Part shown: positions 1-64,000 of the stretch, in pieces
Position numbering within the stretch: position 1 is the stretch's first letter
Layout: the number at the start of each line of letters is the position of its first letter
NCBI RefSeq assembly: GCF_024713945.1
Contig: NC_134682.1
Coordinates: 310,001-374,000, forward strand
Reading direction: 5' to 3'
Source of the DNA: Dermatophagoides farinae
Lineage: Eukaryota > Arthropoda > Arachnida > Sarcoptiformes > Pyroglyphidae
Length of the DNA stretch: 64,000 nt
Notes under the pieces: generated by a model
Database searches by the model: none
What the model was told of the DNA's origin: nothing
Seen by the model: only the letters and a program-made list of their open reading frames with translations
Program-made: the position numbers and the translations under genes

Positions 1-11
1 TTACTACTTAC

Positions 12-3000
12 TTGGTACAAGCATATCTTCATTCAATGGTTGACGATTGAATGGATCAGTAGAAGCATTCAACAAGTGACGAATTATCACAGATCGGTCC
101 ATTATGTTTCCACTTGGCAATATAACCGGATCATCCATAATTGTATCCATTAATGGATCTTTATAATTTTCTGGTGCATCACTAAAATCAATTTCCATCT
201 GTTTTTTAACCTCGAGAATTTTTTCCACTTCTGATATAATCAATAAAAATGATTCAATTTTATGTTGTGATTTAATATGGATACGTTCCATTTTCGATGC
301 AGCATCTTTGAATAATTCATGACTATATGATCGTTCATCATTGGCAATGGCCTAATTAAATTTCAAAATTATTATTAGTTTGTCGGAAAAAAATTTCAAA
401 ACAAAAACCAACTTGATAAAATTTTTTGGACTTTAAATGCAAATAAATATCAGTAATCTTGTCGAGTAAATATTTGGGATCCCAACCATATTTTTCTGGA
501 TTTGGAACTTTAAGACTTTTACATTTTTTACCACAAAGCTGTTGTAGATTAAAGTTGAGCATTGCAGCCAATCTATCAATGAGTTCCTGAACAAGAAACA
601 AATTGTAACATGATTTTTGATTATTTTTTTTTCACACAAACAACTTACCACAGCTTCGAAAGGTTTTTGTACCGTTTTTGTCAGATAATGCAACATGTCA
701 ACATTCTCGACAGCCAAAATTAAAAATGAACGACATTGCCGTTCATCGAATGCTAGTTGGCGTTCACGAGTTTCTCGTTGTTCTCGTGTTTGTCTATTCC
801 AATTTTCAGGATTTTTCATGTCCTCTTTAATTTCATGAATTCGTTTCAAAGAAACCAATGCTTCATCCAACAAGAAAGTCGTGTCGTTCATCAACATGTT
901 GATGAATTTGACAAAATTTTTTCCATTATCGGCTTCATTAATAATGGCAAATTGTTGTTTTTGATTTGTCCAAAATGATTTGAATATAATACTAATATGA
1001 TAACGAATGGTAAATTTATCATAAAATTCATTCGAGGTACCAGTGATTTCAACATCAGTGTAGAATTTCATTAGAGCACGAACTAGATATTGATCGGCTA
1101 ATGGATGATTCATGATTTTTGCGTGAAATGTCGATGAATGAGTGTTGACAATTGGGCTCGATAGAAAAACAATTTCGATGAATTTTGCAGTCAAATAGGG
1201 ATTGTTTATATAATGTGGTGAACAAATGACCACTATAATGAATAGAATCAAGCATTCAAAATTGGCTGAATCATAATATGGATTTGGTGGTTCCAATATT
1301 GTCGAACAATGTTGAATAATGAAGATAAGAAAATCAGCCAAATCCTCTAGATACCAATCTGGATAACTGGCAAAAATTGGTGGTACATTTTGAGGCAATG
1401 GTAATTCCAGATCATATTCATTATCACAATTAATTAATTTCAACAAGAAATGAATAAATTGATTATAGAATATCATACAACGACCAAGGAATCGTTCGTC
1501 CAATAGGCCAGCTTCAGCACAAAGTTTTGATTTATGATATCGCAACATTTGTTCTTTATAACGACGCAGCCGATTGGATTGATCAGTCTGGTGAGCTTCA
1601 ATGAAACGATTCAATTCTCGGATGGTTCTCAAACGCCGCATATGTTTTCGGATGCATGGTATGACGCTTATATGATGTGCATATAAAGTTTGAAAAAAAC
1701 ATTGTGTCGAAAATGTTACTTCATTCCAAGCAAAATCTGGTTTTGCCATCTCTTGTTCAAGCCATTTCTCGGCTTCAGCTTGATTGAACTTGATTCGTGA
1801 ATCATCTTTTTTGATGGCCAATGGATTGTTTTGATTCATAGGAAATAATGGATCAATTTTTTCACGCTTGATTTTCACCGAAAGTAATTGTAAAACACTA
1901 GTGAGATTGGTGAAAAAGCCATCGGATGCAACAGATTTTTCATCCAAATGTAAACGTGAACGAGTACTGTTTCTCAGTAATGCTTCAGTGAAAAATTCAA
2001 CAGTTCTTGCACGACTTTTATGATTCAATAATAAAGAATGAAATATTGGATATAGTAGATCACGACGAATATAATCCAAAGTATTTTGCAGATCTATTGT
2101 CGTTTGTTTGACTACATCATGACCATTTTTACTTGGATAGTATTTATCGACAATTTTTGGCTATAAAATAATATAACAAAAAATAATTAAAGCATAGTAA
2201 AATAATGATGAAAAACTCACATCATCTTCAGCAAACACTGACAATCGCAAAAATGGTGACATGTATGCAATTTTAGAAAATTCACGACCATTCGATTCTG
2301 AAATGGTAGCCGGTAATAACCAATTTATCGTTTGAGAATTTGTTAGCTATTTGTGAAAAGTGAAAAATTACAAATCCACAATCTGATGATCAGCAACACA
2401 GGAACACTTACCAATTCACCAATTGGATAATTGGATTTTCCGACCGAAACATTACAAATCTGATTAAGTATTTGTAATGGTAATTTATGATTATCATAAA
2501 TGAATGAACAATAGGAATTCATATCTAACCAAAGATTTTGTAAAATTGGTTCAAAAATTGCTGCAAACAATGTAGGTGAATAGTGATTATAGGTGTTGAC
2601 AATAAAACTATTGATAAAATCTGGATGTAATTTTTGTGAATACAATAATTGCAGGAAATAATTTATAAGATATGAATCCGATTCCGATTGATTCATGATC
2701 AATGCAACAAAATTGATGCATTGATTTTTAATCGATGCCAATAAATCGCGAATAATTGGTGTTTCATATTTTTCCAATGTTAATTTTTCTTCTTTGTTGG
2801 CTCGATTGAATGAATCCAGCACATATGATAGGGCTAAAATATATTTATTACGATATGACATAAAATTCACGGCTTCAAAATCATTGTTCTTTTTGATTTT
2901 GAATGTTGATTGAATGATTGATTCAAAATTTTCTGGTTTAAATTTATTGAAATAAGCGAGACTATCATCAAAACTGACCGGTTGATTAATGAGATTCGTT

Positions 3001-4053
3001 ACAATTTCCATGAGAATGAATTGAATAATATTCTTGTAATCATCGGTTGGTTTGATTTTAGTTTTAAATTCTTGAAGATTTATTGTGACTGGTGAATGAA
3101 TCAATTGATCATTGTTGCCATTATTTTCATTGGAAATTTCAACATTAAATGTTTTCGATATTATATTGAAAATTGTCAACGATAAGGAATTTGATTCTTC
3201 AAATGAATCAAGAACAATATCAGATTTTGACTCGAATGAATTATCTCGTTGTCGTTTAAGATTTTCACGACGTTCTTCAATATTATCTACATCCATCTTC
3301 TCGATACGAGCATCTGAACCGCCAATATTTGGATTCATTTTATCATTGTGAGGAGTACAATCAACATCCATTGCTGATGGTGGTTCTGGATATGATGATG
3401 ATCGTTTATCCGAAACAAAATCTAAATTAACATTATATTTGAGTGATGATTCATTTCCTTGTTCAGTGTTAGCCGGGTTATTCACTCCTTGCTGTTGATG
3501 TAGGTGATGATTGAGGGTGTCGTTTCTTTTTTTATTATTATTTGCCGTCGTCTTGGTTGATGAATTACAATTCAATGGCTGTTGCTGTTGAAGAAGACTT
3601 GATTCGGCAAGCTGCGGCAACAAATTGGCAGATGTTGTCATTATTGTTGATGATGCCGCTACATTAATAGATGATTGAACTTGATGTCGTTGTTGTTGTT
3701 GTTGTTGTTGTTGTTGTCCGGCAGGGTTATTGTTATTATTATGGTATGCTCCAGCACCAGCCAATCTTGAGAGTCGTTTGCGTCGTAACTAATAGAAAGC
3801 ATATTCCAAGGTCATTATTCGTTTTAATGGCAAGAATTTACAATCGCCAAGAAAAAAAAGACAAACTTACCTCTTCAGGAGTCAATTCTCGAGATGTTTG
3901 TGGAACATAAATTTCTGGTATGATGGTATTTGCCAAATGAGATGAAGTGGATGATGATGATATTTCCGAATTGATTATTGGATTATCATTTTCACCCGAA
4001 GAATTCCCAGGAACATTTGATGGTGATGGCGACTGATCATTTGATTGATCCAT
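12..4053 (-). CDS. UBE4B: Ubiquitin conjugation factor E4 B (U-box E3/E4 ligase), 3' end outside window
   Basis: Extends ubiquitin chains on substrates; works with E2 enzymes and the p97/VCP segregase in protein quality control. Exons on the minus strand are 4053-3871, 3788-2412, 2346-2221, 2160-649, 586-413 and 351-12. All but the last close in phase 0, giving about 1237 residues before the left edge. Residues 62-72 ([11 protein letters not shown]) match the conserved N-terminal motif of animal UBE4B. A long Ser/Asn/Gln-rich disordered part follows, with a Gln run near residue 80. The Ufd2 core (about 520-1170) is very well conserved, for example around [18 protein letters not shown] and [14 protein letters not shown]. 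The U-box begins near residue 1187 ([19 protein letters not shown]). At 11-6 there is a consensus GTAAGT donor, so the in-frame stop at 4-6 lies inside an intron and the last residues are off the window. The ORF-like end PSK is therefore not the true C-terminus. The 413/412 donor (GTTGGT) is unusual. Confidence 0.95.
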
Positions 4054-7000
4054 AATTAGACTGATGATGATGTAAAACTGATGAAATGCATTAAATTGTG
4101 GATTATTATGATTAAGATTATGAATAATTGAAATACCTTTTTCGAATATATCGAGTATATTTTCGATTGAAATAAAGAAAAAAAATCACATTTGATTATG
4201 AATAGCGATGGTTATAAGAAGAATGGATTGATCACTTGGTTAAATATACGATGATAATGATAGCAAATAAAAGAGAAAAAAAAAGATGATGATGATGATG
4301 AAATCAAGTGAGAAAATTGGTTATAGAATTATAAAACTAGCATTTATTTATTACTACTATAGTGATGATATGGACTAATCGACAAAAAAAAATTGAACTA
4401 AAACCAAAATGATGATGCTTTTGTTGTTGTGTACTAAAAGACGAAAATTTTCTATATCAGAAAAAAAGAACGGCAAGGCAACACACACACACACAAAAAA
4501 CGATTTGGTGAAGATGAAATACGATTGAAACTCAACACAATATGAAGCAATGAGCATCTGACGACGACGACGATGATGATGACTATAGAAAAACTATTAC
4601 AAGTCGCACATACAAAACATACACATGATTTTTTTTCGATATCTAAATTCGAGAACAAAAAAAAATTTGTAGGCGTTGTATACACAGTGGAAAAACTTGT
4701 GATTGTGTGTTGTTTTTTTTTGCAGAATGAAAAATTCTTCCATAGAAATTCAGCAATATAGCATTGTTGTTGTTGTCGCTGTTATTGTAAATGTGGTTAT
4801 TGAATAATAACAAAAGAATTCTTTATCCAAAAGAATCGTTAAGATTTATTTACGAACCAACCTCATCATCATCATCATGAAGATGGTGATAATGATATTG
4901 AAATTGATAAAAGTCAAGTCGTGTTTTTTTTCACTCTGATGATGATGAATAATCAGTTAGCATGATACGATTTAGAATGAATTTTACTACAAACACACGT
5001 ACACACATTAAAAAAAGGCAAAGACATCATCATCAATTTAAAGAACTTGGCTTTGGCTGAATTCTTGATAATGATGGTGATTATATGACAGGATTATTGA
5101 AATATTCGTACTTGTCTTGACAAATTCAAAAGAAGAATATTCAGTTATTCTGGATTAGTAATAATTCTTTAGAATGGCAACAACAAAAACAACAAAAATT
5201 GGACAGAATTGTGGTAAACAAACAAATAAAACGATCTAATAGAAAAGCAAATGAACTTTTCAATTCAAAATGGCTGAAAATGAATTTTTTCACTTTCTTT
5301 TTATTCTTGTTTGTTGTTTACGAAATATTTGTTCAAAAAACAACAACGACGAAAAAAGGCTTTAACACGCAATTTTTTCTTTCATTGTGAATATCAAAAT
5401 CTTGCCCCATAGGGCATGACAATAACCAGAAAAATTAAAAAAGGCTGTTACCCTGGATTTCACTTTTTTTTGTGTGTTTAAAAAAACTCATTCATTTGGA
5501 TTGTATCTGGTGGGTATAGAAAACGACGACGACGCATGCGTTTTCATATGGATTCATTGAATTAATTCAAATCCATATCCGTGATATTAGAATAGAAACT
5601 GATGAATTATGGATGTTGATGATGTTTGAACATTGAAAAGGTTATTGTTCGAAAATGGTTGGCGCGCGAATATTTACAAGTTTTTTTTTCATGATCATCA
5701 TCATTCATCATTGATGAAATTAAAACCAGTTGTCGTTGTTGTCGTGAGAGAAAGATGAAATTCAAGTGCGTCTTATCCGTTTGAATACAACAACAGCAAC
5801 AACAACAACAACAACGTGATTTCATTAGAAATTGCATTGAAATGAAAGAATCTTGTGATTCATTCTTGGATTTTGTTTTAACATTTCAAATTTTGCAATT
5901 CAATGAATTAATTTGAAAAAATGATGAAATTACACGTCAAGTTTTAAATATCGATCGTTTATTTTTTTAATTAAAACTCCCATTAACAGTTGAAAAAAAA
6001 GTTTACAGTTATGTTATTTAATAATAAATGGGGTTTGTTTGCTTTTCTTTGTGGTTTATTGTCAATGATGATGTTGATATAAAAGTATGGCATACATACA
6101 TCCTGGGCTAAATTACAATACCGTCACTTCTCTCTATTCTATGACAATAATTTGTCACATTGCTAACAACTTATTTGACTAAAAATACTCACATGTAGGT
6201 GGGTAACAATCGAGATAATACTGTAAAAATATACATAGATAACATTTGACATAGAAAAAAAATCAACGTTTATCAATGTTGTTGTTGGCCAAAAAAAACC
6301 ATTTATACCGGAGGTGTTTCCATCATTGATTTGATAACATTTATCAATGATAATCAACATGAATCAATATCAAAAACAATAGTCCAAAAACAATATAATT
6401 TATATGGTTTTCTTTCGGAATTTTCGAGAATTCATTTTTAATTTGGATATGCAACAAGTCGGATTGATTGATACCGCAAATTACCTGTCCGCAAATTATT
6501 TATCGAATGTGAATGATAAACAAAAAACGAATGAATAATAATAATAAAAAACTTTATGTCATTTTTGAACAAATCGCTTGCCGTGTTGTAGATGTTCATG
6601 AAGTTGGTGATTGTCGTGGTTGTGATTCGAATACCTGTTCATTCGTGAGTATTTTTTTTTTTTTTTGTATTTTGATGAGTGAGAAATATATTTTTTTTCT
6701 CGTCATTCGTATTTTGACAAGAAAAAATCTTGCTTACTGCTGCTACACACAATACAGGCTACAGGCTGGCTGCACTGTGTTGTGGCTTCACTTGCTTTGT
6801 CCTACATTTTGTTGTTTTTTTTCCATTTTGTAAATGTACAGTGTGTCTTTATCATCATCATCATCATCATTATATATTTGTGTTATAAACAAACAGGAAA
6901 AATAGTTAATTTCAAAAAAAACCACCAAAAAATCTATAGCATCATCATCATCATCGAATCTTATTGAAGGAATAACCCAGAAAAAAAATTCTAAAAACCC

Positions 7001-7356
7001 AAATCACTGTCACACAAATACGCGATCGATCCCACCTGTTGAATCTGTGTGTATTGAATCTTTGAAATTGATTGAACCACCTGGAAAAACATTTTCCATT
7101 CAGTTCAATCTGTGTTTATCTATTTGTCAATATTCGAAAAACAATCACATCATTTGGGAAAATGGAAATCAAAATTTTTGTCTTATAGAAAATAAACCAC
7201 CAGAGAAATCTATCTAAAAAAAATCTTCTGGTTTTTTCTAGAAAATTTAAAGTCATTAAACTGTAATTGAATCCTATTGATTTACGTATCATCAATTAAT
7301 ATCATCATCAAAAAGTAGACTGTGTTAATCATCATTAACCAGAGAAACAAACGAAA
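4054..7356. other. Head-to-head intergenic region between UBE4B and the Rab11-FIP gene
   Basis: About 3.3 kb with no convincing protein. It should hold both promoters. On the minus strand an arthropod-type initiator TCAGT lies about 25-30 bases before the UBE4B start; on the plus strand TTCAGTTC lies near 7098. It contains GAT/ATC runs (4287-4300, 4861-4878), a nested inverted repeat at 5546-5578, and a short open stretch at 6556-6643 ending in a GTGAGT donor that could be a noncoding or alternative exon. Remaining open frames are low-complexity. Confidence 0.6.
5546..5578. repeat. Nested inverted repeat
   Basis: ATATGGAT at 5546-5553 and ATCCATAT at 5571-5578 flank a perfect 14-bp palindrome, TTGAATTAATTCAA, at 5557-5570, with only a 3-base bulge between. 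The whole can fold as one hairpin. Function unknown. Confidence 0.6.
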
Positions 7357-10300
7357 ATGTCGTTTATCGATGATAAAACATTGTCAGAGTATGTATTTGA
7401 TACTTTTACATTACATGTGATATTTATTAATCAAAAATGATTTTTATTTTCAATAGTTCAAGTTATAGTTTTGATCAAAATGAAGAACATTTTGAATTTA
7501 CACCACAGTTTAATGTTGGTGATAATGATGATTCAATCGATGATGATGATTGTGATGAATTTATAACCAATCACCATAATAATAATAACAATAATAATAA
7601 TTCGATATCAACTAATGGCAACAGTGGTGGTAGTAATTCATCATCATTAAAATTTATTCAACGAAATTCATTATTAAATTCCAGTTTTCGAAAGTATGTG
7701 TGTTTTTATTTTTGATTGAAACATCAAAAATTATCAATTTCAATTCATTTTTTTTTTTTTGGTCATCATCAATAGATCAACACCGATGAAAAATAAAAAT
7801 TCTCTCCATTCGTAAGTTGATTTTTTTCCGGCTTTTTTTTAAAAAAATTCAATTCATCGTTCGTTTACCTTTGTGTTCAATAATGATGATTCGACAAAAT
7901 TTTTTACTTTTTTTACTGTTACAGTAATAATTCATCAATGAATGGCATAAATAATTCACGTGGTTCACTAAGTTATGATTCCGATAATCAATTGATGATC
8001 AATGATAATAATTCAATGGAAGAATATATCATTCATCTTACGGACAAGGTAAATGAATCCAAAAATTGATTGATGAAATTTCATAAATTCATCCCATTTC
8101 GTATTTGTAGCTGAAAAAACTTCAGGATCAGGTACAATTCCTGCGTGAAGGACAACAAAAAAATGAAGAAAAATATTCTACAATGAAAAGAGAAAATTCT
8201 ACATTAAATAACAAGTAAGTTTTGCATCAATTCAAAAAAAAAAAAATCAGGCCACCATCTTGTTCAAAAAATCTTTTAACCCTTTTTTCCTTATTTCTTA
8301 CATAATAAAAAAAAAATCCAAACTAAATCTCGTAGTCGTTTTTTCCCTCTATTTTCCCCAATTCGAGGCCACCATCATCATCATCCAATTTAACAATTGT
8401 TGTTTAACATAGATATGAATATAGAGAAATTATAATCAAAAAACTTAATCTATTAGCCATCTATATAGTCTGTATATTTTGTTGTTGTCTATCATATCAA
8501 ATCTCGATGTCGTATGTTTGAATGTCTCTCTGTCTATCTTTCTGTATTTTTGTTTGTATTAGTTTATCTATGTGAAAAAAAACAAATCAAAAAAAGATCA
8601 CCATCATCATCATCATCAAAATCTTCTACAGAGAAAATTTTTTTTTTCTGCCAATAATGTTTGTATAGGTACCACTTATTGCAATTTTCAGTATATTTCT
8701 GCAGTTATACACAGAAAAAAATGATGTTTATAAATAATGATGATGAATGAATGAATGAATGAGAACCACCACATACATATCACACACAATAGGCCATTTT
8801 GTATATTCACCATATATACCTGTTGTTCTGTTCTGGTGGTTAGTTTTTTTTCTGTTGTTTATAAGCTCTAACCACCATTCAACAACGACAATTGCCATTA
8901 TAATGATGATGATGATGGTCATGAGAGCAATCGTGTGTGTATGTGTTTTGTATATGTTTGTGTAATATGTGAACAAAAAAAAAACAAAACAAAACGAAAT
9001 GGTTCGTGTTTTTTTTCTGCTGCTATGAGCTACATTTTGTTGTTTTTCGGTGGTTTTCTTGCTAAATTATCATTATCGTTGTTGTTTTTTTTTCTGTTGT
9101 ATTGATAGTTCGTTTCATTTTCATTTCAAAAGTCGTCAATGATTGTTGTGTTTGTATGTTTTTTTTTGCTTCAGGTGTTGTCGTTGTTGTTGTTGTTTTA
9201 CCAATGTTTGTGCATGAAATTTGTTTATAAAAAAAACCGAGCACATACCTGTGTATAGCAGAAAATTATCATCTGATGATGATTATATCATCGAATTCAA
9301 ATTCGAATGTTATGCATGCCATTTACATAGGTCTTTTTTCCCATTTCCATGCAATGTTCACATACAATGTGATTATTCCCTTTTCAATTTTATCTTCTCA
9401 TGATTTTGATTTAATAAAAATGTCAATGTTTTTTTCCGTTTATTTTTCCTCTCTTGTTTGACATTTTATCGTTAACGTTTTCATTGTCGTCATCGTCGTC
9501 GTTGGCATGGTCATTATCAACAAAAAAAAATTCTTAGAATCAATTATCTTGAAGAACAAATCAGAGATATTGAGTTACAATCGGAAGATAAACGTAAAGA
9601 AGTCGAACAACGCTTTCGTGATTCAATGGCTCGTTTAGAACGTGAAAAAGCACAAGAACTTGAAAATTGTGTTTCGAGAATTTGTTCATTACAAAAAGAA
9701 TCTATTGAAGCCAAAGAAGAGATAAAACGTCATCAACAAACAATTGAACGTTTACAAGATGTGCGGGAAAAATTAGAAATTGAAATCCACGATAAAAGTG
9801 ATGAAATACAATCGTTAAAAAATGAGATACGAAAATTGAAAGAAATAATACGGCTAAAAAACGAAGAACGCGATGCCATTGATTCATCATTAATCGAGGC
9901 AATTAATCATGAATTGTCTATTGAACGTAATCATCATAATTTATTCGTAAACAATAACAACAACAACAACAATCATGATCATCATAATAATCATCATTCA
10001 ATTAATCATGATATTGATAACGAAATGTATAGCAGTATTCATTCGGAATTAGAACAACAATTACGAATATTAAAAGATGAAAATAAAACATTGAAAGAGA
10101 ATAATGAAGAATTAACCGCACAACTGCTGAATAATCATTTGATTGAAGGCAAAAGCCTATTGAAAGAAGGTGAAGCCATTTCATCATTAGCTAGTGAAAT
10201 TAGTGATCTCAATTTGGAACAGGTATAGTGACCAGGAAAGACAAAAAAATATCATTTTCTAATTTCTTTAATTTCTTTTCAGCTAAAAACTGCCCTAAAA

Positions 10301-10492
10301 GAACAACAAGATGTCAATGCAAAATTACGTGCATACATTGATGGTATATTGCTCAATATTGTTGAAAATTATCCACAATTGTTGGAGGTAAAATCGAATG
10401 GTGGTGGTGGTGTTGGTGGAACAACAACAACTGTCGCTGCTAAACATCAATCACCATCAACTAATAATGGCAACCGTAGTAAACGATTGTGA
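7357..10492 (+). CDS. nuf: Class II Rab11 family-interacting protein (Nuf / RAB11FIP3-4 type)
   Basis: Effector linking Rab11 (and Arf) recycling endosomes to motors; in flies Nuf is needed for cellularisation furrow delivery. Exons 7357-7388, 7457-7693, 7776-7811, 7925-8048, 8111-8214, 9538-10222 and 10283-10492 sum to 1428 bases, 475 residues, with every junction in frame. The first 100 residues are acidic and Asn/Ser-rich. A long coiled coil runs from about residue 140 to 405, interrupted by an Asn/His-rich insert. The last exon carries the Rab11-binding segment at about 407-442, with [20 protein letters not shown], the pattern expected for class II FIPs. A Gly/Thr-rich tail follows. No EF-hands are visible, unlike human FIP3, so this resembles a shorter arthropod form. 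The start was chosen because it opens exon 1 and lies in an A-rich context (acgaaaATG). AATAAA occurs at 10848-10853. Confidence 0.87.
8215..9537 (+). other. Large intron of the Rab11-FIP gene
   Basis: A 1.3-kb intron, about twenty times longer than the other introns in this gene (about 60-115 bp). It holds only T-rich tracts, GAT/ATC repeats and short open frames without protein-like composition. It could hide an alternative first exon or enhancer; I see no direct evidence for either. Confidence 0.7.
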
Positions 10493-11006
10493 TATTAAAA
10501 ACATTTGTTTTTTTTTTGTTCATTCATTTCGTCATTATTATCCATTTCTGCAAACTTTCACTGATTTACGAAATCCAAGTTTGTCTGATTGTGATTTTTT
10601 TTCCATCCATATCAACTTCATCATATAATCATTCATCTTAGTATTATATAAAACAATCGAAAAAAGGAAAAATTCTAACCACCATCATCATCATCATCAT
10701 CATAATCATCGCCATTCAATTGTTGGATTATTTTGTTCCTGGGAGTTTTTTTTTTTGCTGAATTTGTTTTGGTTATATTTTTTTGTGTGTGTAAAAAATT
10801 ACCTATTATTTAATTTTATTTTGAAAAAAACACTAATTAAAAATTTAAATAAATTACACTTTGATATTTTTTACAAATTCAAATCCATAAATGAACATGA
10901 TCGAAACGTCCGCTAGATGTCGCCATCTATGCTCGATTTACAATCCATGCTGGATTGTTTTTTATGGCAGATTTTTTTTCAATGAAAAATTTTCAATCGA
11001 ATTTGA
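10493..11006. other. 3' UTR of Rab11-FIP and promoter of TSEN54
   Basis: No coding potential. It holds an (ATC)n run near 10682-10702, the AATAAA at 10848, and a CTCF-like block at 10907-10931, listed separately. Confidence 0.6.
10907..10931 (+). promoter_or_regulatory. Candidate CTCF-like site upstream of TSEN54
   Basis: CCGCTAGATGTCGCCATCT, about 90 bases before the TSEN54 start, stands out from AT-rich surroundings. It resembles the CTCF core (CC..[CT]AG[AG][TG]G.C.C) and contains an AGATG-tcgc-CATCT dyad. Motif resemblance only. Confidence 0.35.
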
Positions 11007-11018
11007 ATGAAATTAACC

Positions 11019-12296
11019 ATGGAAATTGAGACGACCGACGAATCCAAATCAAATCAGAATGAACGTGATTTCTTCTATGTTCGTGTGCCTAATGATGATA
11101 AATCCGATGTATCCGATAATGATGACGAACAATTGAATCAAGAGCTTGATGATGAAGAAAAAGAAATTGATTTCAATGCTCTACTTGAACAATTGAATGG
11201 AAAATATTCAAAAATACGTAATGATTTATCCGTATTGGTGGATAAGAAAAATGTTACTAAAGGTGATTGGAATTCAGAAAAACGTGTTGTACAAATCAAT
11301 GGTAAAGATTATTTGAAACAATATACGCCAAATGCTCGATGTTTAACACCATTCGAAGCATTATTCCTATTTGAATGTCGATCATTGGCCATTTATTATC
11401 AGAATATTCTGCTCAGCATAGAAGATGCTTATGAATTATTACTACAGGATAATCGTGATGTTAAGCTTTATAAAATTTTCTCTACATTATCACGAATTGG
11501 ATTCTTTGTTGTTCAACAAATTGTTTCGAAACCAGAAAATTCTGAAATTGAAAATAAGAAAGAACCAAAATCACAAGGTATCAAAAGATCAATGATCGAC
11601 GATGATCAAGAAATCGAATCGAAAAAAATCATTACATCAAATAATGGAAATTCGTCCACTAGTAACGATAATTTTGCAATTATCACAAGTATTCAACCAT
11701 TGCAGATGGAAAATATTTCCAAATTGAATAAAATGGACAAAGAATTGATACAACATTTTAAATCAAAAGATGATCTTGATGATGAATCGTCATCCTCGTC
11801 ATCGACCAGTTCATATTTATATTGTGTTAAAAAAGCAGCAAGACCAGCACAATTATCACAATTAATTCGACCATTGTATAGTGAGAAACATAAACCATTA
11901 ATACCGTTGGGTTCTATTTTTGACACTGACAGTCTATTTCGATCGATTCAACAATATGCACCAATCTGTTTTGATAATCATGATTCGAAATCCATGTTGA
12001 ATATTGATTTCAATATTTACCAATCGCAAGCAAATAAAAAACAAAACCATAAACCACTATTTTCCGTTATTGTTGTCGATGAAGATCAACCACCGCCATC
12101 GATTGAAGAGATAGGCAATTTTCGTGCACTCAATATAAGAAATGGTCCTATACTTTTTGCCTTACTTGCACAATTTACATTTAATTTTTATAGTTTTGAA
12201 ACATTCATAGCACAAAATAAATATCCACGTTTATGGGAACAATTCTATCATCATCATTATCATCATCATCATCATCATCAGAGAGGACGTCGGTAA
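11019..12296 (+). CDS. TSEN54: tRNA-splicing endonuclease subunit Sen54
   Basis: Structural subunit of the TSEN complex that cuts introns from pre-tRNAs in the nucleus. Single exon. The family signature is clear in about residues 90-165: ARCLTPFEALFLFECRSLAI, then an LSIEDAYELLL segment, then an FSTLSRIGFFVVQQ stretch. These match the Sen54 N-terminal fold (bottom-of-list helix, then the 'hlkrlGy' strand). A Ser/Lys-rich linker occupies the middle. The C-terminal lobe (about 345-405) has FSVIVVDED and ends with FNFYSFETF, as in other Sen54 proteins. The tail is a His run plus RGRR. I place the start at 11019 (accATGG, strong context); an in-frame ATG at 11007 would add four residues. About 425 residues versus 526 in human. 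It converges with the minus-strand ORF at 12412, leaving only about 115 bases between stops. Confidence 0.87.
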   Translation: MEIETTDESKSNQNERDFFYVRVPNDDKSDVSDNDDEQLNQELDDEEKEIDFNALLEQLNGKYSKIRNDLSVLVDKKNVTKGDWNSEKRVVQINGKDYLKQYTPNARCLTPFEALFLFECRSLAIYYQNILLSIEDAYELLLQDNRDVKLYKIFSTLSRIGFFVVQQIVSKPENSEIENKKEPKSQGIKRSMIDDDQEIESKKIITSNNGNSSTSNDNFAIITSIQPLQMENISKLNKMDKELIQHFKSKDDLDDESSSSSSTSSYLYCVKKAARPAQLSQLIRPLYSEKHKPLIPLGSIFDTDSLFRSIQQYAPICFDNHDSKSMLNIDFNIYQSQANKKQNHKPLFSVIVVDEDQPPPSIEEIGNFRALNIRNGPILFALLAQFTFNFYSFETFIAQNKYPRLWEQFYHHHYHHHHHHQRGRR

Positions 12297-12411
12297 ATTG
12301 TCAATTCTTTTTGTTGTTTCAGAATATTTTAAAACATATATGCACATTATACTTTTTTTTACTATCGATTATTTCATTTATTTTCAAATTAAAAATGTGA
12401 ATCATTATTAA

Positions 12412-13266
12412 CTATTCTGTGTAATAAGATACTGCCATTGTTGTAATTGTTGGTGGTGGTGGTGGTGGTGGTAGTGGTGGAAAGCAATCAAAATCGATTC
12501 CATCCACATCATATACATTGTTTGTCATCATCATTGTTGTTGTTCCAGAGAATTCTTGAGGTGGGATTAGATAATCATAATAATTTTGAGTTGTTGAATG
12601 TTGTTGTAAATTGTCGAATTGCATTTGATTTGCATCAATACCATAATGATCAATCGATGAGTTTTGAGTTTGTTGTTCGTTGTATGGAAAATCTGAAAAT
12701 GATGGCACCACAACATTATCATAGTGAGTTTGATTCTGAAATTCGTAATTCATATCATCAAAAACATTGTTATTATGATCAATTTCGAAAGAATTTGTTG
12801 CAATACTCGATGTTGGATTATTTTGTTTATCGTAAATTTGATTTAAATAATCCGTTTGTTCGATTGTTGGATATACGTTGTTGTTCTCGTTGATGTTGCT
12901 GTGGTGGTAGAGATCGTCAATGTTATTATTAGTGGCTGCAAATTGATAATAATCATTTTCATCATCCTGGTTCTCATCGGAATGATGATTCAAATTGAAT
13001 AATTTTTTAAAAGGACCTAATCCCATTTCAGGTTTATATCGGCCACTACATTGCCATTTTGAACCAGAATTGGATCGAATTTGTGGATAATTACGATGTG
13101 GATTATTATAATGATCAATTGTACATGTGAGAACATTGATATGATTGGATAATTCATTATGAATAGTTTTCGTTTCAATATCGATAATTTCATCGTCTAT
13201 ATAGGTTTCAAACGAGCCCATTTGTCTTTGAATTGATTCAAAATGATCAATTATTCTTGATGTCAT
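12412..13266 (-). CDS. Unrecognised Asn/Asp-rich protein ending in a poly-proline run
   Basis: Complete 284-residue single-exon frame. I do not recognise it. Residues 1-55 are of normal composition and predicted largely helical. Residues 68-92 include KWQCSGRYKPEMGLGPFKKL, the least repetitive part and the best query for a search. From about residue 95 on, it is Asn/Asp/His/Tyr-rich and probably disordered, then has seven consecutive Pro near residue 268. No signal peptide or membrane segment is seen. A TTTATT at about 12375-12380 (AATAAA on this strand) could serve as its poly(A) signal, inside the 3' region of convergent TSEN54. The normal N-terminal half and absence of stops argue for a real gene, but a low-complexity chance frame is possible. 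Confidence 0.55.
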   Translation of the reverse strand: MTSRIIDHFESIQRQMGSFETYIDDEIIDIETKTIHNELSNHINVLTCTIDHYNNPHRNYPQIRSNSGSKWQCSGRYKPEMGLGPFKKLFNLNHHSDENQDDENDYYQFAATNNNIDDLYHHSNINENNNVYPTIEQTDYLNQIYDKQNNPTSSIATNSFEIDHNNNVFDDMNYEFQNQTHYDNVVVPSFSDFPYNEQQTQNSSIDHYGIDANQMQFDNLQQHSTTQNYYDYLIPPQEFSGTTTMMMTNNVYDVDGIDFDCFPPLPPPPPPPTITTMAVSYYTE

Positions 13267-14172
13267 TATGCTTTTTCACCAAAAAAAAACGTCAATTGAG
13301 ATCATCATCATTTTTTTTTATATCTTTCTCTCATTCATCCTGGATTTTGTTGCCCACTTTTTTTCCATTTCATGTGATAATGATAATGATGATCCTGTAG
13401 ATCTACACTATAGATCAATTGCATTGATTTTAAAATTAATTGCTACTGTTTATATTAACTATGCAGAAAATAAAAATCTCTAATCCTATTTCTCCTGGGA
13501 CAAATCGATTGATAAAGTGGATCAATAAAAATTAGACTCCAGTGAAGAAGAAAAAAAAAATTGATTATAATACCGTGATTATGATTATTACTTCGTTTTT
13601 AGATATGACTATGACGACAAATAAACAAAATGAACCAAGAATAAAATAATGTATCTCTTCTTCTTCTTCTTTTTATTTTTATTTTTACCTCGGAAACATA
13701 AAATTTTTTTTTTGCCAATTCAATCGTGCGCGCATACATAATTTTTGCATTTCTAAATTCAGTTCCTGGTTCTTGGATGTTTATGTGCATGCAAAACAAA
13801 ACAATGTCATTAACCTAGGCTGTCCAATGAACAATTTGAATGATTGTCGTATGAAAGAAAAAACTACCGTTTTTTTTATTGACTTGTTTTTTTATCCAGA
13901 TAAATGTCGTCATTCGAAAGAATCATAGAAACAACAAAATGGTTTCCAAGGGAGAACAACACCGCCGCAACTACACACAATAAACAGAAGAATAATTCAT
14001 TTCAACGAAACCAATAAATATTATATTCTCAAACATTATTATTACCTGCTTAATTTAGTCTATTGTGTACGATTTCAGATGGATAAAATGTCTCGAGTTT
14101 GATGTCATTACCGAATGGTAAGTCGAATGGTGAATTTTTTTTTTTGTTATCTGGTGACAATTTGTGAATGAT
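13267..14172. other. Intergenic region before the KATNIP-like gene
   Basis: About 0.9 kb without a convincing gene. At 14079-14117 a TTTCAG acceptor precedes a short segment ending in a perfect GTAAGT donor. Its two readable frames either stop early or make a stop at the only downstream acceptor (AG at about 14269), so it may be a 5' UTR exon rather than coding. Confidence 0.5.
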
Positions 14173-15554
14173 ATGCCTTTCTCATCGTCAATGGGATTTG
14201 TACACGGACACGAACAATCCAATATAATTATCACCACTACCGACTTTGATGGTGATCATGTTGAAAACAATAGACAACAAAATCAACAACAACAAGTTCC
14301 TAGGTTAGAAAAAAAATGATTAAATTTTTCGTTTTCTAAATCTGATTTGTCTCATATATTCATTCGCAGGTGGTTGTTGGATTTTCATCACGACATACAT
14401 CCATCATTGCGTAATAATAAATCTAGACCATCGACCGATAACAATATTACAACAACAATAAATCGACCAAAGTGGTTCGAAGAATTGTGTCAAAAACGTA
14501 GAATGAGTGATATTGCTGATTTAAAATATTCGAAAAATGAATCTTTGTTTGAAGATGTTGCTAAAAATGATGATTCAATCACATTGTCCACTAATCATCA
14601 TCATGACGCAATGACCAAAGACCATTGTCAACAACAATCAATCAATGCAGAAGACATGAGAAAAACTTTGAATAAATCATTGGCTATCATAGATACGCAT
14701 GATGATGATGATGATGATAATGATAATTTCTCATTCACATCGGCCACATTTAAATCTATTGAAAATTTAAAATTGGATGAAATGACCAAAAACATTGTTG
14801 TTGAAGAGGATTGTATCATTCCGGAAATGCCTACGGGTATTGAATTAAGTCTAATATTAATGGAAAATTGGGGTGATCAAAATTTCATCGGTCTCAATGG
14901 AATTGAAATATTGGATCAATTTGGCAATCGTCCACCGATTGAAAATGTCTCTAAATTCAAATTTTTTTTTGCCACATCATGGCTAATTTTATTTTATTAT
15001 TTTCTAAATGGATTTATTTAGGTATTTTTGGACAATGATGAAAATCGCAGACAACAGAATAATGATTTATATAAATTAATCGATAATGTTTATCGAACAC
15101 ATGATGATTCACATATATGGCAATGTCGATTTGATAATCATCGCCAATCACATCATAATCAGGGAAACAATGATGGATTACCAGTAACAATTGTGTTTCG
15201 TTTCGAGAAACCGACAACAATTGCGTTGATTCGTATATGGAATTATAATAAATCACGTATTCATTCATATCGTGGTGTTAAATACGCCAAAGTCAAACTG
15301 GATGAACAAACAATATTCTGTGGTGAGATTGCAAAAGCTTGTGGCGATCTTACTGGTACATTGGAGAATTTCGGTGATGTATGATGATATTATGGGACAG
15401 GCAAAACAAAACAAAACAAAATTAATTTGATTTTTCTCTCTCTCTCTCCCAAAACTTTTAGACAATTTTATTCACCACTAACGATGAAGTTTTGGAACAA
15501 ATATCTCATTTTGACATTTCATTTCAAGAATTACTCATGGAACAAATGAACTAA
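14173..15554 (+). CDS. Short katanin-interacting protein (KATNIP/KIAA0556)-like, one repeat domain
   Basis: KATNIP is a cilium-basal-body protein that binds microtubules and the katanin complex. Exons 14173-14303, 14370-14946, 15022-15378 and 15462-15554 give 385 residues in frame. About residues 194-375 form one copy of the repeat domain (DUF4457): an ENWGDQNFIGLNGIEI strand, then DNVYRTHDDSHIWQCRF, then the hallmark IALIRIWNYNKSRIHSYRGV, then IFCGEIAKACGDLTGT and FGDTILFTTNDEVL. Human KATNIP has about 1600 residues with several such repeats, so this is either a reduced gene or the 3' part of a longer one. The N-terminal half is Asn/Asp-rich, with PRWLLDFHHDIH at its best-conserved point. 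The start is the first ATG after an in-frame TGA and is uncertain. The exon 2 donor (GTCTCT) is weak but the acceptor and family alignment support it. AATAAA lies at 15648-15653. Confidence 0.8.
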
Positions 15555-15647
15555 AAATTAAAATTTTAATGTCCCTACAAACTAGACCAAAAAAACAAAC
15601 AAACAAAACCTTGATGCATTGCTTCAAAATTTTTGCAAAACAAGAAT

Positions 15648-15686
15648 AATAAATAAAATAAAAATTATTTTAATCTCAAATTTATT
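15648..15686. promoter_or_regulatory. Back-to-back poly(A) signals of the convergent KATNIP-like and COX6B genes
   Basis: AATAAATAAA at 15648-15657 on the plus strand and TTTATT at 15681-15686 (AATAAA on minus) lie about 30 bases apart between the two convergent stops, so the two transcripts probably overlap at their 3' ends. Confidence 0.55.
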
Positions 15687-15776
15687 TTTACTTTTTTATT
15701 TTCAAATAAATTTTGCAAAACAATCTACAATGATATTCATATCCATAACACATAATGATGGGAGGTGTGTGTGGAA

Positions 15777-16200
15777 TTAGATACGACCAGGAAAGATGCC
15801 TTTTGCACGTTGTTCGTCCCATTTTTCAATCTAGATTTGAAAATTGAAATGTTCAGTTTCAGATTAAAAAAACAAAATTGGTTCATAATTTTATACATAC
15901 CCAAGCTGGTGGGCATAATTCATGAAAGGCAAATTTATACCAAGAACATGGTTCATAATCTTCACCTTTCACTTTCTGGCAACGGAAAAAATCCAAATAA
16001 TTTTGATAGCAGTTTCTATGATGATTGAAAATGAAATGATTTATCGAATGAAATGTGAATCATTATCAAATCAAATACCTTGTTTGATTTGTGTTTGGAA
16101 ATCGAGGATCATACGGTACGGTTTGTCCTCGTCCTTTTAACATTTCAGGGTTTTTAACCACACCCTCGTTTCCTTTAATTTCAATTTCAACAACATTCAT
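15777..16200 (-). CDS. COX6B: Cytochrome c oxidase subunit 6B
   Basis: Nuclear-encoded subunit of respiratory complex IV, on the intermembrane-space side, bridging the dimer. Exons 16200-16079, 16015-15901 and 15830-15777 give 96 residues. All landmarks are present: [20 protein letters not shown] holds the C-x9-C pair, CSWYKFAFHELC the C-x10-C pair (twin CHCH disulfide fold). The C-terminus KWDEQRAKGIFPGRI matches the family end. Length is close to the human 86 residues, with a slightly longer N-terminus. The stop lies 223 bases from that of the KATNIP-like gene, which it meets tail to tail; TTTATT at 15681-15686 is a likely AATAAA on this strand. Confidence 0.97.
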
Positions 16201-16412
16201 GGTGATGGAATTAATAGCGGTAAGAATAATTGATCAAGAAAATGAACAACAAAACAAAAATTCGATTGAAAATAAATCGTTCTCGATTTAACGTTGAGGT
16301 CAATCAAAACACACAAAAAATGATGACTAAATTGAGCTGTTCATATACAATGTATAGAAATTTTGAATTTTTTTTTATTTTTTCATACAAATTAAATCAT
16401 CATCATCATCAT

Positions 16413-16730
16413 TCAATGTTTAGCTTTGAATAATCGTGGCATATCGCATGTAAAACATCTTCGAATATATTGACCACCGACCACTTCGCCTTTCGGAAGA
16501 TTAAACAAATCATACAAGACAAAATGTGGTGGTGCTTTAGTTCGTGTTCGATATGGTGTCCAAGGTGTTACTAAATCGCCAGAATCAGCGTCAACATTGG
16601 CCAATTGATTGATGATAATCGAAAAGATACATGTCTATTTATGGTGAGACTTTTCACTTTGAAAATCATCAAGTTTTTAAACATTCAAAAAAAAACTTAC
16701 CAATTTGATTACAGATGCAAGAATCTTCAT
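16413..16730 (-). CDS. Small secreted protein of unknown function
   Basis: Two exons, 16730-16701 and 16634-16413, joined by a GTAAGT donor and a TAG acceptor in phase 0; 83 residues. Residues 1-26 look like a signal peptide (MKILAS start, hydrophobic core, Ala before the acidic DADSGD stretch). The mature part is about 57 residues, basic and with only two cysteines in RRCFTC near the end. FVLYDLFNLPKGEVVGG is the most conserved-looking stretch. I do not recognise a family. It lies just upstream of COX6B on the same strand, 213 bases away, but nothing links the two functionally. The tidy splice sites and normal composition make it likely to be real. Confidence 0.65.
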
Positions 16731-17259
16731 TTTGATTGCAGAATTTTGTGAAAAAAAAGAAAGCCCCGAAACCTGTTGTTCGATACGAATGAAAGATGAG
16801 AAAGAAATGAAATGAAAAACAAGGTTTCATTTTAACCGGACTTGGTCACTATTGGTGAATTAGGTCAAACTATCATCTTTTCAAAACAAGTTCTCTTCAC
16901 AGATATATTAGGCTATTTACAACTATTTTTATTTATTTTTATCATCATCTTCATGACTGATGGATGCTATTGTTGTCATGGATGTTCTCTGTATTTGTGT
17001 TTGTCTGTCTGTGTATTATAATAGTTTTGGTGAGAAAAATAATAATAAAACTGGTTCACATATGAATATGGGAAAATTGAAAATTGATGGATGGGAAATG
17101 GTGTTTGTTTTGTTTTCAATTTTAAACATGAGCATTATTTGAGTATTTTAACAAATTGTAAAAAAATATTCTGAATAAATTATATGGCCGGCTACTCATG
17201 TCACCATTGACAATGATTGGATATTCCGGTTCGATTTATTCGATTCATTCGTCGTTTAT
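16731..17259. other. Intergenic spacer
   Basis: Half a kilobase between the two minus-strand secreted-protein genes. No coding signal on either strand. It should hold the promoter of the 83-residue gene (right of 16730) and the 3' UTR of the glycine-rich gene. Confidence 0.5.
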
Positions 17260-17832
17260 TTAGCCAACTAATCCGATCGGATCAAAACCACCGATATCTC
17301 CAAGTCCGCCGAGACCACCAATATCACCAAGACCGCCACCCCCACCCCCACCTCCGCCTAGATTTCCTAAGCCAAGATCACCGAGACCAAGTCCATCGCC
17401 TCCACCGCCGCCTAGATTTCCTAAGCCAAGATTACCGAGCCCAAGATTTCCAAGATCAAAACCACCACCACCACCTTGTTGACCAAGACCTAATCCTTGA
17501 CCCAATCCTTGGCCGAATCCACCTTGTTGACCAAGACCACCCAATTGTTGGAGAACATTGCCGCCGCCGCCACCACCACGACCACCATCGAGACCAAATC
17601 CAAGGCCACCGGGACCACCACCTTGAAAACCGCCGCCACTAGGTCCACCACCACCAAGGATATTTCCAAGGCCACCTAATCCTGCTGGTCCGCCACCACC
17701 ACCACCGCCACCTCCACCACCAAAGCCATCACCAAGATTTCCAAAATCAAATTCATTTTGAGCATAAATGTTGATGATATTCAATGCAAACACAAACAAT
17801 AAACACAATAGTAAACCACATAGATTTGGCAT
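17260..17832 (-). CDS. Secreted glycine-rich repeat protein
   Basis: 190 residues. The start at 17832 gives a textbook signal peptide: MPNLCGLLLCLLFVFALNII, ending near IYAQ. An upstream in-frame ATG at about 17919 would bury it, so I prefer the downstream one. The rest is low-complexity: poly-Gly runs, GGxGGLG units and LGNLGLGNLG repeats, with FD/DFGNLG at both ends of the first block. No cysteines in the mature part. Such proteins occur among arthropod cuticle, silk and antimicrobial glycine-rich proteins; the sequence does not choose between them. Local GC is far higher than in the neighbours because of Gly and Pro-complement codons. Repeat length is likely to vary between individuals. 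Confidence 0.68.
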   Translation of the reverse strand: MPNLCGLLLCLLFVFALNIINIYAQNEFDFGNLGDGFGGGGGGGGGGGPAGLGGLGNILGGGGPSGGGFQGGGPGGLGFGLDGGRGGGGGGNVLQQLGGLGQQGGFGQGLGQGLGLGQQGGGGGFDLGNLGLGNLGLGNLGGGGGDGLGLGDLGLGNLGGGGGGGGGLGDIGGLGGLGDIGGFDPIGLVG

Positions 17833-18769
17833 GATGATGGTGGATTGTGAATATGAGTTTTTCAAAAAAAAATGTGATGAATGAACCTGAATACACAATA
17901 TTTTCACAATGAAAAACAATCACTTCACGTCACACACACACACACAACACACACACACACACACTGACTAAATGTTGATCGATGTTCGAAGTTTGATGTA
18001 TTTTGTTTTTTTTTTCTGTATTTGTGTCTGTGTGTGTGTGTGTTGGATGATTCCAAATTGAAAGCTCAAAATCAAATGACAATCTTTCGATTTGAAACTG
18101 CTAGATTTAAATGTAGTGAAAACATAATGAAAACAGAAAAAATTTATTATCATCGGTGAAATTGAGGAAAAAAAATATTAAAAATTTCGAAGACAATGGC
18201 TTGGTGTTTGTGTGTGTGTGTGTGTGTGTAATCCGTTTCTCTTTTCAATACGACAAAAAAAAATTTAGAAATACAAAATAAACTAAAAACAAATGCAACT
18301 CGACCTCTACCTGATTTCCGGTGGTTCAAAAACAGAAATTTTAAGAAGAAAAAATTTTAAAAAAAGGCTGCTACAATTGTAATGACAACAACAATCGCTT
18401 TCGCCATCATTTTAATTCATTTCTCTCTCTCTCTCTTTTCTTCCGAATCATTTTTTTTTTTTGATTTCGATTCGGTCGAGAAAATTTTACTGATCATTAC
18501 ATACATTTGATTAGATCCGGGAGTTGCTTAATTCAACAAACAAAAAAAAATTATTTTTTTCACACACACAACTGATAATTTAAATTTCAAATCAATTAAA
18601 TTTAAAATAATTATGATGAATAAACCGGTGGATTGAAAAAAAATGATTAATCAAAATCAAATCTCATCATCATCATCATCATCAAGATCAGGAAATCACA
18701 ATCGATTCAATTGTGAAGTTGAAACAAATAAACTGAATGGGTGACACTTGGTATTGATGAAAGTTTTCA

Positions 18770-18796
18770 TTTTTTTTTTTTTTTTTTTTTTTTTTT
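18770..18796 (+). repeat. Poly-T tract of 27 bases
   Basis: Uninterrupted T from 18770 to 18796, the longest homopolymer I found in the window. Could be a mononucleotide microsatellite or a retroposed poly(A) tail in reverse; no retroelement body is recognisable beside it. Confidence 0.8.
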
Positions 18797-19475
18797 GCAA
18801 ACAACCAATCATTTTTTGTTCGTGTTTCAAGCTTGAATACATTTTTGACACATTACAGCTATGAAAAGCAACACAAACACTTGGATTTGATATGTGTAAA
18901 AAAAATCGTGTGACAATGTGGATTTGATGAGAACATTATATTATTATTATTACAATGGACATTTATGAGTCTGTGTGGTTTAATATCCGGTGTCTTTTGT
19001 ATGAGAAAAAAAATTTTTTGGCTTTGAAATTTTGACGAAAAATTACATGTTTTTTTTTTGTCATTTATTCATTCACTCATTCAATTTCGGAAGTATAATT
19101 CGTAGTGAAGAAGAAGGAAGAAATAAAACAAAGACATAATTGAAAATGGTGGACAAATCAAATTAATTTCTTTTTCGTTTGTTCGTTCGTTTGTTTGTTG
19201 GTCAGCATGGAATTCAAAACAATAGATGGTTTTATTTTTGGGTGATTTTCGTGCGACCTTGATGTGATTTTGTGTGTGTGTGTGTGTGTGTGAAAAAATG
19301 AGCCATTTACACACCACCACCACCACCATCGGAAACACTAAAGATAAAGTTCATTTCGTTGAATATTACAAAATAGCAAACAAACAAAAATCATGACAAT
19401 CATACCTGTATTATAATATACAGTCTAATTATTTGCAACAATTTTCAGGCAATTCAATCCTTGTAATTGAGCCTA

Positions 19476-19497
19476 ACGCTATAGCGTATTACGTAAT
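19476..19497. promoter_or_regulatory. Adjacent palindromes including a TTACGTAA bZIP-type site
   Basis: ACGCTATAGCGT (19476-19487, perfect 12-bp palindrome) is followed directly by ATTACGTAAT (19488-19497). TTACGTAA is the known consensus for PAR-bZIP/NFIL3-type factors (Vrille and Pdp1 in insects). It lies about 375 bases before the TNPO3 start. Binding is inferred. Confidence 0.35.
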
Positions 19498-19869
19498 TAT
19501 CGATTATGCAAAACAAAATGTTGTTTGGTTTTTTTTGGTGACAAATCGTCAAATCAATTGACGAAAAAAAAACAAAACAAAATCACTGGAAGATGGAGAA
19601 AATTTTGAAATTGTAAAAATGAAGCCGGTTTCCGATTTTTTTGTTGAAATTTGTTTTATACACACACGTCGTTTATGAATGGGATTTGCCGATGAAAATG
19701 AAAAACATCATGAGCATGCATGTGTGAAATGTATATATATTCAATTCGTTTCTTTTCATGATCGTTTTAACTTTACTTTGAATTCTTCTTTCAGATATCT
19801 AATTATTTAAAATTCATTATTTCGTTATAATTGTGATTTATTTAAGCACTTCTGAAAACCAAAAACAAA

Positions 19870-22800
19870 ATGAGCCAATCAATATTATCCAACAACAACA
19901 ACAACAGCAGCAATAATAATAATCAACCAAATGCTGTCTTTACCATAACTGAAATGCCCGATTTGGAACAAGTATATTCTCTAATCAAAGCAATGTATGA
20001 ACAAGAAGAATGTAAAGAATGGGCATCTAAATGGCTAGAAGCGCTGCAAAGATCCGTGTTTGCATGGAAAATATCTGATCAATTATTGATTAAAAAAATT
20101 GATTATCAATCATGTTATTTTGCTGCACAAACATTGAAAACGAAAATATTACAATCATATACTGAATTACCAGTGGAAAGTTATGATTCATTAAAAGATT
20201 CGCTTATCAATCATTTGATCAATATGAATGTGAAGCCAATTGAAACACAACTTTGTCTCTCTTTGACGTATATTTGTAAGTTGAAAGTTTTTTTTGTAAA
20301 ATAAATTGCTATGATAATTTTAATTTTCATATCGTTATATTATAGTTTATATAAATGAAAATTGGAAACATGCATTCGAAGAGCTTTCACAAAAATTAAC
20401 AAAAGGTACATTTATTGAAATTCTCACATGTATCGCTCAAGAATATGATGAAAGTCGGCCAATATTTAAGCTGCCCAGAGCACGACGTGATCAACTTGAA
20501 CAGTATATGTCAAATAATTTTTCAATGGTCATTCAATTGTTAATTTCCTGTTTTCAAGAGTTACGTACATGTAATGATACTGCTGTACAGGAATTTATCA
20601 GTCAAAAATGTTTATCTTGTTTTGAATCCTGGGTAAATTTTGCCAAAAATGATCACGTGGATTTGGTTCGTCAGATGTTGACGATAATTTTTGAATTTCT
20701 AAAAAATCCTGATTGTTCCATAGAAACACATGAGAAAGCATCGGATGCTTTCTGCAAAGTGATTTATCAATGTGAAGCACATAGTAATTTTTCCGATCTA
20801 CGTGTTCAAGTCATTGAAATGGTTTATGCATTGGAAACGAGCTATGATAATGCATTGGCTGTAGAAGATTCTTCAAAGTTGATGGATTTGGCAAGAATTT
20901 TTGTTGAATTGGGCAATTCAATCATTGAATTTTTGATTTATGATCAAATTGATTTGAAAATCATGCAACTGATTCTTAAATGTGTTGGACATTATGAATT
21001 TGAAGTGGTGGAAATTACATTCAGTTTTTGGTATAATTTTTCCGAAATTCTTCGTAAACATGATTATGCAAAATTTGCTCCATACTATAATCATCTGTTC
21101 ACATCTTTATCACGTCTTTGTCGTTTAGAAGTTGATTCAGAAATTATTGTTGATGAAAAATCTGATGTCTACGATTATCGATCACAAATTCATGAATTAA
21201 TACAAGAAATCGCCATTTGCATTGATTGGGTCAATTATACCATCTCGATGAATGTTATGGAAAATTTCAATTCGACAACAACTTCATGGGAAATTATTGA
21301 AGCCCATCTATACATCATGTATTGTATCGCCTATACGGATAATATTGATAATGACAATAATCCACTTAAAAATGATGTTTTATCTGCAATGATTAATTAT
21401 CTATTGAATTTACCGAATCAATCTGTCGCAGAACAACAACAACCACAACAACAAGTACCACATGTACAGATTTATGCTACTGGTTGTGATCTAATTGCTG
21501 AATTAAATGAATGGATCAATGACAATACAAATTTCTTACATCCAGTTATAATATTTTTATTGAATATTATTACCACGAACCATGTGAAGCTAACAAAATT
21601 ATCAATTAGAGCTGCCATTGCTTTGAAACAAGTCTTGAGTACTATGACCAATATTGTTGATTATGATTGGATCTCCAAATTATTTAATGATCTAATACAA
21701 ATCTATAAACTAATTGAAGATCGTGTTGAATTGGGCGTACCGATTATGGCCTGCTGTACAGCCATATTGTCTAATGAAAATATTGAAAAATGTGAACAAC
21801 AAGAAACATTTTTTCAACTATTGTTACAAAATTGTCTGGACAAAATTCAAGTTGTATTGAATCAAAAATTATCGATAGAAGAACATAAATTAAAATGGGA
21901 AAAAGTCATTGATAATATTTATGCTGCATTCAAAAATTTTCGTCCCAATGACAAGACGAAAACATCGACTGTGATACATGCGCACATTAGTGAGAATATA
22001 TGGCCATTTTTAAAACAATCTATTGTACATTTTGCACCAATCGATACTCAAGTGATTGAACATTGTTCACGTTGTGTTCGTCATATTGTACGTTCGATGA
22101 AACCATCTTATCTTTTGCAACCGATCGTTGATCATATTGTTCCATTGTATCAAAATTTTCCAAGCAATTCCTCTCTTTTATATATTGGTGCTGTTCTGGT
22201 CGATGAATTTGCCGATCCAAATAATCTGATTTTAGCCGATGGCTTAATTCGAATGCTAAATGTAAGGTGGTTTTTTTTGATAAATCGTATTTTTCATTAC
22301 TTTGTTTTCTTTTTTCAATGGCTTGCAGGCATTTTCAATGACCACATTCCATATTCTAAATGAAAACACATTCAATCTTAATCCTTACATGATTGACGAT
22401 TATTTCAATTTATGTACACGTACAATGACCAATCTACCGGAAAAATTTTTGACAAATGTTGAAACATTAAACGGGATTGTCAATTTGGCTATCATGTGTC
22501 TTTATTTGCCACAAAAAGAAGCAAGTGAATCGATAAATAAATTCCTGATTGAATTTTTCAAGTTGAAACATCCAGTGGTCACCACACAATATGCGGCTAC
22601 CGATTTTGGTCGAAATATATTTTTTTCATTGATAGATTCAATAATGTTTAAATTGCCTAGCTATTTCATAGCGGATATGGTGGACACAATATGGACATTT
22701 AAATGCAACTACGCTCAGGTGAGATTTCTGGACAAATGAACACATGAAAAATGAAAATAATGTTTTGTTTGATTTTTAATACTAAACAGTTGTATGATCA

Positions 22801-23043
22801 ATATCTACAATATACAACGGAAAATTTATATCAAAAAATACAAAAAGAAAAATATAATATTAGCCACGATAAACTGAAAGATTTCTACGAAAGTCTACGA
22901 AGGTATTTTTTTTTTCATTGTTATTTTGCTTCAATCAGATTGTCTCAATTTTTCCATTTAAATTTTTCATATATAGTGCCAATAATGCTAAACAAATGGC
23001 CAGTGAAATACGACACTTGCAGCGTTTTTTCAATTCACGATGA
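19870..23043 (+). CDS. TNPO3: Transportin-3 (nuclear importer of SR proteins)
   Basis: Importin-beta family receptor that carries phosphorylated SR splicing factors into the nucleus in a RanGTP-dependent cycle. Exons 19870-20275, 20346-22261, 22329-22718, 22790-22902 and 22977-23043 total 2892 bases, 963 residues, all junctions in frame. After an Asn-rich N-terminal extension, residues about 50-110 contain LQRSVFAWKISDQLL and SCYFAAQTLKTKI, near-identical to animal TNPO3. HEAT-repeat landmarks follow: ASDAFCKVIYQCE, ALETSYDNALAVED, GHYEFEVVEITFSFWYNFSE, LLQPIVDHIVPLY, and LYIGAVLVDEF. The last exon ends IRHLQRFFNSR, matching the family C-terminus. Slightly longer than human (923) because of the Asn run and loops. 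AATAAA at 23334-23339 may be its poly(A) signal. The stop is only 28 bases before a block that is duplicated downstream with the neighbouring receptor gene. Confidence 0.96.
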
Positions 23044-23549
23044 TGATAATCAATTTCGATATGGCAAAAATATGATCATTAACGTAACGTAATGTATGAA
23101 TCTAATTAATTGGTGTATATATATCAAACACACATGGCAACGATGATTATATATTATAATTTAATTTTCAACAATTTTCTTTTGCTTTTGTCAATTGTTT
23201 TTTTGTATCATTTTTTCAACCGATAATGAATGGTCTGAATTTATAAAAAACAACAATAATGTCATTTTTCAAGTTATTTTGTATTTTTCTCTTTTGGAAA
23301 TTATTTTTTTCACTTCATTTGTGATGTGTAATCAATAAAATTGAATTGAATAGAATCCATGTTCATGAACAAGTTTTGGCAATTTTTTTTCAATTGAAAT
23401 AATGATATTTCACAAAAAAACAACGACTAATTGATTGTTTTTGTTTGTGTTTTTATATTCATTAAGGTCAAACTAATGATAATGATGATATTCTATAAAG
23501 AAACAATTTGGTTCTAGTTGATGATTTGACATGCAGTGTTATAGAATAG
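23044..23549 (+). other. TNPO3 3' flank and upstream region of receptor copy 1
   Basis: No coding signal. Contains TATGATCATTAACGTAACGT at 23071-23090, which recurs at 25391-25410 before copy 2, plus weaker shared T-rich stretches. It marks the left part of a tandem duplication unit. Confidence 0.65.
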
Positions 23550-24923
23550 ATGATTGGTATTAGTGGCAGCATGAAGACTTTTTCCGCAAAGAATATCATC
23601 ATTGGTGATGTTATAAACGAATGTTTCAAGTGTATAAAATATTATCTGTTTCGTTTGGAATATTCCTTACTGGATTATCAACAGCGTCGTATACGATGGA
23701 CTTGTTATCGAACAATCGAACCAAGTATTTGGATAACGACAAATTCAATGATTTTAATCGCCATAATGTTTACTGCGATTCGACGACCAAAATCCATAGC
23801 TGGTTTGCCGTTATCATTTGAAGATTTTGAAGAAATGTTTGATATTCAACGATTAGATATTGCAATCGTACATTTACTTGTTGTTTTTTTGACGTTAGAG
23901 TATCTATGGTTTGAATTGTTCAAAAAAATTTCTTCTTACAATTTTCCGCTGAATGATTTGTTCATCAAATATCGTAATTATGATGACAATCTATTGGAAC
24001 CACGTTTACTTCGTTATTTGACTTTATTTTATCGAATTATTCATTCAATATCGACATTATTTTATCGCTTAACGGCATTGACAATGTTATCTGGTTACGC
24101 ATTATTCATTATTCATGTTGGCTATTTATATTTGGATGGTAAATTGAATACATTCCAATGGCTTTTGTTTCTTCAACTGTGGACAATGTTTCTGGTTCGT
24201 TTAGTATATCTGATGGGACAATTATTTTTGGCAATGAAATTTTTATTGTTTATCGTTGAATTTGGCCGAATTCAATTCATGAAAATGCTTCAAACAACCA
24301 AAATTGTGTTTTGTTGTAATCGAAACAAAATGAATTTCAACAATTCAATAAATCGCAGATTGTTTTGGCAAAGTTTCCATCGACAATATTTGACACTGTA
24401 TTTGGACATATGGAAATTTGATGATACAATAAAAATGATAATGGCAACAGTGGAAATGAATGCAAAATCAGCAATTATTGTTGGCACATTATTCGTTAAT
24501 AGCCAATTGAGTATAAATCTTAATAATACCTTGATCATCCTATACCTAGGATCAGCGTTTTTATATCCTAAAATAATCTATTCACACGTGTCATCTTTAC
24601 CATCTTATAATCGAACTTGTAGCCGATTAATTATGAATTGGAATGCACGAACACATTGGCAACGATTCTGTACACAACAACAACTGCAACGATTACTACA
24701 AGAATCGTCATCATCGTCATGGAAAAAACTGAAACGTTTCAATGCATGGATCACATTGAGAGATGGAATTAAATCCAATCTATTCATACAGACAATGACC
24801 AATAATCATTTTGGATTGAACTGTGGACAAATATTCTTCATCACTAGATATAAATATCTAGAATTACTTCTAATGGATGTTATGCTAATTTTATTGTTTT
24901 ATAAAAAAATTTGCTTAACTTAA
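23550..24923 (+). CDS. Multi-pass membrane protein, divergent gustatory-receptor-like, copy 1
   Basis: 457 residues in one exon. About seven hydrophobic segments: roughly 60-80, 103-122, 170-195, 203-222, 225-240, 305-335 and 437-453. There is no N-terminal signal peptide. The C-terminal FGLNCGQIFFITR stretch before the last helix resembles the last-TM signature region of arthropod gustatory receptors (G..F.ITR), but the usual TYxxxxxQF is not visible. So a chemoreceptor role is an inference. Hand alignment with the downstream copy shows about 53 differences in 457 residues (about 88% identity) and no gaps. Differences cluster at about 305-385, the probable external loop and TM6. It starts 506 bases after TNPO3. 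Confidence 0.75.
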   Translation: MIGISGSMKTFSAKNIIIGDVINECFKCIKYYLFRLEYSLLDYQQRRIRWTCYRTIEPSIWITTNSMILIAIMFTAIRRPKSIAGLPLSFEDFEEMFDIQRLDIAIVHLLVVFLTLEYLWFELFKKISSYNFPLNDLFIKYRNYDDNLLEPRLLRYLTLFYRIIHSISTLFYRLTALTMLSGYALFIIHVGYLYLDGKLNTFQWLLFLQLWTMFLVRLVYLMGQLFLAMKFLLFIVEFGRIQFMKMLQTTKIVFCCNRNKMNFNNSINRRLFWQSFHRQYLTLYLDIWKFDDTIKMIMATVEMNAKSAIIVGTLFVNSQLSINLNNTLIILYLGSAFLYPKIIYSHVSSLPSYNRTCSRLIMNWNARTHWQRFCTQQQLQRLLQESSSSSWKKLKRFNAWITLRDGIKSNLFIQTMTNNHFGLNCGQIFFITRYKYLELLLMDVMLILLFYKKICLT

Positions 24924-25699
24924 ATATTTCTTGTCTAGAAAGAAATAATTAAAGTTCAAAAGCATTACGACCACCTCGACAAGCATAGTGGTTTGACTTA
25001 TGTCTGGCATATAAATTGGTGGTTGTGACAAGACAAGAAAGGAGACAGCAATAATCATTATGATCACATCACTTTTTCTTATGTTTTCTTTAATCAAATC
25101 GTTGTTAATCAATATCAATAAACTAATAAACATTCTGAATTATTCAAACCGACCATTGTTTGTATTATAATTTAACTTTGAAGAATTCTCTTTTGTTTTT
25201 GTATCATTTTTTCCCCAATAATAAATTTATGAATTCATGCAAAACAAAACTTGTCATTTTTTATTTGTTAAAATAAATGAACTTTTTAAATATCATGGCT
25301 TCAATAATTCAAATTTTTTTTTACCAAGACAACGACAACGATTGTTTGATTGTTTTTGTTTGTATTTTGTTTTTTGATATATGGTAAGAATATGATCATT
25401 AACGTAACGTAACTTGTGTATTCAATTATTAATTAGTGTATATAAAACAAACTCGCATAGCAACGATGGTTATAATTGTCAAGAAATAAAATTTTCCATT
25501 TGTCAATTTTTTTAATTTGTTCCCCCAATAATGACATGAATTTTTTCAATTGAAATAGTGATATTTCATCAAGGCAAGAAACAAGAACAGAACTGATCTT
25601 AATGATCGTGATTTGTAAGAAAAAATGACATAAAAAGAACACAATTTGGTTTTAGTTGATGATTTGACATGTTGTGTTATAGAATGAAATAGTACACGA
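24924..25699. other. Spacer between receptor copies
   Basis: No intact gene. Two stretches resemble the upstream flank of copy 1: about 25150-25240 (like 23145-23240), and about 25375-25412 (like 23057-23092). This points to stepwise or imperfect duplication rather than one clean event. The rest is unique AT-rich DNA. Confidence 0.55.
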
Positions 25700-27073
25700 A
25701 TGATTGGTATTAGTGGCAGCATGAAGAATTTTTCAACAGAGAATATCATCATTGGTGATGTTATAAACGAGTTTTTCAAATGTGTAAAATATTATCTGTT
25801 TCGTTTGGAATATTCCTTACTGGATTATCAACAGCGTCGTATACGATGGACATGTTATCGAACAATCAAGCCAAGTATTTGGATAACGACAAATTCAATG
25901 ATTTTAATAGCCATAATGTTTACCATGATTCAACGACCAAAATCCATAGCCGGTTTGCCGTTGTCGTTAGAAGATTTCGAAGAGATGTTTGATATTCAAC
26001 GATTAGATCTGGCAATCATACATTTAGTTGTTGTTTTTTTGACATTAGAATATCTATGGTTTGAATTGTTCAAAAAAATTTCTTCTTACAATTTTCCATC
26101 GAATGATTTGTTCATCAAATATCGTAATTATGATGACAATCTATTGGAACCACGATTACGTCGCTATTTGACTTTATTTTATCGAATTATTGATTCAATA
26201 TCGACATTACTTTATCGTTTAGCGGTATTGACCATGTTATCTGGCTACGCATTATTCATTATTCATGTTGGCTATTTATATTTGGATGGTAAATTGAATA
26301 CATTCCAATGGCTTTTGTTTCTTCAACTGTGGACAATGCTTCTGTTTCGTTTAGTATATCTGATGGGACAATTATTTTTGGCCATGAAATTTTTATTGTT
26401 TATCGTTGAATTTGGCCGAATTCAATTTATAAAAATGCTTCAAACAACCCAAAATGTGTTTTGTTGTAATCGAAACAAAATGAATTTTAACAATTCAATA
26501 AATCGCAGATTGTTTTGGCAAAGTTTCCATCGACAATATTTGACACTGTATTTGGAAACATGGAAATTTGATGATACAATAAAAATGGTGCTGGCAGCAG
26601 TGGAAATGATTGCAAAATCAGCAATTATCGATTGCACTGTATTCGTTAGTAAACAATTGCGTATGAATCTTAATAATACCTTGATCATCCTATGGTTAGG
26701 ATCAGCATTTGTATATATGAAAATTATTTATACACACGTGTCATATGCACCATCTTATAATAAAAAATGTAGCCGATTAATTATGAATTGGAATGCACGA
26801 ACACATTGGCAACGATTCTGCATTCAACAACAACAGAAACCATTACTGCAAGAATCGTCATCATCACCATGGAAAAAATTGAAACGTTTCAATGCATGGA
26901 TCACATTAAGGGATGTGATTAAATCCAATCTATTCATACAGACAATGACCAATAATCTTTTTGGTTTGAATTGTGGACAATTATTCTTCATCACTAGATA
27001 TAAATATCTAGAATTACTTCTAATGGATGTTATGCTAATTTTATTGTTTTATAAAAAAATTTGCTTATATTAA
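25700..27073 (+). CDS. Multi-pass membrane protein, divergent gustatory-receptor-like, copy 2
   Basis: 457 residues, gap-free paralogue of the gene at 23550 and the same topology. Some regions are identical for long runs, for example LMGQLFLAMKFLLFIVEFGR and SYNFP..NDLFIKYRNYDDN. Others differ at nearly every second residue (about 305-385). The open frame is kept with mostly conservative changes, so both copies are probably functional. The upstream 30 bases differ: copy 2 has an insertion between GTTATAGAATG and the ATG. The stop is about 100 bases from the end of the minus-strand cysteine-rich gene, so the two converge. Confidence 0.75.
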   Translation: MIGISGSMKNFSTENIIIGDVINEFFKCVKYYLFRLEYSLLDYQQRRIRWTCYRTIKPSIWITTNSMILIAIMFTMIQRPKSIAGLPLSLEDFEEMFDIQRLDLAIIHLVVVFLTLEYLWFELFKKISSYNFPSNDLFIKYRNYDDNLLEPRLRRYLTLFYRIIDSISTLLYRLAVLTMLSGYALFIIHVGYLYLDGKLNTFQWLLFLQLWTMLLFRLVYLMGQLFLAMKFLLFIVEFGRIQFIKMLQTTQNVFCCNRNKMNFNNSINRRLFWQSFHRQYLTLYLETWKFDDTIKMVLAAVEMIAKSAIIDCTVFVSKQLRMNLNNTLIILWLGSAFVYMKIIYTHVSYAPSYNKKCSRLIMNWNARTHWQRFCIQQQQKPLLQESSSSPWKKLKRFNAWITLRDVIKSNLFIQTMTNNLFGLNCGQLFFITRYKYLELLLMDVMLILLFYKKICLY

Positions 27074-27171
27074 ATATTTCCAGTTTCTCTCTCTCTCTCT
27101 TTTTTTCACAAAATCAAAACAATTTGTATCTGGAATTTTTTTGAAACAGATAATCTCTTCTTTTTTTGGCT

Positions 27172-28245
27172 CTATGATACAGCTCTTTGAAGAAAACTTC
27201 TTGTTGGTTTGCTTGAAGCTTTACTAAATTTATGTCCATAATTTGAATTTTGTTTTGATGCTGATGATACACTACCACTGCTACCACCACCACCACCACC
27301 ACGATTCGATGATAATGATGTCGATGGTTTATTCGAGGAACCACGATTATAGTTTGTTGATGATGATGAGGATGCTGATGATGATTTGCCATGACCAACC
27401 CCCCCACCACCGGAACAAACACGTACAGATGAATTTTTTGAATTTCGACTTGCCTGTTGTGATGCTGCTGCTGATGATGCTGCTGCTGAGGATGATGATG
27501 ATGATGATGGTTGTTGTGATGATGCTCCCGTATACATTACATGACTTGTTACATTTGGACGTGGTGCTAATGCCATTCGTAGATGTGTTGGTTGTGATCC
27601 ACCACCATGTTTTTTTACTTTATTGTATGCTTTGAATTTTTTATAGGCAATCATACAAATCAATACCAGTATTGAAAAAGCAACCGCTGCACCCAATACG
27701 ATCAATACGAGTAGTAACCATCGATTCACATTTGGCAGTGCCATACATTTTTCATATGTGATTCCTAAATCCTGACAATCAAGTGTCATATGACATTGGT
27801 GAGTGTCCAAAAATTTACAAAATTTTCCACCTTTATAGTTCATATCATTTTCACAATGGCGTTTAAAACATACACACATTAATTCCTGACTACAACATTT
27901 CAGAATATCGGCACGACCTTCTTTAACGCCAATAATACTATCACGTTCCTCGAAACATGTTACATTTAACAATGGATAAACAAACTTGTCCGGATTCGGA
28001 TTTTGATATATCAATCGAGAATAAGTTGGAAAAATTGTTTGATTTGTCATATTATGACCATTTTGGATTGTTGTCATACTATCATTCTTGACATTTGTGA
28101 TATTCAATATCGATGATGATGATGGTGATGAACGATTTTGATTTTGATCAATATTAATATCGGCAGCTTTGATCAGAACAACAATCGATGGTAAAAGTTG
28201 TAAAAAAAACATTGTAAACTTCATCATGATCATCCTGGACATCAT
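27172..28245 (-). CDS. Type I membrane protein with 10-Cys ectodomain, paralogue A
   Basis: 357 residues, one exon. A signal peptide covers about residues 1-27 (several Met starts; the hydrophobic LQLLPSIVVLIKA is shared with B). The ectodomain is Asn/Ser-rich with N-glycosylation sequons. Cysteines sit at 97, 117, 118, 124, 126, 131, 143, 151, 157 and 167 (C-x19-CC-x5-C-x-C-x4-C-x11-C-x7-C-x5-C-x9-C). A transmembrane helix spans about 176-200, followed by basic YKKFKAYNKVKKHGG. The cytosolic tail is Ser/Ala/Gly-rich and ends in the conserved KFSK...SFLQRAV. Two more paralogues follow upstream on the same strand. I do not recognise the family: the spacing does not clearly match GDNF-receptor, activin-receptor or EGF domains. 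Confidence 0.82.
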   Translation of the reverse strand: MMSRMIMMKFTMFFLQLLPSIVVLIKAADINIDQNQNRSSPSSSSILNITNVKNDSMTTIQNGHNMTNQTIFPTYSRLIYQNPNPDKFVYPLLNVTCFEERDSIIGVKEGRADILKCCSQELMCVCFKRHCENDMNYKGGKFCKFLDTHQCHMTLDCQDLGITYEKCMALPNVNRWLLLVLIVLGAAVAFSILVLICMIAYKKFKAYNKVKKHGGGSQPTHLRMALAPRPNVTSHVMYTGASSQQPSSSSSSSAAASSAAASQQASRNSKNSSVRVCSGGGGVGHGKSSSASSSSSTNYNRGSSNKPSTSLSSNRGGGGGGSSGSVSSASKQNSNYGHKFSKASSKPTRSFLQRAVS

Positions 28246-28411
28246 AATTCACATTCGAACGAAAACTTTTTATTTCATTAATTCGAAAAAAAATTGCAAT
28301 TTTTATAACCATCAAAAATCATTGTTTCAAACGTTGTTTTCTTTTTGAGATTTCATTCAATTTATATTTTATTGAATTTTGAAATTGAATTTTTTAAATT
28401 CATTCAAAATC

Positions 28412-28428
28412 CCGACAGATGTCAGCAT
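28412..28428 (-). promoter_or_regulatory. CCGACAGATGTCAGCAT element upstream of paralogue A
   Basis: 17-bp block 167 bases before the start of the gene at 28245. The identical 17-mer occurs before paralogues B (29636) and C (30707). Flanking bases (AAAAT before, ATCAACAATAGATTTTTT after) are also shared with C. Confidence 0.6.
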
Positions 28429-28529
28429 TGGGATCAACAATAGATTTTTTTTTTTTTTGAAAATCAAAATTTGATCAAAATACTCTTTCAAAGATTGTTG
28501 ATTACTAATTTTTTATTGTTTGTTTTTTT

Positions 28530-29480
28530 TCATAATACAGCTCTTTGAAGAGAACTTTTGATTGCATCTTTGCTAAATTTTTGCCCATTATTAGGTTGTT
28601 GAGATGATTTTGATGATACAAAATCCGATGTCGATGGTTTACTCACTGATGAACAAGTTGATGGTTTGCTCGATGATGATGATGATGATGATGATGACTT
28701 GCCAGCACCACCAGAACATTCACGTGCATTAGATGAATTTTTTCGACTTTTTCGATTTGATTTTCGTGTTTGATTGACCTGCGATGGTTGCTGTATGGAA
28801 GACACATACATCACTTGACTTGTGACATTCGGACTTGATGCAATTGCCATTTCTAGTTGTGGTTGTGATGTGGTACCACCACCATGTTTTTTCGCTTTAT
28901 TATATGCTTTGTATTTTTTATAGGCAATTATACAAATCAATATTAGAATGGAAAAAGCAATTAGCGAACCAAATACAATCAATATAATAAGCAACAATCG
29001 ATTCACTTCTGGCAGAGCCATACATTTCTTGTAGCTGACGTCCAAATTCACACAATAAGGTCTCGGCTGACATGGATGTGATCGTGTGAATTTACAAAAG
29101 GCTCCATCAATATAAATCGGATCATGTTGACAATGACGATTGATACATTCACATGATAATACTTGTAAACAACAGTCTAGAATATCGGCACGAGCTTGTT
29201 TAATGTACAGAATATCACTGCTTTCATCTCTACACGTCTCATTTATCATTGGATGTTTCCGAAGATTTTGATATTGTGATCGCAATCGATTTGGCGTATT
29301 ATTAATGTGACCATTTTGGATCTCTGTTGACATTGTAGTGTATTCATTTGTCATATTTGACAGTGATGAATGATTTTGATCAATATTGACATCGTCAGCA
29401 GTAGCAGCAGCTTTGATCAGTACAACGATTGGTGGCAAAAGTTGTAATAAAAACTTTATCATGATCATCACGAAAATCAT
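28530..29480 (-). CDS. Type I membrane protein with 10-Cys ectodomain, paralogue B
   Basis: 316 residues, one exon. Signal peptide about 1-25 (FLLQLLPPIVVLIKAA). Ten cysteines at 83, 103, 104, 110, 112, 117, 129, 137, 143 and 153 with exactly the same spacing as paralogue A. TM helix about 162-187, then YKKYKAYNKAKKHGG, nearly identical to A. The cytosolic tail is Ser-rich and ends KFSKDAIKSSLQRAVL. The strong match just inside the membrane and at the extreme C-terminus, against a variable ectodomain and middle tail, suggests the intracellular part contacts a conserved partner. Confidence 0.82.
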   Translation of the reverse strand: MIFVMIMIKFLLQLLPPIVVLIKAAATADDVNIDQNHSSLSNMTNEYTTMSTEIQNGHINNTPNRLRSQYQNLRKHPMINETCRDESSDILYIKQARADILDCCLQVLSCECINRHCQHDPIYIDGAFCKFTRSHPCQPRPYCVNLDVSYKKCMALPEVNRLLLIILIVFGSLIAFSILILICIIAYKKYKAYNKAKKHGGGTTSQPQLEMAIASSPNVTSQVMYVSSIQQPSQVNQTRKSNRKSRKNSSNARECSGGAGKSSSSSSSSSSKPSTCSSVSKPSTSDFVSSKSSQQPNNGQKFSKDAIKSSLQRAVL

Positions 29481-29635
29481 AATTCACATTCAATCGAGAA
29501 TTTTTTTTTTGTTATAGATTTTATTCGAATAAATTTTCAATTTTTATAATTATCGAAAATTATTGTTTCGAGCTTGTTTTTTATTTTGGATTTAATAAAA
29601 TTTTTAAATTTCTTTAACGGAATTCATTTAAAATG

Positions 29636-29652
29636 CCGACAGATGTCAGCAT
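29636..29652 (-). promoter_or_regulatory. CCGACAGATGTCAGCAT element upstream of paralogue B
   Basis: Identical 17-mer 156 bases before the start of the gene at 29480. Flanks are less conserved than in A and C, which makes the core stand out. Confidence 0.6.
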
Positions 29653-29762
29653 CAGAGATTGACATTGAATTTGAATTGATTGAAATTTTATTCTTTCAAT
29701 TGATATGCGTTAATTGCCAAGTTTATTGTTTTTTTTTATCTAAAAAAAAATTTACAATTTAT

Positions 29763-30584
29763 TTATTTTTGAAGAGAACTTTTTGCCGGTTTGATTGAAT
29801 TTTTACTAAATTTTTTTCCATTGTTAGGTTGTTTTTTAGATGATTTTGATGATACACCACTTGACGATGACTGGCCACCACCAGCACCGCCACCACCAGA
29901 ATTTTTCTGCTTTGAACTTTGACTTTTATCGGTCTGTGATGGTTGTTGCTGTACGGAAGACACATATTGACTACTATCGACATTTGAACTTGATGTATTT
30001 GCCGCTTTTTTATGTTGTGGTGGTGGTGGTTGTGATTCATCTTGTTTTTTCAGTTGAATATATTTTTTATAGCCAAATATACCAATCACTATTAGAATTA
30101 AAAAAACGACAATCACACCAAACACAATCAGCATGGTATGCAATAATCGATTATTACTTTCTGGTAGAGCCACACATTTTTCGTGGATAATTTTCATAGG
30201 CAAATGATAACAGTTAGGTTTCGTGTGACATGGATGATTTGGCAACTCCATACAATACTTGCCATTCTTATAGATTGGATCAAATTGACAATGACTTTCA
30301 ATACATAGACATGTTAATAATTGAACACAACATTCTAGAATATCGGCATGAGCTTGTTTATTCGAAAGAGTTTTACTACTTTCCTCTCTACACATCACAT
30401 TTACCAATGGATGTTTCATTTGATCTTGAAATTGCGATTTCGTTCGATTTGGCGCCATAATCGTTTGCGTCGTTGGCGTCATAATCAGAATAACGATTGG
30501 TGGTAAAAATTGTAACAACGATAATGAAAAAAACATAAACTTCGTGATGATGATCATCCTGAAAATCATAAAATTCACATTCAA
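29763..30584 (-). CDS. Type I membrane protein with 10-Cys ectodomain, paralogue C
   Basis: 273 residues, one exon, the most diverged member. Hydrophobic signal about 17-36 (LQFLPPIVILIM). Cysteines at 65, 85, 86, 92, 94, 99, 111, 119, 125 and 137; the last spacer is 11 instead of 9 residues. TM about 148-171. The juxtamembrane KKHGG of A and B is replaced by YIQLKKQDE and Pro-rich sequence, but the end KFSKNSIKPAKSSLQK is kept. Start at M1 (30584) is likely, but M6 or M10 are possible. Confidence 0.8.
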   Translation of the reverse strand: MNVNFMIFRMIIITKFMFFSLSLLQFLPPIVILIMTPTTQTIMAPNRTKSQFQDQMKHPLVNVMCREESSKTLSNKQAHADILECCVQLLTCLCIESHCQFDPIYKNGKYCMELPNHPCHTKPNCYHLPMKIIHEKCVALPESNNRLLHTMLIVFGVIVVFLILIVIGIFGYKKYIQLKKQDESQPPPPQHKKAANTSSSNVDSSQYVSSVQQQPSQTDKSQSSKQKNSGGGGAGGGQSSSSGVSSKSSKKQPNNGKKFSKNSIKPAKSSLQK

Positions 30585-32040
30585 TGGTGAATTTTTTTCA
30601 GATTTTATTCGAAATTTTTATAATTATCAAAAATCATTGTTTTGAACGTTTTTTAACATATATTCAATTTAATTAAAAAATTTTCATCACAAAATTCGTA
30701 CAAAATCCGACAGATGTCAGCATTAGATCAACAATAGATTTTTTTTTCTTTTTAAAAATTGATGATCGATCGTAGATCGATTATTACATTTTCAACAAAC
30801 TGAATCACGAAAAAAAAACGAAAAAGTTGAAAAAATTTGTTTTCCCATTGTTCTCGAATTTGTTTAATTGATTGATTTATTTTTTTGCCCTTGAAAAATT
30901 CCCTGATTTTCAGTTTCGATGCAGTATCGATGTATCGGATTTACAGACGTACACACGCACATGCAGTCAAAATGAAAAGTAGAATTTCGTTCAAACGATG
31001 AAAAGAAATAAAGCAAAAGCAAAGAAAAAAAGGATTGTTTGTATCAACACAAATATAGCTTTAGAAATCAAGTGAAAAGAAAAAGAATTCTAAAAATTAT
31101 CCGATGTAGGCGTGTTGTTTGTAGAATCTATTTGAAAAGAATGCAAAAAAAGCAGAACGCTATTAAATTCCACATAGATATGAATCTTAAGGATGCCATT
31201 TAGTAGGTGGTTGATGTTGTTGTTGATGTATTATTTCCATGATTACCATCATCATCCATCGAATGCTGTTTTTTTGATGATGATGATGATGGTGATCGTT
31301 GCAAATCGAAAAATTGCCAAATAGTTATTGCCTTGGATTTTTTGTTGTTTGTTTCGTATGCATGTGCAACAATTATATATTCATCGAATTATCATCTAAT
31401 AATAATGATGATGATGATCATCATCATCATAATGGTAAACACCACCATCGTCGTCGACATATTATAGTAATGCAATAGTTTTATCGCTTTCGGGTGTGTT
31501 TTTTTTTGTAATTGTTTGGGGGAGGTAAAGATGAACTTTATTTTGAAATTTCAATTTTCAACGAAAAAAAAAATTCGTTTGATATGCGCATGTGTTGCAA
31601 GAACCAAAAAAAAAATGGTAGTGGATTCACACACACCGAAGAACACCTACCTTTATTTTATTTTTTTTTTTATTTGTTGAATCCATGCCAATGTATTGGA
31701 TCATGTTCAGTGCACAATACCACTACCACACAAGAAATAGAAAAACAATTTTCAACAACACCGTTTGGAGCGCAAACAATGCACGGTAATAGAATTCTTG
31801 CCATTCCAATCTTTTTTTGTTTATCCTCTTCCTCATTCAAAATATCAATTACACCAACATACAGAGGTAGCAGCATAGAATCGCAACGATATTTCTTTCA
31901 CATGCCCACACATGAATTTTTTCGATAATAGAAGCATATATTAATGGTATAACGGCATTCGATTCTCCACATTCTCACCCTCTCTTACTCTTTTTTTTGT
32001 CTCTGGTTTTATTTTGCTCATTCGCGCGCGCGGGTTTTTC
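30585..32040. other. Region upstream of paralogue C
   Basis: No convincing gene. It carries the third shared element (30707-30723), an ATCGATC-gta-GATCGAT hairpin near 30764-30781, and a perfect 26-bp (GAT/ATC) palindrome at 31405-31430. The small open frame at 31512 is poly-T-rich and not protein-like. Confidence 0.55.
30707..30723 (-). promoter_or_regulatory. CCGACAGATGTCAGCAT element upstream of paralogue C
   Basis: Identical 17-mer 123 bases before the start of the gene at 30584. It is followed, as in A, by a near-identical ATCAACAATAGA then poly-T. Confidence 0.6.
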
Positions 32041-32381
32041 TTTCAGTCTTCATCATCATCATCATTCGCATCTTTTGATTCGTTAATATTCGTCGTTTGA
32101 TTTTGAAATTATTTTTTTTTTGTTTCTTTTCTTTCTTTGGTTGGTTTGTATGTTCCAGTTTTTTGTTTTACTTTGAGTTAATCGAGCAAAATTTGGCGCG
32201 TTATTCATAAATATATTTTTGTGTTTGTTTTTTTTTAACTAAAGTGTTAATTCAACAACAACAAATACAAACAAATCAAGACAATCTTTCCGGTTCTTGT
32301 GTTCAGATTGCTTTATTTTGTGATCCAATGCAGTTCGATTAAATAGAAATGATTTTATTGATCCAAACATCAATAATAAAG
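32041..32381 (+). promoter_or_regulatory. Candidate promoter and noncoding first exon, possibly of TEAD/scalloped
   Basis: A GC-rich GCGCGCGCGGG block (about 32027-32037) lies just before TTTCAGTCTTC, an arthropod-like TCAGT initiator. About 340 bases later AATAATAAAG is followed by GTGAGC, a good donor. The stretch between is AT-rich with no long frame. Nearest plus-strand coding exon downstream is TEAD at 49529. Inference from position and motifs only. Confidence 0.3.
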
Positions 32382-35300
32382 GTGAGCGAAATTTTTTTTT
32401 GTTTTGTTTTCAATGTCACTTGGCCACGAGCCATACACACTTTTGCACATCATACCGTTATAAGAACACAGATGTTCCAAATCTGACACACGAGCATTAA
32501 TGCATAATAATAATAGTGCCACACATGTGTTCGGTAATTTTTTTTTCGTTTTCGCTGCAGCAATAATAAAGGATCGTCAAATGTGTGTTTGTCTACATTC
32601 AACAAAAAACTACCGGTCCAAAATCTATTTCATTTTGTTTTTAGTTTTTCTTCTTCAAAATGATGCATTTATCCAACGGTCTTTCTTTCTTTCTGATTTT
32701 CTATGTTCGTTTTTTTTCATAACGGACGAATCTTTGATTCTTTTTTTTCCATTTCACAATTTTCACGACCTAGCAGCATTGGCTATAATGACGAGATCGA
32801 TTTAAGTTACAAAATACACCCACCACCATCATCATACAGATGCAGATGGCTTTTTTTTCCCTAAATGCTCTATGTCTCTATTGACGGTTATTCAAACGAC
32901 CGATCATCATCATTTTATTAGTATATATTAGCAGAAGCAGCAATTTTTGTTGCTAATCCAAACTATTTCAATTATTTAATTGTTCCGCATGTTTAAAATG
33001 TTTTCAATTGTTTTATATTATATTTATAATCATCATCAAAAGTTCTCTCAAACAACAAGTGGTTGTTTTTTTGAATTATAATAAATTCTTTAACATCCTC
33101 ATGTTCTATGATTCTATTACATGATTTATGTGATGTGATTATTATGATTATATGATTTTATTATTGCCATTGTAATCCACTATCTTGTCTGGTTTTTTTT
33201 GTTGTTGTTGTTATTGGTGTTATTGGTGATCATCATTATCGTCAAAGTCGTCATTGTAATTATCAAATGTTGTATGTTGCCCATAATTTAAATTTAATTT
33301 TTTTTTTTCGTTTTGAGATTATTAGATAACAGTTTCCTTTGAAACCTAAAGTGATACTATTTTATCATCATCATCATCATCATTGATGTGATAAGCAGAA
33401 ATTTTTTTTTCAATCAATTTATTGATTTATTATTATTGAATTGAATCCGGATTTTTGTTGTTGTTGTTGTTGTTGATTATGACGGATCATTGGCTTTTTT
33501 CCCTCCATTGATGTGTATGTGATGATTGTATAATTTGATTATTTCTCGAATATAGAAACGATTTATGGAAAAAAAGAGTCTTTATAGATATATTCTTCAT
33601 ATATACCTGTTGATAGGTTTCTCACATTATCGATCGATAAATAGTATGTATGAATGACATTTATATATTATATATTTCCAGTTAACATTGTAATGATCCA
33701 TTGATTAATCATTGGTTTCTCGTTTTTTTTTGCATTTACATTCATACAACATAAAAAACAGTTTTATACAAAAATTTTTAATCGATCAATCAATCGATGG
33801 AATTTTTATTATATAAATGAGCGTGGATAAGATTTGTGATCTTTTTACATTTCTGCTAAATTCGATTTAAATCGTATGTTGTTCACACACACACAAATGA
33901 TGATGATGATCCTCACGAACCGATTTGATCGCTTCTTGATGCTAAATAAATTGATACGAATAATCTTTATATTACCTTTTTGACCAAATGATGAAATTAT
34001 CAATCAAATAAATTACGAATATCGGATATAAAATTTATTTAGGCTAAACGCTGTTGTCACAAAACATTGTCCTATTTTTTTACTTCTATTTGATAATCTT
34101 TGCCCTTTAAGGTCTATTTTTTTCTCTCTCTCTTCAATTAATAATATTCAAATGTCTGTTGCATGTGTTGTGGTGCTCATCATTATCATTATTGAATAAA
34201 ATTGGTAGACAACATTCTTGTGAAATGGAAAAATTGCATTATCGACATTTATTGAAATGGAAAAAATGAAAAAGCAAAAATTTTTGTTTCAATCAAAAAT
34301 TTTTGAATTTTTTTTTTAATGATAACGATGATCAGTGTGTTGAACATATACTGTTTAGCGACAATTACACCATTGACATTTTAGTTTTAATATAGTTCAT
34401 CTCTCAATTTGTTTTTCTTTTTTTGTTGCCATTTTGTTGTTTCATTTACATATTCATCATCATTAGATATTTGCATTTTTACTAAATGATTAATCCAAAA
34501 TCATCATAGGATGATGATCAGATCTCATCATGTATAATGAATTAATGAATGCTGATGAAGATCATCATCATCAACATTGTATAATTGGCTCATTATCCTT
34601 GATATTTAAAATGATATGATTATGATATAATATATAGATGGATAGATGATGGAAATTTTTTTTTCAATTTTTTACATTTCATTGTGTTTCTGTATCTGTG
34701 CTGTTGTTGTTGTTGTTGTTATGTCAATTCCGTTATAATTTTATAGACTATAGAAATTTTTTTTTTTAGTAAAAGTCGTTATTTTTCACTTTTTCCTTTG
34801 TTGATGTTTCAAGGTATTTGATTAATCATTTTTTTCTGGATCATCGTATTTATGTTTTGTTTGTTTGTTTGTTTATCATGGCTACCATTTGGGATCCATT
34901 AGAGCTAAAATGTTATAAAGTTTGTCGTTGTTGTTGTTGTTTTCGTCGTGTTTATTCGTAGTGGTAGATGATTTGAAATTCATATTTATAGTTTGATCAA
35001 TTTATAGTTTTCCGGATCGTTTTTTTTTCTTTGATTCACAATTGTATGTTAAAATGTGTGTGTGTGTTGGTTTTTATTATGACTATGACACACACAGGTA
35101 TAAGGTATGAGACACGCAAATTTTTTTTTATTCGTTTAATCGGATAACAAATACAGACATAGACATTACAAGGTTGAATTGGACAAAATTGAAATTCATT
35201 TTCGATGAATCGTTGATCACGAATAAATCAATATATGTGAATAAATGCAGAAAAATTGGGAATAAATAAAATGTCAACCATTTTGACATTTTATAATCGA

Positions 35301-36082
35301 TAATTTTTTTTTGTTCTTTTCACCATTCGGTCCTCTGTTTGATTGATTGATTGAATTGTCATCTAAACGAATTGGCCATAGAACAACAACAACAATAAAA
35401 CATCATTCCAACATTGTCATCGTTATCGAAAATTTCCAAAAAAAAAATTATTAATATTTTTTAACCTTGAATTTATGACATTTACCCTCTCCCATTCGTA
35501 TGTATTTGCCATTTGGTGGACACATGGCTGCTAAACATCAATGACATCTCTTAAAAAAAAATTTCAAGTTGAAATGATTGACGATATTGTTTTGTTGTCG
35601 TTGTTTTTTTTCTTTTTTCCATTTGACCATTATCATCAAATCCTATATATATGATATGTCATCAACATTGTCATCATGTTTGGACTTGTCATGCTGTGTG
35701 TATCTTGTGTGTGTGTGTGAATCTATATACACACGGAATATGTATTTAGAATGGAAAAAAAAGAAAATGAAAAATTGTTCCGGTCAAATAAACACATAGG
35801 ATTAGATTTGTTGAACAAAGAATAAAAAGGAAAAAAGAAAAATTCAGCTGTTGTTTAGTTTTTATTATTAATATAATTTGAACATCCGGTCTTTTGAATG
35901 ATGATTCATGGTTGATTTTTTTTTACGACAATGGATTTACTAGCATACACACACATACAAGTGAGTTGCATGATGAGAATCTCATCTTTCCCTTTGATAT
36001 TTCTTTTGTTGCTAATGAAATAAGCAGAAAAAAATACCGTTATGTTCACCAAACAAACATCATTCAAAGGGCTATGTCTGTG

Positions 36083-36086
<4 letters not shown>

Positions 36087-36115
<29 letters not shown>
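36087..36115 (+). repeat. (TG)n microsatellite
   Basis: About 14 TG units, uninterrupted. Confidence 0.9.
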
Positions 36116-36118
<3 letters not shown>

Positions 36119-39100
36119 TTCAATTTGTACTTGGTCATCATCATCCACATCCACAAATCGAAGATGTTAAATGTAAAGAACGATGACCGGTTTTTTTCTG
36201 TTTGTTTCCATCACCAATCGAACGTATATGGCTGTCCATGTAATCCTTTGGTTACTCTTTTTTTTTGTTTTGTTTCTGGTTTCCATAAAAGTTGATTTCC
36301 ATCAAATCATTTTTTTTGCCCTTTGGCTATTTCAACAATTTCCTGTGTGTTTGTGTTGATGTTTGATTCATGTTTGGTTGGTTGGTTTGTTGGTTGGTTT
36401 CCACTCATCTAACATTTTACCTTTTTCTTTTTTTTGCCATTCACAGACATTTTGTTCAATTAATAAATATTTCCATAGAATTTTAATGAATCATAATTTT
36501 TTTGGTTATTTTTCTTCTGATGAATAAAGACCATTCCTTTTGTGTGTGGTGAATATTTTCGTATTTTAATTGAATATATTGATTGATTTCTATTGAATCA
36601 ATGTTTTCTTGTTGGAATTAATTCATTGTGTTTTTTTCTCATGACTACCATTTAGTGGCTATAAATGATTGCTCATTTCGATTGCAATAACCATGTGCTT
36701 ATGCGTGAGAGAGATAAAACTGGACTATTTTCCCCAAAAAAAAGATGACCATTTTTTATTTAATCCTTGTTGATATAGTTGTTAGCCCCAGAAATAGAAA
36801 TCACCGTATTTCATCATCAGTTGTTTTATTGTCTTTTGAAAACAATCACCAAATTTGGTCAAATTCTAATGATGATCTGCGAAGGTGTTTTGTCTGTCAT
36901 CGTCATTGTTTTGTTCCTTTTTATTTATCATGAAAATGTCATTTTTTATAAACAGAAAATAATCTTTAAAAATGCATTAATGTTTGATGCATTCTTTTTA
37001 ATTGCTTCAAGTTTTTTGTCGTTTACCTAAACCTATTATCATCCATCTTATGTGTGTATGTGTGTGTGCATGGTAATGGCTACCCTTTCTTTCTTGGAAC
37101 TGTTAATCACCATGATGATTATCATAAATATGGTGTTTGTGTTTCGAGATTTATAGAGAAAAAAAAAAGACAAAAAACCAAAAAAAAAACAAACGAGAAT
37201 CCAGATTACGACCATGTTCATCGTCCATCCATCCATTTCATTTCGTTTCATTTGGTTGGTTAACCAAATTTTGAAGAATAGAGATTTATATAAAGAATTA
37301 TTATCAAGGAATAAAAGAGTTAAATTTGAAAAAAATGTTTTTTTTTTGTTTATGAAAATTTTTAATCACATAGTGATGATGATAATGAAAAAAGTTGACA
37401 ATTTTTTTTCCTCGTCATCATCGTCGTTTCTGTGGTTATTTTGAGAAAAAAAAGATGATGAATGATACAATTCGACAATAAGCAGCAAGCTACTTTAAAT
37501 AATCGTCATGGATTAATGATTCATCTGGATGGTAATGTACTATATGGATGATGATGATGATGATGATAATGACTATGGGAGGAGTAGTAGCAGTGTATGT
37601 GGGAGGATTAAAAAAAAAATATTTAAATTTAAAAAAAAAATAATGGCAACTAATTATGATGATTTAACCCTTTTTTGCATATTATATAAGATTTAAAGTT
37701 GATAATTTTTCAACACTAAATAACAATGTGTACACAGGTAACTTTTCAATAAAAATTGATTTTTTTTTTTTTTTTGGTTCAATCATTGATTCTGTCAATT
37801 GTCATCATCATCATCATCATCGTCGTCATTATTATTGTTTTTTTTTTGTTGATAAATGTCAACGAACCATCATCTGGCAATGAACAAAAAAAAACAAACA
37901 AACACATACCTGGCTATAAGCTCATTTTATTATTATTTTTATTTTGAGAAAAAAAAATAAACAACAAACACAGATTCAGATGTTCAGAGAATCAATGAAA
38001 ATGATGATGATAATAATAATAATAATAATAATAATTTTTTTTATTACGATTCATTTTCTTTTTCCTTTTTTCGTTTTGGTTTTCATGATGATGAGATTTA
38101 CAACAACAACAACAAAAAAACTTTATGACTTTTTTTTCTCCTGAAAAGTTTTTTTTTTGTTATATTCATGCGCTGTAAGGTAACACACGACAAAGGTCGT
38201 GAAATTCCATCAATTCATCAGTCAGTCATTCATTTCATTGATGATAAGTTTGTTATGATGACGGTTTTTTTTTTTTTTTTTTTGGTGACCTTGGCTACCG
38301 TATTTTTTTGGCCAATTCTCATAATGATGATGATTGAATTAACATTGATTTTGATTGATTAAATCAATTTTTCATCAATAAATAATGCTGATTATGATGA
38401 TGATGATGATGAGTTTTCTAAAACTTAATTTGCATATGTGTGATATATCTGTCTGAGTGTTTTTTTTCATGAACCTGTTATATATGCCCTGTGAGTATGT
38501 GATGATTCATAAGCAAAAAAAAAATTTTACGGAACAAAAAAAAATTTTCCAAGAATTCTTGTTTTTCCCCTGTGTCTGTGTCTCACTTCTTTTTTTTTCA
38601 CTGCATCTTCATTTGTTGTGCCGATTCACCTTTTTTTCTTTCAATTATCACCATAATGTATATATTGGATTGATGTTTTTTTTTCATATAGGTGATGATG
38701 ATGATGATTCAAACATCCATAACAACAACAAAAACAACAAGCTACCTGGCTAGCTGGTCATTGAATTGGTTGGCTATAGCTATAGCAAGCCACACACACA
38801 CACACCATCAACAAGTTGAATGTTCCTTGTTTCTCGTTGTATGTGTGTGTTTGTTATTGTCTATCTTCAATATATACTTTTGATTGATAATGAATTAATG
38901 ATGATGATGATGGTTATTGCACCTTTTTTTTCTTGTTTTTTTTCATTTGGCTCTCTCTCTCTCTTTTATTCTCCTCATTGACTTTGAGATACTTGACACA
39001 TTACTATTGGCTGGTTGATATAGAGAAAAAATCGACAAAGATGACGATGATGATAATAATGTTATAAAGCAATAATGATTATTATGCACATTGATATTGT

Positions 39101-42100
39101 ATATATCGGAAATTAAGTGAATTGGATAGCTTTTTTGTTTAAGGCTGGCGAATTTCTTATGTCTTGCATAGACGACATCATCGATAGATAAATGGTGAAT
39201 TACATTACATTTGTGTATGTTGTGTGAAAATTTTATGTTTATGAAAATATCAAAGAATTCGTCATTCGCGCATATGTGTGTGTGTAATCGATAGTGTTGG
39301 CCCAATTCCGCTGACACATCTATAAGAAGAAAAAAAAATTTTTACCGCTGATCAATCTATCCATCTATCGATGATTGATCATCATTCACACATTTTTTGT
39401 TTTGTTTTGTTTGGTGGTTGTGGTTTTTTCCATTTTTTTTGTTTATTAAATATTTTTTTTCAATTCAATGAATTGTTGGTATTTCACCGAGCCATTATAT
39501 TTTTATTGATTGTCGATCATTAGCGGCTAAAATTCCAAAATTGTTGCAGCTGGCCGGCTAATTTTGTTATGTACTTTCCTATTTATTCATTTATATAAAT
39601 CGATGTTGTCATTGTTTTTTTTCTATTTCTCTCTCTCTCTCTCTCTCTTTGATTCATTAATGGCCCTATAATTAGCATCGATTATCGTTAAAATTATATT
39701 CTCTTGTGATTCTAAATGGACATTGTATTTGTTTATTCCATGATTATTTTATGTATTTGTTTAGTGTGTGCGTGGAAATCCCTTGAATTTGTGTTTTTTT
39801 TTTATTATTGAAATTAAAAGAATTAATCAATTCAATTTCTTAATGATTTAATTATGATGGTTATGATGATTTCAAGTTTTTTCTTGTTTCAAATTTTGTG
39901 ATTGGAAATTTTTTTTGCTGGGAAATTTTCTTTTTTTGATTACACCAATTTCTTTTTTTTCTTTCTCAGATGTTTCTTATTCATTTTTCATTCAAATTTC
40001 ACGCACATATTTATTCACATTTGTCTTTCATATATATATATGTCTAGGCGCTCTACATATTTATTCAGTTGTTTTGCTGTTGTCTATTTTTTTTTATTGT
40101 TCAACATGAACAGATAATTTATAACCAAGATTTATTATCCACAGACAACAAATTTGAATCACCTGAAATGATTATATATGAACAACAGATAGCGATAAAG
40201 ATTTTTTTTGAATCATCATCATTGAATAATCCAAGAATATAAAATATTCATATATATGGTTTAACCCTATGCATACACATAGTGTATAGGGTGATGAGAA
40301 ACTTTATGAAATAAATTTTTTTGTTTGTTTCACCATAGTTCATATGTCATATATCAAATGATGATGTGTACCGTGTGTGTGTGTGTGTTTGAATCTCAAT
40401 GGGATGTTGCCAATATATTTTGTTGTTGGAGATGACTGCCTTGTTGTCTAATTTCATTATTGATTGAATGAGTTTGTTTGTCGAAAAAAAACATCTGATC
40501 ATTTCTGATGATGATGGTAACATTTTGTCGTTTATCATTTGATGAAAACATTTTTTTTCCATACAAAAACAATGGATACTTTTTGAAAATCATCATCATC
40601 ATCATCTTGGTCAATCGGATTTTGTTTTTGATTTTTTTGAATGTTTCTTTGTCATCTAATAAGCAAAAAAATTTTATTCGTGACACAATTGGCGCCCTTT
40701 TTTTATTTGGTTATTAAAATGTTCTTATAGTTCATTCACACAGACGCATGAATTTTTATTCTAGATTTTTTTTTCTTTCTAATCATGGATCATCATCATA
40801 TATTTTATGTCCATTGGCTATCTATGTGTGTGTGTGATGATTAAGTTTCAATCATTTTTTTTCAATTGTTCGATATTGATATGATGTTTTCACCGTGTGA
40901 ATCCCGTCATAATAATAATAATAATAAAACGCGATTATAAAACCACAGAAAAAAAACAAAACAAAACATTGTCGATCATTGGAGATTTTTTTCTCATGAT
41001 AAAACCAAAAAAAAAAACAAACAAACATGAAAGAAGAAAACAATTCAAAAATTTAAAGATTATAAATGATTCAACAATCGTATGAATCGAATAAATGAAA
41101 TGAAAAAAAAAAATAAAATCATCGTCAAATCGATTATTGATTGATTGACAAATGTTAATCATCATTAATATTATTTTTATTTTTTTTTTTTTTTTTTTTT
41201 GAAAAATATAAAACATTTCACACTCACAAACACACTTGAACCTATACGTTTAAAAAAAGGTCAACCAAGAATTGAAAACACACACATACACACACACACA
41301 TTGATCGAATGAATGTTGTCATTTGCTTGACAATCCAATATATTAACTTGTTTATTACCATTTCACATTTAAAAAAAAACCATCACTATCATCATTCATT
41401 AACTTGTTGCTTACTGTTTTTCTATAGAATGAATATATTATATATTCGTATATTTTGCTTATTGCATCCTGTATTTTATTTTTTTAAATGTACTAAAATT
41501 TGTCGTCGTCGTCGTCGTTTTTTTTTATTTGTCCGAATTCATCGTATCATGTGATGATGAAATCTTTAATGAAAAAAATTCAAAATCAACGATAAATGTC
41601 GTTAATCAACAAACGACCCTAACCAGAATGACAAACTCTTGAACAACCTGTATTCAGTGTGACTCAAAGATGATGATGATGGTGATGATTGTGGATTTCA
41701 TGCCTACAGTTCTTGTGATTCAGTGGTCGATGTTCAATTTGATTTTTTTTTCTCGAAAATAACCAAACTTAACGAGCGCATCAAGCCATAAATACTGGTG
41801 ATATTGCCATCACCATCACCACCATCACACATCTCATCAACGCCACCCAAATGAATAAGAAAAAAAAAGTTTCGTTGATTTCTCCAAGAGTTCGTTGTCG
41901 TTTGTTTTTCAATTTTCCTACTGCTATAATTTTGCATCAATTTGTTCCAATGTTTGTGTTTGTTGGCTGTACATATTGTAGACAATAACCAATGCTTGAC
42001 CGATCACTATCTCTGTTTTTCCTTTCTCTCTTTTCAATTTTGAATAACATCAAAAGAATTGAATCACTATTTAAATCGAATCAAATCAAAATCAGATCAG

Positions 42101-44074
42101 ATCAAGTTTTGTTTTCGTTTGTTTTCGCTTGTTTCTCAAAATTCACCTGTCGAATTTTTTTTAGAATATAAATTTTCGACTTTTACCTTTACCTTTGAAC
42201 TTGATTCCCTCATTTTGTTGTTGTTCATGTATCTACCACATTAAACATATATATCGATGGTTTGTGTGTGTGTATGTACCATTCGTTTTTCGAAGGTCAT
42301 TTCGATTTCTTCGAAATCGATGTACCAACAGACTTTGTATGTTTATTTGTATGCTTCTACAGTTTGATGGTGTTCTCTGTCCAATTTATTGAAGCTCCAA
42401 TTTTTTTTCCTCTATAATTGGTGCTGCAATAATAGTCGTTACTGTGTTTGTGCAATTTCATTTTCGATTCTTTTCGTTTATTTATTATCATCATCATCAT
42501 CAATGCCATTTTAACCTATAGGTAGATCCATGTTGTAACATCCATATGGGTAGGTTTTTGCTTACCAAAACACAAATCATTCGTATGAGTCAGTGTCTTG
42601 TTTTCTTGTATTTGAAAATGACCGTTTTATACTTGTTTTGTTGTTGTTGTTGTTGTTGTTGTTATTATTCGTGATGACCTCAATCGTGGTTCAATCTTCA
42701 TGATCATCATCATGGTGAATAGTGTTGTTGATTGAAGAATAAGGTGATAAGGTCGTTACTAGTTACAAATCAAGTTGAATAATCATCATCATCAAGTCTG
42801 GCTAACACTAACATACACACACACTCTTATATCATCGATAGGCGTTTTGACCAAATCATTCAATGTTTTTGAAGAAAAAAAAAGGTTTTTTTTCTCTCGA
42901 TAAAATTCAGCAATCATTTATTTTACTTTCTTTTTATTTCATTTGTTTGTCAAAAAAAAAACTTTATTTTTGGAATCGAATATTTCATATTTATTATCAT
43001 TTTTTGTTGTTGTTGTTTATTATAGTATCATCTAATACTACTACTACTACTGCCATTTTTTATATTAACTCCTTTGGCACTTGGATTTAAAGAGATAGAC
43101 AGAGAGAGAGAGAGAGAGAATTGCAATCCATGAAAGTAACAAAACTGCATATATATGTTCACAATGCAAGAAAATCATAAAGATTAGGCAATTAGCCAGA
43201 CACACACACTTGACATCGAAAATCATTCAGCAGCTTAAGAAAAAAAATACACATATACACGCATATACTGCACACACACACACAAACACACCGTGTTTTT
43301 ATCATTTTAATGTTGTCGATGTTTATTGTCTACGATGATGATGATGATGATGATACCAGGCCAACTAGAATTATGGATGACAAAATCTCTATTTAGGTAG
43401 TAGCATTTTATTTTATTTTATTTTTTTTTTATTTTAGATAAATGTGATCTATATATTATGCTACGTAATGAAAATTCCTGATAAATGTGTCATAGACACA
43501 GACACACACTGGTTTTTATTCAATTTTCATTCAAATTAAATCAAATCTCTGAATATGGGTGGGTGTGTCGTTGTCGAAACTAACTCATTCAAGATTCTTT
43601 GAGAAAAAATGAATGAATGAATGAATTTATTTGTGAAAATAGGCAAACGAACAAAAAAAAATCAAAATTTGTTTGTTTTCTTCATTATTCTTTAATGTTA
43701 ATTGCACGTTTCTTTTTTCATTTATTCATTCATATTCGTTTGAATTTAGATCAGCGCACATTACAATGTCGTTTTGGAACAGTGAAAAAAGTTTGTCTGC
43801 TCAATATTTTACTTTGTTTCAGTTGATGATGATGATGATGATCAATAAGACAATCCTTCTTTTTTTAATAAAATTATCAATCATTATAATTAATATAAAA
43901 TGTGCCAAAAAGATTATATTATTATTTATCAGCATCATTACGCGGATAAAGATTTTAATCTTGGATTTTGTGCAGTTTGGTGATGATGATGCCAATGGTT
44001 GTTGTTGTTGTTGTCGTTGTCGTTTTGTTAGTGTGTGTTTTTGTGTGCGTATGATTGTGAGTGATTTAATTTGA

Positions 44075-44106
44075 TTTTTTCTTTCTTTCTTTCTTTCTTT
44101 CTTTCT
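44075..44106 (+). repeat. (CTTT)n microsatellite
   Basis: Tetranucleotide run of about seven to eight CTTT units after poly-T. Confidence 0.85.
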
Positions 44107-45737
44107 CTGGTTTAACATTTGCTGATTTAGCTTCTATTTTTGCAAAATTTCGAGAATTTTCATTTAATGCAATAATACATTCATTATTGTATTATTTTGC
44201 TACATAATCATCATCATCGTTGTCGTTGTCGTCGTCGTCGTCGATTCCAAAGAATATTCTTGTTTTTTATATTTTTTCCATTGAATTTCTTTCTCTCTTG
44301 GCTTGACAATGGTTGATTCGGAATCAGAAAATTAATAAGAATTATTATTATTATAATTATATGCACCAAAAAAAAACATTGGCAACATTCTGGATTCTGG
44401 ACAGAATTTTTCAAACGAAAAAAAATGATTTTTTCCGGGACATGTTTTTCTTCTTAATGTGGTAGTAGCCATTCATATATTTTCATAATTTCACGTGCCT
44501 TGATCTTGAAAATCCAATTTTTTTTTTTGCTCTGTCTGGTAAACATAAAACAATCCTGGATTATAGATAATTATTCGTTCAACACTTTTCCTGTGTATAA
44601 GAGAAAGCGAGAGATTTTTGTGGTTCTCGATTTTCTCGTTTTTTTTTCTCTTTCCATCATATGATATGTTGACTATGGATTTATATTTTTAGCATTTTAA
44701 TCTGCAATCTGCTAGATGTTTTCATTTTCGCTCTTCACTGTTATTGTTTTTTTTTGTGCACGAATTAAATCGACTAATAATGATGATGATTATGATGACA
44801 TTGATTCTATGGCCAAGTTCACTGTTCTATATCGTTGTCGTAAGTTAGTTATTGTGTGTGTGTGTGTGTGTGGAAAAACCGAGAAAAATATGAAAATCCA
44901 CAGTTTTTTTTCATCGGATAAATCTAAATTAAATTTATCGATCAATCGTTGTTGTTGTTGTTGTTGTCGAGGATGATGATGATTGTTTTGCTTTTCTTTT
45001 TTTTTTTTTTTTTTTTGCTTCAAAATCCAATTTCAACGGGTTTTTTCTCTTGTTCATATTGGGCCTTTCTTTTTTTTCCATAATTAAATGTGTGTTTCTG
45101 GATCAACCCATGGAAAAAAAGGTTGCTATACTTAACTCTGATGGATGATCACCACGATGGTTTCAAATTCGCCATGTGTTCAGCGTGTAACGAGCGCAAA
45201 AAAAAATTGGTGAAAAAAAATCTACATAGAACGTTTTTATTCAAATCAAATTCATTCATTCATTCACCCATTTCATTTCATTCATCTTTTTTTTGCAAAA
45301 ATCTTGCTCTATCTCGCTGGTAGAGTTTTCGATCCATTCATTTGTTCATTCATTCATATGTTCCAGCAAACGGCTGCTCTAAAGGGGCTTAATTTTTTTT
45401 TTTTTCTTTGGATCTCTGGTTTCCACAATTTTTACGCATACGGTTGGTTTTTTTTTCTTTACGATGACCTTTGGCATTACTACTATTTTTTTCATGTATG
45501 AGGGCTTTTTCCTATGTTTGAATTCAATGAATGTCAAAAACGAAAACGATGAAAACCATTCAATGTATTTAGGCTATTTTGAACATGTCTGGCACTCGGA
45601 AGTTTACTTTTTTTTTCTTGTAGTGCTGCAGCAAGTTGTTGCTTTCTTTTTCTTTACTCTATGAACTTTGCATTCAATTTTTTTTCTATTCGTTTTTCAT
45701 TGTCAAACTCATGGTTCGTGTGCGTGTGTTTATGAAA

Positions 45738-45745
<8 letters not shown>

Positions 45746-45785
<40 letters not shown>
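45746..45785 (+). repeat. (AG)20 microsatellite
   Basis: Forty-base pure AG run, able to form a homopurine triplex tract. Confidence 0.9.
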
Positions 45786-45790
<5 letters not shown>

Positions 45791-48700
45791 TTACAAAGAA
45801 AAGAAACCTTGGACCTTATTTTTCTTATGCTTATCAAACAACAACAAAAGCATAAAACGTACGATAAACGATGTGTGGTGTGACTATGGTGATGTGAGGT
45901 GAATTTTGTTGATCAATGACGACAGCAGAAGCAGCAACAAGTAGCAGTCATCAGACCAAGGGTCGATCAATTATTTTTTCTTTTTTTTTAAGTCATAAGT
46001 ACCAAGTAAGTTGTTACCTGGTCCAACAGCAACAACAACAACAACCACCACCACTAAGCGATCACCACCTGTACCTGAATATACATTCTATCACCAATCA
46101 TCATCAGTATATCTGGTTATGATATCTATAGTGATAGAAATTGAAATAAAAGTCCATTGATTTGAAAAAAAATAAGGCAGAAGGGAAAAAATTGAAGGTA
46201 GTTTTCTTTTTTTTTTTTTGCTCAAAAACATTGATTGAAACAGGACAGGTGTGTAGTTTAGCAAGCTTGGGACCAGAAAAAAAATTGAACTAAACACACA
46301 GGCACACACACACACATATGCTTAGTCTTGATATGTTTTTTTTGTTGTTGTTTCCTTTCCTTTTCTGATTTGGGTGGTGGGGAAAAAAGGAGAGGGGCGT
46401 ATACCAGCTGTTACTGGTGGTGGTGGTGTCTGTCTCTAAATCATTTTTTTGGTTCAAACACTCATCACACCATCATGCTGGACAAGTGAAGCCAAGTTTT
46501 TCCAATTTTAATGGTAAAAAAAAAATACACTCACAGACACACAACCGACAAAGAAGTTTATGTGGTCCTTTTTGCTAGAGAAAAAAAAACAAACGATTTT
46601 TTCAGTCTGAATCTTTTTTCTTTCTTTCTTTGGTCAGGTTTTAACCTGGTAGTGGTGGTTCGTTCAAACGTTCATCATAAACACACACGGACACAGTGTC
46701 CATTTATAGCAACTAATGATTGGTTTTTTTTTATTTTCAATTCTTCGATATGATCTGTGAATGTGTTTGGGTTAATTGTTGTTGTTGTTGTTGTTGTTTT
46801 GTGACCACCACCACTATATTTTAGGGCCAAAGTTTTTTTTCACAATTCCAAACATTTACGCAAACTCCACAACAACGAGAGAGAAAGAAAAAGAAATAAA
46901 ATTGTTCCAGACGACGATTTTGATGTTTCAAAAGACTCTGTGTGTGTGAGGAGTTGAAGTAGACGTTGGTGTTTTTTCACCGAATTTGAAAACACATACA
47001 GAACCAAGAAAAAAAACCAATTTTATTCGACTTTTAGTTACTTGCTTGTTGCTTCTGAAGCGGTAAGATCCATTTTTTTGTTTTTCGTTGATCTAAATGA
47101 AAAACATTGTGTTTACATTCTGTCTACCTGTGTGTGTGTGAGTGTGTTTCAAGATCCAAATTTTTTTTCATTTTTTTTCGCTTTTTTCGCATTTCACATT
47201 ATCATCATCATTGTCCATGATTTTACCCAAAAAAATCAACAACAACAGCAACGACGACGACGATGATGAACAAGAAGATTTCTTTTTTTTTTCTTTATGG
47301 AATAAGCAAAAACTTGCAAAACTAGTTTTTTATTTTATTCTCTTTCTCTTTCAGTCTCTTTTGAATTGATTTCTTTTTTTTTTTTTTTTATTTTCGCCTC
47401 ATTCAAACTTTATACTACTACTGATTCATAATATATTAAATACACACACACACACTCACATTACAGGGTAAAAAAATATAGAAATTTTGTCGTTTTTCAT
47501 CATCTTCATCAACAATATTCGTTGCCACCAGAACCAGAACTATGAACCACCACCACCACCACCAACACCACTAACATCGACAACAGGCATCATAAAGATT
47601 TTGACGGAGTAAAGCTTACTAGTTTCATCATCATCATCATCATCAAGTGAATATTCGTCAGAAACAAACGAAAAAAATTGTTATAAAACACATAAAAAAC
47701 GACCGAAGAAGAAGTTCAGGATCAACAAGAACATCATTGACGAAGACGACGATTGAAATCGGTATGAAATTACAGAAAAAAAATCAACGAATCAACGATA
47801 ATCAAAATTGAATAAACTACTCGAACCAAACAACAATGAAGTTAAGCATCATTTTCATCATCATGGTGCATTGCTAAATGCTGCTACGAATTTAGAAGAA
47901 ATTTTCTTGATGAAAAAGAATCCTCTCATCATTAGTTTCATATCATATCATCATCATACAAAAATACGAATACACACACACCACCACCACTATCTTATTC
48001 GTTAGTTTTTTTTACGATAAATTGTTGTAGCATCCAGCGGATCAAAAAGCTCCTGTGTGTGTATGGCTGGATAACTTTTAAAAAAAAAATTTTTAGTTTG
48101 ATGATTTCATCGTAGTCATCGTGGTCGTTGTCGTCGTCGTCAAGATCAACATCTATTATCCTATTCCTTCTCGTCATTAAATACGATCGTTTTTTTTTGT
48201 TTCAAAATAATTTTTTTTTTTAAAGATCTCACATTGGTGGTGGTAGTATTGCAGCTCGATAATGTGATCACACACATACACTGCAATGATCATCAACGAC
48301 ATCGACAATTGTCCGTTTGTTTGTTTGTCTCTGTGTGTGTGTGTGTGTCTATGGTGATTTTACGTTGAAATAAAAAGAAAAAAGTAAATTATATTATGAT
48401 GAACCACATGCATGTTTATATGCATGTCTCGCAAATTTTGCAGAAAAAAAAAGAAAAATTTCGAAATCCATTCCATCATCATCATCATCATCAAATCAAA
48501 CGACGTCGATAGGCAACAAATTAAAACAAAAAAAGCCTGATATATCGAAATCCGTTTGCGAGTAGATTTTAGTGGTAAAAAAAAATATCATAGTTTTTAT
48601 CGTATGGTGTGCAAGTCTACCACCAAATCTCTAGTTTATTAGTTAGTTAATTTGGCTTTAAACATAACTACGTGTTTTTTTTTATATTTTTATTTCTTTT

Positions 48701-49528
48701 GTTTGTTTGTTTCTAAATCTACGTTTATAAATGTAACAACATTTGCTCAGAAAACAAAACAACCTTGCTATATATATATAAATTGTGATGTATTATATAT
48801 GCAAAGGTGTTTTTTGTTTTCTTTTTTTTTCTCTGTGACTTTTTTTTCTGTTTCGTTGTTATTAATAATTTATTCTTTTCTTTTCTTTTGTTTACTCCTG
48901 ATATGTGAATAGATCACCGATAAGAATCATTGATAATTGGCCACCAACCAAAACAACAACGAGCAATAAAAATTTTTCCCGCTTTTTCATAATCAATCAA
49001 TTTTTATCGAATATTGGCAATTCAAGAATCCATTCCATACACACAAACACATGCACAGAATTTAATTCGTGTATTTATTTATGTTGTGATTTTTTTTTCG
49101 TTTTGTTTGTTTATTTATTTGTTTACGTCGAAAAAATTTAATTTAATTTTTTTTCATCAGTGTTTGTGTGTGTGTGTGTGTTGATTTTGTGGATGTGTAC
49201 CAGTGTACCATTGGGTTTTGTTTTTTGTTTTATTTTTGATTCGTTTTCGTCATCATTTTTTTTGTAACGACAACACATCAGATGATTTTGTTTACTTCAA
49301 TTCTATGAACGTTTTGAACGTCAAAATTTAATTCATTGAATGTTGTTGCCTGGCCAATAATAATTATAAATCATCATTCTTCATTCAATTCTCAATCGTT
49401 TCTCATCTCTTTGTCATTTACACGTTTTTTTTCCTGTGAACGTGTATATTTCGCTACACCAGCTATTCTTCTGATTGTTTTTTTCATTTTACGTTACAAA
49501 AATTTCATTCATCACGAAATCGACAATC

Positions 49529-49802
49529 ATGACAAGTGGAGCGCCAGCTTGGTCTGGAAGTTCCTTAAAGTCATATGCTGAATCTGAAGGCGGTGATTCA
49601 CATGATGATGATTCCAGTAAAGATGGTTCACTAAAAGGTAGCGGTTCCATTGATGGCCTAAATGGTGCCAATAATGGTGGCAATTCAGATGCCGAAGGTG
49701 TTTGGTCACCGGATATTGAACAAAGTTTTCAAGAAGCATTAGCAATCTATCCACCATGTGGCCGACGTAAAATTATACTTTCCGATGAAGGAAAGATGTA
49801 TG
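49529..49802 (+). CDS. sd: TEAD/Scalloped transcription factor, first coding exon (partial)
   Basis: DNA-binding partner of Yorkie/YAP at the end of the Hippo pathway and of Vestigial in appendage development. This exon gives 91 residues plus one base and ends at a GTAAGT donor after ATG TAT G. Residues 1-55 are Ser/Gly/Asp-rich, with AWSGSS near the start as in other TEADs. The TEA domain then begins: [20 protein letters not shown] followed by [18 protein letters not shown], identical or almost identical to human TEAD1 and fly Scalloped. The next part of the TEA domain (RNELIARY...) is not found in the remaining 14 kb, so the intron is longer than 14.2 kb. The start is the only in-frame ATG giving a TEAD-like N-terminus (caatcATGaca). 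Confidence 0.97.
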
Positions 49803-52800
49803 GTAAGTGTGTCTCTGTGTGTGTGTGTGTGTGTGTGGTTTATTTGTTTTGTACCATTTCATTTGATAACCTTGATCAATCATTATTATTATTAGTATCG
49901 ATGATGATGATGATGTCCAATCAATCAATCGATATACTAATAATAATGATTGAATGAAATCATTTCTTTATTTGAAGGTTAGCCATACAAAGTTGATTAG
50001 AAAGGCAGAATTTGTTTTTTTTTTTTTTTTTTGATATTTAAACATGAAATTATAGCATCATAATGGTCGCTTGTTTTTGTTGTTGTTGTCGTTGTCGTCA
50101 TTATTGATCAATTTCTATGATTGAATAGAAATCAAAATTTTCAATTCAAAATGAAAAACTTAAAAAGACCTGCTATTTTGAATGACAATGATAATCATTA
50201 TCATAATAAACGTTTCTATATATGCAAATCGATAATTGGTTTTTATTTTTTATTTGTGCAAGTCATGGCCCATATTTGTTTTTATCCCTTTTTTTGTAAT
50301 AAGGATCGATTATTCTTCCATTGTTTTATGGGCTGGTAATTTTTTTTGTTATATTCAATCAATTTTGATTATCATTTTCGTTAGAAAATGGAAATTATAC
50401 ATTTTCCAATCCATTGTTTTTTTTATGTTTGCTATAGCGTGTTGAAATTTTGTAAATTTCAATTCAAAATATCGTAATCTTTTAATATATTCGTTCAAGA
50501 ATCAGAATTTAGAACATTGAAAAGTAATATTTATTGGACAATTTGAAGAAGAATAATTGTCCCGTAATAATAATAATTTCTTATAAGATGTATTTGTATT
50601 TTGTATTTTCGATACAAATGTAACATGTATTTGTGTCCATGTACAATCATTTGTGTGTGTCTGTGTGTTGGTGGACAAAACATGACATTTCCATTATTAT
50701 GATTATTGTTGTTGTTTTTTCATGTCAACATCATCGCCAACTATATACATATATTGAATTAAGCTTAACACGACAAATTCCTTTTGTTGTTGTTTTTTTT
50801 TCTCTTTTTTTAGCAAAAAACTGATACAAACCAGGGCCCGGGGATTTTTTTGATGACCAGGTTTTTTTCAGTGGATAATGGTATTTAAAGAATTTTTGAA
50901 AAAGATGAAAATGAGATAGACAAATCGAGCAAATCGTTTTGGCTGTTTTTTCTCATTTTCAGCAACTACATTGATTTCATAATTGATTCATAAATTGAAC
51001 AAGCAATCATTGTTGTAACAATGTAATTAATTGGACAAAGAATCCACTCAATCGTTTGTTTTTTCTTGTTGCCAAAAAAAACGAAAAGTGAAGTTGAAAA
51101 GAAAGAATAATTGAACAAAGAATTTAGGAATTTCATAACAAAAATATACAACCAATCCAGATCCACCAGTATTTTAGCTTGGTGAATTTCGTTTCCACCG
51201 TCTATTTTTATTTGATTGTATCGATTCTTGATTCTCTTGTGTGTGTGAATGAATAATTTTTTTCCATTTATTACTTAATTAATTAATTAATCAATCTATC
51301 CAAAATTCTGATGTAAATTTCTCTCTCACTCACTCTCTCTGTGTGTCTTTTGTCATAATAATAATAAATTATAATAATTTGGTGTCTGGAGAGAGATATC
51401 TAATCCAAGAATTTAGCCAGTCTAGCCTACCAGAATATTCTTTGTGTTTTACAAAAGGAATTTGCCTTTCTTGATTCTGCAGTTGTTTTGGATCGATGAA
51501 TTTTTTCTTTTTTTCTTTCATCCATTCACCACACACATATTTATAAATAAACTGTATCGTCAATTCAAAAAAAAAAAAAATTCCAAACAAAACATTCCAA
51601 TGTCTGTGTTGGTTGTGTTGGTGGTGGTGATGGTGAAAATAACCTGTATGTGTTAAAATAGCTTTGATTCATGAGCTTTGAATTTTTTTATTTTGATTTT
51701 GTATATGGGGGATAGAAAGAGGATGTGTAAAAATCTATTCCAAATATTCTCCCATGGGGGATTTTTATTGTTGATGGTGGTGGTTTGTTAATGTGTAAAT
51801 AGGCAATGAAAAAAAAAATCAAGACATCTTTTCATGATGTAACTCGATCGTTATTCGGTCGGCCGCATCATTTCACTAATAATCATTGTGAATAATAATA
51901 ACGACCACGACGACAACAACAACAACAACAACAACGGCTAATAAGCTTTTTGATTAATGTACTTTTGATCAGACTAATTGTCTGTGTGTCAGAATGGCGG
52001 TGGTATATGGATTCATATGTTGAAGAACAAAAAAAAAATTAGTTAAAATCGTTTGATAGAATCGGGAAAAAAATTTTCGCCATCAATAAAGAAAAATTAT
52101 TCATTTATTCATTCATTTAGAAATCGACAACAAAAAAAATATGTTTAGCTTCTTTGAATGAACTTTTTTTTCGTGTGTGCATAATTTGAATAATGTAAAA
52201 TTCGTCATCAACAAGCGGCAACATTCATTCATTCATTCATTCATTCAATTTGAATTGTAATTTTGATTTTGATTTATATTTATTCATTCGTTCGTTCGTT
52301 CGTTCATTCAATTTATTCAATAAATTTTAATGAAAACAGAATATAATTTCATTTTGCATTTTCTTTTGAGATTGTTGACGAGCAAAAAAAAAAATATGAA
52401 ACGAAATTGACGTTAGAATGTGGATGTGAATAATAAATTGAATTAATTAAACCATTTCTTTTTCCACCGAACCGTTGTGTTCTCGATGATGATGATTCCA
52501 GATCAATAATTTCATGAAACTATGAAATCAAAAAAAAAAAATTATTCTGCGATTCTGATCTTACGTTCGTTTAGGACGTTTTTTTTTTTGTTTCGTTTCA
52601 TTTACAGTCAGTAATTGAGACTTTTTCAATGATGAAAACAACAAAATTCCATTATCTTTGTCTGTGTTGTTGATGAATGAACAAATTTACATATTCCATA
52701 TACAAATCTTTTTATTAGCTCGAACACAATCGCAAATTTGATTATTTATTTAAAAAACATTCGCAAATTTCTTTAATTTTCTTATTAAAGAAAATTATAT

Positions 52801-53170
52801 CATTTTCACACACGAACATAATGAATACGATCCAATGCGTATGCATGGCCGATTTTGAATCCTTTTGAATCGATAATGATTGTGAATATTGTAATGATGA
52901 TGATGAAATGTCTATATATTGTCTGATTGTGGCAGAATATCAATTTTTTTTCTCTCATTTATATCAACAAGATTAGTTTCTAATTAATTCATTTTCGTCA
53001 TTTGCAATACAAATTTTTTTTCCTGTTTTGTTTTTGGATTTTAAATCCTTTTGAATTGAATTTCATTTTGGTTAATGTTACATAAACAGAAATTTGCATC
53101 TTTGTTTCCATTTTAATCACATTTCTTCGTTTGATCATATGGAAATTCAGTAAAAACCCATAATAACCAG

Positions 53171-53173
<3 letters not shown>

Positions 53174-53202
<29 letters not shown>
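53174..53202 (+). repeat. (TG)n microsatellite
   Basis: About 14 uninterrupted TG units in the TEAD intron. Confidence 0.9.
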
Positions 53203-53204
<2 letters not shown>

Positions 53205-55031
53205 CCTATTTTCTTTCAAGCCTAGATGACTTCTATGGAATTTCTTTTTTTTTTGCCATTTTCTTAATAATTCTTTGTAACAAACAAGAATACAAAAGAA
53301 AAACGAAAACGAAAACAACGGCAACTTCAATTAATTTGGAACGCTTCTGTCATCATGATCATCACATACATAAACACATTTGGCATTTTTTTCGGGATAT
53401 CATTCATTTCAACATTTCTTGGAACAAGAAATTTTCCGCTGTTGCAATCATTCATTCTTCAGGGAACAACATAATAACTGTGTTCTCTTTATTCATTCAT
53501 TCATGATGATGAAATGTTCCAGAAAAAAAAGTTTCACTATGAAATTGTCATCATCGTCTTTATCGGTGGCTGGCATTGTAAGGAAAAAAAAACAAGAAAC
53601 AATCCTGCGCATGCACACAAACAGAATCTAGTCTTATTCTAGCCAAATCAAATGAAATTATCATCATTATTGTATATTGCCATTGATAATGGTGATTATT
53701 TAATATATATGGAATGATGTAAAATGAGTGAAAATGAAGAATTCCAAACTCAAATACAACAACAAACAATAGTTTGAAGAATGAACTGATGAAAATGAAA
53801 GAATCTGATTCTCTTTGTGCTATAATCATCAGATATTCCGGTTTTTTTTAATATTAATTTTCCTTTTTTTTAGCATAATAACATTCCTGTTATGCACCGA
53901 AATAAAGCTCATTTTTCTTTGTTTTGTTTGTTGTTAATTTATTTCCTATTTTCAATTGAAAAAAAATACACGAATACACATGTTACAATCATTGAATTCA
54001 TCATCGTCTTATCACCATCTTCATCATATATAATTACATCATAAGGTACAATGAACAAGCGAATGTGTCATATACACGCGTTTACGTTTTTTTTTTTTTT
54101 TGATTGTTCCATTTGTGAGGAAACAAAAATGTTGTAGTTGTTTTCCTCGAATATTCATTGATGCTACTAAACACACATACACACACACCGATACGTGTGT
54201 AAATTAAATTGATTTGTAAGTGAAAAAATTTTTCTTTTCTGTTTGCCATACAGAAATCATATTGTCATTATGTAACGATTGTGAAAATAGGAAAAACATT
54301 TCATAATCTGAAATGAATGACGATGATGATAATATGAAATTAATTAAAAAAAATGATGTTTATATGACAACAAAGTTTCTCCATCTCTCTCTCTCTCTCG
54401 CTTTGGATATCATTCTTCACTTCGGGGCATTCTTATGAATTTCAATGGCGCGTGTTTTTTTTCATTCTTTTTCTATATCAAAACTTGATGAAAAAGTTAT
54501 TTTTTATTTTCTGGATGCAAATGAAAAGAGAAAATGAAATGCATTTGAATTCTGTATGTGAATTCCTTATTGTTGTTGTTGATGATGATAATGAAACATC
54601 ATTTTCAATAATAATAATAATAATAACGACAACAACAATTTTAACAATTCCATTTTTCTGTATTATAATGATCATGCCATGTGAATATTAGATTTTCATT
54701 CATATGAGAAAAAAAAATTCTTAATTGAAATTTTACACACGAGAACGAGATAGAAAGAGAGAGAGAGTAAGAAATAAAAAATGGCGGAAATTGTTAAATG
54801 GAATCAACATTATGATTATTCTTATTCATAATTTTTTTTTTGCTTTTGAATAGAATATATTCATTTTAATGTGCAGAATATTATAAAGAGGAGGAATAAA
54901 AATGAGAAAAAAAACATTCGGAACAAATTCTCGAAAAAAAATGTGGAAAAATTTTTTTTTTCGTTAGAAATTGAAAATGAAAATCCACCAACTTTTTTTT
55001 GTGTATGGGTATATTTCAACTGAATCATTCG

Positions 55032-55078
55032 AACCTATGGATGATGATCATGATGGTTGGAATCATCATCCATAGGTT
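55032..55078. repeat. Perfect 17-bp inverted repeat (hairpin)
   Basis: AACCTATGGATGATGAT at 55032-55048 is exactly complementary to ATCATCATCCATAGGTT at 55062-55078, with a 13-base loop. Half of each arm is unique sequence (AACCTATGG), so this is not only a GAT/ATC microsatellite switch. Confidence 0.8.
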
Positions 55079-58000
55079 TTTGATTCTATAACATTCACTG
55101 TTTAGTGGCATGTTGTAAAAAAAATTGTTCCATCGTAATATCTGGTTGCACAATTTACATTCTTCTTTTACTCGGTTATTATTTATTGCTATGATCATTT
55201 TTTTTTGCATCTCGATTCGATTTTTCGAACCGATTTATTCCATACTTGCTGCTGCTGGTCGGTTCGTTTCTCGTTGCTTTTGGATTTCAACAATAAAGAG
55301 TTTTTCTTAGTGAAGAAAAACATCATTTTTTTCTCAAATTTGCTACGATGATGATGATGATGATTTAGGCAAATTTTCTGTTTTTTTTTCTTTCATCGAT
55401 TCTTATTCTTGTATTTTGTTAAGCTTTTTCTCATTTTCATGGGCACCACTCACACACTCAAATACACGCATACACACACACACTTATATGGATAAATTTG
55501 TTCTCTTTCGCACAATTTAACAATAGCAAAATAACTTTTTTTTCTTCACCATTCATTCATAGAATATTCGTTTATTATATAAAAATATATCCAGAAAAAA
55601 ACAGGATCCGTTCCAGGACTTTTCTCACACAAACACACACACATACAGGATGATTCTATTTTACGCAATAAACTGATGTTTTTTTCTTTCTACCCGCTTG
55701 TTGTTGTTCTGAGCTTTTCACCCTTTTTTTTATTTTTGCGGGAAAAAAATTATTTTAGTCAACCCGATATACACAATAATCTCCATATAGTCATTGCTGT
55801 TACTATTAATCGGCACGCACACACTTTATCTGATTTGATTTATGAATCCAAACAACCAAAAAAAAACAAAAGCTTTAAATCCATTCATAAACAGTGTATA
55901 ATAGTGAAACTTTGAATTTGTCTTTTGTTTTTCGTTTGTTTGTATTGGTGTAACAATTTTTTTCTTTTGCTCATTAATTACCACTTTTCCGTATATAAAT
56001 TATTGATTTATTTATCGGATTGATCGATAAAATCGGGTTTCTCTCTTTTGCCATTGTCTCTGTGTGTGTGTGATGACATTTGACAATTTCACTTTTTTTT
56101 GCACAAATTTCAAATTTATAATGAAATGCAATTTTTATTCAAAGACAACGATGATGATGATGATGATGAAAAAAGAAATTTTCCAATTTCTGTTTTATAA
56201 ATTTATTAATCATCATCATCATCATATAAAAATGAAATTATTACACAATTGATCGCTCATTGCCGTTAGTCCTATGCGTAGTGAAATGGTGGTTACACAC
56301 ACACACACACTCTACGTAACGCGCTTACAATGTTGATTGTGTTGATGATCATTGACCACAATAATAATGATGATAATAATAATGACTATATGGAAATACC
56401 CAGAACGAAATCCAAATCCTAGAATTTCGTTGTTATTTTTTTTTTTAGTTGTTCTCTGGTTCGATAACATGTACATGTGTACTGGCAGTTGTGTAGTGGC
56501 GATAATGTTAATGATGATTATAAAAGGGAAAAACATTTTGTTTTCATTTTTTTTCCATGTTGTCAATACAATGATGAAAAAGTTTTTCATGAAAAAAAAA
56601 CTAAAAAAAGAAAATTCTTGCTATTTTTGGATTTCATTTCAAATTATATAATCGATTGTCGAGTATTTTTTTCTTGATTTTCCACATAAATATTTTGTTT
56701 TTTTTTTGTTTTTCAAAAATAATATGATGATTAAATTTTTGTTTTTTTATTTATTTATGTTTTTCACAAAATTATTGTGCTGTTGGCGGTGAAAAAAAAA
56801 CAAATTTCGAAAATCAACAAAGGAAAAGAGATGAATATCTATTCAGAATTTTTCCATTCTTATCATCATTGAAGAATCGTAATTGTTTTTGTTGTTGTTG
56901 TTGTTGTTTTCTCTAATGAATTTGATGAAACACCATATGTTTGTAATAGATAATTGTTGCAACATTTGTGTGTGTGTGTGTTTTATGAATCAAAGGTTAT
57001 TTATTAATAGAAAAACCATTATTCTCTCTCTCTCATCTTTTTTTTTTGCATTCTAATATATTTGGATCGATGACGTTAATAAACGTGTGTATATCATGTG
57101 TATGTGTGTGTGTGTTCGTGAACATGACAGATAGACATTTAGATAGTGGATGGGTTTTCTCATTATGTGAAAATATTAAAATTATACAACCACACGGGTA
57201 TTATTTCAAATTGCAATCAACTTGAACACCAATCACCTATCTAATTTAACTTTTTTTTATATATATTTGCAATTGTCTAAATATATACACATGAGTGAAA
57301 ATAGATGAATACAGCAACAGCATAGATATGATGACAATAATAACCAACAACAGCAGCAGCAGCTAGGAACAGAAAAAAAAGTCAAATGAATCTTCGATTC
57401 ATTCATTCATCCATTTTTTTGTGTGTGTGTGTGTGTTTGTGCGTTATTAATAATAATTGTCCTCATCGTTTTTTTTATGACATATAGAACCAGAATTGGA
57501 TAGAGAAAAAGTTTGCGACATAAATCCATATTGAAATAGATAAAAAGAGAGAGAGACAACAAATAAATGAATGAAGAAATTATTTTATTAGAGCACCGAA
57601 CCAGAATTCAATGGAAAAAAAAGTGAAATCAAGAGTTTGAATGTGAATGTTCTCGCTACACACACACACACTTTACAGATATTACATAGATTCTAGACGC
57701 CATTCATCTATCTCGATTCTTGGATTCTTCTCTTGTTCCATAAAATGAATCGGCAACGACAACAGTGTTGATGATGATGGCAGGCAGGCAGGCAAGCAAG
57801 TGGAGACAACAAACAACCCAAAAGAAAAAAAAGCCAAAACAACAACGAAATGATGATGAAAAGAGAAGAGCCGCATTCCAAGCATTCCAATGTTACTATG
57901 GGAAACACATACGTACTTCTTTTTGCTTTTGCCATATAACGGTATAAACGACAATTCTTTTGTTCTTTTTTGTCTCTCCTATATTCTGGTGGTTCATGTT

Positions 58001-58603
58001 TTGGTTCGATTCATTTTCGTCCAGTGGTCGGTCTTTCTCTCCCTCTCTCTCTCGTTTTTCGTTTTAGACCAGGCCTTTTTTTCGAGATTGATGATGATTC
58101 CGGCAAATTGAATCGACATTGTATGTACGGCAATGAATGAATAAATGTTTTTTTTCTCTACTACTCACTTGTTCATTTCTTATTCTTTTTTTCTTGGTTG
58201 GCCAAAAAAAAAAAATTTTTTTTCATCGTCATTTAGAAGAATCATCGTCCATGTATTTGAAAAATCGACAAAGACATGGACATTGTCCATCCATCATCAT
58301 CATCATCATCTACAAGGCTATTGTCGTTTTTTTTCAATAAATTTGACTTGATTTCCCCATCCTACCAACCATCCAACATCTCCTGACTTGGAACGAACAA
58401 AAAAAAACTTTATTGTATATGTCCCTATTGGTGTTGTTGTTGTTGTTGTTGATTTGAAAATGGTTTTAACGAAATATCTGGCTATCTATACGACGACGGT
58501 ATATGTACGTTTGGTTGGCAAGTTTCAGGATTTTTTGGAAAACAAGAGAGAGAGAGAGAAACTTTTTTTTCATGACGATCCACCAAAATTTATCTGTACA
58601 AGT

Positions 58604-58635
<32 letters not shown>

Positions 58636-61600
58636 GGTGGTGGACTAGACATATAAACCAAAATGAATTTTGTCATTTTTATTCTTTTTTGCTCGCGGTC
58701 CATCATCATCCATCATCATCATCAGTGTCGTCATTGAGCGGAAAATATTTTTCGTTCGTTCTTCTTTTTCTTGATTTTTAACATTCAATTCAATCCATCT
58801 TTTTTTGTTGGATGCTTTTTTTTGCTGTAAATGTTGTTGTTGTTGTTGTCAGCCCAAAATAAAACATGGTTTGTTGCATTCACTACAAACATGATGACAA
58901 CAACAACACAAACACTTGGATCGGTGTTTTTTTTCGGGAAAACTTTTTTTTTCATTCCATTTCTTTCCCTTTTTTGTTTTTGTTTTTCAACAAAAACAAT
59001 ACAATACAACTAAACTGAATATTGAACAAAGTAAAATGAAAAATATTCTATATTCTGAATGAAGAATTCAATGAATGGATGGAAAGAAATTAAATCAAAC
59101 CAACAAAACAGAAAAAAAAAACAAAAGTTAATATTTCGACGACAATACGCCAGAACAGAATTGTATTTTTTTGGATTTCACCGACAGAATGACAATCTTT
59201 TTTTTTCTCATTTTTTTTATTATTATTACCATTATGTAAATATCTCATATTTTGATGACGACGAATTTGATATAAGAAAATAAAGAATTCTCCAATTCTC
59301 CTTGAAATAAATTCTTTGCTTCTCTGCTTGATATTGTTTGATTTTTGGCTGGAAAAAAATTTCTCCAGGTTCACTTCATGATCGTTCAATGGAACAATTT
59401 TTTCTTAGTCGATTGACGTTTTTTTTCTTGTTCTATCATACCAATGAATTAGAATTCCTCTTCTATCTATCTCTCTGGTTTTGGTTGATATATATTCTTT
59501 AATATGTGAACTTTAGTATATGCGTGTTTAAAAACGATATCTTTTGGCCGCTCTTCGCCCCCCTCCAGCTACTCAATTTCATTTCTCTATGATGATGATG
59601 GAAACCCGAAAAAATAGAAATAAAAACATTATTATTATCTAATAAAATAAGAGAAAAAAAAATGACAATAACAATAATAATCATCGTCATCATAAAAAAC
59701 TTTGTTGTGTTCGTGTTAAAGCTCAATATCTTCCAACATTTATTCATTGAATGAGTGAGTGAGAGAAAGATACAAATATTTTCATTTTTTAATTGTCTCT
59801 ACACGCACCTAAATAAATTCTGTTTATCTAACCCCCATATATTCCGCTATCTCTTGTGGTTCGTTCACCAGAACACGATTGTATATTTGTTTCGCTTTTT
59901 TTTCTGTCTCCAATCTTGGTTTCCAAATTGCTTGCAAAGAAAAAGAAATGATGAAAGATCGAACAGAATTTTTTTTTCTTGTTTCTACATAGTTGTTTTT
60001 TTTTAAATTCTGATTTTAAGTTTTTCACCTCCTCCCACTCATCAAATTTATGATATAATTTGAGTGATTTGATTGTGAGAGAGAGAGAGAGAGATTCTGA
60101 GTATATCTGCACCAAACTTTGTACTTTTGTTTAGTCTCTTTTGTTGTTATTGTTGCTGTCATTCATTCATTCATTCATTCAATCGTTTCGTATTCTCGAT
60201 TTCCTCAGCCAATTCTCATTCAATGAGGCTTGCGTTGTGCATGTATGTTGAAAATGAAATGGAACTCATCATCATGTGGCGTGTATTTTGGGTTTTAAAT
60301 GAAAATTCCATGAATTCTTTTTATCGTAAAAAATTTTCATTTACTGCTATTGCGTCGTACTAACTGACTGAATGACTATGTGTGTGTGTGTGTGTGTGTT
60401 TGTATGCGTATGGTTTGTTTCATTTTCATTCATATCCATATTTTTTTTTCATTGTATTGTGAAACTTATCAAGTTTTAAGTTTACCAAATTTTTTTTTCT
60501 TTGGTACATTTTCACTATTGCACCCAGATCATCATCATTGCTGTTATATATTTGTCAATCAATAGAAATACAATTAAAAAAAAAAGTTTTCCTATGAATT
60601 CGTTTTCAATTGTTTTAACTGGGAATTTTTATTTCGCCATCATGTGTTTCATTTATTTTGCCAAAAGTAAATGATTTCGAAATATTAAACAAGCAGAAAA
60701 AAATGAAATGAAATGAAGAAAAAAAAAATTTTATCAATTCATACATTCGGGTAAAGTGGAAAAAGAATGACTGTGAAAAGAATTGCCATGAAATTGAAAA
60801 AAAAGAAATAGTCAGAATGTTATTAAAACAACGAAGAAATTAATCTTCAAACATACACCTACATTGCACATAAAACACACGACAACATGGATACGAAGAA
60901 AGCTTAGGTTTTTTTTTTAATTAAATTTATCATTCATCAAATTCATTATTCATCGACGACAACGACGATGACGATGACAACGACAATCCACTATAACGGA
61001 AGAAAATTTGGGAAATAGCTATCTTCTATTTATTAATTTGACTTAATATAGTGCACGTGTGTGTGTGTAGTGTTTGGTTATTGCAAAGTTTTTTTTTCTC
61101 TCCAGATAATTTCATTGTAATCGATTGTCATTGAAAAATTTGAACTGAATTCAGATATTTACCCAATTGTCGAGTGTTTGTCTGTGTCTGTGTGTTGTGG
61201 TGGCATTAAATTCTTCTATAGTCTTACCATTGTTGTATCATTCACGAAGAAATTCTTCAGAAAGTTATAAATTTGATACAATGAAAGTGAGAGAGAAATT
61301 TTCCAATGAATCATGTCATTTATTCTTCTTGGAATTTGATACTATTTCTTGTGAAACATGTTAGCACACTATAGCATGAATTTTTTTTCAGAATCATTTC
61401 ATTTCCTATTTTTCTCTCTCTCTCGTTCGAATCTGTTTATAGAGGCAATCATTGTTTTTCCTCTGTTTTTGTTTCTGAAATTCTTTTCCAAAATTCCTTT
61501 TCTAAGATGATGATGACTATGAAAAAAAATAAAGTTTGTTTTTTTTTGCGCGCGCGAAAAAAAACACATCCATAGAATGATGATCGACCAATTGATCGAT

Positions 61601-62860
61601 TTTTTTTCGGTTTCAACAACAACAACAACAGAACATGACAAAAGTCGAGAAGAAATCTTTCATCTCAAAGTTGAATGTTTTTTTCCCAGTCTTTTTTGTT
61701 TTGTTTTTCTCATCACTATAATCATTTATAGGACCCCCATGTGCTACAATCTCAAAAAAAACAGTGATTGCTGATGTTTGAAATTTTTGTTTTTGTCTTG
61801 TTGTCCACAAACACAACAGCCATACAAATTTTCAAAAGATTTGTCAATGTCTTGTCATCAGCGGCACTGGCGGCAACATTTGTCATTGAAATAAATAAAA
61901 AAATTGAAGCAATAAGCATTGAAATAATGAATTCAATCGATTTGTTGTTCAACAACAAACAACAACAACAACAACAATAGAAACAAAATTGCTCATTCAT
62001 TTTCATTTTCATTTCGATCATTTATTTATTTCATTCATTTTCCAATTCACAATATTGTTGTTAATATCGATTTTTTATTAACCCTGGAAATGGTATTCAT
62101 TTATATTTTCCCTTCGTGTACACCCATGAACGAGAAAGAAAAAAAAATAGAAATTAAGACAAAGTCAATTGGTCACAATGATTATTTGTGTGTGTGTGTG
62201 TGTGTAAAACTATTCTTGTCATCATAATCATCATCATCATCATCATGGAATCGTTGTTGTTGTTGTTTTTTGTTTTTTGACTCTCAAGAATCTGGAACAC
62301 GATAATAACCATCGATGATTATTGATAATAATTTTGTTTTGTTTCTGGCTTAATAAATAAATGTCTCCAACAAAAAATTTTGTCAGCACCATAATTCTTG
62401 TAAATGGGATTCTCATTCTCAACAATTCTAAATAATTGTGAAGGGTCAAAAAAAAAATAAATGAGGAGCAGCTTAATTTGTTCGATTCTTATTCGAATGA
62501 ACAACAACGGGAAAAAATTTTTGAATTGATTTTTATACGATTCTTGTATACATTTCAAAAAATGCGATTATATTTTCTACTGGTATCTAATAATAATGAC
62601 AACGACCATACGAACAACGATTCTGTTAAAGAATCAAAGAGAGAGAGAGAGAGAAAGTCAAAATCAAATAATAAATGGATTCATAATATATCGTAAAAAG
62701 AGCATATATGGTGCAAAAAGAATTGAACGAGCCGATCTCATTATTGAGCATGATAATGATGATTATTATATTATCCTATTCTGAGAATATAGAAAATTCA
62801 AGAATCTTCTATTCTTGGATTCTTGGCCGATGAATTTGAAGCGAAAAAAACCTTTTTATT

Positions 62861-62863
<3 letters not shown>

Positions 62864-62936
<73 letters not shown>
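62864..62936 (+). repeat. (GA)n microsatellite, 73 bases
   Basis: Longest dinucleotide array in the window, uninterrupted. A smaller GA run lies at about 62639-62655. Confidence 0.95.
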
Positions 62937-62939
<3 letters not shown>

Positions 62940-64000
62940 ATAATAGCAACCCGATTTATTATTTTGGATAATATTGTTATTACCAAAAAAAAATGTTTAA
63001 CGTTTGCAGAATATTCTCATATCACTGAACAAACACGCACACACACACACACACCAGTAGAGAATCCAAATTCAAAGATGAAATTGTTTTCAGAAAAAAA
63101 ATTTTTGATGAAATTCTAAATGTGTTTGCATTTTATTGTGAAAATGGCTTTGCTTTTCGATTGTTTTTTTTTTGTTCGTCAGTCATTTTTGACTGAATAT
63201 TGAATTTTTTCTTTCTTTCCATGCAATTCATTCCCTTTATTCTTTGGGATGTTTTCAATTCTGTTTTGAATTTGATTAAATGTTTAAAATTGATTCAATG
63301 GAAAAAATATGTGGAAAGATGTCAAAAAGATATATATAAAAAGGTGGTGTTGTGATAGGGTTCATATTGATGAAAAAAATGGCAATTCTCGATCGTTTCT
63401 CTTCCATATTATTACCATCATCATCGATTCAAATCAATAACTTTTACTGACAGAATTCTATTTTCTGTGTGAAAATGATGAAATGAAATGCATATGACAT
63501 GTGTGTGTGTGTGTGTGTTTGTTTGTAATATTGTCCTGGATCGTTTATTCTGTTGAATCCAATAAAAGAAATTCTTTAGTGTCGATTTTATCAACAACAA
63601 TCCATTGAAAAAATGAGAATAAAATATTAAGCACTTCTTTTATTCGTACCATTTTGTATTACTAAAATTGCAATTTCCTTTCATTCTTTGTGGATTTTTT
63701 TTCACTGGATAATGCACGTATCAAAAAAAAAATTATGACGAGTTTTGTAATGAAAAATTTTTCACCCATCATATGCCGTTATTGTGTTAAATTTTGTTCA
63801 ACTTTTTATCATCACGTCAATTATTTGGCCCTGAAGTTCATATTCATACACACAAACACCGACATTTTTTTTCAAAATTGATAGTTTTCACTCACAAACA
63901 CATCAATTGAAAGAAGATTGAAACCCGATTTAAATGAATAAAACCCATCTGTCTTGTGTCTGTTGGCATCATTTTTGATGTTAGCCAGCCAACGAACGAT

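Follow-up and report, generated by a model that had tools for sequence, protein, structure and literature searches.

A family of predicted cysteine-rich single-pass membrane proteins in Dermatophagoides farinae, including a tandem triplet with a common upstream element

The window analysed here, a stretch of 64,000 nt from Dermatophagoides farinae, contains three head-to-tail genes on the minus strand, Wb, Wa and Wc, each a single ORF, which encode proteins of 357, 316 and 268 aa (sizes from the window ORFs). The group was originally given, with no strand stated, as ending at 30584, which is 15 nt further upstream than the start codon of Wc. All three proteins are built in the same order: the N-terminus is hydrophobic and is followed by a variable stretch, a domain with ten cysteines, a single transmembrane (TM) segment and a tail that is basic and rich in Ser. 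The N-terminal hydrophobic segments and TM segments were called from a Kyte-Doolittle hydropathy scan alone.

27172..28245, minus strand: Wb, single ORF of 357 aa (ORF reading and tblastn)
27745..27957, minus strand: ten-cysteine domain of Wb, C97-C167 (hydropathy scan and cysteine spacing)
27658..27714, minus strand: best 19-residue TM window of Wb, residues 178-196 (hydropathy 3.16)
28530..29480, minus strand: Wa, single ORF of 316 aa (ORF reading and tblastn)
29022..29234, minus strand: ten-cysteine domain of Wa, C83-C153 (hydropathy scan and cysteine spacing)
28935..28991, minus strand: best 19-residue TM window of Wa, residues 164-182 (hydropathy 3.16)
29763..30569, minus strand: Wc, single ORF of 268 aa (ORF reading and tblastn)
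30174..30392, minus strand: ten-cysteine domain of Wc, C60-C132 (hydropathy scan and cysteine spacing)
30075..30131, minus strand: best 19-residue TM window of Wc, residues 147-165 (hydropathy 3.53)

The cysteine spacing of the original prediction, C-x19-CC-x5-C-x-C-x4-C-x11-C-x7-C-x5-C, is found exactly in all three proteins, and the last spacer, announced as x9 or x11, is x9 in Wa and Wb and x11 in Wc. Its signal peptide and single TM helix correspond in each protein to an N-terminal hydrophobic segment and a stronger internal TM segment, and a type I membrane architecture is supported for the triplet. The ectodomain and the middle of the tail do vary, as had been noted: pairwise identity is 47-53% in the cysteine domain and 32-55% in the mid-tail, compared with 42-72% in the TM plus juxtamembrane stretch and 42-57% over whole proteins. 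With Wa as the tblastn query against its own genome, Wb was retrieved with an E-value of 2.1e-72, Wc with 2.1e-49 and a further gene on contig C8, which we call C8a, with 2.9e-18, and the resemblance within the triplet is therefore not due to chance.

The C-terminal motif that had been described as KFSK...SLQ reads KFSK...S[SF]LQ and occurs in the C-terminal region of all three proteins. We found in addition a second motif, absent from the original prediction, in a stretch that ends in PNV[T/D]S and is common to Wa, Wb and C8a (tail motif 1).

27544..27582, minus strand: tail motif 1 of Wb, LRMALAPRPNVTS
28818..28856, minus strand: tail motif 1 of Wa, LEMAIASSPNVTS
29973..30011, minus strand: counterpart of tail motif 1 in Wc, in which only NV-D-S is kept
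27175..27231, minus strand: C-terminal motif of Wb, KFSK...SFLQRAVS
28533..28580, minus strand: C-terminal motif of Wa, KFSK...SSLQRAVL
29766..29813, minus strand: C-terminal motif of Wc, KFSK...SSLQK

The N, V and S of tail motif 1 are invariant in the four core members (Wa, Wb, Wc and C8a), and Wc keeps little else of it. The best identity between the tails of C8a and Wb is 8 in 14 residues, which 2 of 200 shuffles matched; this gives moderate support to tail motif 1 as a putative shared element of these two proteins. At its C-terminus C8a (KITRSFLVKALM) is close to Wb (KPTRSFLQRAVS). As to the proposal of a conserved intracellular partner, the C-terminus is 60-76% identical within the triplet, but its dN/dS (0.91, 2.76 and 0.39 in the three pairs, over 16-19 codons) shows no consistent constraint, and a partner for the tail can only be presumed.

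We calculated dN/dS for the three pairs of triplet genes with the Nei-Gojobori method and 95% bootstrap intervals. Over the whole gene it is 0.66 (0.51-0.87) for Wb-Wa, 0.79 (0.56-1.08) for Wb-Wc and 0.75 (0.55-1.01) for Wa-Wc, i.e. below 1 in all three pairs, with an interval that excludes 1 only for Wb-Wa. The cysteine domain gave 0.67 (0.32-1.24), 0.62 (0.27-1.24) and 0.93 (0.47-1.75) when the cysteines were left out, and the tail 0.83, 1.07 and 0.94; for the TM and juxtamembrane region, constraint is clear in one of the three pairs, Wb-Wa (0.33, 0.13-0.77). In single pairs the point estimate exceeds 1 (1.26 and 1.22 for the N-terminal stretch, 1.07 for the tail, 2.76 for the C-terminus), always with intervals that include 1. 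Thus the triplet evolves fast, positive selection is not demonstrated, and the diversifying pressure suggested originally was not borne out, as no region is significantly above 1.

The three-gene group is real, and the family to which it belongs is larger than had been reported: ten genes, seven firm and three probable, on four contigs of the 62.4-Mb, 22-contig genome. A protein that matches Der p 2 at an E-value of 1.6e-30, though it is not identical to it, agrees with a mite as the host. C8a, Wb and the new members served as further tblastn queries, and the fetched loci were read. Beyond the triplet and C8a this yielded six members, namely C6far (L028), C8b (L026), C8c (L030), the adjacent C3a and C3b (L046) and C9 (L045). 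C6far, C8b, C9 and C3a were first seen at E-values (0.22, 0.27, 0.30 and 1.7) that prove nothing alone; they were chosen by eye from their cysteines and TM segment and tested afterwards. C8c was found at 2.8e-9 with the C8b query, and C3b, read in L046, matches C3a at 5.0e-28. A consensus query raised C6far to an E-value of 3.6e-8 and detected no additional family gene in the genome; ten is a lower bound, as the search scores only the best candidates and ignores introns. Two loci with weak tblastn matches, L018 and L055, were discarded because their ORFs, when read, do not fit; L024, L027, L034-L039, L053, L056, L057 and L062 were dropped before ORF reading, on score, internal stops or a match confined to the TM segment or tail.

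Profile-profile comparison with hhalign related the four core proteins to C8b and C8c with a probability of 97.0% (E-value 9.6e-11), to C6far with 95.8% (6.5e-9) and to C3a, C3b and C9 with 85.1% (6.2e-6). The respective scores, 75.7, 65.0 and 44.8, were reached by none of 20 shuffles per set in which the cysteines were held fixed (best scores 29.0, 34.0 and 26.5), and residues other than cysteine therefore carry part of the family relation. A TM segment was found in all ten members and a hydrophobic N-terminus in nine (Kyte-Doolittle). Seven have CC-x5-C-x-C-x4-C and the remaining three C-x-C-x7-C-x4-C; ten cysteines in the same order occur in Wa, Wb, Wc, C8a and C8b, while C6far has 11, C8c nine and C3a, C3b and C9 eight each. 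Each of the ten reading frames stays open along its 177-357 codons. In every tail K+R exceeds D+E, and in nine of ten S+T amounts to at least 20%. A cysteine frame centred on C(C)...C-x4-C and common to all ten, together with one TM segment, defines a new mite family.

C3a, C3b and C9 form a second, eight-cysteine clade, with its own tandem pair on contig C3 (L046) and a single gene on contig C9 (L045); they are the least certain members of the family. C-x-C replaces CC in this clade, and the fourth and ninth cysteines are both absent, a joint loss which hints that these two pair with each other in the ten-cysteine members. The tails of C3a and C3b are short, basic and Ser-rich, and that of C9 comprises 11 residues only. 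C6far has no clear signal peptide; its gene model is uncertain and, judged by eye, may include a short intron before the domain. In the tree of the ten members support is 98 for the C3/C9 clade, 89 for C3a with C3b and 76 for C8b with C8c, but 21-45 for the deeper nodes; the tree therefore does not settle the order of duplications.

The ectodomain had been called unassigned, and searches of Pfam, NCBIfam, PDB sequences and Foldseek gave no credible domain for it, nor any confident profile or structural match. We take as chance the matches of PF04277 to Wc (E-value 4.4e-05, 24.5 bits against a cut-off of 27) and of NF042931 to Wc (2.4e-05, 24.4 against 80), both of which span the TM segment and tail; PF08496 (0.00022) and PF08510 (0.00042), which are among the better of the 25 families listed out of 43 found by hmmscan for the ten members at E-values up to 10 and are given there with neither position nor cut-off; and a functionless PHROG that matched one of seven ectodomains (0.0018). 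One scan of viral contigs revealed no relative, and literature excerpts retrieved with broad terms for this family or for mite gene families, which is weak evidence, held no description of it. AlphaFold predicted a helical Wb head with moderate confidence (pLDDT 79.3), and a second run, with Wc as the lead sequence, gave a poor model (pLDDT 53.1). The family is real, and its ectodomain matched no described domain in these searches.

The upstream regions of the triplet are 68-72% identical and contain a common 15-bp element and a TATA-like box.

28412..28426, minus strand: GCTGACATCTGTCGG, 181 nt before the Wb ATG
29636..29650, minus strand: GCTGACATCTGTCGG, 170 nt before the Wa ATG
30707..30721, minus strand: GCTGACATCTGTCGG, 152 nt before the Wc ATG
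28299..28307, minus strand: TATA-like box TATAAAAAT, 62 nt before the Wb ATG
29540..29548, minus strand: TATA-like box TATAAAAAT, 68 nt before the Wa ATG
30614..30622, minus strand: TATA-like box TATAAAAAT, 53 nt before the Wc ATG

The longest invariant upstream run covers 17 columns (ATGCTGACATCTGTCGG) and was equalled in 954 of 100,000 column shuffles. A search of the window for the 15-bp core, with up to three mismatches allowed, returned three matches, all of them exact, a number also reached by 3 of 100 shuffles. Across the whole genome, with up to one mismatch allowed, these three copies upstream of the triplet genes are the only ones, and the reversed control has none. A 12/15 version, ACTGACATCTGTGGA, precedes C8a on the same strand, 205 nt before the ATG (L013, upstream of 4819, minus strand), and was matched in 1 of 100 shuffles; it is the one match among seven non-triplet members scanned, which may be chance, and no convincing copy was seen in the other six. 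Of the nine members examined for a TATAAA box (all except C6far), the triplet genes and C8a have it 53-68 nt upstream of the ATG, C8b and C9 also carry one within 200 nt, and C8c, C3a and C3b do not. Taken together, the data favour a common regulation of the core members.

We propose, with a probability of about one half, that the members of the family reside at the cell surface, cross the membrane once and most likely serve as receptors or in adhesion. The head of approximately 70 residues, compact, probably helical and presumably held by up to five disulfides, would bind a ligand outside the cell or the surface of a neighbour; a single helix would span the membrane, and the basic, Ser-rich, flexible tail would contact an intracellular partner, perhaps via the two short motifs. 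The triplet genes are tandem duplicates that have retained one promoter element; activity in the same cells is therefore probable, and their different heads would feed one intracellular route. This reading agrees with the hydrophobic N-termini, the TM segments, the shared cysteine frame, the hhalign scores and their shuffles, the basic Ser/Thr-rich tails, tail motif 1, the triplet-private upstream element with its 12/15 version at C8a, and the helical model of the Wb head. Against it count the poor Wc-led AlphaFold run, the moderate support for the tail motif, a C-terminus without consistent constraint, the doubts about the signal peptide and splicing of C6far, the 11-residue tail of C9, and the element's appearance at only one (C8a) of the seven non-triplet members scanned. 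An extended version, which we consider rather doubtful, is that a mite-lineage receptor family of about ten paralogues, with a new disulfide-held helical ectodomain fold and a private promoter element in its core, would form a recognition system for a mate, a microbe or an environmental cue. Confirmation of the family as such would bring a hitherto undescribed extracellular domain, and a gene family of countable size, to a group of arthropods in which surface proteins are poorly annotated; the ten genes, both tail motifs and the cis element make a concrete set for testing.

As single-ORF, fast-evolving, Cys-rich membrane proteins the members could alternatively be gamete or male reproductive surface proteins, mainly expressed in the germ line and engaged in fertilisation or sperm competition. 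The upstream element contains a TGACA half-site, and TGIF-type factors act in insect spermatogenesis, with CTGTCAA used as a TGIF target in a silkworm study (PMC3494694, in excerpt). However, the element reads CTGTCGG rather than CTGTCAA, it equally contains a CATCTG E-box, and dN/dS is not above 1, which makes this alternative fairly unlikely; we take the TGIF-like and E-box readings as no more than leads, and literature excerpts on the element's letters offered nothing useful. Another possibility, that the genes encode mucin-like or surface coat proteins, or are only weakly constrained, and that no specific ligand exists, would explain the tail dN/dS near 1 and the large length changes in low-complexity Ser/Gly stretches. 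We nevertheless regard this as quite improbable: every frame is open, whole-gene dN/dS stays below 1 (significantly in one pair), the cysteines are kept, and because the similarity is lost in cysteine-fixed shuffles, other residues must be conserved between distant members too.

By analogy with RGM, Twisted gastrulation and GFR-alpha, the proteins might also act on TGF-beta/BMP or GDNF-type ligands, as co-receptors or as antagonists, through heads that form small disulfide-locked helical bundles, a reading that we regard as very unlikely. GFR-alpha, a Cys-rich receptor domain like the family head and our first lead, has a C-x-C-x4-C-x11-C stretch. A genome-wide search with its domain (GDNF receptor, PF02351) matched the locus L047 and none of the ten members, and PF02351 was not among the families listed by hmmscan for the ten full proteins (25 of 43 listed) or for eight ectodomain cuts. 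L047, the genome's GDNF-domain protein and also Cys-rich, gave 0.2% with the family in hhalign, and it reads C-x-C-x5-C. It is the sole PF02351 match found in the genome (L047:1171-1929, minus strand, contig C6; 23.1 bits against a cut-off of 22). The RGM N-terminal domain (RGMB, PDB 6z3m and 6z3j), a three-helix bundle, was a weak Foldseek match (E-value 8.6-9.6), hhalign against one RGMB sequence gave 0.4%, and its spacing is C-x4-C-x22-C-x8-C-x7-C-x21-C as against C-x19-CC-x5-C-x-C-x4-C. RGM proteins moreover have a GPI anchor, unlike the family. They differ from it also in a further C-terminal domain (PMC7354924, in excerpt). The N-domain of Twisted gastrulation (TWSG1, PDB 8bwl) shares C-x5-C-x-C with the family, and hhalign against one TWSG1 sequence was negative (0.3%). 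It is described as a compact disulfide-locked helical bundle with 14 cysteines in about 50 residues, belonging to a secreted two-domain protein (PMC11167000, in excerpt), whereas the family is probably membrane-anchored and differs in cysteine number and spacing. Excerpts of the literature on chelicerate Twisted gastrulation contributed nothing useful.

The triplet adjoins two tandem single-ORF genes of 457 aa on the plus strand (window positions 23550-24923 and 25700-27073), which are 89% identical (404/456), hydrophobic and multi-pass looking by eye; they have no Pfam match and may resemble arthropod gustatory receptors. An ORF rich in Gly (17260-17919, minus strand) has tandem repeats and a hydrophobic stretch at its N-terminus, and it likewise lacks a Pfam match. 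Elsewhere the window encodes a Ufd2/E4 ubiquitin factor core (433-2160, minus strand), transportin-3/importin-13 (20324-22363, plus strand) and an exon with a TEA domain (49475-49957, plus strand).
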